Assembly: GCA_021732625.1 (NCBI GenBank)
Contig: JAKFUP010000040.1
Span: forward strand, 1 to 48,512
Source: Hyphomicrobiales bacterium
GTDB taxonomy: Bacteria; Pseudomonadota; Alphaproteobacteria; Rhizobiales; Xanthobacteraceae
DNA: 48,512 nt
Direction of reading: 5' to 3'
The position numbers and the translations under genes are program-made. Numbering within the stretch: position 1 is the first letter of the stretch; the number at the start of each line of letters is the position of its first letter. This document shows positions 1 to 48,512 of the stretch, one piece after another. Below the pieces are notes generated by a model. It searched no databases. It saw only the letters and a list, made by a program, of their open reading frames with translations, and was not told the origin of the DNA.

Positions 1-86
1 ACAGGACACCCTCAGTCCCGACGGAGACGAACCCAAGCGTAGCAATCGCCACCGGGGAGAGCACGAAGCAAGCCGAAAAAACCATC

Positions 87-198
87 GCGTGCGGAACGCC
101 GGGCGACCCCGGTGTATTCGTGGTGACTATGCTCGTGTGTTTCACTTCACTTTACACACGAGGCTGCGGACGCATCGCGCGTCCGGCGTTCCGCGCGC
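87..198. repeat. Strongly foldable non-coding element
   Basis: No convincing gene lies here. Bases 87-102 pair with 183-198 in a 16-bp stem with one G-T pair. Inside it, 132-140 pairs with 154-162 (CTCGTGTGT / ACACACGAG, 9 bp, 13-base loop). A third hairpin, 168-173 with 179-184, competes with the outer stem for two bases, and 99-102 can pair with 109-112. A pyrimidine-rich run ending in TTTT follows at 199-208. From memory, similar elements with the same architecture but different stem bases are scattered in Bradyrhizobium genomes; I could not check this. It may be a dispersed repeat or a structured RNA. Confidence 0.55.
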
Positions 199-321
199 CC
201 TCTCTTTTGAGCGGCGCGAATGAGGAACACCTCAAGCGCGCACCAGGGCGCTGGAGGACTTGAATAGAGACGACGGCGCCCCCGCGCCGCAAACAACAGG
301 GGTGATGGCGCATGTCTCCAC

Positions 322-443
322 CCTCGTCATTCCGGGGCGTGCGAAGCACGAACCCGGAATCCATGGTCATCGCAAATTCAGAATGTGTGGAGAGATGGAT
401 TCCGGGTTCGCGCGTGAAGAACGCGCGCCCCGGAATGACGAGG
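322..443. repeat. Nested palindromic repeat (CGGAATGACG family)
   Basis: The outer arms 322-337 and 428-443 are perfect 16-base inverted copies containing TCATTCCGG / CCGGAATGA. Inner arms 351-364 and 395-408 (ATGGATTCCGGGTT and its complement) are also perfect. The same nested design recurs at 28660-28760. This is an intergenic dispersed repeat able to form a cruciform or a long hairpin. Confidence 0.8.
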
Positions 444-501
444 AAATAACGTGGCTGTTTGAAAATTGAATCAGGAAGCGAAGCAACCGCTCGTACCAAA
501 A

Positions 502-525
502 GAAAAACGCCGCGAAATCGCGGCG
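502..525 (-). terminator. Rho-independent terminator
   Basis: Read on the minus strand, CGCCGCG-ATTT-CGCGGCG is followed by TTTTTCT. The 7-bp GC stem plus U-run lies 45 bases beyond the stop of the hydrolase gene that ends at 571, so it most likely ends that transcript. Confidence 0.8.
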
Positions 526-570
526 TCGTGTCATGAGGCGATGCCTCGAAAACCGATGAGCAGCAGCGAC

Positions 571-1371
571 CTACTTCTTGCTCTCGGCAACCTTGGCAGG
601 CGCATCATCATCGGTATCGGCGAGGAACTGCCAGATTTTCTGGGCGATCTTCGCCTTGATCGAATCCGGTCCACGATCGCTCATCTGAACGTGCTGGACG
701 TCATCCATCTTCACAACCTGGATGCCTTCTTTCTCGCAGGTCTCGTCGTCGGGCACCACGCCCGGATCCGGCTTCCAGTCGTTAGAGCGGATCGAGAGAA
801 TCTTTGCCTTGACGTTGGCAAGCAGCGGCACGCGCAGATTATCCAGCGTGATGATCTTCTTGATCAGATCGGGATGCTGCATGGCAAAGAACATCGAGAT
901 ATCGCCGCCGTTGGAATGGCCGACCAACGTGATCTTCGAGAAGTCGGCTTCGGGCTCGGACTTCTTCAATTCCTGAAGCGCATAGAGAATGTTCGCCACC
1001 GCGCTCTCGTACATCGGCTTGCGGCCGACATAGGGGTAGCCGACATACGAGAGCGGCGCATCGCCCTCGAGATCGTGCTGCAGGCTGACAACAAGATAAC
1101 CGCGCGCGGCGAGCACCTTGGTGATGAAGGAATATTCCTTGTGCTTGACCGTATAGCCGTGGTTGACGACCGCAACCGGCATCAGCTTCACACCGGCCTT
1201 CGCTTTCGCTTCGGAAATGCGGTTGACGTAAAGGTCGGCCTCGATCGATCGGGCGCGCGACACGTCATAGAAGTTAACGTCCTCGTGACGGATCAGCGCG
1301 AACGAACTCGCGTAGACCGCGCCGGCAGCGAGAACCAGAAACAAGCAAACCAGAAGAATTCCGCGTTTCAT
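571..1371 (-). CDS. Secreted alpha/beta hydrolase
   Basis: A 266-residue protein whose first ~22 residues (Lys-Arg, then a long hydrophobic run ending AVYA-S) look like a signal peptide or anchor, so it should act in the periplasm. The nucleophile elbow GHSNGG at 151-156 gives Ser153 as the candidate catalytic serine. The later His227 (VQHVQM) and an Asp near 198 could complete a triad, and HG at 71-72 sits where the oxyanion-hole motif is expected. The substrate is unknown; esterase- or lipase-like activity is inferred from the fold. AAGG lies 6 bases before the ATG. The gene stands alone, with a terminator downstream and about 460 gene-free bases upstream. Confidence 0.8.
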   Translation of the reverse strand: MKRGILLVCLFLVLAAGAVYASSFALIRHEDVNFYDVSRARSIEADLYVNRISEAKAKAGVKLMPVAVVNHGYTVKHKEYSFITKVLAARGYLVVSLQHDLEGDAPLSYVGYPYVGRKPMYESAVANILYALQELKKSEPEADFSKITLVGHSNGGDISMFFAMQHPDLIKKIITLDNLRVPLLANVKAKILSIRSNDWKPDPGVVPDDETCEKEGIQVVKMDDVQHVQMSDRGPDSIKAKIAQKIWQFLADTDDDAPAKVAESKK

Positions 1372-1829
1372 GGACGACCTTCGGATTCGTTCAGCAGCTT
1401 ATACAGACAGGAGCGTTTTAAAAACTCTTGCCGGTGTCAAGGTATAGGTAACACGTGCGTGATATTCAATAGACTCTTGCATCGCACCCAGTGAAAGTTG
1501 CGGGTTGTAACACACCAAAACACACTCTCATCTTAACGAATCATCTTATCATTTTACCTAAAGCCGCATACTCACTACTGACGCTGAACGACACCTTTAC
1601 GACAAGTATCAGGTTGCACTGCACTCGCGAGGCTGCAAGCTGGTATGTGCAGCACCCAATGCCCGCCACAGAGGCAGATTTACGCAACGAGAATCCTGAA
1701 AAGTCTCATAAATCTGAATTGGCCGGCCTAAAGCTTGGACACGCCGCTCAGGCCACGCGCAGCAATCGGGCGGAATCAGCCGGCCAATCAGGGTGCGGAA
1801 GCCGCTCCCGGCCAAGCTCCAGCGGTAAT
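1372..1829. other. Gene-free stretch
   Basis: About 460 bases lie between the start of the hydrolase gene and the end of mipZ, both on the minus strand. The part at about 1490-1620 is visibly richer in A+T than its surroundings and probably contains the hydrolase promoter. A plus-strand open frame runs through it into panC, but its composition does not look coding. I see no RNA gene or clear repeat. Confidence 0.5.
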
Positions 1830-2753
1830 TCAGGCGGTAATGATGTCGTGGACTTCCAGGGGCTTGTCGACTTGCGCAAACCATTCGGCCCGGGCCGCAG
1901 CCCGGCGGCGGCCGCGCTCGTCGAGCGGCAGTTTGAGCTGGCGCAACAGGCCGGTCACTTCCTCGCGGGCGGTGACATGCGCCATGTTAGGCCGCGTTCC
2001 CAAAGTCGCTTCGTCGAGATTGTCGAGCGCGGTCAGTCCGCGCGGAAACAGTTCACGGTACACTACGCGCTCGGCAAAGCCGTCGATAGCGCGAAAACCG
2101 AGGCGGAACGCAAGCTGCTTCAGTCCGTCTGCGACAAGCTGCTTGTTGCGCGAGCCGAGCATAGACAGGCGATTACGAACGACGATCCAGTCGGTCGTCG
2201 CGCCGTCAAGCTGACGGCGCTTGCGGCGCGCATCGCGCACCATTTCAGAGTAGTGGCTTTCGCCGGTGACACCGAACGTCGCGGGATCGACCGTGCCCAA
2301 CACATCGAAATCGAGAAAGCTGTCATTGAGCGGAGTGACCAGTGTATCCGCCATCGAGTGCGCGAGGCGCATCAGGTAACTGTCGGTGCCCGGCGTGTCG
2401 ATGACGATAAAATCGTGGGTGCGTTCGACAGCCGCGACCGCTTTCTGAAACTGGAGGAATTCGGAAGACTCGTTGTCCGCGATCTGCATGGTCTCGCCAA
2501 GCGAGATGCAGCAATGATGCGGCAGTTCGAGATCGAGACCGGAGCGTTTCGCCCACGCGCGACGGTTGGCAATGTAGCGGGTCAGGCTCTGCTGGCGGCA
2601 ATCGAGATCGATCGTGGCGACACGCTGGCCTGCCCTCAGCAACGCGACGGCGATATGGACGGCGGTGGTAGATTTGCCGGAACCGCCCTTTTCGTTGCCG
2701 AGCACGACAACGTGCGCAGTCCCCGGTTGTCCCTGACTTGCCTGCAAAAGCAT
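1830..2753 (-). CDS. mipZ: Division-plane positioning ATPase MipZ
   Basis: A 307-residue ParA-superfamily ATPase. The deviant Walker A motif [10 protein letters not shown] (20-29) has the signature Lys22 and the P-loop Lys27. IDLD follows at 48-51 and the Walker B-like [11 protein letters not shown] at 115-125. RRAW (64-67), the [17 protein letters not shown] block and [14 protein letters not shown] near the C-terminus match Caulobacter MipZ better than chromosome-partition ParA. MipZ binds ParB near the origin and inhibits FtsZ assembly, placing the division site at mid-cell. GAGGGAG lies just upstream of the ATG. No parB is in the window, which is usual for mipZ. It is divergent from panC, with a 228-base shared upstream region. 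Confidence 0.9.
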
Positions 2754-2981
2754 GGCTACTCCCTCATTCTATTCTCAAATCAGGAGCGGTCTCCGGTCAA
2801 GTTAAATGACAATCGAACCGATCTTCATCATGAATATGAACGATCCCGATCTCGTTCTGTCGAGCTGACGCTGCGTTGGCTCCTGAAGCCCGGTTTTGGT
2901 AGACTCCAATCTCCGTCGCGCCGGCCAATGGTCCGGTTCAGTTCCGGTTTCCAAAGTCCGAAAGCCCCATTCCGAGCAGTC

Positions 2982-3848
2982 ATGCCATCGAAGTCCAAAA
3001 CAAGACGCCCGCGCCTCGCTCACACCCTGCCCGCCCTGCACCGAGCGATCGCCGAGCTTCGCCGCAGGAACGCTTCGCTCGCGCTCGTGCCAACCATGGG
3101 CGCACTCCATGACGGGCATTTGTCACTGGTCCGGCTGGCGAAGCGTCGCGCGAACAAAGTTGTGGTTTCGATTTTCGTCAATCCGGCCCAGTTTGCAGCA
3201 CACGAGGACCTCTCCTCCTATCCCCGGACGTGGAAGGAAGATGTCGCGAAACTCACCGCCGAAGGTGTGGATCTGATCTGGAACCCGGCGGCCGGGATCA
3301 TGTATCCCGATGGCTTCGCGACACGGCTTGCTCCGGAAGGGCCGGCGTCTGCCGGCCTTGAAGATCGGATCCGGCCGCATTTTTTCGGCGGGGTCGCGAC
3401 CGTGGTCTGCAAGCTGTTCACCCAGACCCGGCCCGACTTCGCGATCTTCGGTGAAAAAGACTATCAGCAGCTCAAAGTGGTGACCCAGATGTCCCGCGAC
3501 CTCGACCTGCGGGTCAAGGTCGTCGGTGCGCCGGTCAAGCGCGAGCGCGACGGGCTCGCGATGTCGTCGCGCAATGTCTATCTCTCGGCCGAACATCGCG
3601 CGGCTGCGCCGGTTCTGTTCAGGACGTTGAAGGAATGCGCCACGCGGCTGCGCGCGGGAGACGCTGTCGCGGATGTCATGCGCGATGGCGGCCAAGAAGT
3701 GACCAACGCCGGTTTTGCGCTGGACTATCTGGACGCGCGGCATGCCGAAACATTGGCGCCTGTGACATCGCCCAAAGACGGCCCGCTGCGGCTGTTGATC
3801 GCGGCGAAGATCGGCTCCACCCGGCTGATCGACAACATCAAGGTCTAG
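2982..3848 (+). CDS. panC: Pantothenate synthetase
   Basis: A 288-residue enzyme that joins pantoate and beta-alanine with ATP in the last step of pantothenate (coenzyme A) synthesis; cytosolic. The nucleotidyltransferase motif [10 protein letters not shown] is at 37-46, FVNPAQF at 65-71, FGEKDYQQ at 156-163 and the KMSKS-like [12 protein letters not shown] at 187-198. The length is normal for the family. The frame is open far upstream (to about 1491), but only the part from MPSKSK onward looks like PanC; the upstream part is antisense to mipZ. I therefore chose the ATG at 2982. panB and panD are not nearby. Confidence 0.93.
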
Positions 3849-3878
3849 TCGACCCTTACGCTTCCGACTGGCCCGCCG

Positions 3879-4316
3879 CTACAGCAGACCTAGTTCCCAC
3901 AATTCGCGACGGAGTTGCTCTGGCATCGCCTGCGCACCCTTGGCGACTTTACCGAGGTCTGGCGGTGCGTCCTTTTCAGTCAGATAACGCCACCCCTGAA
4001 AGGCCCGCATCGGCCGCGGCACGACCGGGACAAACTTCGGCATCATCACCAGCCGGCAACGCCCGATGCCGTCCTTGTCGCGGAATGGCTCGATAGCGAT
4101 CAGCTTTTCGCGGACCGCAATCTGCCCTTTGATCACCCAGAAGATCGACCCGCCATCAAGTAGTTCCCCGTCGCGTTTGGGCGTCATGCGGGTGATGTGG
4201 ATGTGGTGCGGCGGCAGTCCTTTTGCTTTGGCGTTCTTGACGCGCTCCGCCACCCATCCTCGCAGATCAGCGATGGACTCTGCGCCAACGGAAAGTTTGA
4301 TCAGATTCAACGCCAT
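3879..4316 (-). CDS. DUF1489 family protein
   Basis: A 145-residue protein recognised as DUF1489 from its opening LIKLSVG, the central HIHITRMTP and FWVIKGQI segments, and the late RPMRAFQGWRYL block. The family is widespread in alphaproteobacteria and has no established function. No signal peptide or membrane segment is seen. It is the last gene of a probable minus-strand operon, 54 bases after a membrane protein gene, and converges with panC (30 bases between stops). Confidence 0.85.
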   Translation of the reverse strand: MALNLIKLSVGAESIADLRGWVAERVKNAKAKGLPPHHIHITRMTPKRDGELLDGGSIFWVIKGQIAVREKLIAIEPFRDKDGIGRCRLVMMPKFVPVVPRPMRAFQGWRYLTEKDAPPDLGKVAKGAQAMPEQLRRELWELGLL

Positions 4317-4370
4317 GGAAAGACAATCACCAACGACACGACGTCAGGCACATAACCGATGCCGTGACGA

Positions 4371-5381
4371 TCAGTTATCGTCAGCCTCGACAGGCGGTGC
4401 AAGCTGCACTGGTGCAGTTGTACGCTGTTGTTTTGAAGCTGATTGCTTCTTGGCCGCAACTGCAGGCGGCGACGCCGCCGTGGTTGCAGCCTGACGCGGC
4501 GGTGGAGGCTGCTGAGCGCCCGTTGGCGCGACGGGCGCCTGGTTTCGTGGCGGGGCAGCTTGTGCCGCGGCTGGCGATGGTGCCGGTGGCTCGGTACCCA
4601 TGATATTCACCGGTGGAATCGAGGCTGCGGTCGGAAACTCCACTGTGCTCGGCCGCCCGGGGGAAACCGCGCCAGGAACGCCGGCAAGAGCCGCCGATGG
4701 AATCGATGCGACCGATGGCTGAGGCGCCAGAGGCGGTTGAGCCGTCCAGTTCGCTGCGTAGCGGCCCACCAGACCTTCGTAGGCTCCATCAGCCATATTT
4801 TCAGAAATGCGCCTCCAGTTCGATAGCGAACGGAACATATCGCACGCGGTCGGGCTGCACTTCTCCCGCGTCAGCAAAACCTGTGCCGCGAGTCCGTAAC
4901 GGTCACGTTCAATGACCCGGCGCAACGCTGACAATTCCGGCGTCATGACCTTGCTGGCCGCAACCGTATCGCCGAGCGAGGTGAGCCGCGTAATCTGACT
5001 GGCAGTATAGGACACAGCCGCCGCGGTTGAATCGGCGGACGCGAACAGCGCTCGCTCGCAAGCAGCTTCAACGTTCTCACCTGCGAGGCCATCGAGACAT
5101 GACAATGCAGGCAGCAGCAGCACCGGCTGTTGAATCGATTGGTTGCTAGCGACAATGGTCCTGTTGCCACCGCCAAATCCACGGAGCCCCGATGCAACCG
5201 CAACCGCGATCGCAAGCAACGTGATGACGGCAAGCGCACCATTGGCCATCGACTTCTCGGCACGAAAAAGCGTAACGAGCAGCACCAGTCCAAAGAAAAC
5301 ACCCGCGATCAGTGTCGCCCATATTGGAAACGACGGCGAACGCCAAAGCTGATCGAGCGATGCGGTCCAAGCCCAGTTCAT
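4371..5381 (-). CDS. Membrane protein with Pro/Ala-rich tail, unknown function
   Basis: I do not recognise this 336-residue protein. Two hydrophobic segments occupy about residues 20-38 and 50-66, separated by a short charged stretch. A middle part (about 90-210) has four cysteines (ALSCLDG, AACER, EKCSPTACD) that could form disulfides. The last ~110 residues are a low-complexity Pro/Ala/Gln-rich tail ending Glu-Ala-Asp-Asp-Asn. Another ATG lies nine bases upstream at 5390, but GAAGGG abuts it directly and is 9 bases from the ATG at 5381, so I prefer the latter. It sits between a GST gene and the DUF1489 gene on the same strand. An envelope role is an inference only. Confidence 0.75.
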   Translation of the reverse strand: MNWAWTASLDQLWRSPSFPIWATLIAGVFFGLVLLVTLFRAEKSMANGALAVITLLAIAVAVASGLRGFGGGNRTIVASNQSIQQPVLLLPALSCLDGLAGENVEAACERALFASADSTAAAVSYTASQITRLTSLGDTVAASKVMTPELSALRRVIERDRYGLAAQVLLTREKCSPTACDMFRSLSNWRRISENMADGAYEGLVGRYAANWTAQPPLAPQPSVASIPSAALAGVPGAVSPGRPSTVEFPTAASIPPVNIMGTEPPAPSPAAAQAAPPRNQAPVAPTGAQQPPPPRQAATTAASPPAVAAKKQSASKQQRTTAPVQLAPPVEADDN

Positions 5382-5624
5382 GTGATGCATCCCTTCGTAG
5401 CGATCGAATCTGCGCGAATGAGGTCACACCACGTGAAGTTGGCTTTCTTTAGCCACGCGCAAAACGACGAACGCCGGCGGCAGTTGTCCCACCGCAAGAG
5501 CCAGCTGACGCCCTCAAAATGTATAGCAGCGAGAAGCCTCATTCGCCAGCCGCTTAAGAATTGAGAAAGCTCAGATTTTGCAGAGATTTCATGATGATCG
5601 CCGAAAAATAGGCAACGTGTTTCG

Positions 5625-6284
5625 TCAATCATGCTCAAATCTGTCGATTATCCAGGTTTCGGCCAAACCTGCGTCGGTCCAAGCCTTGAAGGCCTCATGA
5701 ACCTGCATGGCCGTCATGTAATCGCGCGCGACTTTATCTGCATCGATTACATAGGTTCGGAACCGATGCACCACCGGCGCATACATCGCATCCGCAGCGC
5801 TGAATGCGCCGAACAGATAAGGCCCACCCTGCCCGTAGCGCGTCCGGCATTCCTTCCAGATACTCTGAATACGTCGAATGTTGGCAAGCGCATCGTCCGA
5901 TAGCGACGGCTTGGGGCGCACCGGACGGTGCAGGTTCATCCCACATTCGTTGCGAAGCGCTGCAAAACCAGAGTGCATTTCCGCTGAGACCGACCGCGCA
6001 TGCGCCCGCGCCGCACGATCGTCAGGCCAGAGCTTCGCATCCGGGAATTTCTCGGCCGCGTATTCGATGATGGCCAGCGAGTCCCATACTGTGACATCGC
6101 CATCGATCAATACAGGGACTTTGCCCGAGGGTGTGAACTCGCGAATACGCCGTGCGCTGTCCTCTCCGGTATAAAGCGGGATCACAACCTCATTAAAGGG
6201 AACGCCAGCGGCGCGAAGCGCCAGCCACGGTCGCATCGACCACGACGAATAATTCTTGTTACCGATCACAAGCGTCAGAGGCAT
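5625..6284 (-). CDS. Glutathione S-transferase family protein
   Basis: A 219-residue cytosolic protein with an N-terminal thioredoxin-like domain. NKNYSSWSMRPWL (9-21) carries the candidate catalytic serine at 13 or 14. GKVPVLI (54-60) holds the cis-proline and WDSLAIIEY (67-75) is the glutathione gamma-glutamyl binding motif. The helical C-terminal domain holds the likely hydrophobic substrate site. The N-terminal pattern fits the bacterial GSTs related to YfcF and maleylacetoacetate isomerase; the substrate is unknown. GGAG lies 7 bases before the ATG. It heads a minus-strand gene group (membrane protein, DUF1489) and is divergent from the DUF599 gene. Confidence 0.88.
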   Translation of the reverse strand: MPLTLVIGNKNYSSWSMRPWLALRAAGVPFNEVVIPLYTGEDSARRIREFTPSGKVPVLIDGDVTVWDSLAIIEYAAEKFPDAKLWPDDRAARAHARSVSAEMHSGFAALRNECGMNLHRPVRPKPSLSDDALANIRRIQSIWKECRTRYGQGGPYLFGAFSAADAMYAPVVHRFRTYVIDADKVARDYMTAMQVHEAFKAWTDAGLAETWIIDRFEHD

Positions 6285-6413
6285 TTCCAGACTCCGGTTT
6301 CGGCGCAGATATGCCCGAAGCTGGTTGTTCTATCAATCTTTGACGGGCGATGCGTTCAACCCGTGGATACTGCAATCATCTACCGGGTCGCCGACTCAGT
6401 GTAGGATCATTCG

Positions 6414-7094
6414 ATGAGCCCCTTCACCACAGCCGATCTGATCGCATTTGGCTTCTTTGCTTTTGCATGGACCATTTACGCCGTCACGCTCGAGCGAACG
6501 AGCTATGGACGCGACAGCCTCAACGCACGCATGCATATCTACCGCGAGGTCTGGATGCGGCGTATGCTTGGCCGCGAGATGCGGATGGTCGATATGCAGA
6601 TCATGGCATCGCTTCAGAACGGAACCGCTTTCTTTGCTTCAACCACGCTGCTGGCGATCGGCGGTGCGCTGACGCTGCTGCGCGCCACCGAAGAGATTCT
6701 GAGCGTGATGGCGACTCTTCCGTTCGGTATCCGGCCCTCGCCCGCCCTGTGGGAAATCAAGTGCATCGGGCTGGTGCTGATCTTTGTCTATGCGTTTTTC
6801 AAATTCGCGTGGTCATATCGGCTGTTCAATTACGTCTCGATCCTGCTCGGCGCGACGCCTTACGCGAGCAAGAGCGAGACGCCAGAAGCCGAGGCCCACA
6901 TCATGCGCACCACGCGGCTGTTTCAGTCGGCTGGCCGCCACTTCAATCGCGGTCAGCGCGCTTTCTTTTTCGCTCTCGGCTACCTCGGCTGGTTCATCAG
7001 CCCGTGGGTGTTGATCGCTACCACATCAGCCGTCGTCATCGTGATGTGGCGGCGGCAATACGCCTCCGATTCCTGGCGGGCGATGTCCACTTGA
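6414..7094 (+). CDS. DUF599 family membrane protein
   Basis: A 226-residue integral membrane protein with about four or five hydrophobic segments (near 9-27, 70-89, 115-138 and 182-212). The block NARMHIYREVWMRRM followed by MQIMASLQNGTAFFAST is the conserved core of DUF599. No biochemical role is known for the family. AGGA lies 7 bases before the ATG. The DUF3253 gene follows after 55 bases on the same strand, and the GST gene is divergent across a 129-base region. Confidence 0.85.
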   Translation: MSPFTTADLIAFGFFAFAWTIYAVTLERTSYGRDSLNARMHIYREVWMRRMLGREMRMVDMQIMASLQNGTAFFASTTLLAIGGALTLLRATEEILSVMATLPFGIRPSPALWEIKCIGLVLIFVYAFFKFAWSYRLFNYVSILLGATPYASKSETPEAEAHIMRTTRLFQSAGRHFNRGQRAFFFALGYLGWFISPWVLIATTSAVVIVMWRRQYASDSWRAMST

Positions 7095-7149
7095 CCGCAA
7101 TGCGCTGCATTTGCTTGCAGTCAGACGCACGTTGCTTCAAGGCAAGCGC

Positions 7150-7422
7150 ATGATCAGCAACGATTCGCCAGACGACGCGCGCTCACTCGAACGCGCCATT
7201 ATCGACGTTCTCACCCAAACCGGCGGAAAGACGCTGAGTGCCCCGGAAATCGCTCAAAAGATTTCAAGCGATCCGAATTGGCATGATCTGCTGATCCAGA
7301 TCAGGCGCGAAGCGATTGCGCTCGCTCAAGCCGGACGGCTTGTGATCTATCGCAAGGGTAAACCTGCCGATCCGAACGATTTTCGCGGCGTCTACCGCTT
7401 GGGATTACCGCGTCACGACTGA
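7150..7422 (+). CDS. DUF3253 family protein
   Basis: A 90-residue cytosolic protein. It has a winged-helix-like pattern (LERAIIDVLTQ, LSAPEIAQKI, then a basic helix and a beta-hairpin) ending KGKPADPNDFRGVYRLGLP, which is the DUF3253 signature. Nucleic-acid binding is suggested by the fold pattern but is not shown. The frame is open 13 codons further upstream, but AAGG lies 7 bases before the ATG at 7150, so I chose that start. Its end overlaps the end of the converging YdcF-like gene by 18 bases. Confidence 0.8.
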   Translation: MISNDSPDDARSLERAIIDVLTQTGGKTLSAPEIAQKISSDPNWHDLLIQIRREAIALAQAGRLVIYRKGKPADPNDFRGVYRLGLPRHD

Positions 7423-8217
7423 GTGCGGACTGGGAAACAGATCGCTGCTTCGTCCCGTCAGCCAGTAAGCCAGCAGACCTACCCACTCGTGAACCGCGAC
7501 GTCAGTCCGAGCGAGGCCGCCGCTGATCGTATCGAATGGCAACGCCGCATCGGCCCACCCCCGGGTACGCCAGTCTACCGGATAGGCTTCGATATCGAAT
7601 CCTGCCGCGCGAAAGGCTCCAACTGCACGCGGCATGTGGAATGCAGAAGTCACAAGAAGCCAGCGCTCCGTCGACTTCGGCATCAACATTTGCCGTGTAA
7701 AAATCGCGTTCTCGGCGGTATTGCGCGACGTTCCTTCCAGGACGATGCGGTCGGCTGCGATCCCAAATTGTTTGAGCAGACGTTCAGCAACCGGCGCCTC
7801 GGACGGCGAGTTGGGTACCAGACTCCCGCTGCCGCCGCTAAACACGATCTTCGCTTTTGGAAAGCGGCGAGCCAGCTCCAGCATCGTGAAAACACGTTCA
7901 GCAGCCGAATCCATTTCCAGCGATCCACGAACCGCCGAAACGTCCGCGTTGATCGCACCGCCAAGCACAATCACACCGTCGGGATCGCGGCCATCGCCCT
8001 GCCAGACCGGAAAACGCTCGGTGAGTGGCAACAGCAGCAGGTTGCCAGCGGGCGAGAGTCCGAACAAAAGCAGCAAAGCAATGCCTGCCGTCAGACAGCG
8101 CAATCCGCCTCGTCGCCAACCTAACATCGTCAGCAACAAACCGATCACGCAGACCGACGCAATGGCGTTCGATGGCGTGGTGAAGAAACCAAATACTTTG
8201 GAAAGCAAGAAGAACAA
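7405..8217 (-). CDS. YdcF/ElyC-like (DUF218) membrane protein
   Basis: A 270-residue protein with two or three N-terminal membrane segments (FFLLSKVFGFF, then about 22-60) followed by a DUF218 domain. DPDGVIVLGGAIN, IVFSGGSGSL, SRNTAENA and LVTSAFHMPRAVGAFRAAGF are the family's conserved blocks. E. coli ElyC and YdcF are linked to envelope and peptidoglycan precursor metabolism; the reaction here is unknown. No ATG fits. The TTG at 8217, five bases after the stop of the aldo-keto reductase gene, gives the length and N-terminus expected for the family, so translation is probably coupled. The frame is open further upstream, but that part is antisense-like in composition. Confidence 0.82.
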   Translation of the reverse strand: MFFLLSKVFGFFTTPSNAIASVCVIGLLLTMLGWRRGGLRCLTAGIALLLLFGLSPAGNLLLLPLTERFPVWQGDGRDPDGVIVLGGAINADVSAVRGSLEMDSAAERVFTMLELARRFPKAKIVFSGGSGSLVPNSPSEAPVAERLLKQFGIAADRIVLEGTSRNTAENAIFTRQMLMPKSTERWLLVTSAFHMPRAVGAFRAAGFDIEAYPVDWRTRGWADAALPFDTISGGLARTDVAVHEWVGLLAYWLTGRSSDLFPSPHSVVTR

Positions 8218-8222
8218 GGGGC

Positions 8223-9041
8223 TTAGTCCCAGTCGGGCGCAAATCCGAAATTGACCAGCCGGCCCTTGGCAGAGCCCATCGCCGATATCTCGGTCATATC
8301 GGCGGGCGACAGCTCGAAATCGAACACGTCGATATTTTCCGAGAGCCGTTCGATCCGCGATGTGCGCGGGATCGCCGCAACGCCCTGCTGGACCAGCCAG
8401 CGCAGACAAACCTGCGCTGCCGTCTTGCCGTAGGTCTTGCCAATTTCCGACAGACGCGCATCGGATTTCACGCGCCCTTTTGCGACGGGGCTGTAAGCGA
8501 CAAGCGCCATACCCTTCTGGTCGCACGCTGCTCGTACCTTCGATTGATCGAGATAGGGATGATACTCAACCTGATCGCAAACCAGCGGCTCCGGACACGC
8601 AGCCACGGCCTCCTCGATTAGCGCAACCGTGAAGTTCGATATTCCGATGTGCTTCGCCAGACCGAGTTGCCTGACACGCGCAAGACCGCTCGCGGTTTCC
8701 GCGATCGGCACCTGCGGATTTGGCCAGTGCAGAAGCAACAGATCGACTTCGGGCATCCGCAGCTTGAACAGACTCTCTTTGACCGATCGTTCAAGATCGT
8801 GCGGCGCGAAGTGCGTGGTCCAAACCTTGGTGGTAACGAAAATCTCGCCGCGCTTGACGCCCGATGCCCGGACACCCTCCCCGACCTCGCGCTCGTTGTC
8901 ATACATTTGAGCCGTATCGATATGTCGATACCCGAGCCGTAACGCCTGCTCGACGAGCCGCGCGCAAGCCCGGCCGCGGAGTTCCCACGTCCCCAAACCG
9001 ATCGATGGAATTCGCGCGCCATTGGCTTCGACGAACAGCAC
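8223..9041 (-). CDS. Aldo/keto reductase
   Basis: A 272-residue NADPH-type reductase of the 2,5-diketo-D-gluconate reductase group (AKR5-like). The catalytic tetrad is visible: Asp42 and Tyr47 (DTAQMYDNE), Lys72 (TTKVW) and His105 (LLHWPNP). GISNF and IPRTSRIERLSENIDVFDF near the C-terminus are the cofactor-binding blocks. It reduces small aldehydes or ketones in the cytosol; the substrate is not evident. The start is GTG, with GAGGG about 7 bases upstream. It is followed at once by the YdcF-like gene, suggesting one transcript. Confidence 0.9.
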   Translation of the reverse strand: MLFVEANGARIPSIGLGTWELRGRACARLVEQALRLGYRHIDTAQMYDNEREVGEGVRASGVKRGEIFVTTKVWTTHFAPHDLERSVKESLFKLRMPEVDLLLLHWPNPQVPIAETASGLARVRQLGLAKHIGISNFTVALIEEAVAACPEPLVCDQVEYHPYLDQSKVRAACDQKGMALVAYSPVAKGRVKSDARLSEIGKTYGKTAAQVCLRWLVQQGVAAIPRTSRIERLSENIDVFDFELSPADMTEISAMGSAKGRLVNFGFAPDWD

Positions 9042-9111
9042 AACCTGACCCTCAGGAAATCATCGCCAAGGATAGCATGAACAAGCAAGCCGTGTAGCGG
9101 CGAGCAGCGCG

Positions 9112-9426
9112 CTAGCCGGATTTCAGGAACGGGGATCGTGCAAGGGCGGCGAAGGACTGGTCCGGCGCTTCCGCAACCAAAGCCAACAAGGCACGTGCCG
9201 GCCCCCGCGGCTGGCGCTTGCCCTGCTCCCAGTTGCGAATGGTTTCAACCGGCACGCCGAGCCGATCTGCAAAGGCACACTGCGTCAAGCCTGAACGCAG
9301 CCGTAAATTTCGAACGGAAAGCGGTTCGTGGAATTGCTCGACAGGAAGCTGTGGCACGAGCGGCGCTTCGCATCCGTCGCGCAGTTCGACGATCCTGCCA
9401 TCCGCCTTGAGCCGCAATCGTTGCAT
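9112..9426 (-). CDS. Xre-type helix-turn-helix regulator
   Basis: A 104-residue protein whose C-terminal half is a lambda-repressor-like HTH: VRNLRLRSGLTQCAFADRLGVPVETIRNWEQG with the recognition helix around VETIRNWEQ. It resembles HigA/MqsA-type antitoxins in length and in the RQPRGPARALL ending. No toxin gene adjoins it, so a solitary regulator is equally likely. GGGAAGG lies just upstream of the ATG. It follows mgtE after 83 bases on the same strand and may be co-transcribed with it. Confidence 0.8.
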   Translation of the reverse strand: MQRLRLKADGRIVELRDGCEAPLVPQLPVEQFHEPLSVRNLRLRSGLTQCAFADRLGVPVETIRNWEQGKRQPRGPARALLALVAEAPDQSFAALARSPFLKSG

Positions 9427-9509
9427 CGGACCTTCCCTCGCAAACCAAGCGTCGGCGAAGGATGGTTAACGGGCAGTTAAAGCCGTCACCCATTGGCCCA
9501 CTTCACTGC

Positions 9510-10934
9510 TTACTTCAAGCCGAACCAGAGTGTTGCAATTCCGAGAAACGACAGGAAGCCCACAACATCGGTCACGGTGGTGACGAAGGTACCGGACGCA
9601 ACGGCGGGGTCTACCTTCATGCGGTTGAGCAACATCGGAATGAGAATGCCGCCGAGCGCACCTGCGATGAGATTGCAAAGCATCGCAAGGCCGATGACGA
9701 TTCCGAGGCCCGGAATTTTGAACCATGCAACCGCAGCAACACCTGTGATGACCGCAAAAGCGACGCCGTTGACGAGGCCGACAAGGGCCTCACGCAGCAC
9801 GATCCGCAACCCATTGCTCGCTCCGAGCTCACGCGTCGCGAGCGCACGTACTGCGACAGTCATGGTTTGGGTAGCCGCGTTACCGCCCTGGCTCGCGACG
9901 ATCGGGGCGAGTACCGCCAGCGCAACCATCTTCTCGAGCTGTCCTTCAAACAGCCCGAGCACAGACGAAGCGAGAAACGCTGTGGCGAGGTTGACCAACA
10001 GCCAGTTGAAGCGGCCCTTGGCGATGGTCCAGAACGTATCCGACAGCTCTTCGTCGCTGGTGACACCGCCTAGCGCCTTGACCTCTTCGTCGGCATCCTC
10101 TTCGATAACATCGACGATGTCATCGATGGTGATAACACCCTGAAGCCGCTGAGCCGAATCAAGCACAGGCGCAGCAACGAGATTGTATTTGCCGAACAGC
10201 CGCGCCACCTCGCTGAGATCTTCGTCCACTGCCACGCGGTGACGTTCCTCATCGATCAGTTCTGAAATCGGCACTGGCCGGCGCGCCCGAAGCAGCGCAT
10301 CGAGCGCGATCGTTCCCTTCAGTTCCCGCGACGCATCGACGACATAAATTTCAAAAAAACGATCCGGCAACTCGGGCGTCTCACGCATGTAGTCGATCAC
10401 CTGCCCGACATTCCAATCGGGCGCGACAGCGATAAAATCCGACTGCATTCGGCGGCCAGCGGAGTTTTCGGGATACTCAAGGCCACGCTCAAGCTCAACA
10501 CGCTCGTCAGGTGGCAGCTTGTTGAGAATCTCGTCCTGATCTTCTCGGTCGAGATCCTGGAGCAGTTCGACGGCATCGTCTATTTCAAGCTCACGGACGC
10601 CCTCCGCCACCGTTTCGGGTTCTAGCTCCTCGAGGATTTCCTCTCGGACGGCATCATCCACCTCGTTGAGCGCGGAGAAGTCAAAGTCAGCACCGGTCAG
10701 TTCGACCAGCCGCGGACGCTGGTCCGCATCGAGCGCTTCGATCAAATCACCAAGGTCAGCCTCGTGGAGTTCGGCGACGGTTTCCCGCAGAAATCCAATG
10801 CGCCCCTCATCGATGGCCTGAGATACCTGTTCGACGAATTCCTGGCGGATTTTCCCTTCTTTATCGTGCATCGGCGCGCGTTCGGAGAGGCTGGCGTTGT
10901 TGCCAGGCATGGCGTCGTGGTCTTGCTCGGCCAT
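9510..10934 (-). CDS. mgtE: Magnesium transporter MgtE
   Basis: A 474-residue protein with the full MgtE order. An acidic N-domain (about 30-150, with DLGDLIEAL, VELLQDLDREDQDEILNKLP) is followed by two CBS domains (about 150-275, ending VITIDDIVDVIEEDADEEV). The transmembrane channel domain (about 300-474) carries APIVASQGGNAATQT and the late GALGGILIPMLL and SGTFVTTVTDVVGF blocks. MgtE is a homodimeric Mg2+ channel in the inner membrane, closed by Mg2+ bound to the cytosolic domains. AAGG precedes the ATG by 8 bases. No Mg2+ riboswitch is recognisable in the 123 bases upstream. Confidence 0.95.
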   Translation of the reverse strand: MAEQDHDAMPGNNASLSERAPMHDKEGKIRQEFVEQVSQAIDEGRIGFLRETVAELHEADLGDLIEALDADQRPRLVELTGADFDFSALNEVDDAVREEILEELEPETVAEGVRELEIDDAVELLQDLDREDQDEILNKLPPDERVELERGLEYPENSAGRRMQSDFIAVAPDWNVGQVIDYMRETPELPDRFFEIYVVDASRELKGTIALDALLRARRPVPISELIDEERHRVAVDEDLSEVARLFGKYNLVAAPVLDSAQRLQGVITIDDIVDVIEEDADEEVKALGGVTSDEELSDTFWTIAKGRFNWLLVNLATAFLASSVLGLFEGQLEKMVALAVLAPIVASQGGNAATQTMTVAVRALATRELGASNGLRIVLREALVGLVNGVAFAVITGVAAVAWFKIPGLGIVIGLAMLCNLIAGALGGILIPMLLNRMKVDPAVASGTFVTTVTDVVGFLSFLGIATLWFGLK

Positions 10935-11057
10935 GCTGTGCGCCTTGATGAAGACATTGATCGGCGCCGAAAACCGGGCCTGTCAGGGCTTACTCAATCG
11001 GCAAGGCCTGGCGCAATGAAATCTTGCGAAACTCGTGATGTAACGCCGGCTGCAGCT

Positions 11058-11414
11058 TCAACCGATGACGATGCGCGAGACACAGAGCAATATGATCAGG
11101 GCCAGAAACAGCAGATCGATATAGGCCTTCATCTCACGGCCACGGCGCATTCCGGCAACCTCGGTGACGAGTTGCTTGCGCGGACCCGTATCGCCGCCGG
11201 CGCTACGCCGAACGTCGAGTTCCAGACGCTCGATGCGCTGGTAGAAATAAAACGACCGAAGAGCAGAAACCGCTCTCATCGAGGCATAGACCAGGACCAG
11301 AATCGCAACGGTGGCTCGTTGCTGATACTTGTCGAGAAAATTCAGGGTGAAATAGACCATGGCGAGAAGGAGAAAGTTCGAAACGAATCTGTAAAAATAG
11401 CTAAGGATGGTCAC
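11058..11414 (-). CDS. Small membrane protein, unknown function
   Basis: A 118-residue protein with three hydrophobic segments (near residues 10-28, 37-52 and 99-116) and a basic, charged middle (FYFYQRIERLELDVRR). I do not recognise a named family. The frame extends 12 codons upstream, but GGAG lies 7 bases before the GTG at 11414, and the protein then opens MTILSYFYRF, so I chose that start. It lies upstream of mgtE on the same strand (123 bases), near tRNA-Leu. Confidence 0.7.
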   Translation of the reverse strand: MTILSYFYRFVSNFLLLAMVYFTLNFLDKYQQRATVAILVLVYASMRAVSALRSFYFYQRIERLELDVRRSAGGDTGPRKQLVTEVAGMRRGREMKAYIDLLFLALIILLCVSRIVIG

Positions 11415-11530
11415 GGCATTGCTCCGGCAAGTAAGCGAGACTGTCGGCAAGACGGCATCGACTCAAATCAATGTGCACATTGCAGGGCTGGTCTGGCCTA
11501 ACGGCCGAACCGATTTCAGCTTCGTATTTT

Positions 11531-11615
11531 TGGTGCGCTCGGAGGGACTCGAACCCCCACGATTTTACTCACTGCCACCTCAAGGCAGCGCGTCTACCAA
11601 TTCCGCCACGAGCGC
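11531..11615 (-). tRNA. tRNA-Leu (anticodon GAG)
   Basis: An 85-base class II tRNA. Acceptor arms GCGCTCG (5') and CGAGCGC (3') are followed by A and an encoded CCA at 11531-11533. The anticodon stem CTGCC / GGCAG encloses TTGAGGT, so the anticodon is GAG. A short variable arm and GGTTCGAGTCC in the T loop complete the fold. It reads CTC/CTT leucine codons. Confidence 0.96.
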
Positions 11616-11723
11616 TATTTCTGCGAGCATCCGGTGTTCCCGAGTGCGTCGTCAGGGCGCGGATGTAACAAATCGGGATTGGACGGACAAGGCCCGCCCG
11701 GTGGAGTGGATTTGACCTTCGGA

Positions 11724-11966
11724 TCAGCGCCGGTCAGGCGCCCGGGGCAACATTTGCTTGACTTCGACCGCGATGCGATTGCGGTTGACCACAACCACAC
11801 CGCTAGCTACCGGCATATTATTGGCCAGTACCTTGACTTCATCCTGCTCGGTTGCGTCGAGTTCGATGATGGCGCCCCGGCTCAGCCGCATGACCTGATG
11901 GACGGGCATTGTCGTCGTCCCGAGGACGACGGTGAGATCGACCGCGACTTTATCCAGAGTTGGCAC
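11724..11966 (-). CDS. Stand-alone FliN/SpoA-domain protein
   Basis: An 80-residue protein consisting almost only of a SpoA (surface presentation of antigens) domain: VDLTVVLGTTTMPVHQVMRLSRGAIIELD, then VKVLANNMPVASGVVVVNRNRIAVEV. This is the dimerising C-terminal part of FliN in the flagellar C-ring, and of the matching type III secretion protein. No other flagellar gene is near, and the usual N-terminal extension is missing. It may be a dispersed FliN copy or a SpoA protein with another role. The start is GTG with only a weak ribosome-binding site. It is divergent from lipB. Confidence 0.82.
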   Translation of the reverse strand: MPTLDKVAVDLTVVLGTTTMPVHQVMRLSRGAIIELDATEQDEVKVLANNMPVASGVVVVNRNRIAVEVKQMLPRAPDRR

Positions 11967-12026
11967 TGATCAATCCGATTGCACACATTGACGTTGCAAC
12001 GATCATCACCATGGTATGATTACCCA

Positions 12027-12755
12027 ATGGTTAATGCCCGAGAAAAGCTCGATTTATTGCTCCAGCTCCGCCCAGACGCGGCGGCTGAGGTCGAATGGTC
12101 GATTTCCGGTCGTCCGATCGCCTATGCGGACGGTATCTCAGCAATGGAACAGCGAATCGCTGCGATTGCGACGGGTGATGCCCCCGAACTGGTGTGGCTG
12201 CTTGAACACCCGCCGCTTTATACTTCGGGAACCAGTGCCAAGCCGGGCGATTTCGTGGATAGCCGGTTTCCCCTGTTCCAGACCGGCCGCGGCGGCCAGA
12301 TGACCTATCATGGCCCCGGTCAGCGGGTGGCCTACGTGATGCTCGACCTCAAGCACCGCGGACCCGACGTCCGCGCCTATGTCGCAAGCCTTGAGGAGTG
12401 GATGATCCAGACGCTGGCGGCCTTCAATGTGCGCGGCGAGCGGCGCGAGGACCGCGTTGGGGTCTGGGTCTCGCGGCCAGACAAGGGCCGCGGCCACGAA
12501 GACAAAATTGGCGCGATCGGCGTCCGCATCAAGCGGTGGGTGACGATGCATGGCATCTCGCTCAACGTCGAGCCCGACCTGTCCCACTTCGCTGGCATCG
12601 TCCCGTGCGGCGTCAGCGATCCGCGCTTCGGCGTCACCAGCCTCGCCGACCTCGGTCTGACCGCAACGATGGAAGACGTCGATGTTGCGCTCAGGCAGAC
12701 GTTCGCCGAAGTATTTGGCGGCTCGACAGTCTGCCTGCCAGACCTCGGCGTCTGA
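12027..12755 (+). CDS. lipB: Lipoyl(octanoyl) transferase
   Basis: A 242-residue enzyme that moves octanoate from acyl carrier protein to the lipoyl domains of 2-oxo acid dehydrogenases and the glycine cleavage H protein; cytosolic. [12 protein letters not shown] (88-99) is the family signature. The catalytic pair is Lys160 ([18 protein letters not shown]) and Cys194 ([16 protein letters not shown]). The ATG at 12027 gives the expected N-terminus; no strong ribosome-binding site precedes it, and the frame is open about 16 codons upstream. lipA is not in the window. It ends 28 bases from the converging oxaloacetate decarboxylase-like gene. Confidence 0.95.
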
Positions 12756-12783
12756 CCGTTCAGGTGATCTCCCGTGAAAGTGC

Positions 12784-13650
12784 TTAGCGTTTCACACCGA
12801 GGAAATTAGCGATCCGATCCTTCACAGGCCCGTCCCTCATCACACGCGCGGTCAGTTCCGCCGACGGGAGGCCCTTCAATTGCTTCGGACGGATGCCTTC
12901 GCGCAGCGCTTTCAACGTGTCATAGACCGCTTGCGTGGCGGCTGCGATCGGCGTGTGGCCTTGGTTTGCGATCCGGACACGCTGGCTTGCCAGAAACGCA
13001 TCGTCGTCAAGATCGCCTTCGAGTGTTCCAAGCATGACCGGCAGCTTTGTCGCTGAAGAAAGCGCTTGTAATTCTGCACGCGTTTTGACGCCTGTGAAAA
13101 ACAGCGCATCGACGCCAGCGGCTTCGTAGGCTTTTGCACGAGCCACCGCATCTTCGATATTTGTGATCGATGCAGCGCCCGTCCGGCCGAAGATCACGAG
13201 CGAAGGATCGGTGCGAGCATCGCGCGCCGCTTTCATCTTGCCGACGCCCTCCTCGAGCGAAATCAGCTGCGGCTTGGCTTCACCATAAGCCTGCGGCAGC
13301 AGCGTGTCTTCAATGGTCAGCGCAGCCGCGCCGGCGGCTTCCAGTTCCTGAACCGTGCGCCGCACATTCAGTGCATTGCCGTAGCCGTGATCGGCGTCGA
13401 TCATCACCGCCAGATTCCCGGCGCGGGTGATCCGCCGAACCTGCTCCACGAGTTCGGTCAGCGTAATCAGAAGCAGATCGGGATCGCCGAGAATAGTGAG
13501 AGACGCGGCCGAACCGCCGAGAATGCCGATCTCAAAACCCAGGTCTTCGGCAATTCGCGCAGAGATCGGATCATAGACGGAGCCAGGCCGAATGACGGCA
13601 GAGCCCAGCAGAATCGCACGAAACGCCGCACGTTTTTCCATGGCAAGCAC
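12784..13650 (-). CDS. Oxaloacetate decarboxylase-like enzyme (PEP mutase/ICL superfamily)
   Basis: A 288-residue TIM-barrel protein. SVYDPISARIAEDLGFEIGILGGS (24-47), DADHGYGNALN (85-95), IEDTLLP (113-119) and His233 (NQGHTP) match the Pseudomonas oxaloacetate decarboxylase (Mg2+-dependent, EC 4.1.1.112) more closely than methylisocitrate lyase. The active-site segment usually read as RTNA or RTDA is RTGA here (156-159), so specificity may differ. GAGG lies 6 bases before the GTG at 13650, whereas the ATG three codons later is 15 bases away, so GTG is preferred. It starts 8 bases after the stop of pccA and is probably co-transcribed, next to propionate and C4-acid metabolism. Confidence 0.85.
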   Translation of the reverse strand: MLAMEKRAAFRAILLGSAVIRPGSVYDPISARIAEDLGFEIGILGGSAASLTILGDPDLLLITLTELVEQVRRITRAGNLAVMIDADHGYGNALNVRRTVQELEAAGAAALTIEDTLLPQAYGEAKPQLISLEEGVGKMKAARDARTDPSLVIFGRTGAASITNIEDAVARAKAYEAAGVDALFFTGVKTRAELQALSSATKLPVMLGTLEGDLDDDAFLASQRVRIANQGHTPIAAATQAVYDTLKALREGIRPKQLKGLPSAELTARVMRDGPVKDRIANFLGVKR

Positions 13651-13658
13651 ACATCACC

Positions 13659-15674
13659 TCATGCAAATTCCAGAATCATCGCATCGACTGCCAGCGTCGC
13701 ACCGGCACTCGCATGAATTTTCTTGACGATACCATCGCGCTCCGCGCGAAGAACATTTTGCATCTTCATGGCTTCGACAACAGCGAGTGTCTCGCCAGCC
13801 TTCACTTCCTGACCTTCGTTGACGTCAATGGAGATGACAAGTCCCGGCATTGGACACAGCAGCTTCTTGCCGGTATCGGCTTGGGTGTTGATTGGCATCA
13901 ATCGAGCCGCCGCCGCCTCCGTTTCGGTGAAAACCTGAACCGGCACGTCGAAGCCGCGATAAGCAATCCGAAATCCATTCAGCGCAGCGCGAACCTGCAT
14001 TGCCATCGCAACGCCGTCGATCGAACCATACCAGACCGGATCGCCCGGCTTCCAATCGGAAACAAGCCGATGCGGTTTGCCGGCCTCGCCGTCCGCTGAC
14101 AGGAAGCGAACGGTAATGTCGTCATTGTCGCGCGCAACGTCGAGCACAATTTCGGAACGGCCGAGCCAGACCGCCCGCCGCCGTTCACGCGAGACCAATC
14201 GCCCGTTCATTTGACCGGAAATCTGCCGCTTGCGCTCCCCGTGAAGATGATCGACCGCGGCGGCAACGACCGCGATACGGCGCGCAACTTCGCCTTCCGG
14301 CAACCTCGCCTCAAATCCTTTCGGGAATTCTTCAGCAATGAATCCGGTCGAGAGATTGCCTTCAAGCCAGCGCGGATGGTGCATCAACGCTGACAGAAAC
14401 GGAATATTATGGCGGATGCCGTCGATGTAGAACGCATCGAGAGCGTTGGCCTGCGCCATAATCGCCGCCGCACGCGACGGCGCATGGGTCACGAGTTTGG
14501 CGATCATCGGATCATAGTGGATCGAAATCTCGCCGCCCTCTTCCACGCCGGTGTCGTTGCGGACGGTCACACCATCAACGCTGCTTTCCTCGGGCGGGCG
14601 GTATTTGACGAGGCGTCCGATCGAAGGAAGAAAATTGCGGAACGGATCTTCGGCATAAACGCGGGATTCAACGGCCCAGCCGGTGAGCACAACATCTTTC
14701 TGTGCCAACTTCAGCTTCTCGCCCGCGGCAACGCGAAGCATCTGCTCGACCAGATCGATTCCGGTGATCATCTCGGTCACGGGATGTTCGACCTGCAAAC
14801 GCGTATTCATCTCGAGGAAGAAGAAACTCTTGTCCTGACCAGCGACGAACTCGACAGTGCCCGCCGAGTCGTAATTCACGGCCTTTGCCAGCGCGACGGC
14901 CTGCTCGCCCATCTTGCGCCGTGTCGCTTCGTCCAGCAGCGGCGACGGTGCTTCCTCGATGACTTTTTGATTGCGCCGCTGGATCGAGCACTCGCGCTCC
15001 CCCAGATAGATCACGTTACCGTGCTTGTCGCCGAGTACTTGAATTTCGATATGACGCGGATCGACGATGAATTTCTCGATGAATACGCGATCGTCGCCGA
15101 AAGATGCCTTGGCTTCGGCCTTTGCCAGCTTGAAGCCTTCGGCGACTTCATTTTTGCTGTGAGCAACACGCATGCCCTTGCCGCCGCCACCGGCCGATGC
15201 CTTGATCATGACCGGATAGCCGATCTCGTCCGCAATCTTCACGGCGTGCTTATCGTCTTCGATAACGCCCAGATATCCTGGCACGGTCGACACATTGGCT
15301 TTTGCCGCCGCCTTCTTGGATTCGATCTTGTCGCCCATCGCTGCGATGGCGCCGGGATTGGGGCCAATGAACACAATGCCTGCGGCCTGCAATGCCTTTG
15401 GGAAGGCTTCGCGCTCGGACAAGAAGCCGTAGCCGGGATGCACAGCCTCCGCGCCAGTCCTGCGGCAAGCCTCAACGATCTTCTCGATGACCAGATAACT
15501 CTCAGCCGCCGCGGGCGGCCCTATTGCGACCGCGTCATCCGCCATCTCGACATGAAGCGCGTCGCGATCGGCCTCGGAATAAACCGCAACGGTCGCAATA
15601 CCCATCCGGCGCGCCGTCTTGATAACCCGGCAGGCGATCTCGCCGCGATTGGCGATAAGTATGCGTTTGAACAT
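13659..15674 (-). CDS. pccA: Propionyl-CoA carboxylase alpha (biotin carboxylase/carrier) subunit
   Basis: A 671-residue protein. The biotin carboxylase part (MFKRILIANRGEIACRVI at the start, ATP-grasp loop ASAGGGGKGMR, EMNTRLQVEHPVTE) fills about 1-450. A middle region of the propionyl-CoA carboxylase type follows. The C-terminal biotinyl domain carries EAMKMQN with biotinylated Lys637. With PccB it carboxylates propionyl-CoA to methylmalonyl-CoA in the cytosol. The length and middle region fit PccA rather than AccC (about 450). The frame is open 27 codons upstream, but the family start is MFKRI at 15674. The matching beta subunit gene is 30 kb away at 45837. Confidence 0.92.
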   Translation of the reverse strand: MFKRILIANRGEIACRVIKTARRMGIATVAVYSEADRDALHVEMADDAVAIGPPAAAESYLVIEKIVEACRRTGAEAVHPGYGFLSEREAFPKALQAAGIVFIGPNPGAIAAMGDKIESKKAAAKANVSTVPGYLGVIEDDKHAVKIADEIGYPVMIKASAGGGGKGMRVAHSKNEVAEGFKLAKAEAKASFGDDRVFIEKFIVDPRHIEIQVLGDKHGNVIYLGERECSIQRRNQKVIEEAPSPLLDEATRRKMGEQAVALAKAVNYDSAGTVEFVAGQDKSFFFLEMNTRLQVEHPVTEMITGIDLVEQMLRVAAGEKLKLAQKDVVLTGWAVESRVYAEDPFRNFLPSIGRLVKYRPPEESSVDGVTVRNDTGVEEGGEISIHYDPMIAKLVTHAPSRAAAIMAQANALDAFYIDGIRHNIPFLSALMHHPRWLEGNLSTGFIAEEFPKGFEARLPEGEVARRIAVVAAAVDHLHGERKRQISGQMNGRLVSRERRRAVWLGRSEIVLDVARDNDDITVRFLSADGEAGKPHRLVSDWKPGDPVWYGSIDGVAMAMQVRAALNGFRIAYRGFDVPVQVFTETEAAAARLMPINTQADTGKKLLCPMPGLVISIDVNEGQEVKAGETLAVVEAMKMQNVLRAERDGIVKKIHASAGATLAVDAMILEFA

Positions 15675-15796
15675 GCTTTTTCTTGCAACCTTGGCGCTGA
15701 GAACCGGCTCCCGACCCGGCAAGGTCAATCTGGCATGACCAGCAAGCCGTAACAATTCGGCTAGGCGAGATTTCTTGAAGAGGCAACAACTTCAGG

Positions 15797-15828
15797 CAAA
15801 AGAAAACGGCGGGTTTTTGCCCCACCGC
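15797..15828 (-). terminator. Rho-independent terminator
   Basis: On the minus strand, GCGGTGGG pairs with CCCGCCGT (8 bp, two G-T pairs) across a GCAAAAA loop and is followed by TTTCTTTT. It lies 29 bases past the stop of the gene ending at 15858 and separates it from pccA. Confidence 0.7.
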
Positions 15829-15857
15829 TCTCGAATTTTGTTGATTTGAGGCGCCTG

Positions 15858-16436
15858 CTAAAAGCCGATATCGACGATGCTCGGCAACGAGTGAGCCAAT
15901 GTCGCCGCCCCCACGAGCGTGGCGACCAGATTCATCAGACGATCATTGCTGCGGCGCTTGCCGCGCATCTGGCTGGCGATCCATTCGAGAACTTCCGTAT
16001 CGACACCGATCGCCTTTGTCGGCGCCCAGCTCTCGATATCGGTCCCGGGAGATAACGCAATCGCGCGTGACGGCACAGGCAAACCGGATGCGGATGCGGC
16101 GTGATGGACGATAGCCTTGGCGAACAAGTCGTCGAAACGGCCCTCGTCGCTCCGGTCGGCACCAGCCTCGTTAATTTCGAACAGCGCTTCGGCTTCGGCA
16201 CGGCTCACGGGCTGATGGAGAACCGCATCCGCTGTGAGAATGCGCGCGCACAATACGGCATCTTGCGCATCCAGCGCACGAGAGAAGTGAACGCGGCCCC
16301 TTGTCGTCGGGCCTTCGCCCGTAATGACGCCGTCGCGCACAACAGCAAGGGCGCGGGCAGCCTCGTCGCGATTTGCAACCTGAAGGAATTCGGATTGCCC
16401 CGCGACCAACATCGCCGGGGTAGGTGAGACTGACAT
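15858..16436 (-). CDS. Conserved hypothetical protein
   Basis: I do not recognise a named family for this 192-residue protein. It is acidic to neutral with no signal peptide. VVRDGVITGEGPTTRGRVHFSRALDAQDAVLCARIL suggests a mixed alpha/beta domain, then a helical part (LFEINEAGADRSDEGRFDDLFAKAIVHHAAS). The C-terminus MNLVATLVGAATLAHSLPSIVDIGF is mildly hydrophobic. An upstream ATG at 16475 is in frame, but GGAAAGAAGAA directly precedes the ATG at 16436, so I chose that one. It lies upstream of pccA on the same strand, with a terminator between. Confidence 0.7.
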   Translation of the reverse strand: MSVSPTPAMLVAGQSEFLQVANRDEAARALAVVRDGVITGEGPTTRGRVHFSRALDAQDAVLCARILTADAVLHQPVSRAEAEALFEINEAGADRSDEGRFDDLFAKAIVHHAASASGLPVPSRAIALSPGTDIESWAPTKAIGVDTEVLEWIASQMRGKRRSNDRLMNLVATLVGAATLAHSLPSIVDIGF

Positions 16437-16816
16437 TTCTTCTTTCCGTCTTTTTATCACTGCCAGCAATTCCATGCGGCCGTAAACGAATAGTTAATAG
16501 ACCGATACTTGAGCCAATTGCATTTGAGTCTGTTGCAGATTGGTCGATGCTTTGGCGGTCATGGTTCACCAAATTGCAATGCAGCAAGGCGGGCTTGAGG
16601 CACGGAACCGGTTAAATCGGGGCAAGGGTCACATGGCTGTGCATCCCTTAAACCACATCGGCATACGGAAGATTTTCGCTTGAAGAATTAAAGCGATAGA
16701 AAATTATACCCCGCGAATGGATGGGGCGCGTTGGTACAGAATAATCATGCTAACCGCGACAGATAAACATTGCAGATGCGGAGCCGAATACCTGAATCGC
16801 CAGGTCCGCGCAATCG
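16437..16816. other. Gene-free stretch
   Basis: These 380 bases lie between the start of the hypothetical gene and the end of the DUF2177 gene, both on the minus strand. The part at 16600-16760 is relatively rich in A+T and includes small imperfect hairpins (for example CGCTT/AAGCG at 16676-16694). The promoter of the hypothetical gene should lie at the left end. No coding or RNA gene is seen. Confidence 0.5.
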
Positions 16817-17218
16817 TCAAACCTTCGGCAGGATCCAGTTCGTGATCAACAGTCCGATCGTCGCGGCAGTGGCCGTTACAAAAGTACCCCACGTGACGTC
16901 GACGATCACGACAGGCCAGGTCCAGTGCTTCAACAGCGACATCGAGGTGAGCTCGAAGGTCGCATAGCAAAAAAATCCGAACAGTCCGCCAAACAAGACA
17001 GCCGACTGCCACGTCGTAGTGGGGCGACTGGTGACAAAGATGATGATGCCGCAGATGTAGAGAAGATAGAAAATGACCGCAGGCGCGACCCGCAGTGTGC
17101 CGAGCATATCGCCGACTTGCGTCGTAAAAAATGATTTGGCGACAAAACCCAGGAACAAAAGATCGAGCGGCAACATAACGAGAGCTGTCGCCAAATAAAG
17201 TACGACATAACGCTTCAC
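16817..17218 (-). CDS. DUF2177 family membrane protein
   Basis: A 133-residue integral membrane protein with four hydrophobic segments. The opening KRYVVLYLATALVMLPLDLLFLG, the central FYLLYICGIIIFV and the late FCYATFELTSMSLLKHW / VIVDVTWGTFVTATAA are the DUF2177 blocks. Its function is unknown. The start is GTG at 17218, preceded by AGGAGG at 6 bases, the best ribosome-binding site of this region; 13 more in-frame codons upstream are therefore rejected. It is divergent from a photolyase gene (144 bases). In other bacteria DUF2177 genes are, from memory, sometimes found with photolyase/carotenoid light-stress genes. Confidence 0.85.
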   Translation of the reverse strand: MKRYVVLYLATALVMLPLDLLFLGFVAKSFFTTQVGDMLGTLRVAPAVIFYLLYICGIIIFVTSRPTTTWQSAVLFGGLFGFFCYATFELTSMSLLKHWTWPVVIVDVTWGTFVTATAATIGLLITNWILPKV

Positions 17219-17362
17219 AGAAACCTCCTGCCGGTGACCGCATCGGACCACACGCATATACTACGCGCCAAGGATCTTAAGGTTTCCGGATCGCCGGATG
17301 CAACGACAATCCCTGCTCCAGAGTTTAACGAGCTGGAAACATCAGCAAGAAGGCGCGCTCCA

Positions 17363-18811
17363 TTGACTGAACAAGCTCCAATCGTTGTGTGGTTTCGCGA
17401 CGATTTGCGTCTCTCGGATCATCCTGCACTCGACGCCGCCGCGAAAACCGGCGCTGCTCTGATTTGCGTTTACGTGCTCGACGATAAAGGTTCAGCATCG
17501 GGTGTGCGACCGCTCGGCGGTGCTTCGCGCTGGTGGCTGGCGCAATCTTTACGGGCGTTAGGCAAAGATATCGGGACAAAGGGTGGCAATCTGGTTCTGC
17601 GCACGGGCAAGGCTGCGGACGCCCTCTCAGAGGTCGCTCAGACAACTGGCGCGAGCGACGTTTACTGGAATGACATCGCCATCGAAGCCTGTCGAGGTGT
17701 GACACGCGAGGTAGCTACATCGCTCTCACGGATCGGCGTGGAGCATCGGCAATTCTGTAGTGACTTACTGATCGACCCTTCGCAGGTTCGCAACAAGGAA
17801 GGCCGCGGCCTGCGGGTGTTCACGCCGTTCTGGAAGCGCGTTGTTGCTATCGGCGACCCGCCAAAGCCGTTGCCTGCGCCAAGGCAAATCAAATCGGGAC
17901 CAGAGCTGGCGAGCGATCGTATTGAGGACTGGAATCTAGAACCGATAAAGCCCGATTGGGCGGGAGGGCTACGCGACTCGTGGTCGCCGGGGGAAGCATC
18001 CGCACGCGCCCGGCTGCGTGAATTTCTAGCTGACAGCATCCGGGGCTACGCAACCGGCCGCGACCGGCCGGATCGCGAAATAACGTCAAGGCTGTCGCCG
18101 CATTTGAGGTTCGGCGAAATCAGTCCGCGACAAGTCTGGCATGCGGCGCAGTTCGCCGCCGCCGAACGCCCGGCGATTGCCAGCGACATCAACAAATTCC
18201 TCAGCGAACTTGGCTGGCGCGAATTTAGCCGTCATCTGCTGTTCGATCATCCTGACCTTGCGCAGAAGAATCTGCAATCGTCGTTCGATGCGTTTCCATG
18301 GAAACGCGATACCAAGGCGTTCAAGGCATGGGCGCGCGGGCAAACCGGCTATCCCCTCGTCGATGCCGGCATGCGTGAGCTGTGGCACACTGGCATCATG
18401 CATAACCGCGTACGGATGGTCGTAGCCTCATTCCTCGTGAAACATCTTCTGATCGATTGGCGCGACGGCGAGAATTGGTTCTGGGACACGCTTGTCGATG
18501 CCGACCCGGGCAGCAATCCTGCGAGCTGGCAGTGGGTCGCAGGTTCGGGCGCCGACGCAGCGCCCTACTTCCGCATCTTCAATCCGGTTCTTCAGGGCGA
18601 GAAATTCGATCCGGATGGCAAATATGTGCGGCGCTGGGTGCCAGAACTTGCCGAGATGCCGTCGAAGCTGATTCACAAGCCTTGGGATGCGACGCCACTC
18701 GAACTCGCAAGCGCCGGTATCACACTCGGCAAGACCTATCCCGAGCCGATCGTCGATCATCCCAAGGCGCGAGCGCGAGCGCTGGATGCCTATGCAAAGA
18801 CGCGAAACTGA
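17363..18811 (+). CDS. phrB: Deoxyribodipyrimidine photo-lyase
   Basis: A 482-residue cryptochrome/photolyase-family enzyme that uses blue light and FADH- to split cyclobutane pyrimidine dimers. The N-terminal antenna domain begins IVVWFRDDLRLSDHPAL. The FAD domain contains LSPHLRFGEISPRQVW, ELGWREFSRHLLF and the long block from NRVRMVVASFLVKHLL through DWRDGENWFWDTLVDAD to GSNPASWQWVAGSGADAAPY, all diagnostic of class I CPD photolyases. No ATG fits. The TTG at 17363, with AGAAGG 9 bases upstream, gives the family length. A GTG at 17234 would add 43 residues unlike the family. The gene ends 5 bases from the converging exporter gene. Confidence 0.93.
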   Translation: MTEQAPIVVWFRDDLRLSDHPALDAAAKTGAALICVYVLDDKGSASGVRPLGGASRWWLAQSLRALGKDIGTKGGNLVLRTGKAADALSEVAQTTGASDVYWNDIAIEACRGVTREVATSLSRIGVEHRQFCSDLLIDPSQVRNKEGRGLRVFTPFWKRVVAIGDPPKPLPAPRQIKSGPELASDRIEDWNLEPIKPDWAGGLRDSWSPGEASARARLREFLADSIRGYATGRDRPDREITSRLSPHLRFGEISPRQVWHAAQFAAAERPAIASDINKFLSELGWREFSRHLLFDHPDLAQKNLQSSFDAFPWKRDTKAFKAWARGQTGYPLVDAGMRELWHTGIMHNRVRMVVASFLVKHLLIDWRDGENWFWDTLVDADPGSNPASWQWVAGSGADAAPYFRIFNPVLQGEKFDPDGKYVRRWVPELAEMPSKLIHKPWDATPLELASAGITLGKTYPEPIVDHPKARARALDAYAKTRN

Positions 18812-18816
18812 TGGAG

Positions 18817-19722
18817 CTAATCGGCCGCGGGAGGCGTAGCCGCCGGTTGTCGCGCACCGTAATTGACGACGACCACCGCCGCCGCACAGGCCAGCATGCC
18901 GATGATGGATACAGTATCCAATCGCTCACCGAACAGGACGAATGCCATCGCTGCAGTCACTGCCGGTACAAGATAGAACAAGCTTGCGACCTGCGTGGCA
19001 GCTGAGCGGCGTATCAGCCAGTACAGCAATCCAATCGATCCGATCGATAGCACAATCGTGAGCCACGCGAGAGCAGCGATGAACTCCGTGGTCCAATTGA
19101 TGGTGCGATTCTCGAATGCGAAAGCACCGATACAAAACAGAAACGCGCAGGCGATAAACTGGACGAGATTGCCGCTGCGCCAGTCGATCTGACCGCAGAA
19201 CCGCTTCTGGTACAGCGTCCCGATGGTGATGCTGACGAGCGCCACGCCAGTTGCAAGAAACCCTAGACCAACGTCACCACTCATGCTGCGATTGTGCAGA
19301 ACCAGCACCGTGCCTGCGACACCAAGCAACAACCCCGTCCATTGCAACGGAGTGACCCGCTCACCCAGCCAGCGATTTGCCAACGTCGACGTCAAAATTG
19401 GTTGCAATCCGGGAATCAACGCCGAGAGGCCCGCCGGCACCGAATGCGCGATCGCAACCGCAGTGCCGCCCAGATAAAATCCGTGCACCAGAATACCCGC
19501 CACGACACTATGAAATGTTTCGGTTTTGTTGGGCCAGCGCGGACGCCAGATCGCCACGATCCCCGCCATCAGGATTGCGACGAAAGCCATTCGCACGGCG
19601 AGATACGTCAACGGGTCGGCATTGTTGATCACATATTTCGTGCCGATGAAGCCCGTGCTCCATAGCAACACAAAAATGGCGGGCGCGGCGCGAGCGGCAA
19701 ATTGTTCGAAGGCGGGACTCAT
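18817..19722 (-). CDS. EamA/DMT-family exporter
   Basis: A 301-residue inner-membrane protein with ten predicted hydrophobic segments in two EamA repeats. The first begins AIFVLLWSTGFIGTKYVI. The repeat boundary follows GERVTPLQWTGLLLGVAGTVLVL, and the second ends FGERLDTVSIIGMLACAAAVVVV. GER plus a following helix at the end of each repeat is typical. Members export amino acids or metabolites; the substrate is not evident. An in-frame ATG at 19743 lacks a ribosome-binding site, while AGGG lies 6 bases before the ATG at 19722. It is divergent from the formaldehyde dehydrogenase gene. Confidence 0.88.
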   Translation of the reverse strand: MSPAFEQFAARAAPAIFVLLWSTGFIGTKYVINNADPLTYLAVRMAFVAILMAGIVAIWRPRWPNKTETFHSVVAGILVHGFYLGGTAVAIAHSVPAGLSALIPGLQPILTSTLANRWLGERVTPLQWTGLLLGVAGTVLVLHNRSMSGDVGLGFLATGVALVSITIGTLYQKRFCGQIDWRSGNLVQFIACAFLFCIGAFAFENRTINWTTEFIAALAWLTIVLSIGSIGLLYWLIRRSAATQVASLFYLVPAVTAAMAFVLFGERLDTVSIIGMLACAAAVVVVNYGARQPAATPPAAD

Positions 19723-19811
19723 TTGCGGCCCTGATTGCACCATCGTATGCTATCGGGCAATCTCGAACTGCGCGGATCACTAGCGCAATAATGCACATGA
19801 TGAGGACGACC

Positions 19812-20939
19812 ATGGACGTTCGCGCCGCCGTTGCCATCGCCGCCGGGAAACCGCTGGAAATAGCCACCGTCCAACTCGACGGGCCGCGCGACGGCGAGGT
19901 GCTGGTCGAGATCAAGGCGACCGGCGTCTGTCATACGGACGAATTCACGTTGTCCGGTGCCGATCCGGAAGGACTTTTTCCGGCGATTCTCGGTCACGAG
20001 GGCGCAGGCATCGTCGTCGATATCGGCCGCGGCGTCACCAGCGTAAAAAAAGGCGATCACGTCATCCCGCTCTACACGCCGGAATGCCGTCAGTGCCCCT
20101 CTTGCCTGTCACGCAAAACAAATCTCTGCACCGCGATCCGCGCGACGCAAGGGCAAGGCCTGATGCCGGACGGCACGTCGCGCTTTTCCATGAATGGCAA
20201 ACCGGTGCTGCACTACATGGGCACATCGACATTCGCGAACTACACGGTACTGCCGGAAATAGCGGTCGCGAAAATCCGTGAAGACGCACCATTCGACAAG
20301 GTCTGTTACATCGGCTGCGGCGTCACCACCGGCATCGGCGCGGTGATCAATACCGCGAAAGTCGAAATCGGCGCGAAAGCGATTGTCTTCGGTCTCGGCG
20401 GCATCGGCCTTAATGTGTTGCAGGGTCTTCGTCTTGCCGGCGCGGACATGATCATCGGCGTCGACCTCAACAACGATCGCAAGGCGTGGGGCGAGCGTTT
20501 TGGCATGACGCATTTCGTCAACCCGACGGATCACGGCAAGGATCTGGTCCCCTACCTCGTCAACATGACGAAGACTCCCGCCGACCAGATCGGCGGCGCA
20601 GATTACACCTTCGATTGCACCGGCAACGTCACGGTGATGCGTCAGGCGTTGGAAGCCAGCCATCGTGGCTGGGGCGTGTCGATCGTGATCGGGGTCGCGC
20701 CCGCCGGTGCTGAAATCGCGACGCGGCCATTCCAGCTTGTCACCGGGCGTACCTGGAAGGGAACGGCATTTGGCGGCGCGCGCGGACGCACGGACGTTCC
20801 CAAGATCGTCGATTGGTACATGCAGGGTAAAATACAGATCGACCCGATGATTACCCATGTGATGCCGCTATCCGACATCAACAAGGCGTTCGATCTGATG
20901 AAACAGGGTAAGTCGATCCGCGGCGTGGTGACGTTCTAG
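19812..20939 (+). CDS. frmA: S-(hydroxymethyl)glutathione dehydrogenase / class III alcohol dehydrogenase
   Basis: A 375-residue zinc enzyme that oxidises S-hydroxymethylglutathione, formed from formaldehyde and glutathione, with NAD+; it also acts as S-nitrosoglutathione reductase. Catalytic zinc ligands are Cys40 and His62/Glu63 (GVCHTDEF, GHEGAGIV) with a later Cys in YIGCGVTTG. Structural zinc cysteines are 92, 95, 98 and 106. The Rossmann motif GLGGIGLN and TRPFQLVTGRTWKGTAFGG are class III signatures. GAGG lies 6 bases before the ATG at 19812. Formaldehyde removal fits with the methanol/ethanol-type quinoprotein dehydrogenase encoded nearby. Confidence 0.95.
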   Translation: MDVRAAVAIAAGKPLEIATVQLDGPRDGEVLVEIKATGVCHTDEFTLSGADPEGLFPAILGHEGAGIVVDIGRGVTSVKKGDHVIPLYTPECRQCPSCLSRKTNLCTAIRATQGQGLMPDGTSRFSMNGKPVLHYMGTSTFANYTVLPEIAVAKIREDAPFDKVCYIGCGVTTGIGAVINTAKVEIGAKAIVFGLGGIGLNVLQGLRLAGADMIIGVDLNNDRKAWGERFGMTHFVNPTDHGKDLVPYLVNMTKTPADQIGGADYTFDCTGNVTVMRQALEASHRGWGVSIVIGVAPAGAEIATRPFQLVTGRTWKGTAFGGARGRTDVPKIVDWYMQGKIQIDPMITHVMPLSDINKAFDLMKQGKSIRGVVTF

Positions 20940-20986
20940 GGCATGATCTCGAAAAGTGGAAACCGGTTTTCGGATTAGATCATGCC
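20940..20986. repeat. GCATGATC palindromic repeat
   Basis: The arms GGCATGATCT (20940-20949) and AGATCATGCC (20977-20986) are perfect inverted copies with a core containing AAACCGGTTTTCGG. Related copies lie at 47389-47434 and 47900-47968. This one sits directly after the frmA stop, between convergent genes, where it could act as a two-way terminator. Confidence 0.75.
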
Positions 20987-21033
20987 CAGACAAAATAAGG
21001 GACGAGTCTGGCTCAACGAAGTTGAAGCAGACT

Positions 21034-21471
21034 CTAGAACTCTTCCGGACACGGATCGACGATCTTCCAGAGATCGTTTCCGTTCTTGACCTTCTTCATG
21101 TCGGTGGTGAGACCGCCGTTGCGGCTGATCCACTCCTTCACCGGCTTCGGATAATAGGACATTAGATCGGACGTCCCCTCAAAGCTTGTCACCTTCATCC
21201 CGAAGGTGAAAGCCTTGTCGTAATAGGCTTGATGAAAGCCGAGGCTCGCGCGCGGCGTCACGCACACCTTGTTCATCGGCACGATGCCGAACACCAGCGT
21301 GCACGCCGAGTTGCAGATGCCATCGATGATCACGCGCTCGCCGTTTTTGCGGATGCGCTGATATTTTTCCTTGTACTGCTCGACATAGCCGCCGTGGTCG
21401 CGCGTGATCCGCAAGTCCGCGTGCGCGGACGAGACAACGAACAGCGACAGGATCAGGACGAGGTAACGCAT
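21034..21471 (-). CDS. Periplasmic ClpP/crotonase-like protein
   Basis: A 145-residue protein with a clear signal peptide (MRYLVLILSLFVVSSAHA, cleavage near 18). The segment IIDGICNSACTLVFG (48-62) and RASLGFHQAYY (74-84) resemble the Ser and His motifs of small periplasmic ClpP-like proteins (COG3904), giving Ser55 and His80 as a possible catalytic pair. Cys53, Cys57, Cys70 and a late Cys (DPCPEEF) could form disulfides. The role is unknown. The frame is open 17 codons further upstream, but the signal peptide fixes the start at 21471. It converges with frmA across the palindromic repeat. Confidence 0.75.
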   Translation of the reverse strand: MRYLVLILSLFVVSSAHADLRITRDHGGYVEQYKEKYQRIRKNGERVIIDGICNSACTLVFGIVPMNKVCVTPRASLGFHQAYYDKAFTFGMKVTSFEGTSDLMSYYPKPVKEWISRNGGLTTDMKKVKNGNDLWKIVDPCPEEF

Positions 21472-21693
21472 CACGAATTCAGGCAACCCGGCTGGAACAA
21501 TCGCCATCTGGAATGGAGGCAACTGACCTCCTAACTCTGGCGAGACTATGTTTTCATTCCGTTAAGCATGCTCGGTTGTCTGCTCTGGCGAAGCCAACAC
21601 GACCACAGGCCATTGAAAAGACTTGTAAAAAGCTGAGATTCTCTGACGATCCGGGCTGGCTTTTTACTACGGCATGGATATTGTCCCGGCCGG

Positions 21694-21770
21694 GCGCTCC
21701 TAGCTCAGCTGGATAGAGCATCGGATTTCGATTCCGAGGGTCGGGAGTTCGAATCTCTCGGAGCGCGCCA
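21694..21770 (+). tRNA. tRNA-Arg (anticodon TCG)
   Basis: A 77-base tRNA. The acceptor stem GCGCTCC pairs with GGAGCGC and is followed by G and an encoded CCA (21768-21770). The anticodon stem TCGGA / TCCGA encloses TTTCGAT, so the anticodon is TCG. The T loop is GTTCGAATC. It reads CGA-type arginine codons. Confidence 0.96.
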
Positions 21771-21808
21771 TCTAAATCCCACAGAACGGCTTGCCGGAGA
21801 CTTTCGAC

Positions 21809-22789
21809 ATGCGGCTGCACACAGCATGCGTTCTTGGGATGGCATCGCTGATTGCCGTCATTGTTTCCACAAATGGCGCACGTGCCCAATCCTACCCCGA
21901 CCGGCCGATCACTCTGATCATCCCGTTCGCGCCGGGCGGCAGCACCTCCATTGTCGGCCGCGCGATCGCCGAAAAGATGTCGGACATTCTCAAGCAGAAA
22001 ATCATCGTCGATAATCGCGCAGGCGCGGGCGGCACCGTCGGCACCAAGGCTGTCGCCGGCGCCGAGCCCGACGGTTACACCATCGCGCTCGGCTACACCG
22101 GCACGCTTGCGATCGGTCCCACGCTCTACACCAAAGCAGGCTACGATCCGCGCAAGGATTTTGCCGCTATCGGACTGATCGGCCACGCACCGAACTCGAT
22201 TGTCGTGCATCCGTCATTTCCTGCAAAGACGCTTGGCGAATTGATTGCCTACGCCAAAGCCAATCCTGAGAAAGTCAGCTTCGGTTCGGCAGGCGCGGGC
22301 TCCGCAAGCCACATCACCGGCGAATATTTTGCGTCGATAGTCGGTATCAAGATCGTCCATATCGCCTACAAAGGCACCGGGCCGGCGATGGCCGACCTGT
22401 TGGGCGGGCACATTCCGATGGCCATCGCACCGATCCCTGCGACGCACGCAAATGTCAGCGCCGGCACGCTGCGCGCATTGGCCGTGACTAGCCCCAAACG
22501 CATTTCGCTTTTGCCAGACGTGCCGACCATCGCGGAATCAGGTCTACCCGACTTCGAAGCCACGCTCTATTACGGTTTGATCGCACCTGCGGCGACACCG
22601 CGCCCGATCGTCGAAAAGCTCAATCAGGCGCTGCGCGCTGCGATTGAATCCGACGACGTGAAAAAGCGCTTGCTACAGGACGGCACTGAGCCGACCCCAA
22701 GCACATCGGAAGAATACGCGGCGTTCATCGATAAAGACGAAACGAAATGGTCGAAGATCATCAAGGCGAGCGGCGCAAAGACCGAGTGA
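21809..22789 (+). CDS. Bug-type (TctC family) substrate-binding protein
   Basis: A 326-residue periplasmic binding protein with a signal peptide ending ARA-QSYPDRPI (about residue 26). YPDRPITLIIPFAPGGSTSIVGR and VDNRAGAGGTVGTKAVAGAEPDGYT are the Bug/TctC signature blocks, and LPDVPTIAESGLPDFEA is the conserved C-terminal one. Such proteins bind carboxylates or aromatic acids. No TctA/TctB transporter genes are near, as is common for orphan Bug proteins. GGAG lies 9 bases before the ATG at 21809. It follows tRNA-Arg by 38 bases and is closed by a strong terminator. Confidence 0.9.
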   Translation: MRLHTACVLGMASLIAVIVSTNGARAQSYPDRPITLIIPFAPGGSTSIVGRAIAEKMSDILKQKIIVDNRAGAGGTVGTKAVAGAEPDGYTIALGYTGTLAIGPTLYTKAGYDPRKDFAAIGLIGHAPNSIVVHPSFPAKTLGELIAYAKANPEKVSFGSAGAGSASHITGEYFASIVGIKIVHIAYKGTGPAMADLLGGHIPMAIAPIPATHANVSAGTLRALAVTSPKRISLLPDVPTIAESGLPDFEATLYYGLIAPAATPRPIVEKLNQALRAAIESDDVKKRLLQDGTEPTPSTSEEYAAFIDKDETKWSKIIKASGAKTE

Positions 22790-22809
22790 TTTAATCATCA
22801 AAACAAGCA

Positions 22810-22843
22810 AAAGGCGCGTGCGGAGTGCACGCGCCTTTGTTTA
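22810..22843 (+). terminator. Rho-independent terminator
   Basis: AAGGCGCGTGC pairs with GCACGCGCCTT across a GGAGT loop and is followed by TGTTT. The long GC stem lies 20 bases after the Bug-type gene. The symmetric A-rich left flank means it could also serve the converging dehydrogenase gene. Confidence 0.85.
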
Positions 22844-22854
22844 TGACGTACGCT

Positions 22855-25026
22855 CTACTTCTTCGGCCGGATCGCGTCTGCGGTCCCCTGAATGAAGGCG
22901 CGTATCTTGACCACCTCATCCGGCTTCAGCTTGCCGGTGAAATCCGGCATGCCCTGTTTAGTGAACGGTCCTGCGAACAACATCGCTTCGAGATTGGTAA
23001 TCGACTCCGGCGCCACGTAACCAAGGTTCTTGACGTTACCGCCTTTATTGACGCCCGGTACGCCGTGACAGAAGGCACAGTTCGAGATGTAAAGCAGCGT
23101 GCCTGGTCCTACGTCGGCGGGATCGTATTTGACTCCTTCGAGAAGGCCCTGTTGCTGATACTTGGTGAACGCAGGCAACGGCGCCTTTCCGCCAATCGCG
23201 AACGTATAGACGGTGCCCGCGCCTTCGCGGTCAGTTGCCCGTTCGAGAATGCCGAACACGCCACCCCAACCAACCGCAACCGACACATACTGCACGCCAT
23301 CGACGATATAGGTCGAGGGCGCGGCAACGATGCCGGTGCCGGTCGGGCTTTCCCAAAGCTTCTCACCGGTCGTCGCGTTGTAGGCAATAAAGCGGCCGTC
23401 GGCAGCGCCCTGAAACACGAGATTACCGGCTGTCGTCAGCGTCCCGCCATTCCATGGTGAGACATAATCCTGCTCCCAAGCCGCCTGCTGCTTCACCGGA
23501 TCCCATGCGATCAGCTTGCCGAACGGCTTGCTGGTCGGCGGCGTCGCGTTGATCGCGAACGCGAGATTCCAGCCCATGCCCGACATCGGACGGCCCGGAA
23601 CATTGGCATTGTGCTCCCATGTCGGATCCTCCGTGAGGGTCAGCGGCACATGCTGCGCCGGCAGATAGACAAGGCCGGTCTGCGGATTAAACGACATCGG
23701 ATGCCAGTTGTGGGCGCCATATGGGCCCGGAACCGTATCGATCGCCTTGTCGCGCGAGCGCGCGTCGGCAACCTCTATCGGCCGTCCGTTGGCGTCGTAG
23801 CCGGTCGCCCAGTTCACATTGACGAAGTTCTTCGCCGAGATGAACTTGCCGTTGGTGCGATCGACCACGAAAAAGAAGCCGTTTTTCGGCGCATGCAAAA
23901 CTACCTTGCGGGGCTGACCGTCAATGGTCAGATCGGCCAGGATCATCGGTTGGGTCGATGTATAGTCCCAGTTGTCGCCCGGTGTTTCCTGATAGTGCCA
24001 GAGATATTTTCCGGTGTCGGCATTCAGCGCGACAATCGAACCGAGGTAGAGGTTGTCACCACCCGAGGGGCTGCGCAGATTTCGCGCCCACGGCGAGCCG
24101 TTGCCGGTGCCGATGTAGACCATGTTCAGATCGGGATCGAACACAATGGAGTCCCATGCCGTTCCACCGCCGCCATTGATCCAGTATTTGCCTGCGGGGT
24201 CCCATGTCTTGGCCGCCGCCGCCATGGATTCGTCTTCGTATGGCTTGGCCGGATCTCCGGGGACAACAAACCAGCGCCACTTCTGGTCGCCGGTTTCGGA
24301 ATCGTAGGCCGTCACATAACCGCGCACGCCAAACTCTGCGCCGCCGTTGCCGATCACGACCTTGCCGTTCATCACGCGTGGCGCGCCGGTGATGGTGTAG
24401 GACATCTTCTTGTCGATAACAGTGTCCTTCTCCCACACCTTCTTGCCGGTAACAGCGTCGAGCGCGATCAGCCGGCCGTCGTAGGATGCGACGAAGACCT
24501 TGCCCTTGTAGAGCGCGACGCCACGATTGACGACGTCGCAGCACCCCTTGAATCCGATCTCGCGCGGCACCTCCGGATCGAATGACCAGATGCGCTTGCC
24601 GGTGCGCACATCGACAGCATGCACCACGCTCCACGACGCCGTGACATACATGATGCCATCGACAACGATCGGCGTGGCCTCGACGCCACGAACCGATTCA
24701 AGGTCGTAGGTCCACATCAGACCCAGGTTTTTCGCGTTGTCGGTGTTGATCTGGTTGAGCTTGCTGAAACGTGTCTCGGCATAGTCGAGACCGTAGCTCG
24801 GCCAGTCCTTGGTTGTGGATGCATTGGCTCGAATCGCGGCTGTATCGATTGCCGATGTCACCGCCTTGATATGATCGGGCGATCCTTTGGCGGGCGAATT
24901 TTGCGCGAATGTGTGGCCAGCAAGCGTAGCCGCGCCAATCAGTGCCATGGCGCTCAGCGCTTTGCGAATGGAGGAGGATGTGAGGGAGCGGCGAACGACA
25001 GTAACCCGGCGAGCGAGATCAAGCAT
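22855..25026 (-). CDS. PQQ-dependent quinohemoprotein ethanol dehydrogenase
   Basis: A 723-residue periplasmic enzyme: a basic, twin-arginine-like signal (ARRVTVVRRS, then a hydrophobic run to about residue 42), an eight-bladed PQQ propeller (about 70-600) and a C-terminal cytochrome c domain. The vicinal disulfide is Cys162-Cys163, Glu231 (GGAEFG) is a metal ligand and Asp354 (PGDNWDY) the catalytic base. Heme is bound at C650xxCH654, with Met693 a likely axial ligand. The sequence closely follows Comamonas-type qhEDH (type I quinohemoprotein ADH), down to the ending FIQGTADAIRPK. It oxidises primary alcohols and feeds electrons to cytochrome c. The residue two after Asp354 is Thr, so it lacks the extra Asp of lanthanide-dependent enzymes. 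GGAGG 5 bases before the ATG at 25026 decides the start. Confidence 0.93.
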   Translation of the reverse strand: MLDLARRVTVVRRSLTSSSIRKALSAMALIGAATLAGHTFAQNSPAKGSPDHIKAVTSAIDTAAIRANASTTKDWPSYGLDYAETRFSKLNQINTDNAKNLGLMWTYDLESVRGVEATPIVVDGIMYVTASWSVVHAVDVRTGKRIWSFDPEVPREIGFKGCCDVVNRGVALYKGKVFVASYDGRLIALDAVTGKKVWEKDTVIDKKMSYTITGAPRVMNGKVVIGNGGAEFGVRGYVTAYDSETGDQKWRWFVVPGDPAKPYEDESMAAAAKTWDPAGKYWINGGGGTAWDSIVFDPDLNMVYIGTGNGSPWARNLRSPSGGDNLYLGSIVALNADTGKYLWHYQETPGDNWDYTSTQPMILADLTIDGQPRKVVLHAPKNGFFFVVDRTNGKFISAKNFVNVNWATGYDANGRPIEVADARSRDKAIDTVPGPYGAHNWHPMSFNPQTGLVYLPAQHVPLTLTEDPTWEHNANVPGRPMSGMGWNLAFAINATPPTSKPFGKLIAWDPVKQQAAWEQDYVSPWNGGTLTTAGNLVFQGAADGRFIAYNATTGEKLWESPTGTGIVAAPSTYIVDGVQYVSVAVGWGGVFGILERATDREGAGTVYTFAIGGKAPLPAFTKYQQQGLLEGVKYDPADVGPGTLLYISNCAFCHGVPGVNKGGNVKNLGYVAPESITNLEAMLFAGPFTKQGMPDFTGKLKPDEVVKIRAFIQGTADAIRPKK

Positions 25027-25220
25027 CAGTTCCTCCCTGGGAGCACTCATTCACAGGCGCTCCGCCATCCGGCCTCTGATTTGGACCTGGAAAAATTCTA
25101 AACCCAATTTGGGATCGGTCAACGCACCAAGATTGGGAGGTCATTCTTGGGTGTATCAATTTTGACCTGATTGCACCGCACGCGATGTCTGACGAGTTAG
25201 CCTGCGCTGCAGCAGGCGCT

Positions 25221-26009
25221 TCAAGGAACTTGCAGCGCCGCCACAATCGCATCGAGGCCATCGGTCAATGCCGCCGGACCGGGTTGCAGGATCAATGGAG
25301 ATTTGATCTCTACGATCCGGTCATTGCTCACTGCTGGAATGCTGCTCCAGCCGGGCCTGCGGCGAATGGAATCCGGAACAACCTTCTTCCCGCACCACGA
25401 TGCAAGGATCACGTCGGGCATTGCCGAACGCACCGCATCGGGCGTGACGATGCGATCCTTCGCGGATTTCTCGCGGCTGAGTTCTGAAAAGATATCATCT
25501 CCACCAGCAATGGCGATCAGCTCCGACACCCAGCCAATTCCGCTGATCAGCGGGTCGTTCCACTCCTCGAAATAGACGCGCGGCCGTGATCTTCCTTTCG
25601 CTTCAAACGCAATGTGCAACAGACGCCGTTCGTAGCCGGACGCGAGCACTTCGGCTTTATCCGACGCGCCGACCAGCGCACCAACCGTGCGGATCATACT
25701 GAGGATGCCGGCGATGTCGCGCTGATTGAAAGCATGAACCGCGACACCGGCCCGGATCAGGTTGGCGACGATATCGGCCTGCAGGTCCGAGAATGTGAGG
25801 ACCAGATCAGGCTCAAGCGCGAGAATCTTCGGAATATCCGCCGAGATGAAGGCCGAAACCCGCGGCTTTTCCTTGCGCACTTGCGGCGGACGCACCGCAT
25901 AGCCGGACACACCGACGATGCGATCCTGCTCCCCCAGAAGGTATAGCGTCTCGACGGTTTCCTCAGTGAGGCAAACGATGCGCGACGGCGGATAGCCGCT
26001 TGATATCAT
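25221..26009 (-). CDS. B12/iron-type ABC binding protein homologue without signal peptide
   Basis: A 262-residue protein of the BtuF/FhuD-like (class III) periplasmic-binding fold. RIVCLTEETVETLYLLGEQDRIVGVSGYA, the LALEPDLVLTFSDLQADIVANLIRAG block and the C-terminal IPAVSNDRIVEIKSPLILQPGPAALTDGLDAI are typical. It opens directly at the first beta strand and I see no signal peptide, so as written it is cytosolic. A homologue with a lost signal, or a cytosolic cobalamin/corrinoid-binding role, are both possible. Its ATG overlaps the NUDIX stop in an ATGA junction, so the two are translationally coupled. No btuC or btuD gene is nearby. Confidence 0.8.
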   Translation of the reverse strand: MISSGYPPSRIVCLTEETVETLYLLGEQDRIVGVSGYAVRPPQVRKEKPRVSAFISADIPKILALEPDLVLTFSDLQADIVANLIRAGVAVHAFNQRDIAGILSMIRTVGALVGASDKAEVLASGYERRLLHIAFEAKGRSRPRVYFEEWNDPLISGIGWVSELIAIAGGDDIFSELSREKSAKDRIVTPDAVRSAMPDVILASWCGKKVVPDSIRRRPGWSSIPAVSNDRIVEIKSPLILQPGPAALTDGLDAIVAALQVP

Positions 26010-26794
26010 GCGAGGTCGAACAGTTCGCCGCCGTAGCCAGCCTCAAGCGGGATCCGCAATTGTCGCCCGCCATCCCACGCGATGATCTCCGGTGTCACGG
26101 TGATCAAACGGCCGTTGCGCGCAGCATTCAATGCCGTATCGACGGTGCGGTTCTCACCAAGTTTGAGCAGGTTTCGCTCGGTCGCGAACACCAGCTTGAA
26201 GCGGCCGGTCTTGGCATCGGCCAGCGCCTGCTGCGGCGTCACCCAGACTGAATCGACCGATTCATGGCCATCGTGCGCACCCAGCTGATCCTCCGGCGCT
26301 CGAGCCATGAAGAACAGCGTATCGAAGCGCTTCGGCATCGCAACCGGCGTGATCCAGTGCGCGAATGGCACCAGCAGATCGAGCGCCAGAACAAGACCTT
26401 CGGTGCCTAGAATCTCCGAGAATGCAATCTTCCCCTCGCAGAGCGCGGCACGATGCTTGTCTTCGATACGCTTGGCATCGGTCGCTGCAATCAAAGCGGT
26501 CGATCCATTCGGCCGCGCCAACAGGATACCGCACTCCTCGAATGTTTCGCGCAGCGCGCCAATCCGAAACGCCAGCGCAGCGGCATCGAGCTTGTTCGGG
26601 TTGGTAAACAATTCTTGCTTCAGCGCGACCGTATGATCATCGGGGTCGAGGCTGCCGCCGGGAAACACCAGCGCGCCGGATGCGAAGTCGATCTGGTGGT
26701 GGCGAACTACCATAAAGACTTCCATCCCGCCGCTGCCGTCGCGCAACAACAACATCGTCGATGCCGGCCGAACTGCTGGGGCTGCCTCTGTCAT
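26006..26794 (-). CDS. NUDIX hydrolase
   Basis: A 262-residue protein. A Nudix box is visible but interrupted: FPGGSLDPDD (about 45-54) is followed about 30 residues later by ALRETFEECGILLA (about 80-93). The long insertion before REXXEE resembles NUDT19-type CoA/acyl-CoA diphosphatases. A CoA-derivative substrate is plausible inside this acyl-CoA gene cluster but is not proven. It starts at the ATG at 26794 (GGAG 7 bases upstream), 12 bases after the DapA-family gene, and its stop overlaps the start of the binding protein gene by 4 bases. Confidence 0.87.
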   Translation of the reverse strand: MTEAAPAVRPASTMLLLRDGSGGMEVFMVVRHHQIDFASGALVFPGGSLDPDDHTVALKQELFTNPNKLDAAALAFRIGALRETFEECGILLARPNGSTALIAATDAKRIEDKHRAALCEGKIAFSEILGTEGLVLALDLLVPFAHWITPVAMPKRFDTLFFMARAPEDQLGAHDGHESVDSVWVTPQQALADAKTGRFKLVFATERNLLKLGENRTVDTALNAARNGRLITVTPEIIAWDGGRQLRIPLEAGYGGELFDLA

Positions 26795-26806
26795 CAACCT
26801 ACTCCG

Positions 26807-27742
26807 TTACGCCGCCATCTTGGCACGCACGTCGATCCGCGCGACCCGCGAGAGCAGATAATCCACCTCGGCTTTCGCGATCGCGCTCAGCGCCGAGCCG
26901 GGCTTGCGTTGTGCATCGGACGCGATAATGCCGCGCTTGTTCAGCACATACTTGCGCACCGCAAGGCCGACGCCTGGCTGCTGCTCGTAGCGGATCAGCG
27001 GCAGATGCGCGTCGAACAGATCGTGCGCGGCATCGCGCCGGCCCTGCTTCGACAGCTTGACCGTATCGATCAACAATTCAGGGAACGCATAGCCGGTCAT
27101 TGCGCCGTCCGCGCCGCGCTCCATCTCGAAGTCCAGGAACAAGCCACCGTTGCCGGTGAGGATCGAGAGCGGCTTGAGCGATCCGTCCTTCTGGAAATTG
27201 CGCAAAGCCGTGATCTTCTCAAGCCCCGGCCAGTCTTCGTGCTTCAGCATCACGCAGGAAGGCGAGTCCATTGCAATCTTGCGAATAACCGCCGGCGTCA
27301 TCACCACGGTTAGCGTCAGAGGGTAATCCTGCAGCACCCAAGGAATATCGTCGCCAATGGCCTCGGTCGCCTGCTTGAAGTAAGTCGTGATCTGATCGTC
27401 GGTGCGCAGATGCGGCGGCGGTGCGATCATCACAGCGGCGGCACCCGCATCCATCGAGGCCCGCGCCAGCGAACGCATCGTTGCAAAGCCCGGTGCCGAG
27501 ATGCCGACGATAATCTGCATTGTCTTGGCGCGTTTGACGAAACGCTTGGCAACCTCTTCCGCCTCCGTGCCATCGAGCTTCGGCGCCTCGCCGAGAATAC
27601 CGAGCACAGTGACACCGTCACACCCGACGCTGTCGTAAAAATCGACCAGCGAGTCGATCGACTTGTCGTCGATCCGCCCGTCCGGATGGAATGGAGTCGG
27701 CGCGATTGCAAAAGTACCTTGCGCTTCGTGGGTGAGTTTCAT
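26807..27742 (-). CDS. DapA-family (dihydrodipicolinate synthase-like) aldolase/lyase
   Basis: A 311-residue class I aldolase barrel. The Schiff-base lysine lies in VMLKHEDWPG and the conserved tyrosine in VLQDYPLT; GVTVLGILGEAPKLDG is the family's N-terminal substrate loop. It departs from true DapA in these loops, so it probably cleaves or condenses a 2-oxo acid with another aldehyde. The family also includes 2-keto-3-deoxy acid aldolases and trans-o-hydroxybenzylidenepyruvate hydratase-aldolase. The frame is open 30 codons further up, but AAAGG lies 7 bases before the ATG at 27742. It sits 25 bases after the SDR gene and 12 before the NUDIX gene. Confidence 0.85.
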   Translation of the reverse strand: MKLTHEAQGTFAIAPTPFHPDGRIDDKSIDSLVDFYDSVGCDGVTVLGILGEAPKLDGTEAEEVAKRFVKRAKTMQIIVGISAPGFATMRSLARASMDAGAAAVMIAPPPHLRTDDQITTYFKQATEAIGDDIPWVLQDYPLTLTVVMTPAVIRKIAMDSPSCVMLKHEDWPGLEKITALRNFQKDGSLKPLSILTGNGGLFLDFEMERGADGAMTGYAFPELLIDTVKLSKQGRRDAAHDLFDAHLPLIRYEQQPGVGLAVRKYVLNKRGIIASDAQRKPGSALSAIAKAEVDYLLSRVARIDVRAKMAA

Positions 27743-27767
27743 CGTAACGCCTTTGAGGTTAGCGGCC

Positions 27768-28640
27768 TTAGAATCTGCGAGCGCCCATCTTATCGGTCTC
27801 GGAGAAAAATATCTCGTCCGCGTGAGCAACAATATCCTGCGCCGACCAGTCTCCGTTGGGCTTCCAGCCCTCCATTTCCTGCATTTTCATCTCGCGGACG
27901 CCCCGAGGGCCAGATACGCCCAGCACCTTGCCGGTCTGGTTGCCGGACAGCTCGCTGACCATGTAGAGCACCGCTGGCGCAATCCTGTCAGGCCCAAAGG
28001 CAGCACCCGGATTTTCGATATAACGTGGCAAGTCCGACGTCATGCGGGTCAGCGCGCCCGGGGCAAGTGTCCAAATGCGGATGTTGTACTTGCGGCCCTC
28101 GATGGCGAGCACATTGGACAGACCCCAGATACCACCCTTCGCCGCACCGTAATTGCTCTGACCGAAATTGCCGATCAGGCCCGAGGTCGAGGACGTATTA
28201 ACGATGACGCCGCCGCCGTTCTCGCGCATCCATTTGAACACCGGCATGGTCACGCAATAGGTGCCCTTCAGATGCACCTTCATCACCTTGTCCCACGCTG
28301 CTTCCGTGGATTTGGCAAAGGTCATATCGAGCAGGATGCCAGCATTGTTGACGAGGATGTCGGCGCGGCCAAACTGCTTGATTGCATCGTCGAAGATCGA
28401 CTGGCCGCCCGCAACGGTGGAAACGTCAGCGCCGTTGGCATAGGCCCGCCCGCCCTCGGCTTTGATCGCATCGACCACCTTTTGCGCCATCGACGTGTCG
28501 GCACCCGAGCCGTCGCGCGGCCCGCCAAGATCGTTGACGATGATCGCCGCGCCTTCGCTCGCAAAAAGCTTCGCATAGGCCTCGCCAAGACCGCCGCCCG
28601 CGCCGGTGATGATCGCTACCTTGCCGTCGAGCAAACCCAT
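27768..28640 (-). CDS. SDR dehydrogenase, (3R)-hydroxyacyl-CoA dehydrogenase-like
   Basis: A 290-residue short-chain dehydrogenase. The NAD motif TGAGGGLG is at about 12-19, NNAG at about 98-101, and the catalytic Ser in NTSSTSG and YxxxK in YGAAK follow. The insertion VNDLGGPRDGSGADTSMAQKVVDAI is characteristic of the dehydrogenase part of peroxisomal multifunctional enzyme 2. Beside a MaoC hydratase gene, this suggests the 3-hydroxyacyl-CoA oxidation step of beta-oxidation. GGGAG lies 8 bases before the ATG at 28640; the upstream in-frame extension runs through a palindromic repeat and is rejected. Confidence 0.9.
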   Translation of the reverse strand: MGLLDGKVAIITGAGGGLGEAYAKLFASEGAAIIVNDLGGPRDGSGADTSMAQKVVDAIKAEGGRAYANGADVSTVAGGQSIFDDAIKQFGRADILVNNAGILLDMTFAKSTEAAWDKVMKVHLKGTYCVTMPVFKWMRENGGGVIVNTSSTSGLIGNFGQSNYGAAKGGIWGLSNVLAIEGRKYNIRIWTLAPGALTRMTSDLPRYIENPGAAFGPDRIAPAVLYMVSELSGNQTGKVLGVSGPRGVREMKMQEMEGWKPNGDWSAQDIVAHADEIFFSETDKMGARRF

Positions 28641-28659
28641 GGTGGTTTCTCCCTCTCCT

Positions 28660-28760
28660 GTCATTCCGGGATGCGCCACTTGGCGCAGGCCCGGAATCCA
28701 TGGTCCCAATCGTGGTTATGGATTCCGGGCTCGCTCGCTTCGCTCCCGCCCCGGAATGAC
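28660..28760. repeat. Nested palindromic repeat (CGGAATGACG family)
   Basis: Outer arms 28660-28670 and 28750-28760 (GTCATTCCGGG and its complement) and inner arms around 28689-28702 and 28718-28730 (CCCGGAATCCAT and its complement) repeat the design at 322-443. It fills the gap between the MaoC and SDR genes of one probable operon. Confidence 0.8.
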
Positions 28761-28766
28761 CAATTA

Positions 28767-29627
28767 TTAGCCCAGAACAGTCCTGCCGTTCCTGATGACA
28801 GTGACGTTGCGCTCCTTGACGTGCGCTTCGAACGATACGACGTCACCGTCCTTCCAAAGATCCACCGTCACGGTGTCGCCGGGAATCACCGGCGACGAGA
28901 ACCGCGTTGCGTGACGCTTGAAGGCGGACGCATCGTAGTCGGCATAGGTCTGCAACACTGCGCGGCAAGTGATGCCATAGGTGCACATGCCGTGGAGTAT
29001 CGGCCGCCTGAAACCGCCTTTGGCTGCGAACTCGGGATCGCTGTGCAGCGGATTGCGATCGCCGCAGAGCCGATAGATCAGCGCCTGATCTGGACGGGTC
29101 GTGATCTGGATCGTCTTGTCGGGTGAACGCTTCGGCATCGGATGAGGTTCCGGCTGTGTCGCGCTCGGACCGCCACAGCCACCGTCGCCACGGGCAAACT
29201 GCGAAGCAAGCAAAGTTGCGAGTGGCTCTCCTTTCTCGTCGCGCAACACGGTCTGGCGGATAATGACGACGCCTTTATCTTTGCCTTTGTCGAAAATATC
29301 GACAACGCTCACATCCGCGGTGATACTGGCCGCAATTGGCAGCGGCTTGTGGAACGTGATATCGCGCTCACCGTCGACGACCATCACGCGATTGACATCG
29401 ATGTGTCCGGGCTGCGCACCCCATGCCGCGACGGATGCAAAGGTCGGCACAACCTTCAGAGGCTTTGGCGTGTAGTAGCCCTCGTTGACGTAGAGCAATT
29501 CCTTCTCCTCCATCGGATCGGCGCCCATGCCAATCCCGTAGGCGTAGAGCATCACGTCGCGGTCGGTCCAGGAATACTTCTGGCCGAAATTCTTGAGGCC
29601 GATCACGTCTTCATATTTGAACGGCAT
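28767..29627 (-). CDS. MaoC-like (R)-specific enoyl-CoA hydratase (hydratase 2)
   Basis: A 286-residue double-hotdog protein. The N-terminal half (about 1-135) is the degenerate hotdog. The C-terminal half carries the catalytic motif YRLCGDRNPLHSDPEFAAKGGFRRPILHG, with Asp and His in the hydratase 2 positions. It hydrates trans-2-enoyl-CoA to (3R)-hydroxyacyl-CoA, the substrate of the SDR encoded downstream; together they equal the two halves of MFE-2. AGGA lies 8 bases before the ATG. The gene starts 41 bases after the DUF35 gene. Confidence 0.92.
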   Translation of the reverse strand: MPFKYEDVIGLKNFGQKYSWTDRDVMLYAYGIGMGADPMEEKELLYVNEGYYTPKPLKVVPTFASVAAWGAQPGHIDVNRVMVVDGERDITFHKPLPIAASITADVSVVDIFDKGKDKGVVIIRQTVLRDEKGEPLATLLASQFARGDGGCGGPSATQPEPHPMPKRSPDKTIQITTRPDQALIYRLCGDRNPLHSDPEFAAKGGFRRPILHGMCTYGITCRAVLQTYADYDASAFKRHATRFSSPVIPGDTVTVDLWKDGDVVSFEAHVKERNVTVIRNGRTVLG

Positions 29628-29668
29628 GTGACGTTTCCTCTATTTTCTTGATTGACCGGACAGCGGTG

Positions 29669-30058
29669 TCAAATCGGAGTAAAAAACGGCAGCGGCGCGC
29701 CGTCGGTTGGCTTGAACACCACCTTCACACGTTGGCCGATCTTGAGCGTATGCAGATCGCAATCGACAAAATTGGTCAGCAGCGATGGACCTTCATCCAG
29801 CGTGACGTAGCCGATGGCATAGGGCCCGGCCGCCGATTTGCGCATCAGGCTATAGCTGTAGATCTCGCCCTCGCCCTTGCTCTCTTCCCACACGGTCTGA
29901 TCCGAGAAGCAGAACGGACACAGCGCGCGCGGAAAATAGTGAGGCTCGTTGCAGGAGGTACACCGTTTGATCAGGAACTTGCCCTGGCTCGCCGCGTCCC
30001 AGAACGGCTTGGACTCTGGATTAACCTGCGGCGCGGGGAGTTTCGGTTTGTCGTTCAT
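29669..30058 (-). CDS. DUF35 OB-fold / zinc-ribbon protein (thiolase partner)
   Basis: A 129-residue protein with a rubredoxin-like zinc ribbon (CTSC at about 34-37 and CPFC about 13 residues later) followed by an OB-fold (GEIYSYSLMRK ... GYVTLDEGPSLLTNFV ... GQRVKVVFKP). DUF35 proteins form complexes with SCP2-type thiolases and help acyl-CoA binding. Its ATG at 30058 shares a base with the thiolase stop (TGATG), so coupled translation is expected. A GTG one codon upstream is in frame but less likely. Confidence 0.9.
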   Translation of the reverse strand: MNDKPKLPAPQVNPESKPFWDAASQGKFLIKRCTSCNEPHYFPRALCPFCFSDQTVWEESKGEGEIYSYSLMRKSAAGPYAIGYVTLDEGPSLLTNFVDCDLHTLKIGQRVKVVFKPTDGAPLPFFTPI

Positions 30059-31206
30059 CACACGCGCTCCATGATGACTGTCGATGCAGCATGACGGACG
30101 CCGAGCAGGCCGCCGGTGCCATGCGCCAGTGCGATATCACAGTTCGGCACCTGCACTTTGGGATGCGCCTCGCCGCGCAATTGCCGCACGGCCTCGATGA
30201 TCTTGGTCATGCCGCCGCGGTTGACCGGATGGTTGCTGCACAGACCGCCGCCGTCTGTATTGAACGGCAGCTTGCCGACGCCCGAGATGAGATTGCCGTC
30301 AGCGACGAACTTGCCGCCCTCGCCCTTTTTGCAGAAGCCGAGGTCTTCGAGCTGCATCAGCACGGTGATGGTAAAGCTGTCGTAGATTGAGGCGTACTTG
30401 ATGTCCTTCACGGTCACACCGGCTTCCGCGAATGCGACAGGACCGGACCACACGCCTGCTGAATACGTCAGATCGAGATCCTTGCCGCCGCGCGGACCTT
30501 TGATGGCCTCACCCTGCCCCATGAGCCGCACCAATGGACGCTTCAGGCCCTTCGCGATCTCTGGCGTCGTAACGATCAAAGCCCCGCCACCGTCGGTAAC
30601 GACGCAGCAATCCATCCGATGCAGCGGATCGGAAATCATCGGCGAGTTCAAAACGTCCTCGACGGTGACGACATCCTTGAGCATCGCGTGCGGATTGTAT
30701 TGTGCGTGATGCGATGCGGCGACCTTGATCCAGGCCAGTTGTTCACTGGTGGTGCCGAAATCATGCATGTGCCGCATGGCGCACGTACCGTAGATGTTGT
30801 GCGTGGTTGCGTTGTACGCCACCTCAAAATCATGTTCAGCGCCGGTCGCACGAGGCGGAGGCGCGGCAGTCAGCGGTTTGCCTGCGAGCGTGATCAGCGC
30901 GACCGAACATTTGCCGGCGGCGATCGCTTCAGCCGCATGGCCGAGGTGAACCAGATAGGAACAGCCACCAGTGTCGGTGGAATCGAAATGCCTCACCTTG
31001 AGACCGAGATAGTCGACCATCGCCATGGCACCGCCCGGCGCATCGCCGGCGCAGAAATACCCGTCAACGTCGGCTTTCGTGAGCCCGGCGTCTTCGAGTG
31101 CACCCTTGGCGACTTCGGCGTGAAGCTGAGCGATGGATTTGTCGGGCGCTTTCCGGGTTGGATGTTCGAAGATCCCGGCGATGTAGGCCTTGCCTTTGAT
31201 ACTCAA
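30058..31206 (-). CDS. SCP2-type thiolase / acetyl-CoA acetyltransferase family protein
   Basis: A 382-residue thiolase-fold protein of the lipid-transfer/SCP2-thiolase group. The active-site region is TDTGGCSYLVHLGHAAEAI with the candidate Cys. NTDGGGLCSNHPVNRGGM and the late ALAHGTGGLLGVRHAASTVI hold the conserved His and Gly motifs. These enzymes cleave 3-oxoacyl-CoA, or do retro-aldol cleavage with a DUF35 partner, in steroid and fatty-acid side-chain degradation. The start is TTG at 31206, with GGAG 7 bases upstream. It overlaps the DUF35 gene and lies 98 bases after the oxidoreductase gene. Confidence 0.9.
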   Translation of the reverse strand: MSIKGKAYIAGIFEHPTRKAPDKSIAQLHAEVAKGALEDAGLTKADVDGYFCAGDAPGGAMAMVDYLGLKVRHFDSTDTGGCSYLVHLGHAAEAIAAGKCSVALITLAGKPLTAAPPPRATGAEHDFEVAYNATTHNIYGTCAMRHMHDFGTTSEQLAWIKVAASHHAQYNPHAMLKDVVTVEDVLNSPMISDPLHRMDCCVVTDGGGALIVTTPEIAKGLKRPLVRLMGQGEAIKGPRGGKDLDLTYSAGVWSGPVAFAEAGVTVKDIKYASIYDSFTITVLMQLEDLGFCKKGEGGKFVADGNLISGVGKLPFNTDGGGLCSNHPVNRGGMTKIIEAVRQLRGEAHPKVQVPNCDIALAHGTGGLLGVRHAASTVIMERV

Positions 31207-31304
31207 GTAGCTTCTCCGCTGAACGTCTTCTTCTTCAGCGAATGTCTGGCCTGTCAGACGTGGAATGGCAAGCGGATCGCGAGTCCGCCCGCTTTCCGGA
31301 TACT

Positions 31305-34300
31305 CTATTCAGCCGCGATCTGCGGCGTCACCAGCGGCGGGGGATTGGCAAGATCGGCTGCCAATTTCGCGGTGCGGACTTTCGCATCTGCCACAGACTT
31401 TTCCTTCACAGGTCCAAACCCACGGATCTGATCCGGCAAAGACAGCAGATCGACCGCGATATCGTGATTGATGGGCGACAGCATGCCGAGAGCTGCTGCA
31501 ACATCCTTCTCGTATCCCTCGATCAGGTTGCGTTCCATCTTGCGCTCTTCGCTGTAGCCAAACACATCGAGTGCCGTACCGCGCAGCCCGCGCAGATTTG
31601 CCAAGACGCGGAATAACGGCATCATCCACGAACCGAACTGTCGCTTGCGCGGACGGCCCATAGCGTCGGTGCCCGGCAGCATCGGCGGCGCCAGATGATA
31701 GCTCACCTTGAAATCCCCCTCGAACTGCTCAGCAATGCGCTGGGCAAACTTGCCGTCGGTATAGAGCCGCGCCACTTCGTATTCATCTTTGTAGGCGAGC
31801 AATTTGGCATAATTGATCGCCACCGCCCGCGGCAGGGCTTCGCCGTATCCACCTTCAATCGCCACCTTGCCAACGCTTGCGACCAGATCGGTGTAGCGCT
31901 TCGCGAGTGCTGCATTCTGATAGCCGGTCAGCATCGCCGCGCGATGGGCGATCACTTCGTCGAGAGACATCTGGTCGAGCGTCTTTGGCGCGGATTCCTC
32001 GTCCTTCATCATCGCAGCCAGCCGCTTCGGATCGGTCGACGCCAGACGGCCCAGTTGGAACGCCAGCGTGTTCATCTTGATCGACACAGCGTTCAGCTCG
32101 ATCGCTCGCAGGATCGCCTCAGAGGAGACCGGCAGCAGCCCCTGCTGATAGGCATAGCCCAACATCATCAGGTTCGTTGCGATGGCATCGCCGAGCAGGC
32201 CTTCCGCCGCATGAGTGAAATCGAAGAACACCGATTCCTTGCGCAACGACGCTTCCAGCACGCTGTTGACCTTGCGCCGCTGGAAATTGAAATCGCGCTG
32301 ATGGATGAAATCAGCAATCGGAATCAAATGCGTGTTGATGATACCGTTGGTGCGCCCGGACTCGCAAAGCGTGATGGTTTCCTTGGCGATGGCCACGACT
32401 TCATCGGCAGCAATCAGCAAATCTGCCGTGCCCGTGACGATACGCGAGCAGCGCACATCGTCGGTGTTTTCCGACAGCCGCACATGGCTCAACACGGCGC
32501 CACCCTTTTGCGCGAGCCCCGACATGTCGAGGATCATGCTGGCCTTGCCTTCGATGTGCGCCGCCATACCGAGCAACGCGCCGACCGTCAGCACGCCGGT
32601 GCCGCCCACACCACCGATGGCGATGTTGTAGGTCTTGTCCAGCGTCACGCGGTTTTTGGGTTCGGGAATGTCGCCGATATTGCCGAGATCGACAGGCGCA
32701 CGCTTGCGTAGCTTGCCGCCATCGACAGTTACGAACGACGGACAAAAGCCTTTCAAACAGGAGTAATCCTTGTTGCAACTCGACTGGTTGATGGTGCGCT
32801 TGCGGCCCATCTCGGTTTCCAGCGGCTCCACCGAAATGCAGTTCGACTGCACCGAACAATCGCCGCAGCCTTCGCAGACGGCTGCATTGATCATCACGCG
32901 GCGCTGCGGATCTTCGAGGGTACCCCGTTTGCGGCGGCGGCGTTTTTCGGCGGCGCAAGTCTGCACGAACACGATCGCCGAGGCGCCGTTGATCTCGCGG
33001 CAAGCCCTTTGCACGGCGTCGAGATCGTCGCGATGGGCCAGCTTGGTCCCCGGCGCGATGTCAGCCGCCGGATAGGCATCGGGATTCTCGGATACCAGAT
33101 AGATTTCGCGAATGCCTTCGCTGTGAAGCTGGAATGTAATCTGCTGCGGCGACAAATCGCCGTCGTGGCGTTGACCGCCGGTCATCGCGACCGCGTCATT
33201 GTAGAGTATCTTGTAGGTGATGTTGGCCTTGGAGGCGACTGCCTGCCGGATCGCCAGACTCCCCGAATGGAAGTAAGTGCCGTCGCCGAGGTTGGCGAAA
33301 ATGTGCTTCTCATCGGTGAACGGCGCAATGCCAACCCAAGGCACGCCCTCACCACCCATGTGCGTGAAGGTTTCGGTGTTACGATCCATCCACAACGACA
33401 TGAAGTGACAGCCAATGCCAGCCATCGCCCGGCTGCCGTCGGGCACCTTGGTTGAGGTGTTGTGCGGACAGCCCGAGCAGAAATACGGCGTGCGCGTCAC
33501 CGGCGCGATGGCCTGAACTTGAGTTGCCTGCCGGCCGTTGAACCAGTCGGCCTTGGCGCGCAGCATTTCGGCAACTTCGGGGTTGAGATTGAGCCGCAAC
33601 AGCCGTTCGGTCAGCGAACTCGCCAGCGATGCGACGCTGAGCTCTTCGGCGAACGGCAGAAATCGCTTGTCGTGCTCGTCCATCTTGCCGACGATGCGCG
33701 GGCGCACGTCATCGCGCCAGTTGAACAGTTCCTGCTTCACCTGATTCTCGACGATCTCGCGGCGCTCTTCGACGATAAAGATTTCCTCGAGTCCGACCGC
33801 GAACTTGCGCACGCCTTCCGGCTCGAGCGGCCACGGCATGCCGATCTTGTAGAGCCGAAGGCCGATCTTGGCTGCGACCTGTTCGGTAATTCCGAGTTCG
33901 CGCAGCGCCTGCCGCACATCTTCGTAGCTCTTGCCCGAAGCCATGATGCCGAACCGCGGATTTGGTGAATCCATCACGACGCGGTTGACGTTGTTGGCAC
34001 GCGCGAATGCGACTGCCGCAAATCCCTTGTGGTCCTGCAATCGCCTGTCTTGATCGAAGCGATCGTCCGGCCAGCGCAGATTAAGACCGCCCCGCGGCAT
34101 CTCGAAATCCGTCGGGATATTGAACGGCTTCATCTCATCGTTGAGATCGATCTCGGCAGTGGTCTCGACCGTCTCGGTGATCACCTTCATGCCGACCCAG
34201 CAGCCGGAATAGCGCGACATCGCGATGCCGAGCAGCCCCATCTCGATCATCTCGTGGATGCTGGACGGGTAGAGGTAGGGCATCAAAGCCGACACGAACG

Positions 34301-34790
34301 CGTGGTCGGACTGATGGGGGACGGTCGATGATTTCGCGCCATGATCGTCACCGGCGAGGCACAAAACGCCGCCCTTGGCGGCTGAACCCGCCGCATTGCC
34401 GTGGCGGAACACGTCGCCACAGCGATCGACGCCAGGCCCCTTGCCATACCAGATGCCGGTGATCCCGTCGTATTTCGCGCCGGGCGAGAGGTTAAGCTGC
34501 TGCGATCCCCAGATCGCGGTCGCCGCCAGGTCTTCATTGACGCCCGGCTGGAACTTGATGCCGTATTGATCGAGGTGATGGCGGGCGGCCATGAGCTGCT
34601 GGTCGTAGCCGCCCAAGGGCGAGCCGCGGTAGCCGGAAATGAACGCTGACGTGTTCAACCCCTGCGCGCGGTCGCGCCGCACCTGCGCCATTGGCAGCCG
34701 TACCAGAGACTGAATGCCGGTGAGGAAAACGTGGCCCGATTGCTGGGTATATTTCTGATCGAGACTGATCGGCCCCTGATTGATTCCCAT
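31305..34790 (-). CDS. Indolepyruvate ferredoxin oxidoreductase, fused alpha/beta type
   Basis: A 1161-residue fusion. The N-terminal part (about 1-420) is the pyrimidine/transketolase-like alpha domain starting FISGYRGSPLGGYD. A thiamine pyrophosphate-binding domain follows (SGCPHNTSTKVP, then GDGTYFHSG). A cysteine-rich stretch VCEGCGDCSVQSNC ... CNKDYSCLKGFCPSF could hold an iron-sulfur cluster. The C-terminal gamma-like domain starts IAIGGVGGTGVLTVGALLGMAAH. It oxidatively decarboxylates aryl- or branched-chain 2-oxo acids to acyl-CoA, reducing ferredoxin. Fused forms of this size are common in aerobic alphaproteobacteria. GAGG lies 5 bases before the ATG at 34790; 25 further in-frame codons upstream are rejected. 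It heads the minus-strand acyl-CoA cluster. Confidence 0.92.
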   Translation of the reverse strand: MGINQGPISLDQKYTQQSGHVFLTGIQSLVRLPMAQVRRDRAQGLNTSAFISGYRGSPLGGYDQQLMAARHHLDQYGIKFQPGVNEDLAATAIWGSQQLNLSPGAKYDGITGIWYGKGPGVDRCGDVFRHGNAAGSAAKGGVLCLAGDDHGAKSSTVPHQSDHAFVSALMPYLYPSSIHEMIEMGLLGIAMSRYSGCWVGMKVITETVETTAEIDLNDEMKPFNIPTDFEMPRGGLNLRWPDDRFDQDRRLQDHKGFAAVAFARANNVNRVVMDSPNPRFGIMASGKSYEDVRQALRELGITEQVAAKIGLRLYKIGMPWPLEPEGVRKFAVGLEEIFIVEERREIVENQVKQELFNWRDDVRPRIVGKMDEHDKRFLPFAEELSVASLASSLTERLLRLNLNPEVAEMLRAKADWFNGRQATQVQAIAPVTRTPYFCSGCPHNTSTKVPDGSRAMAGIGCHFMSLWMDRNTETFTHMGGEGVPWVGIAPFTDEKHIFANLGDGTYFHSGSLAIRQAVASKANITYKILYNDAVAMTGGQRHDGDLSPQQITFQLHSEGIREIYLVSENPDAYPAADIAPGTKLAHRDDLDAVQRACREINGASAIVFVQTCAAEKRRRRKRGTLEDPQRRVMINAAVCEGCGDCSVQSNCISVEPLETEMGRKRTINQSSCNKDYSCLKGFCPSFVTVDGGKLRKRAPVDLGNIGDIPEPKNRVTLDKTYNIAIGGVGGTGVLTVGALLGMAAHIEGKASMILDMSGLAQKGGAVLSHVRLSENTDDVRCSRIVTGTADLLIAADEVVAIAKETITLCESGRTNGIINTHLIPIADFIHQRDFNFQRRKVNSVLEASLRKESVFFDFTHAAEGLLGDAIATNLMMLGYAYQQGLLPVSSEAILRAIELNAVSIKMNTLAFQLGRLASTDPKRLAAMMKDEESAPKTLDQMSLDEVIAHRAAMLTGYQNAALAKRYTDLVASVGKVAIEGGYGEALPRAVAINYAKLLAYKDEYEVARLYTDGKFAQRIAEQFEGDFKVSYHLAPPMLPGTDAMGRPRKRQFGSWMMPLFRVLANLRGLRGTALDVFGYSEERKMERNLIEGYEKDVAAALGMLSPINHDIAVDLLSLPDQIRGFGPVKEKSVADAKVRTAKLAADLANPPPLVTPQIAAE

Positions 34791-35199
34791 TCCCGCCTCT
34801 CGATCCGCGCTTGACGCGCTCGCATTATTGCCCGGCCGAAAGTTGCCGAGTCCCGATAGAAACATTCTATGTTGGTTTCCGTCCGGCCTGCATCAAGATT
34901 CGATGAGGTTTTTCAGGCTTTTCCAGATCGCAATTTCGTTGTCTGAAAGCGTATTTAAGCTTCGTTTTGTGTCGCGTTGTAAGGCTCGTTCGAAATCAAG
35001 CTGCGGATAGCTGACTTGCCGCACTGCAAAATCGCACCCGAGACCATGATCTCTTGACCTGAGATTTGCCTTCGTTCCTGCATGGCAGATGCGAAAGCCG
35101 TGCACGGTCGTTCCGGAACAGCTCCTCTCGCCTGCCGTTGTCATAGGTCCATTGGCCACAACAGCAACGAAAGCAAAAGCTGACAACCAGGAGGATCGA
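34791..35199. other. Gene-free divergent promoter region
   Basis: These 409 bases separate the oxidoreductase gene (minus) from a small membrane protein gene (plus), so both promoters must lie here. A small hairpin ATCTC / GAGAT is at 35049-35065. I see no coding sequence and no clear operator. Confidence 0.5.
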
Positions 35200-35445
35200 A
35201 TGAACTGGAGTGATCGAGAGACATTATCTTCGCCGCAAAGTCTGGATGAAACCAGAGCGCCGATCGAGCACAATGAGCTTGAAGCAAGGCCGACCAAGGC
35301 TCTCATCGGCATCGGTGTGCTGATTGTGTTGAGCTTGCTCATGTATCAGGTCAACAATTTTCACTCTAGCGATAACGGTTCGCCGGCGCAGAACGTGGCT
35401 CAGCGGCAAATCACGCCCACGCCATCTCCTGCATCGCCGAACTGA
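35200..35445 (+). CDS. Small single-pass membrane protein, unknown function
   Basis: An 81-residue protein with a polar, acidic N-terminus (MNWSDRETLSSPQS), one hydrophobic helix (ALIGIGVLIVLSLLMYQV, about 34-51) and a short polar tail rich in Ser, Pro and Thr. No family is recognised. AGGAGG lies 5 bases before the ATG at 35200, a very strong ribosome-binding site that decides the start against an in-frame ATG at 35089. A perfect terminator follows the gene. It is expected in the inner membrane with the tail outside. Confidence 0.72.
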   Translation: MNWSDRETLSSPQSLDETRAPIEHNELEARPTKALIGIGVLIVLSLLMYQVNNFHSSDNGSPAQNVAQRQITPTPSPASPN

Positions 35446-35465
35446 TTTTGATTGATGAGATTGAC

Positions 35466-35495
35466 GCCCGCCCGGATCATCCGGGCGGGCTTTTA
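35466..35495 (+). terminator. Rho-independent terminator
   Basis: GCCCGCCCGGAT and its complement ATCCGGGCGGGC form a near-perfect stem with a minimal loop and run into TTTTAT. It lies 20 bases after the stop of the small membrane protein gene. Confidence 0.9.
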
Positions 35496-35607
35496 TATGC
35501 ACGATGTGATGGGCATCTTCGCATGATCGGCCTGTTGACAGCCCCCTGCCAAGTTGAGCTAATCGCCCGCAGCCGTTGTCAAATTCAACAATTGCGAGCT
35601 GGAACTC

Positions 35608-36477
35608 ATGTTTCGAAAGACGATCATTTTTGCTGCGTGTGTAGCAATGCCTGCCATAACCATGTCCCACGTAGCCACGGCTTACGATATCAAGCCAAAG
35701 ACGCCTGACACCGGTTTTTCCGGGAAGATAAAGCCCGATATCCTTGGCCTCTCCACCGAGCAGGACGCCGCCAAAACCAAGGACATCGTCGAAGCTTATT
35801 TCAAAGGCCGTCAGGGCGTGAAGCCGAACGTCCAGCAACAAACGTTCGTCAATACTGCCGTCACCTTCGTGCCGTCGATGAGCTTCGATCTGCCGGCCAG
35901 CGCCAAGGAGAGTGGCGAGAACATCGCAGCGGCATTCTCCTCGCCGGCGAGCGCCAACAAGACATTTATGCTCACCAGGACGATTACTTTTGCTCCGGAC
36001 CAGCAGCCACTGAAAGCCGATCTGCTCAAGCAGCTGACCGATAAGTATGGCGTGGCAACGCTGATCGGCGACCAGCACGTCTACTACTTCTACCGCAAAG
36101 GCAAAGTCGTATCGGTCGGTCAGAAGTACAAGCCGGATACGGCTCTTGAAGCGCTCGATAAGCCTGTCAATCCGAAGGCTGCCGTTGCGCTCAACGACGC
36201 AAAAGGCAAGGGCAGCTGCGTCGCAGCCGTCAAACGCATCGGTACGCTGGACAAGACGTTAGCTGCTTTGCGCAGCGAGGCGAGCGACGCCAACTGCGAA
36301 GCCGCCCTCAGCATCACGCTTTCGTCGGGAGGGACAGCCGATCGCGTCGGCAAGGCCGAATTCATGCTGGCGGATTTCAAACGCATCACCAGCGCGGCAA
36401 CGATTGACGACGATGCGATAGCCGCTGCCAAGAGCGAGCAGATCAAGGCTCCGACCGGCAGCGCGCCAAAGCTCTAG
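35608..36477 (+). CDS. Exported protein, unknown function
   Basis: A 289-residue protein with a signal peptide (MFRKTIIFAACVAMPAITMSHVATA, cleavage near 25). The mature part has no family I recognise. It has a domain at about 35-170 (DIVEAYFKGRQG ... TFVPSMSFDLP ... FMLTRTITFAPDQQPLKADLLKQLTDKYG) and an alanine-rich C-terminal part with two cysteines (GSCVAAVK, ANCEAAL) that could pair. The pattern of a nuclease- or peptidase-like catalytic site is absent. A GGA-type ribosome-binding site lies close to the ATG. The gene stands alone between two terminators. Confidence 0.75.
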   Translation: MFRKTIIFAACVAMPAITMSHVATAYDIKPKTPDTGFSGKIKPDILGLSTEQDAAKTKDIVEAYFKGRQGVKPNVQQQTFVNTAVTFVPSMSFDLPASAKESGENIAAAFSSPASANKTFMLTRTITFAPDQQPLKADLLKQLTDKYGVATLIGDQHVYYFYRKGKVVSVGQKYKPDTALEALDKPVNPKAAVALNDAKGKGSCVAAVKRIGTLDKTLAALRSEASDANCEAALSITLSSGGTADRVGKAEFMLADFKRITSAATIDDDAIAAAKSEQIKAPTGSAPKL

Positions 36478-36488
36478 AACCGAAACGC

Positions 36489-36524
36489 AAAAACCCGGCT
36501 TGATGCGACGGCACCAAACCGGGC
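36489..36524 (-). terminator. Possible Rho-independent terminator
   Basis: On the minus strand, GCCCGG at the left and CCGGGT at the right form a short stem with a long loop, ending in TTTTTG. It lies 21 bases past the stop of the Tat-exported protein gene at 36545. The long loop makes it weaker than the others here. Confidence 0.5.
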
Positions 36525-36544
36525 TCAGCCTAATCGTCTAAAAC

Positions 36545-36862
36545 TCAATAGTAGAAAACCCGACGGCGGCGATACCGGGGACGATAGTAACGCGGGCGAT
36601 AGTAACGCGGGCGATAGTAACGCGGGCGATAGTAACGGCGGCGATAGCCGTAATACTGCACTTGCTCCGCGGATGCGTCCGCAAGATCTTTCTCAGTCGC
36701 TATCGCCGATTGAGCCTCAACTTCAGGCTGCGGATTGGGGGTCGGCCCCTTCAAATCGGTCGGTACCATCAATGGAGCCGCTACGGCAGAGCCTGCGACA
36801 GCCATGACACCGGCACCAGCAGCTACGCCAAAAGCCAGCTTCAGAAAATCCCTTCGTTCCAT
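36545..36862 (-). CDS. Tat-exported small protein with Arg/Tyr repeat tail
   Basis: A 105-residue protein. The twin-arginine signal MERRDFLKLAFGVAAGAGVMAVAGSAVAA is followed by a short Pro/Glu-rich linker (about 31-68) and a tail of five repeats of the type RRYYRPRYYRPRYYRPR, ending RRRRVFYY. The tail is extremely basic and aromatic, with no acidic residue. The identical signal design recurs in the protein at 44834-45136, whose tail uses Trp/Phe in place of Tyr. I recall Tat-signal proteins with Arg/His/Trp tails in other Bradyrhizobium-group genomes, function unknown. Binding to anionic surface polymers or nucleic acid outside the membrane is only a guess. Confidence 0.8.
   Translation of the reverse strand: MERRDFLKLAFGVAAGAGVMAVAGSAVAAPLMVPTDLKGPTPNPQPEVEAQSAIATEKDLADASAEQVQYYGYRRRYYRPRYYRPRYYRPRYYRPRYRRRRVFYY
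36579..36653. repeat. 15-bp tandem repeat inside the Arg/Tyr protein gene
   Basis: The unit GGGCGATAGTAACGC is repeated in tandem from 36579, with four near-identical units and a degenerate fifth. It encodes the five-residue YYRPR repeat on the minus strand, so repeat number can change without breaking the frame. Confidence 0.85.
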
Positions 36863-37079
36863 ACTAAAAACCTCCCGAGTTGAGTGGTAAGTGACAATGA
36901 TCGCGTCCGGGCGATGAACCTGAAGTGAACCGGATGTTCACAAACATTGGTAGCTGCGAAAGATGAAGTGGTTCATCGGCCTTCAGGCCGAACTGATCCC
37001 AAACGCAACACCCACACCGCGCATCCGTTCCCGAACGAACTTGGAAAATATCAAAGTCACATTGCAATGCGACGAGCGA

Positions 37080-38093
37080 TTACTCCAGCTTGATGCCCGC
37101 CTTGTTGATCACATCGGCCCAGCGCACGATCTCGGCGCCGACAAACTTGCCGAAGTCATCCTTCACCAAGGTCGGGGTCAGCGAACCGTTCTTATTCCAG
37201 ATATCTTTCATCACATCCGTATCGAGCGCTTTGCGGACCTCGGCGGCCATCCGATCGACGATTGCCGGTGGCGTTCCCTTGGGCGCAAACAATGCGTACC
37301 ACGTCGCGACTTCGTAGCCCTTGAGACCGGCCTCCGAGGATGTCGGAACATTGGCGATCGCATCCGACCTTGTCGCGGCTGCAACCGCCAGCGCGCGAAT
37401 CTGGCCGCCCTGAACCTGGCTGGCGGACGAGCCGAGGCCGTCGAACATCACGTGCACATGGCCTGCGACAAGATCCTGCATGGCGGGACCCGCGCCGCGA
37501 TACGTCACGTGGTTCAGTTTAACGCCCGCCAGCAACTGGAACAGTTCGCCGGCAAGGTGATGTGTCGTGCCAAGACCCGCAGAAGCATAGTCGAGCTTGC
37601 CGGGATTGGCCTTGGCTTCGGCGATCAATTCGGCCAGCGTCTTTGCCGATACCTTGGCCGGGTTGACGACCACAACCTGCGGCGGCGCCGCAATCAGGAT
37701 GATCGGAATGAAGTCCTTCATCAAGTCGTAGTCCAGCTTTGGGTATAGCGTCGCAGCGATGGTGTGGTGAGCGGCGCCGATAAAGAAATTGTAGCCGTTG
37801 GGATCGGCCTTGGAGGCCGCACTCGCGCCAACCGTGCCGCCGGCGCCTGAACGATTGTCGATCAGAACGCGCTGATTGAGTTGCCTCTCGAGCTGAGCGA
37901 CGAGCGGGCGCGCAAAGGCGTCGGTTCCACCGCCGGCGGGAAACGGGCTGATTATGGAGATCGTCCGATCCGGCCAAGTCGTCGCAGCGGTCTGCGCAAC
38001 GGCCTGACTGCTTGTCACAACTGCCAGAGCACCGAACGCAAGCAACGCAAAGCATGCGGCGCCTCGGCCGCGCAGCGAATAAAGTCTTGTCAT
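37080..38093 (-). CDS. Bug-type (TctC family) substrate-binding protein
   Basis: A 337-residue periplasmic binding protein with a signal peptide ending AVAQ (about residue 34). WPDRTISIISPFPAGGGTDAFARP and IDNRSGAGGTVGASAASKADPNGYN are family signatures, with GGQIRALAVAAATRSDAIANVPT in the C-terminal half. It is the last gene of a probable NIPSNAP - MFS - Bug operon, 159 bases after the MFS gene. GAGG lies 6 bases before the ATG at 38093. No TctA/TctB genes accompany it. The pairing with an MFS carboxylate-type transporter suggests an organic acid ligand, as an inference. Confidence 0.9.
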   Translation of the reverse strand: MTRLYSLRGRGAACFALLAFGALAVVTSSQAVAQTAATTWPDRTISIISPFPAGGGTDAFARPLVAQLERQLNQRVLIDNRSGAGGTVGASAASKADPNGYNFFIGAAHHTIAATLYPKLDYDLMKDFIPIILIAAPPQVVVVNPAKVSAKTLAELIAEAKANPGKLDYASAGLGTTHHLAGELFQLLAGVKLNHVTYRGAGPAMQDLVAGHVHVMFDGLGSSASQVQGGQIRALAVAAATRSDAIANVPTSSEAGLKGYEVATWYALFAPKGTPPAIVDRMAAEVRKALDTDVMKDIWNKNGSLTPTLVKDDFGKFVGAEIVRWADVINKAGIKLE

Positions 38094-38252
38094 TGATTTC
38101 CTCGTCGTTTCTGAATGGTTTGATTGCCACCGATTAGGCCATCGCGAACCGCGGATAGCAAGGCGCGCCAAATCACAACTCGCGGCGGAATCAGGTCTTT
38201 TCGGATGAGGCCGGACCAAGGTCGAAGTTTGGTGCGGTGCAACCAAAATGTC

Positions 38253-39521
38253 CTAAACGAGCTTTGGCTGCATCGCCTGCCCGCGTAGCCGCGCCCGCTC
38301 GGCGTTCGGCCACAGCAGCAGCAGGCCGAGAATGCCGGAGACGATCAGGATCACGCCGTTGATGGTGAAGCCTGTCATGTAACCGTCGTGGACGTTGGCG
38401 GCCTTTTGCACCACCGCGCCCATCACAAACGGCGCAATGATTCCGGCCAGCGTATAGACGGCACCATAGATCGAGATCACTGCGCCGCGCTGCGACGTCG
38501 GCGTGAACTCGGCAATCATCGGCGCGCAGACCACATAGATCGGGCCAATCACTCCCGAGCCAATCACCAGTACCGCGATTTGCCAGCCTGCGCTTTGAAC
38601 GCTCGGCATCAGCAACAAAATCAGTCCGCCCACAATCAGCGGTACCGAGCCGAGCACGCCGCGCGCATAACGCGTCGACATGCCCTTGCCGACGAGCACC
38701 TGCGAGACCCAGCCGGTCAACAGCACAATCGATGCACCGAACACCCACGGCAGGACGGAGATCAGGCCCGCTTCCTTCTGCGCAAAACCCAGACCCGAAA
38801 CAAGGAACGGCGTGAACCATGTCAGCCCGAGCGACAGCGCCCAGTATGCGCCAAACGTCGCGGCGCAGCAGCCGATGAAAGTACGCGACAACAGCAGTTG
38901 CGAATAAGGCACATGCTCGTCCATGTCCGAACTGACAGTTTCTGTGATCGGTCCCTCGCGGCCGAGCGCAAACCACAGCACAACCCACATCAGCCCGACG
39001 ATCCCCAGTGCGCCGAACGCATGATGCCAAGTGTAATTGACAATGATCCAGTTCAGGGCGGGTACCGCGAGAATGACACCGAACGCCGAGCCTTGCGCGA
39101 GAATTGCCGTCGGCAATGTGCGCTTCTCGTCGGGAAACCATTTGTAGATCGCATGCAGCGCGATCGAGAACGCCGGTCCCTCACCTGCACCGAGCAGGAT
39201 GCGGCAGATCACGAGCGTGGTGAAGCTGACCTGACTGACCATCGGGAATTGCACCAGCGCCCAGACCAGCGCGAGCACGAGGATGACCCAGCGCGCAGGC
39301 ACCCGATTGACGATGAAGCCAACGGCGATCGCGGAGATCGAGAACAGGAAAAAGAACGAGGAGCCGAGGAAACCGAACTGCTCGGGCTGCAACTGCAGCT
39401 CCGTCATGATCGGAACACCGGCGAGGCCAACGATGATCTTGTCGGCGAAGTTCACCACCATGAACAGGAACAGCAGAAATACGACCTGCCAGGCGCCTTT
39501 GGGCGTCACCGATGCAGTCAT
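38253..39521 (-). CDS. MFS transporter (anion:cation symporter-like)
   Basis: A 422-residue inner-membrane protein with twelve predicted helices. FMVVNFADKIIVGLAGVPIMTELQL at the start, the motif A region VNRVPARWVILV, ICRILLGAGEGPAFSIALHAIYKWFP and the mid-protein loop ending EHVPYSQLLLSRTF fit the ACS family that imports organic anions such as hexuronates, phthalate or 4-hydroxyphenylacetate. The ligand is unknown. GGAGGAA lies directly before the ATG at 39521. The NIPSNAP gene ends 96 bases upstream and a Bug-type gene follows on the same strand. Confidence 0.88.
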   Translation of the reverse strand: MTASVTPKGAWQVVFLLFLFMVVNFADKIIVGLAGVPIMTELQLQPEQFGFLGSSFFFLFSISAIAVGFIVNRVPARWVILVLALVWALVQFPMVSQVSFTTLVICRILLGAGEGPAFSIALHAIYKWFPDEKRTLPTAILAQGSAFGVILAVPALNWIIVNYTWHHAFGALGIVGLMWVVLWFALGREGPITETVSSDMDEHVPYSQLLLSRTFIGCCAATFGAYWALSLGLTWFTPFLVSGLGFAQKEAGLISVLPWVFGASIVLLTGWVSQVLVGKGMSTRYARGVLGSVPLIVGGLILLLMPSVQSAGWQIAVLVIGSGVIGPIYVVCAPMIAEFTPTSQRGAVISIYGAVYTLAGIIAPFVMGAVVQKAANVHDGYMTGFTINGVILIVSGILGLLLLWPNAERARLRGQAMQPKLV

Positions 39522-39617
39522 TTCCTTCCTCCGTCGTCGTGGAGCGGGAGCCGTGCGACTCTGTATCCGGATTTGCGACGATGCTGCCGCTCCCGGACCG
39601 CGTTGGCAAGACTCCAC

Positions 39618-39926
39618 TCATGCTTCGACCTGCCGCAGGAAGGTCCGCTCCTCCCCCAGAATGAGCTGGTTCACCTCTGCGAAATCGAAATTTGCTTCGC
39701 CTTCCGCATCGCCACGAAGTCTCGTGCGGTACTGCTCGTAGACCGCAAGACTGGCAAAAGAAATAACAGCAAAGGCGACGTTGTTGGTGCCTTCGTGCGG
39801 CATCCAGTAGCCGATCAGATGGCCGCCACACCTTGGAATGATCTGTAGCCAGTTCTGCGCGTACAGCTCGAACAGGTGACGCTTGAACGGATCGATCTTG
39901 TAGCGGATGAAAACGGTGACGATCAT
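39618..39926 (-). CDS. NIPSNAP family protein
   Basis: A 102-residue protein with the dimeric alpha-beta (ferredoxin-like) barrel pattern. [57 protein letters not shown] is typical of bacterial NIPSNAP domains, small cytosolic proteins often encoded with catabolic operons. GGAG lies 9 bases before the ATG at 39926; an earlier in-frame ATG at 40040 would add unrelated residues. It leads the operon with the MFS and Bug-type genes. Confidence 0.85.
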
Positions 39927-40053
39927 GAACGTGCTCTCCGATTGACGATGAGCAATTTGATAGCTTGTTATGCCCGCACGATGCTTCGGTTGCGGCCGAA
40001 CCATCGGCTCGCATTCGCTTCTTCCCGATTCGATTGTCAAACAGCCACGTCAC

Positions 40054-40178
40054 CGTCATTGCGAGGGGCACCAGGATCGGCGCTTCGCGCCGTCCGAGTA
40101 CAGGCTCCGCGACGAAGCAATCCAGTGGATGGTGAATCTGGATTGCTCCGTTGCGCAAGGGCGCGCCTCGCAATGACG
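40054..40178. repeat. Nested palindromic repeat (TCGCAATGACG family)
   Basis: Outer arms 40054-40066 and 40166-40178 (CGTCATTGCGAGG and its complement) are perfect. Inner arms GCAATCCAG and CTGGATTGC flank a short centre. The nested layout is like that of the CGGAATGACG family, but the sequence is different. It lies upstream of the NIPSNAP gene, in a long gene-free region. Confidence 0.8.
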
Positions 40179-40199
40179 AAAACATAATTTTGGACGTGC

Positions 40200-40700
40200 T
40201 TATCCGTCCATGCCCTCCGGTGCTTCGCGCACCGGCTGACCGCGATCAAAGTCCCCTAAAAAATTGAGGGGAGCAGCGCGCCGAAAGGCGCAAGGGTCAC
40301 GGCTCGCTCTCCGCAGTCACCGCAGCGAACGGCGAACACGAAGCGCGCATCGCCTGTCGGCGCGCCGCTGCGGCGATTTATGTCCGGGGGACCGTGCTTC
40401 CGGGGCGAGGACAGCCATGCATCGCATCGCCCGATCCGGCAGGTTTTCACCCGCCTTCATCCAGCCCGCGTCCAGCCATCAAAGGCAGGGCTCCGTAGTG
40501 AGCCCGGACGGTGACCCCCAGCCTCCCGAGTCTATGCTTACGAGGCACAGCCGCAGGCGCCGCATCAGCCGGCTTGGGGCTTGCCCCATTCCGGCCAGTC
40601 AAAGACTTCGTTCCGCCTTCAAGAACGTCTCCGGAAGACGCCCCTCGCGAACGAGACGTGAGCACTATAAGCGAGGTTGGGGTACCCGGGGATAACGATT
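40200..40700. other. Gene-free, hairpin-rich region
   Basis: From 39927 to 40780 no convincing gene is seen; open frames on both strands are Arg/Ser-rich and look spurious. The region holds a string of short hairpins: CCGGTGC/GCACCGG (40217-40235), TCCCCT/AGGGGA (40252-40272), GCGCC-GAAA-GGCGC (near 40278-40291), GCCGG..GGGGC-TT-GCCCC..CCGGC (40568-40595), CGTCT/AGACG (40626-40640) and CTCG-CGAA-CGAG (40644-40655). Two have stable-type tetraloops. This may be a structured RNA or a degenerate repeat cluster. Confidence 0.55.
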
Positions 40701-40780
40701 GGCCGAATTATTGTTGCGGCGTATGGATTTTGGCCCGCGTGGGAAAAACGCGCATCCCGGAATGATTTTCCACGATTAGC

Positions 40781-41413
40781 CTATCCTCGATCCCGCTCGT
40801 AAACGAACTTCGGCATCTCCAGCCTGAACCGGATCGCAAGCAACCGAAACGTCAGACCGACTGCGGATGCAACCAGCGCAACCAGATCGGGTGCAAAGCC
40901 GTTGCTCAGTCCCGCGACGTAAATCAGCCCGGTGACGATGGAGACGCTGGCATAGAGTTCGGCGCGAAACAGCAACGGGACATCGTTGCACAACACATCG
41001 CGCAGCACGCCACCGACGCAGCCGGTGATCATCCCGGCCATGATGACGATGGCAAAGTGGTGATTGAGTTTCAGCGCCACGCTGCAGCCAAGGATGGTGA
41101 ACAGCACGAGGCCGACAGCATCGAGAAACAGAAACGCCTTGTGGAAGCGATGGATCACCGGCGCCAGCACAATGGTGGCAAGTGCCGCGGCTGTCGTGAC
41201 CCCCAGCAGATAAGGCTCTTGCACCCAGCCCAACGGATAATTCCCAAGCAGCATGTCCCGCGTCGAACTGCCGCCCAACGCCGTGATCGAGCTCAGCATC
41301 GCGACACCCATCCAGTCCATGCTGCGGCGCCCGGCAGCCAGCGCCGCGGTCATCGCAGCGACGACCAGCGCAACGATGGACAAGGGAAACAGCAAGGCTT
41401 CGGCGTGGGGCAT
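40781..41413 (-). CDS. TRIC/UPF0126 family cation channel-like protein
   Basis: A 210-residue membrane protein with seven hydrophobic segments in two repeats. GVAMLSSITALGGSSTRDMLLG (first repeat) and IMAGMITGCVGGVLRDVLCNDVPLLF (second) are the paired glycine-rich motifs of UPF0126, now known as bacterial trimeric intracellular cation channels. It should conduct monovalent cations across the inner membrane. The ATG at 41413 lies two bases after the stop of the upstream MFS gene, so translation is coupled. The frame is open far upstream, but that part is antisense-like and overlaps the MFS gene. Confidence 0.9.
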   Translation of the reverse strand: MPHAEALLFPLSIVALVVAAMTAALAAGRRSMDWMGVAMLSSITALGGSSTRDMLLGNYPLGWVQEPYLLGVTTAAALATIVLAPVIHRFHKAFLFLDAVGLVLFTILGCSVALKLNHHFAIVIMAGMITGCVGGVLRDVLCNDVPLLFRAELYASVSIVTGLIYVAGLSNGFAPDLVALVASAVGLTFRLLAIRFRLEMPKFVYERDRG

Positions 41414-41415
41414 GC

Positions 41416-42615
41416 TTACGCCGGCCTGCGCTGTGCGAAACGAAACAGGATCAATCCCAGCAGCGCAATGCCCATCATCGAAGCCGCGAACACGGACGGA
41501 GCCGCTGGACTGCCGGTGAGATCGCGCATCTTGCCGGCAAAAGCCGGCAAGATGGCCATGCAGGCGTAAAAGCAGGTGAAGAACACACCCATTCCGACTG
41601 CGCGGTTCTGCTGCGACAGGGCTTCCGACGGCAGCGCCATCAGCAGCCCCGCCGGCAGACCGGCGACAATGGCAATAAGCACAAAGGTGAGGATGAAAGC
41701 GCTGGTGTAAGGCAGCGCCAAACTGGCCAGACCGACCACGATGAAGCCTGTTGCCATCAGCAAATTGGGACGCCGAACCCGCTGGGCGAGATAACCCGCA
41801 AGCGGCACGATAAAAATCAATGCCCAGCCAAGCAGGCTGACCGCGCGCCCTGCTTCGCCAAGCGAATAGCCGCGCACTGTGAACAGCTCGGGCACAAAGC
41901 TGACGAGAACGATATAGGCTACGTTGTAGGTGCCCCAGATCATCCCCGCGATCAGCGCCAGCCGCCACTCTCGCCCGGTGAGGCCGATCTGGAGTTTGCC
42001 CTCCTGCAACGGCGGCATATTCGGCGGATCGCGATAGAATGTTATCATCATGGCGAAAGACAAAAGCGCCACGACCGACGCCGTGATCATCACCACATGC
42101 CACGACGACAACGCAGCGAGCGGCGGAAACGTCACCAGCCCCAATGCGATTCCCAATGGCCAGCTCGCAATGAAGATCGACATCGCCACGACGATCTCGC
42201 GGCCGGCGAACCAGTCGGCCACCATCTTCGACATCATCACATTCATGATGACACCGCCGATGCCGCTGATCAGCCGCCCGGCAAAGGCAAGCTGGAGCGA
42301 TTCAACACTGGTCAGCACACCACCCAATGCCATCAGCGCAAGACCGAACAGTACAATCCGTTTCGCGCCGAAACGCTGGCCGATTACACCGCTCGGTATC
42401 GCAACGATCACACCCGGCAGCATATAGAGACCGATCAGCGTGCCGAGCCAGGTGAAATCGATTTTATATACATCGATCAGAATGGGGCCGATCGCGCCGA
42501 CAGTTTCGAACTGATAGCCCATCGACGTGCGCGCCAGCAGCAGCACGGCGAGAACGAGCCATCTTTGAGAATTTGACGAAACCTGATTTGAATACAGTTG
42601 CGTGCTTTCAGCCAT
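41416..42615 (-). CDS. MFS transporter
   Basis: A 399-residue inner-membrane protein with twelve predicted helices. [50 protein letters not shown] (motif A: G-x-x-x-D/Q-R-x-G-x-K/R-R), [20 protein letters not shown] and a central loop with the second half beginning [16 protein letters not shown] are typical of cyanate/CynX-like or nitrate/nitrite-type MFS proteins. The substrate is not evident. AGGA lies 8 bases before the ATG at 42615. The TRIC gene follows almost without a gap, and the GDPD gene is divergent. Confidence 0.88.
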
Positions 42616-42779
42616 CGACTCAATCCTACACGCACTTGGAGATTCTATTCTACCCGGGCTCCCCGGCTGGTGGAATATGCAATAGCCGGCAACAGGCCGC
42701 GACGGCGGATTGCATCTCACACACCACCGTCATACTGACATGGTCAGATCGGCCACGCGCTCACTATCGAAGGCTTCCG

Positions 42780-44027
42780 ATGCCCCGCTCATCTCGCTTG
42801 ATGCCGCTTGCCGTGCTCTGGATCGCCAGCCTGATCGCGCCTGCCGCAGCACAAAACCCGCCGATGCCGCGCGAACCGCAAATCGGGCCGCGGCCGTTCT
42901 ATCTGGTCGACAAGATGAAAGACGGGCCGCTGAAATCCAGGCTCAGCCAATGCACCGGGCCTTTCCGCAAGACCGACTTCTCCATCGGCCACCGCGGCGC
43001 GGCGCTGCAATTCCCCGAGCACACCAGGGAATCATATCTCGCCGCCGCCCGGATGGGCGCCGGCGTCATCGAATGCGACGTGACATTCACGAAAGACCGA
43101 GAGCTGGTCTGCCGGCATTCGCAGTGCGACCTGCACACCACGACCAATATTCTTTCGATGACGGCGCTGGCCCCGAAATGCACGCAACCATTCACCCCGG
43201 CGGATGCCGCGAGCGGCAAGAAGGCCTCCGCCAAATGCTGCACCAGCGACATCACGCTCGCCGAATTCAAGACCCTCACCGCCAAGATGGATGCATCCAA
43301 TCCCGATGTGAAGACGGTCGCGGAGTATCAGAACGGAACGCCGCGCTGGCGCACGGATTTGTACAGCGCCACCGGCACGCTGATGACTCATGCTGAGAGC
43401 ATCGCACTCATCAAGAGCCTCGGCGCGAAATTCACCCCGGAGCTGAAAGCGCCCGAAGTGACAATGCCGTTCGACGGCGACTACACGCAGGACAAATACG
43501 CCACGCAGATGCTGGATGAGTACAAAGCCGCTGGGATTTCTCCGTCCGAGGTGTTTGCGCAGAGCTTCAGCTACGCGGACGTTCTCTACTGGCTCAAAAC
43601 CGCGCCGGAGTTCGGCAAACAGGCGGTCTATCTCGACGGGCGTTATGAAAGCCCGGGCTTCGATCACACCAAGCCGGAAACCTGGAAGCCATCGATGACC
43701 GAGTTGAAGGCAGCAGGCGTGAAAATTCTCGCGCCACCGATCTATATGCTGCTCGCGCTCGACGACAAAGGCGCGATCGTGCCGTCGGATTATGCGCGCG
43801 CGGCGCGCCTCGCGGGTCTCGACCTGATCGCTTGGTCGCTGGAGCGCGACGGCCCGCTCGACAAGGGCGGCGGTTTCTATCATCGCTCGGTGAAGCCTGC
43901 GATCGACCGCGACGGCGATACGCTCACCGTGCTCGATGTGCTGGCGCAACAGGCCGGCGTGCGCGGCGTGTTTTCCGACTGGCCCGCGACGACGACGTTC
44001 TATGCGAGCTGCATGGGGCTGAAATGA
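42780..44027 (+). CDS. Exported glycerophosphodiester phosphodiesterase family protein
   Basis: A 415-residue protein with a signal peptide (ending PAAAQ, about 25). The GDPD barrel carries [15 protein letters not shown] (His71, Arg72), GVIECDV (Glu98, Asp100) and His113 (CRHSQCDLH), the metal and catalytic residues. An insertion with four or more cysteines follows (about 130-160), as in other periplasmic GDPDs of this size. It should hydrolyse glycerophosphodiesters in the periplasm to yield glycerol 3-phosphate and alcohols. AAGG lies 6 bases before the ATG at 42780. It converges with the intradiol dioxygenase gene, 16 bases apart. Confidence 0.9.
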
Positions 44028-44043
44028 GCGGCGGCGTATAGGG

Positions 44044-44670
44044 TCAGCGTATCGCCAGCACGAAGTCATACTGCGCTTCGACACCACTTGCGGCAGCTTG
44101 CGTCCGCATCAGCAGCGCCGGATCGAACAGGCCGTCGCGCGCGTTTCCTGCCTCGTCTGGAAAGTAGAGCTGCGTCGTCAGGATCGGGCGGCCCTTGGCT
44201 TGCACGCGCAGATGAAGATGCGGCGTGCGGCCGGGATAGCGGCCCGGCACGACGGTCTCGAACCGATAGCAGCCTCGCGCATCGCTGAACTGATGCCCGC
44301 GCAGGCGAAAGCCTTTGTTGTCATAGACGCCGCGCGCATCGGCCTGCCACAGATCGAGCAGCACATTCGGCACCGGGCGGCAGCTGCGCGTCAGCACCAT
44401 GCCCGCCAGTGCGATGCGGGTTCCGGTCATACCCGGCTCGATCAACGATTGCCGCTCGGGCGAGCGCGGCTTGAAGAACGGACCGGCAGTTTGCGCTGGC
44501 GTCGGATCGTCGCCATCGTCACAGGACGGCGTCGGCGGCAGGCTCGTTTGCGCCAGTGCCGTTTGCGCGAACGCTGCGTCGAGACTGCTCGCACCTGAAA
44601 GCGCGGCCGCCGCAGCACCGAGCAAGAGGCGGCGAGATAGGTTTCGGGAAGGCCTCATTGCATCGGACAT
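44044..44670 (-). CDS. Tat-exported intradiol ring-cleavage dioxygenase family protein
   Basis: A 208-residue protein beginning with a twin-arginine signal (SRRLLLGAAAAALSGAS, about 12-28), so a folded, metal-loaded enzyme is exported. The catalytic core shows the four iron ligands of protocatechuate/catechol dioxygenases: Tyr116 (GVYDN), Tyr145 (GRYPGRTPHLH), His151 and His153. Intradiol dioxygenases split catechols to cis,cis-muconates. Exported short members are known as a separate group with unknown natural substrates. The start could also be the ATG four codons later. No other aromatic-catabolism genes adjoin it. Confidence 0.85.
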   Translation of the reverse strand: MSDAMRPSRNLSRRLLLGAAAAALSGASSLDAAFAQTALAQTSLPPTPSCDDGDDPTPAQTAGPFFKPRSPERQSLIEPGMTGTRIALAGMVLTRSCRPVPNVLLDLWQADARGVYDNKGFRLRGHQFSDARGCYRFETVVPGRYPGRTPHLHLRVQAKGRPILTTQLYFPDEAGNARDGLFDPALLMRTQAAASGVEAQYDFVLAIR

Positions 44671-44833
44671 GGCCGCATCAGCGTCCGCCTCGCCGCCCGG
44701 TTTCGCAACTCACAGGTTTGCGAAGTTGTCGCGAGAAACTCCGTCGTTAGCCGCCGAGCCTCATTGCTGGAACATCCAGCCTGAGACTCAGCGAGCAACG
44801 TACACGTCAAATGGTTCCGGTGTTAAACAACGC

Positions 44834-45136
44834 TCACAGCCAGAAGCGCCGGCGGCGCCAGCGGCGGCGGCCCCAGAACCGGCGGCGGCGATAACCCCAG
44901 AATCGGCGGCGACGCCAGCCGCGGCGGCGTCTGCCCCACCTCACCTCCTCGATGCGCGCGGCATCGAGATCGTTCTGATCGGCCACCGCAGGCTGGGGTT
45001 TCAGTTCATTGGGCGTCTCGGGCTGACCTGGCGCAAGCTGCGGCGAGAGCAGCGGCGCGGCCTGCGCTGCGGTTCCGGCCACAGCCGCTCCCGCAACAAC
45101 TCCGAACGCGACTTTCAGAAATGCACGGCGTTCCAT
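44834..45136 (-). CDS. Tat-exported small protein with Arg/Trp-rich tail
   Basis: A 100-residue protein with the signal MERRAFLKVAFGVVAGAAVAGTAAQAA, a Pro/Glu/Asp linker (about 28-64, ending IEEVRW) and a tail of Arg/Trp/Phe/Gly (GRRRRGWRRRRFWGYRRRRF and on). It shares the signal and overall layout with the protein at 36545-36862 but replaces Tyr-Pro repeats with Trp/Phe-Gly ones. The tail is as basic as a protamine. GAGGAAG lies 5-10 bases before the ATG. The function is unknown; see the findings. Confidence 0.8.
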   Translation of the reverse strand: MERRAFLKVAFGVVAGAAVAGTAAQAAPLLSPQLAPGQPETPNELKPQPAVADQNDLDAARIEEVRWGRRRRGWRRRRFWGYRRRRFWGRRRWRRRRFWL

Positions 45137-45284
45137 GACGCTTCCTCCCTTGTTTGTACCAAGATGAAGACACGCCAGAATGCGGAAGGTTGCATGAACG
45201 GGGAGTGAAGCGGGTGTTCAGGTTATTCGATGACGCAGATGCGGCCCACAGAACTTCAGCAAGCGCAACGTATGAGGCCTCGCC

Positions 45285-45310
45285 GTCATGGCCGGGCTTG
45301 TCCCGGCCAT
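45285..45310. repeat. 26-bp palindromic repeat, left copy
   Basis: This is a hairpin-forming sequence (ATGGCCGGG / CCCGGCCAT arms). Its 26 bases are the exact reverse complement of 45752-45777. It ends 21 bases before the ATG of the GIY-YIG gene. Confidence 0.85.
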
Positions 45311-45331
45311 CCCGAGTATCCATGCTGTGGC

Positions 45332-45622
45332 ATGGCCACTTGTCACGTTTACATTCTTGCCAGTCGTCCGGGCGGCGCATTGTATGTCGGCGTGACCAGC
45401 GATCTTGTCCGCCGCGTGTACGAGCACAAACAGGGAGTCATCGCCGGACATACCAAGCGCTACAACATTAAACGCTTGGTACACTTCGAAGAATTTTCCT
45501 CCATTAGAGAAGCTATTCAACGCGAGAAAAACATCAAACGATGGCCCCGCGTTTACAAGACGCGGCTGATTGCCGAAGCCAATCCAGAATGGCGCGACCT
45601 GTATGATGAGATCGCGGGTTGA
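45332..45622 (+). CDS. GIY-YIG nuclease superfamily protein
   Basis: A 96-residue protein. The GIY-YIG motif reads VYILASRPGGALYVGVT (6-22), with Tyr18-Val-Gly in the YIG position, Arg27 after it, RRVYEHK and the later REAIQREKNIKRW (with the catalytic-type Glu at about 60-65) and NPEW (84-87). It belongs to the small solo GIY-YIG proteins (UPF0213/YhbQ-like). These can act as metal-dependent DNA endonucleases, though many solo members are untested. The frame is open upstream through a palindrome, but the family N-terminus fixes the start at 45332. It is bounded by inverted palindromes. Confidence 0.88.
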   Translation: MATCHVYILASRPGGALYVGVTSDLVRRVYEHKQGVIAGHTKRYNIKRLVHFEEFSSIREAIQREKNIKRWPRVYKTRLIAEANPEWRDLYDEIAG

Positions 45623-45660
45623 TCCAGGCTGGCTTCCACATCTGCCTCGATATCTCCCGT

Positions 45661-45720
45661 CATCACCGGCCATCGCCGTTCGAAGAACGGCGTCGCTCCG
45701 CTCGCCGATGTGCCGGTGAT
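45661..45720. repeat. Palindromic repeat (CATCACCGGC family)
   Basis: Arms 45662-45670 (ATCACCGGC) and 45712-45720 (GCCGGTGAT) are inverted, with a second inner palindrome CGCCGTTC-GAA-GAACGGCG. It lies just after the GIY-YIG stop. Confidence 0.75.
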
Positions 45721-45751
45721 CCCGATAAGGGACACGCTGTTCCTAAGCGAG

Positions 45752-45777
45752 ATGGCCGGGACAAGCCCGGCCATGAC
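45752..45777. repeat. 26-bp palindromic repeat, right copy
   Basis: This is the exact reverse complement of the 26 bases at 45285-45310. It lies 59 bases before the end of pccB, so it could also serve as a terminator structure for the minus-strand gene. Confidence 0.85.
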
Positions 45778-45836
45778 GAAAAGAAGAACTATCGGCGGCC
45801 TTGCTGCCGCACTCCGCTCGCGCCACGAAGACGAAT

Positions 45837-47369
45837 CTACAACGGCATATTGTCGTGCTTCTTCATCGGCACTTCGACGTGCTTGTCTTTCAGCATGGCG
45901 AGCGCGCGGGCGATGCGCTTGCGGGTCGAGTGCGGCATGATCACGTCGTCGATGTAACCGCGCTCGGCGGCGACGAATGGCGAGAGAAAACGACCCTCGT
46001 ATTCTTTGGTCCGCGCGGCGATCTTCTCGGCATCGCCGATGTCGGCGCGGAAAATGATCTCGACCGCCCCCTTCGCGCCCATCACCGCGATCTGCGCGGT
46101 CGGCCACGCGTAGTTCATGTCGGCGCCGATTTCCTTCGAGGCCATCACGTCGAACGCACCACCATACGCCTTGCGCGTGATGACTGTCACCAGCGGCACC
46201 GTGCATTGCGAATACGCGAACAAGAGTTTCGCGCCGTGCTTGATGAGTCCGCCGTATTCCTGCGCGGTGCCCGGCAAAAATCCCGGCACGTCCACGAACG
46301 TCACGATCGGAATGTTGAAGGCGTCACAAAAACGCACGAAGCGAGCGGCCTTGCGTGAGGCATCGCTATCGAGCACGCCTGCCAGCACCATCGGCTGGTT
46401 GGCGACGAAACCAACCGTCTTGCCGGCGACGCGCCCGAAGCCGGTGACGATGTTCTTGGCAAAGGTTTCCGCGATCTCGAAGAAATCGCTTTCGTCTGCA
46501 ACCTTCAGGATCAATTCCTTGATGTCGTAAGGCTTGTTCGGATTGTCCGGGATCAGCGTATCGAGCGACATGTCCACGCGCTCGATGTCGTCGAAGCTCG
46601 GCCAGCGCGGCACGCCATCGGTGTTGTTCGACGGCAGGAAGTCGAGCAAGCGCCGCATCTGCAACAGCGTCTCGACATCGTTCTCATAGGCGCCGTCGGC
46701 AATCGAAGATTTTGTCGCGTGCACCGACGCGCCGCCGAGTTCTTCCGCGGTGACCACTTCGTTGGTGACGGTCTTCACCACGTCGGGTCCGGTGACGAAC
46801 ATGTAGCTCGTGTTCTTCACCATGAAGATGAAGTCGGTCATCGCCGGCGAATAGACGTCGCCACCCGCGCACGGGCCCATGATGACGCTGATCTGCGGAA
46901 TGACGCCCGATGCCTGCACGTTGCGGCGGAACACATAGGAGTAACCCGCGAGTGCCGCGACGCCTTCCTGAATGCGCGCGCCACCGGCGTCATAGAGGCC
47001 GATGATCGGCGCCCGCGCCTTCATCGCCATATCCTGAATCTTGGTGATCTTCTGCGCGTGGGTTTCCGACAGCGAGCCGCCGAACACGGTGAAGTCCTTT
47101 GCGAACACGAACACAGTACGGCCGTTGACAGTGCCCCAGCCAGTGACGACGCCGTCGCCCGGCACCTTGTTCTTCTCCATGCCGAACTCGGTGGAGCGGT
47201 GCTCGACGAACATGTCGAACTCCTCAAAACTGCCTTTGTCCATCAACAGCTCGATGCGCTCGCGTGCCGTCAGTTTGCCACGACCGTGCTGCGCCTCGAT
47301 GCGCTTCTCGCCGCCGCCGAGTTTTGCGCCCGCGCGCCGCGCGTCGAGTGTTTCAACGATGTTTTTCAT
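45837..47369 (-). CDS. pccB: Propionyl-CoA carboxylase beta (carboxyltransferase) subunit
   Basis: A 510-residue protein with both carboxyltransferase domains. [34 protein letters not shown] and [13 protein letters not shown] define the N-domain. [30 protein letters not shown] and [33 protein letters not shown], in the C-domain, bind biotin and acyl-CoA. With PccA it makes methylmalonyl-CoA from propionyl-CoA; acetyl-CoA or branched acyl-CoA may also be accepted. The frame is open 21 codons upstream, but [12 protein letters not shown] is the family start. pccA lies 30 kb away. Confidence 0.94.
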
Positions 47370-47388
47370 AACCGTCCCAGCTCTATGT

Positions 47389-47434
47389 GCATGGTCTTGT
47401 CCGAAAACCGGAAGTCCACTTTTCGGGATCATGC
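47389..47434. repeat. GCATGATC palindromic repeat, diverged copy
   Basis: The outer ends GCATGGTC and GATCATGC are nearly inverted, with CCGAAAACCGG inside. It resembles 20940-20986 and 47900-47968 and sits 19 bases upstream of the pccB start, where it might touch promoter function. Confidence 0.65.
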
Positions 47435-47586
47435 TTGCCTGCCCGGCAGACGCCGGATCGGAGTTCTGGATTAAGTCCTACATGCGATTTGGTGAACTGC
47501 AAACGGCCAGAACTGCCAATTGGGGCGCGCTGGCCAAGGCCAAGCGGGCTGGATAAGCTGCTCTTTTCAGAGGGATAATCCAGCCG

Positions 47587-47886
47587 ATGCTGTTTCTCGT
47601 GATCTCGACCCCGCGCCCGGAGCGGCCGTCAGAGTATGCCGCCACCCGCCAGCAGTTCTGGCACTGGATCGCGCCCTATCAGGAAAATGGTGTCTGCAAG
47701 CTGATCCATCCGCGGGTCGGCCGCGGCGCGGTCGCGCTGTTCGAGGTGCCGGATCATGGTCTGCTGCACCGGATCCTCAACGAATGGGCCGATTTGATCC
47801 CGGCCCATTTCGAGACCTATCCGCTGGTCGATGTGGGCGTGACGCACGCGATGCTGGCGGATCAGGTAGCCAAGACGAAAAGCTAG
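47587..47886 (+). CDS. Muconolactone isomerase-like / dimeric alpha-beta barrel protein
   Basis: A 99-residue protein with the pattern of small ferredoxin-like dimers: MLFLVISTPRPERPSEYAATRQQFWHWIAPYQENGVCKLIHPRVGRGAVALFEVPDHGLLHRILNEWADLIPAHFETYPLVD. The beginning and the GRGAVALFEV block are reminiscent of muconolactone delta-isomerase and DUF3303 proteins. No aromatic-degradation gene adjoins it, so the reaction, if any, is unclear. It ends 83 bases from the converging beta-lactamase gene, across a palindromic repeat. Confidence 0.72.
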   Translation: MLFLVISTPRPERPSEYAATRQQFWHWIAPYQENGVCKLIHPRVGRGAVALFEVPDHGLLHRILNEWADLIPAHFETYPLVDVGVTHAMLADQVAKTKS

Positions 47887-47899
47887 CGTCAGGTTTTGC

Positions 47900-47968
47900 G
47901 CATGATCTGGTCCGAAAACCGGTTCCCATCCCGGATCAAGTCCGGGACAGGCTTTTTCGGGATCATGC
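47900..47968. repeat. GCATGATC palindromic repeat
   Basis: The outer ends GCATGATC (47900-47907) and GATCATGC (47961-47968) are inverted, and an inner pair TCCCGGA / TCCGGGA with CCGAAAACCGG completes it. It lies between the ends of convergent genes, like the copy at 20940-20986. Confidence 0.75.
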
Positions 47969-47969
47969 G

Positions 47970-48512
47970 TTAGATCGCGCCGACGTCGGTCAGGAGCTTC
48001 TGCGTGATCGTCATCCGCGCCGGGATGTGCTCCGGCGTGCGGCAGTCCATGTTCATGGCGAACACCGTCACATCTGTCCGCTTCTCAGCCCAGCCGACCA
48101 CCCAGCCGAGCGAAGGCTTGCCGATCTCCGCGCCCAGAAGCCCGGTCTTGTAACGGATCAGGGCATTTTCGGTTTTCGTGACAGAGAGGATATCCCGCAC
48201 GACCTCCTGCGGCCGCTGCGAGACCGCGAGCCCGCCGCGCCGCAGCCGCTCCAGAAAATCGATCTGCTGCACCGGGGTGATCCGCAGGTCTCCGGTCAGC
48301 CAGAACTGGTCGATACCGCCGCCGATGTTGCGATTGCCGTATTCGAGCAGGTTGACATACTTTTGCATCCGTTCCGCGCCGATGCGCCGCGCGATCTCCT
48401 GATAGACCGGCACGACAGAGGCCGCGATCGCCGTCCGCAGGGTGTGGTCCTTGTTCCACGCTTCGATCGAGCGCTTCACGCCATCCCACTTGAAGATGTC
48501 CTTGTCCGGGTC
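47970..48512 (-). CDS. Class D (OXA-type) beta-lactamase, C-terminal part, cut by the window edge
   Basis: The gene runs off the window; 180 C-terminal residues are visible, opening with DPDKDIFKWDGVKRSIEAWNK. The class D motifs are present in order: SVV (S-x-V) in AASVVPVYQ, YGN in LLEYGNRNIGG, FWLTGDLRITPVQQIDFL, KTG in RYKTGLLG and WVVGWAE. The catalytic Ser-x-x-Lys lies beyond the edge. Such enzymes hydrolyse beta-lactams in the periplasm. The context (chromosomal, with no mobile element next to it) suggests an intrinsic enzyme. Activity cannot be judged from this part. Confidence 0.92.
   Translation of the reverse strand, partial: DPDKDIFKWDGVKRSIEAWNKDHTLRTAIAASVVPVYQEIARRIGAERMQKYVNLLEYGNRNIGGGIDQFWLTGDLRITPVQQIDFLERLRRGGLAVSQRPQEVVRDILSVTKTENALIRYKTGLLGAEIGKPSLGWVVGWAEKRTDVTVFAMNMDCRTPEHIPARMTITQKLLTDVGAI

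Follow-up and report, generated by a model that had tools for sequence, protein, structure and literature searches.

Among the closest described relatives of the locus reported here are systems in which a RAYT enzyme is linked to REP palindromes. Section 16 of a 2013 survey by Di Nocera et al. (PMC3733652), in the portion available, describes RAYTs as low-copy nuclease genes with REPs or REP dimers on their flanks, accompanied by numerous dimers without a gene and paired with specific repeats. The same survey, as far as its accessible text goes, places CGTC-tagged REPs in a superfamily that includes the Neisseria dRS3 repeats, with a CGTC, TGTC or CCTC tag, a stem of 8 or 9, a loop of 4 or 5 and a CCA tail; these REPs form dimers in opposite orientation and the superfamily is rich in alphaproteobacteria. 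The accessible text reports no association of CGTC REPs with a transposase gene, a dedicated transposase apparently being missing. No word starting with GIY occurs in the main text of the survey, no paper linking GIY-YIG genes with REPs was found among the matches listed for the open-licence full-text literature, and the available parts of PMC12306157, PMC5896051, PMC1839093 and PMC13269885 contain no such link. Which enzyme, if any, makes the widespread CGTC REPs was left undetermined by the survey. We describe a gene and palindromes that probably represent a REP-plus-dedicated-nuclease arrangement with an unrelated enzyme, a candidate answer to the question left in 2013 and, with a cloneable protein of only 96 aa, one that makes it testable.

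Like the RAYT, REPtron and REPIN systems, the arrangement combines a low-copy gene framed by REPs, many gene-free dimers with the same ends and a pairing between enzyme and repeat. It differs in its catalytic domain, which is HUH Y1 in RAYTs and GIY-YIG (PF01541) in the gene studied here, and in the REP tag, which is GTAG in RAYT systems and CGTC here. The GIY-YIG fold is common to the protein, UPF0213, the UvrC N-domain and Slx1. GIY-YIG homing endonucleases belong to the same catalytic superfamily and resemble the present gene in that it changes place.

A solo GIY-YIG gene framed by CGTC-tagged REPs

The unit, composed of a REP, a gene and a REP dimer with the outer tags CGTC and GACG, occupies positions 45284–45778 of the window (the whole 48.5-kb stretch of DNA that was analyzed). 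The preliminary description had proposed that the 26 bases at 45285–45310 recur in inverted orientation at 45752–45777, that each copy is a hairpin and that a solo GIY-YIG gene lies between them, followed by a further palindrome, and each of these elements proved to be real. The 26-base copies are contained in longer inverted arms of 31 nt (45284–45314 and 45748–45778; 97% complementary, with an exact stretch of 28 nt), and both copies fold into a hairpin with a 9-bp stem and a 5-nt loop. On the plus strand, the left CGTC-tagged REP (45284–45313; tag CGTC at 45284–45287, tail CCC) contains the hairpin ATGGCCGGG-CTTGT-CCCGGCCAT at 45288–45310. The gene follows on the same strand at 45332–45622 (from the ATG at 45332 to the stop) and encodes 96 aa that comprise the catalytic domain only. 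The further palindrome corresponds to a second tagged hairpin (45658–45723, plus strand; CGTC tag at 45658–45661, tail CCC), whose stem ATCACCGGC/GCCGGTGAT lies at 45662–45670 and 45712–45720 on the plus strand and whose long loop encloses a smaller hairpin at 45674–45692. It is the left half of a REPIN-like REP dimer of ∼121 bp (45658–45778, no strand assigned), completed by the right CGTC-tagged REP (45749–45778, minus strand, tail CTC), an inverted copy of the left one. The window copies meet the definition of a CGTC-tagged REP (unpaired tag, 8–9 bp stem, 4–5 nt loop, CCA-like tail), and the left and right REPs were the only short-loop CGTC-type hairpins that a scan of the 48.5 kb detected.

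Both the REP and the dimer are dispersed. The 23-nt REP core occurs 66 times in the draft genome of 3.77 Mb when ≤3 mismatches are allowed, 31 of these sites being exact, versus none in the reversed control, which rules out a chance palindrome. The dimer segment was matched over most of its length at ∼75–83% in many relatives (hits to 45657–45779) and in two other contigs of the same genome, one of these matches being partial. Upstream of the unit, on the minus strand at 44834–45136, lies a 100-aa ORF whose start resembles an export signal and whose low-complexity tail is rich in Arg and Trp; no Pfam match was found for it at 0.001.

The protein is a bare GIY-YIG domain that matched PF01541 with an E-value of 6.5e-15 (the frame searched began two codons upstream of the ATG) and whose AlphaFold2 model had a pLDDT of 93.3 and a pTM of 0.84. 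In a Foldseek search with this model, UPF0213 (1zg2) was the best match (E = 3e-4) and the sole solved fold below 0.001, followed by weaker matches to Slx1 entries (0.009–0.06) and the UvrC domain (0.68 and above). Across 112 subfamily sequences, Y7, Y18, R28, H32, E65, K69 and N84 are conserved in 109–112. These include the GIY-YIG set of two Tyr, Arg and Glu, which we take to be the catalytic residues (Y7 in 109, Y18 in 109, R28 in 111 and E65 in 112). Comparing the gene on contig C64 of the same genome with three close units yielded pN of 0.11–0.15 and pS of 0.75–0.82, and with a distant unit pN of 0.31 and pS of 0.85 (pS is near saturation; comparisons of L047 with L189 and L190 were left out for a frame error). 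Since pN is low relative to pS between units, the subfamily protein is under selection. Among 14 proteins examined, the best match to a group I intron endonuclease model had an E-value of 9.4e-6. A phage gene was also considered and rejected, as tblastn with the window protein gave no match at 1e-5 in a phage collection.

The subfamily and its REPs within and across genomes

A PF01541 search of the draft genome returned five genes, three of which belong to the small subfamily of the window gene, and all three sit between inverted CGTC REPs. The window and C64 genes are framed by the same REP type (REP A), the third gene, on contig C81, by a different palindrome, GTCCCTGCGAAAGCAGGGAC, which has 76 matches at 69 places in the genome (seven on both strands), often as opposed pairs ∼100 bp apart. 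Both palindromes of this genome fit the published tag, the 8–9 bp stem, the 4–5 nt loop and a CCA-like tail. Unlike these three, the UPF0213-like gene on C134 has no flanking hairpin pair. No pair was found at the UvrC-like gene either, where the flanks were measured partly inside the gene, making this a weak test. The same reservation applies to UvrC and UPF0213-like control loci, none of 13 having a pair, since flanks were taken from the domain match and fell partly inside the long UvrC genes.

With a profile built from these three subfamily proteins, 70 of the 120 genomes examined in the order proved to carry the subfamily, with 1–5 copies each. Of 127 profile matches, 112 were examined; 14 were not included, and a second copy in L084, which is broken, was dropped by its score. 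A duplicate of the window locus (L036) and a UPF0213-like gene (L031) were not counted, and L053 and L270 were too near a contig end for the pair test. This test is blind to CGTC and requires an inverted pair of ≥16 nt and ≥85% identity, both members forming hairpins, within 500 bp on either side. Of 111 genes, 52 passed it, and none of 656 control positions from these loci did. In named genomes, a scan with 14 proteins yielded at least 573 relatives; of the best 80 of these, 37 of 79 loci met the test versus 0 of 194 controls (37 of 78 when L288, identical to L037, an alphaproteobacterial locus without a pair, is counted once). Together, the order and the best 80 of at least 573 named relatives gave 89 of 189 genes versus 0 of 850 control positions.

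The preliminary description had suspected, from other rhizobia, a recurring nuclease-linked repeat unit resembling RAYT and REP; besides the two further places in the same genome, the arrangement extends beyond rhizobia into several phyla. Among the named loci (again the best 80 of at least 573), pairs were present in alpha- (21/45), beta- (1/2) and gammaproteobacteria (3/5), unplaced Pseudomonadota (1/4), Myxococcota (2/3), Bacteroidota (2/5), unplaced bacteria (3/6) and the single loci of Armatimonadota, Moraniibacteriota, Uhrbacteria and LCP-89 (1/1 each). Within this same best-80 set, none was detected in Ignavibacteriota (0/2), Chloroflexota (0/1), Bipolaricaulota (0/1) or an unplaced deltaproteobacterium (0/1). 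Many of these loci are metagenome bins, and individual phylum placements may be wrong. In a plasmid collection, 9 of 15 loci (taken out of 40 records) met the pair test; among the nine are two records of Neisseria gonorrhoeae whose gene is embedded in a dRS3-type cluster, where repeat neighbours are common anyway, and the six that failed include Planktothrix and Spirosoma.

The pairs are not a general trait of small or intergenic genes, an explanation we rejected because control ORFs had a pair in only 5 of 1032 cases and short ORFs in 1 of 256. Within 300 bp of the gene, a CGTC-type REP was present on both sides in 100 cases, on one side in 34 and on neither in 57 (n = 191; any REP in 134), in contrast to the absence of a dedicated enzyme in the published account. 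A lack of enrichment next to GIY-YIG genes, which would have refuted the earlier suggestion, was not what we observed: the density of CGTC-type hairpins was 4.02 per kb up to 100 bp from the gene versus 0.10 per kb at a distance of 2–9.5 kb, and intergenic DNA adjoining the gene contained 4.34 REPs per kb versus 0.27 in other intergenic DNA. The hairpin detector used for the distance profile has a chance component (286 hits versus 135 in the same DNA reversed). The arrangement is also symmetric, the innermost REPs having mirrored orientations in 81 of 101 genes (tags outward in 64, inward in 17). The duplicate L288 is still included in the control-ORF and intergenic counts, the 37 of 79 and the symmetry counts. 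We parsed 80 gene-flanking REPs, which had stem/loop lengths of 8/4 (51), 9/5 (20) or 8/5 (6), a CCA tail in 59 and the tags CGTC (49), TGTC (21), GCTC (7), CCTC (2) and GGTC (1). The parser recognizes only tags of CGTC-like shape, and 17 of 97 flanking REPs remained unparsed and were left out.

At the level of whole genomes the relation is looser. Median REP counts were 8.4 per Mb with the gene versus 5.0 without (P = 4e-4), a crude comparison, as the pattern also catches non-palindromic matches (G025, G098) and its near-zero reversed control understates the background. Genomes G009, G065, G072 and G097 carry the gene and are REP-poor. Conversely, G071, G020, G028 and G066 are REP-rich without a subfamily gene; in the first three, the only GIY-YIG frame is of UvrC size, and G066 has nothing but one of this size and a member of another GIY-YIG subfamily. 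REP-rich genomes of this kind would require loss of the gene after the spread of the REPs, or a second mover. These four may hold orphan REP populations, or be a sign of another mover.

REP type follows nuclease clade

On a tree of 80 proteins, the REP loop class required 12 changes versus 22.7 when shuffled and the tag variant 3 versus 8.7, with none of 500 shuffles as low in either case. Protein identity was correlated with REP similarity (Mantel rho = 0.46 for pairs below 85% identity, a value reached in none of 500 permutations). The tree-based tests leave shared descent standing as a possible source of the pairing, part of which it can explain, and the tree has few well-supported forks. 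The window's genome is a better control, because the C81 protein and its REP group with the Bradyrhizobium loci L271, L279 and L294 (support 99) and not with C6 and C64 of the same genome. With matched and mismatched REPs occurring together in one genome, a direct test is possible.

Within the host family, we observed three protein clades (support 95, 92 and 86) that correspond to three types of REP and tail. The C64-like clade has the ATGGCCGGG REP with the 5′-side tail CCACG(T/C)C(T/C)T in eight of nine cases, the REP tails of the window-like clade (four proteins) start with C(C/T)CG, and a third clade (two proteins) has the REP ATTGCCGGGCTTGACCCGGCAAT-CCATC. Gene-free dimers of the window's own genome are mostly of the first, C64-like tail type, the second, window-like type being found in L018 and L019. 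Sequence comparison shows the repeat-specific pairing of enzyme and REP that is typical of RAYTs, with ancestry not fully excluded as its cause.

A second solo GIY-YIG subfamily, first noticed at L176, comprises nine genes in eight of the 120 genomes (L389–L397). It adjoins palindromes of the form CCTCATCCTGAGG...CGAAGGA (CCTCATCCTGAGGTGC...GCCTCGAAGGA), which are clear by eye at eight of the nine loci and diverged in the ninth. Words of this motif, picked after viewing those loci, reached 7.8 per kb up to 300 bp from the gene versus 0.20 per kb beyond 600 bp and 0.08 per kb in 80 other loci, and a CGTC-type REP was found on only 1 of 18 sides. The contrast between near and far DNA and the exchange of the repeat type support a pairing of this second subfamily with its own palindrome. 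Framing by CGTC REPs as a general trait of solo GIY-YIG genes was rejected on account of the 1 of 18 sides and of the UPF0213-like gene without a pair.

Presence and absence of the unit at orthologous sites

We inspected 30 exact REP-A loci by eye: four belong to the two gene units, and the other 26 are all inverted dimers, most of whose partner REPs were recovered by a strict detector. Such a gene-free dimer, mostly of ∼90 bp, reads CGTC-REP A-CCACGTCTT-15 to 25 nt-AAGACGTGG-second REP-GACG. The C64 unit reads CGTC-REP A-CCACGTC-gene-GACGTGG-REP A-GACG, the ends of the dimer thus being kept and the gene replacing the spacer. Units built in this way occur at other loci in related genera.

The C64 unit is located between two genes that we identified, from their translated sequence, as presumably murC and murB. 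Of 21 genomes read at this site, the gene unit is found in three, which belong to different genera. In 12, including one from the same genus, the gap is only 2–46 bp long, with neither gene nor REP, and in six the site is filled by other DNA that lacks the gene. Within the genus of G092, a dimer-gene-dimer unit is found in three of 12 genomes, and four alleles have neither the gene nor CGTC REPs, holding other palindromes or a short spacer instead (five were not resolved). The palindrome of the second subfamily occupies alternative alleles at this site. On plasmid AZO_p3 of Azospirillum lipoferum 4B (L220), sufB and sufC, both annotated as whole genes, enclose a dimer-gene-dimer unit within the suf operon, and four relatives have neither gene nor REPs there. 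In Shinella, two occupied loci compare with four alleles without gene or REP; in two of these, the gene together with all REPs falls inside the break in homology, and the other two lack the entire intergenic stretch (the record RAC02, with other DNA and one CGTC-type hairpin, was not counted). When the G092 genus, Shinella and Azospirillum were recounted with one detector, each of six occupied alleles had four CGTC REPs and each of 12 empty ones had none.

At these four orthologous sites, gene and REPs were present or absent together in the resolved alleles. A gene fixed at one locus while its palindromes vary independently, the other outcome that would have counted against the preliminary description, was likewise not found, the gene lying at different loci in different genomes. 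At the window locus itself there is no clean empty allele; G135, of the same genus, shares the flanks and holds another sequence of ∼0.5 kb. No target-site duplication was seen at the sites compared, nor could any be read, given how far intergenic DNA has diverged between these species, and none of the junctions was resolved to single-base precision.

Proposed mechanism and alternative explanations

Given the observed association, symmetric arrangement, pairing of clade and REP, presence or absence of whole units, gene-free dimers with the same ends and conserved catalytic residues, we consider it rather probable that gene and palindromes are one unit of a mobile-element system made of a GIY-YIG nuclease and CGTC-tagged REPs and resembling RAYT/REPIN systems, its movement and, as the preliminary description already had it, its cutting being inferred. 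The 96-aa nuclease would recognize the hairpins of its own REP type by tag, stem and loop, and tail, in single-stranded or cruciform form, and would nick or cut at the hairpin base. Cutting would free or copy REP-gene-REP as a unit. In trans it would do the same for the REP dimers of ∼90–120 bp, which greatly outnumber the gene units and have the same ends with a short spacer only. Host repair or replication would then complete insertion, mostly in intergenic DNA, and the whole would amount to a RAYT/REPIN-like way of working on a catalytic fold that is unrelated. Since GIY-YIG enzymes act by hydrolysis of DNA and are not known to form a covalent intermediate, strand joining, by inference, must come from the host. 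Recognition and mobilization are inferred as well, and the Slx1-like (branched-DNA nuclease) fold of the predicted structure is only a hint in favour of hairpin cutting. Against this explanation stand the 57 of 191 genes without a nearby REP, the REP-rich genomes without the gene, the REP-poor gene carriers, the lack of a resolved junction or target-site duplication, the reuse of sites on contig C21 and in the G092 genus, the shared ancestry that may underlie the pairing, and the need for the host to join strands.

GIY-YIG is also the classical homing nuclease fold, and the gene might be a passenger of the homing type, copied into existing REP dimers that its product cuts, with the REPs serving only as its target. 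Its position in place of the dimer spacer would suit such a passenger, as would a weak similarity to group I intron endonucleases, but one of the 14 proteins scored only 18.5 bits with the intron-endonuclease model, far below the cut-off of 56.05. Moreover, a homing target should persist in empty alleles, and those compared hold no CGTC-type REPs (12 at murC-murB and four each in Azospirillum, Shinella and the G092 genus), which makes a homing passenger less likely; we regard it as improbable, without excluding a non-REP target. A nuclease that serves genome upkeep by resolving REP cruciforms or hairpins in a UvrC-like repair, with the flanking REPs regulating or terminating its transcript, would agree with the low pN relative to pS between units and with the Slx1 and UvrC fold matches, which come after UPF0213 with weaker E-values. 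The available parts of a 2007 study (PMC1839093) call three small Caulobacter COG2827 genes UvrC-like and report an SOS box at a UvrC-like gene, which speaks for the same view; that these genes belong to the subfamily of the window gene is our inference. However, a patchy presence (70 of 120 genomes), changing locations, several copies with different REPs per genome, presence or absence as whole units and symmetric REPs on both sides are not what upkeep would suggest, and such a role, while possible, seems to us an unlikely account of the arrangement.

Could another enzyme, a RAYT or an unknown one, move CGTC REPs that gather passively around GIY-YIG genes? REP-rich genomes without the gene would allow for it. 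Yet the Y1 transposase domain (PF01797) had no match in the window's genome (90.6% complete) and none in 101 of 120 genomes, and in the 19 genomes with matches, 22 of 24 Y1 loci with full flanks had no CGTC-type REP within 1 kb (28 of 30 in a 600-bp test, with positions guessed for loci at contig ends). RAYTs were therefore rejected as the mover, and it is unlikely that they move CGTC REPs here. Nor do REPs gather at other genes, as seen from the 5 of 1032 ORFs and the second subfamily with 1 of 18 sides, and the REP type tracks the nuclease clade, so that we give very little credence to passive gathering. Returning to the mobile unit of nuclease and REPs, it may be generalized to a class of transposable elements with a bare GIY-YIG domain as the only protein, which would recognize its own hairpins, move itself as REP-gene-REP and drive dimers in trans. 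The partnership would have arisen at least twice (with CGTC REPs and with CCTGAGG...CGAAGGA). Its products would include the Neisseria dRS3 repeats, a large part of the palindromic repeats of alphaproteobacteria and comparable repeats of other phyla; we see the case for this wider claim as evenly balanced. If the nuclease proves to be the enzyme of the CGTC REPs, the mobility of hairpin REPs arose on both HUH and GIY-YIG, nuclease folds that are unrelated, and many genes annotated as 'GIY-YIG nuclease family protein' would be mobile-element genes and not repair genes.

Gene-free dimers and other repeats on contig C21

Contig C21 of the window's genome contains three gene-free dimers, one of which is common to G135 and two of which are absent there. 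At one of the two sites without a dimer, G135 has other palindromes instead. Such sites are therefore in renewed use and not simply empty, which is also the case at the G092 site. The contig also holds repeats of other kinds (locus L323). An element of ∼168 bp at ∼9962–10130 consists of two long hairpins (CAGTGTGGTGGTTCGAAAGTTC...) and is not a CGTC REP; it is absent at this site in G135 and has matches elsewhere in that genome. A short repeat at ∼2933–2998 (TCCCGAAAAGTGGGCACCGGTTTTCGGATCA...) is likewise absent at the same site in G135, which has other copies of it.
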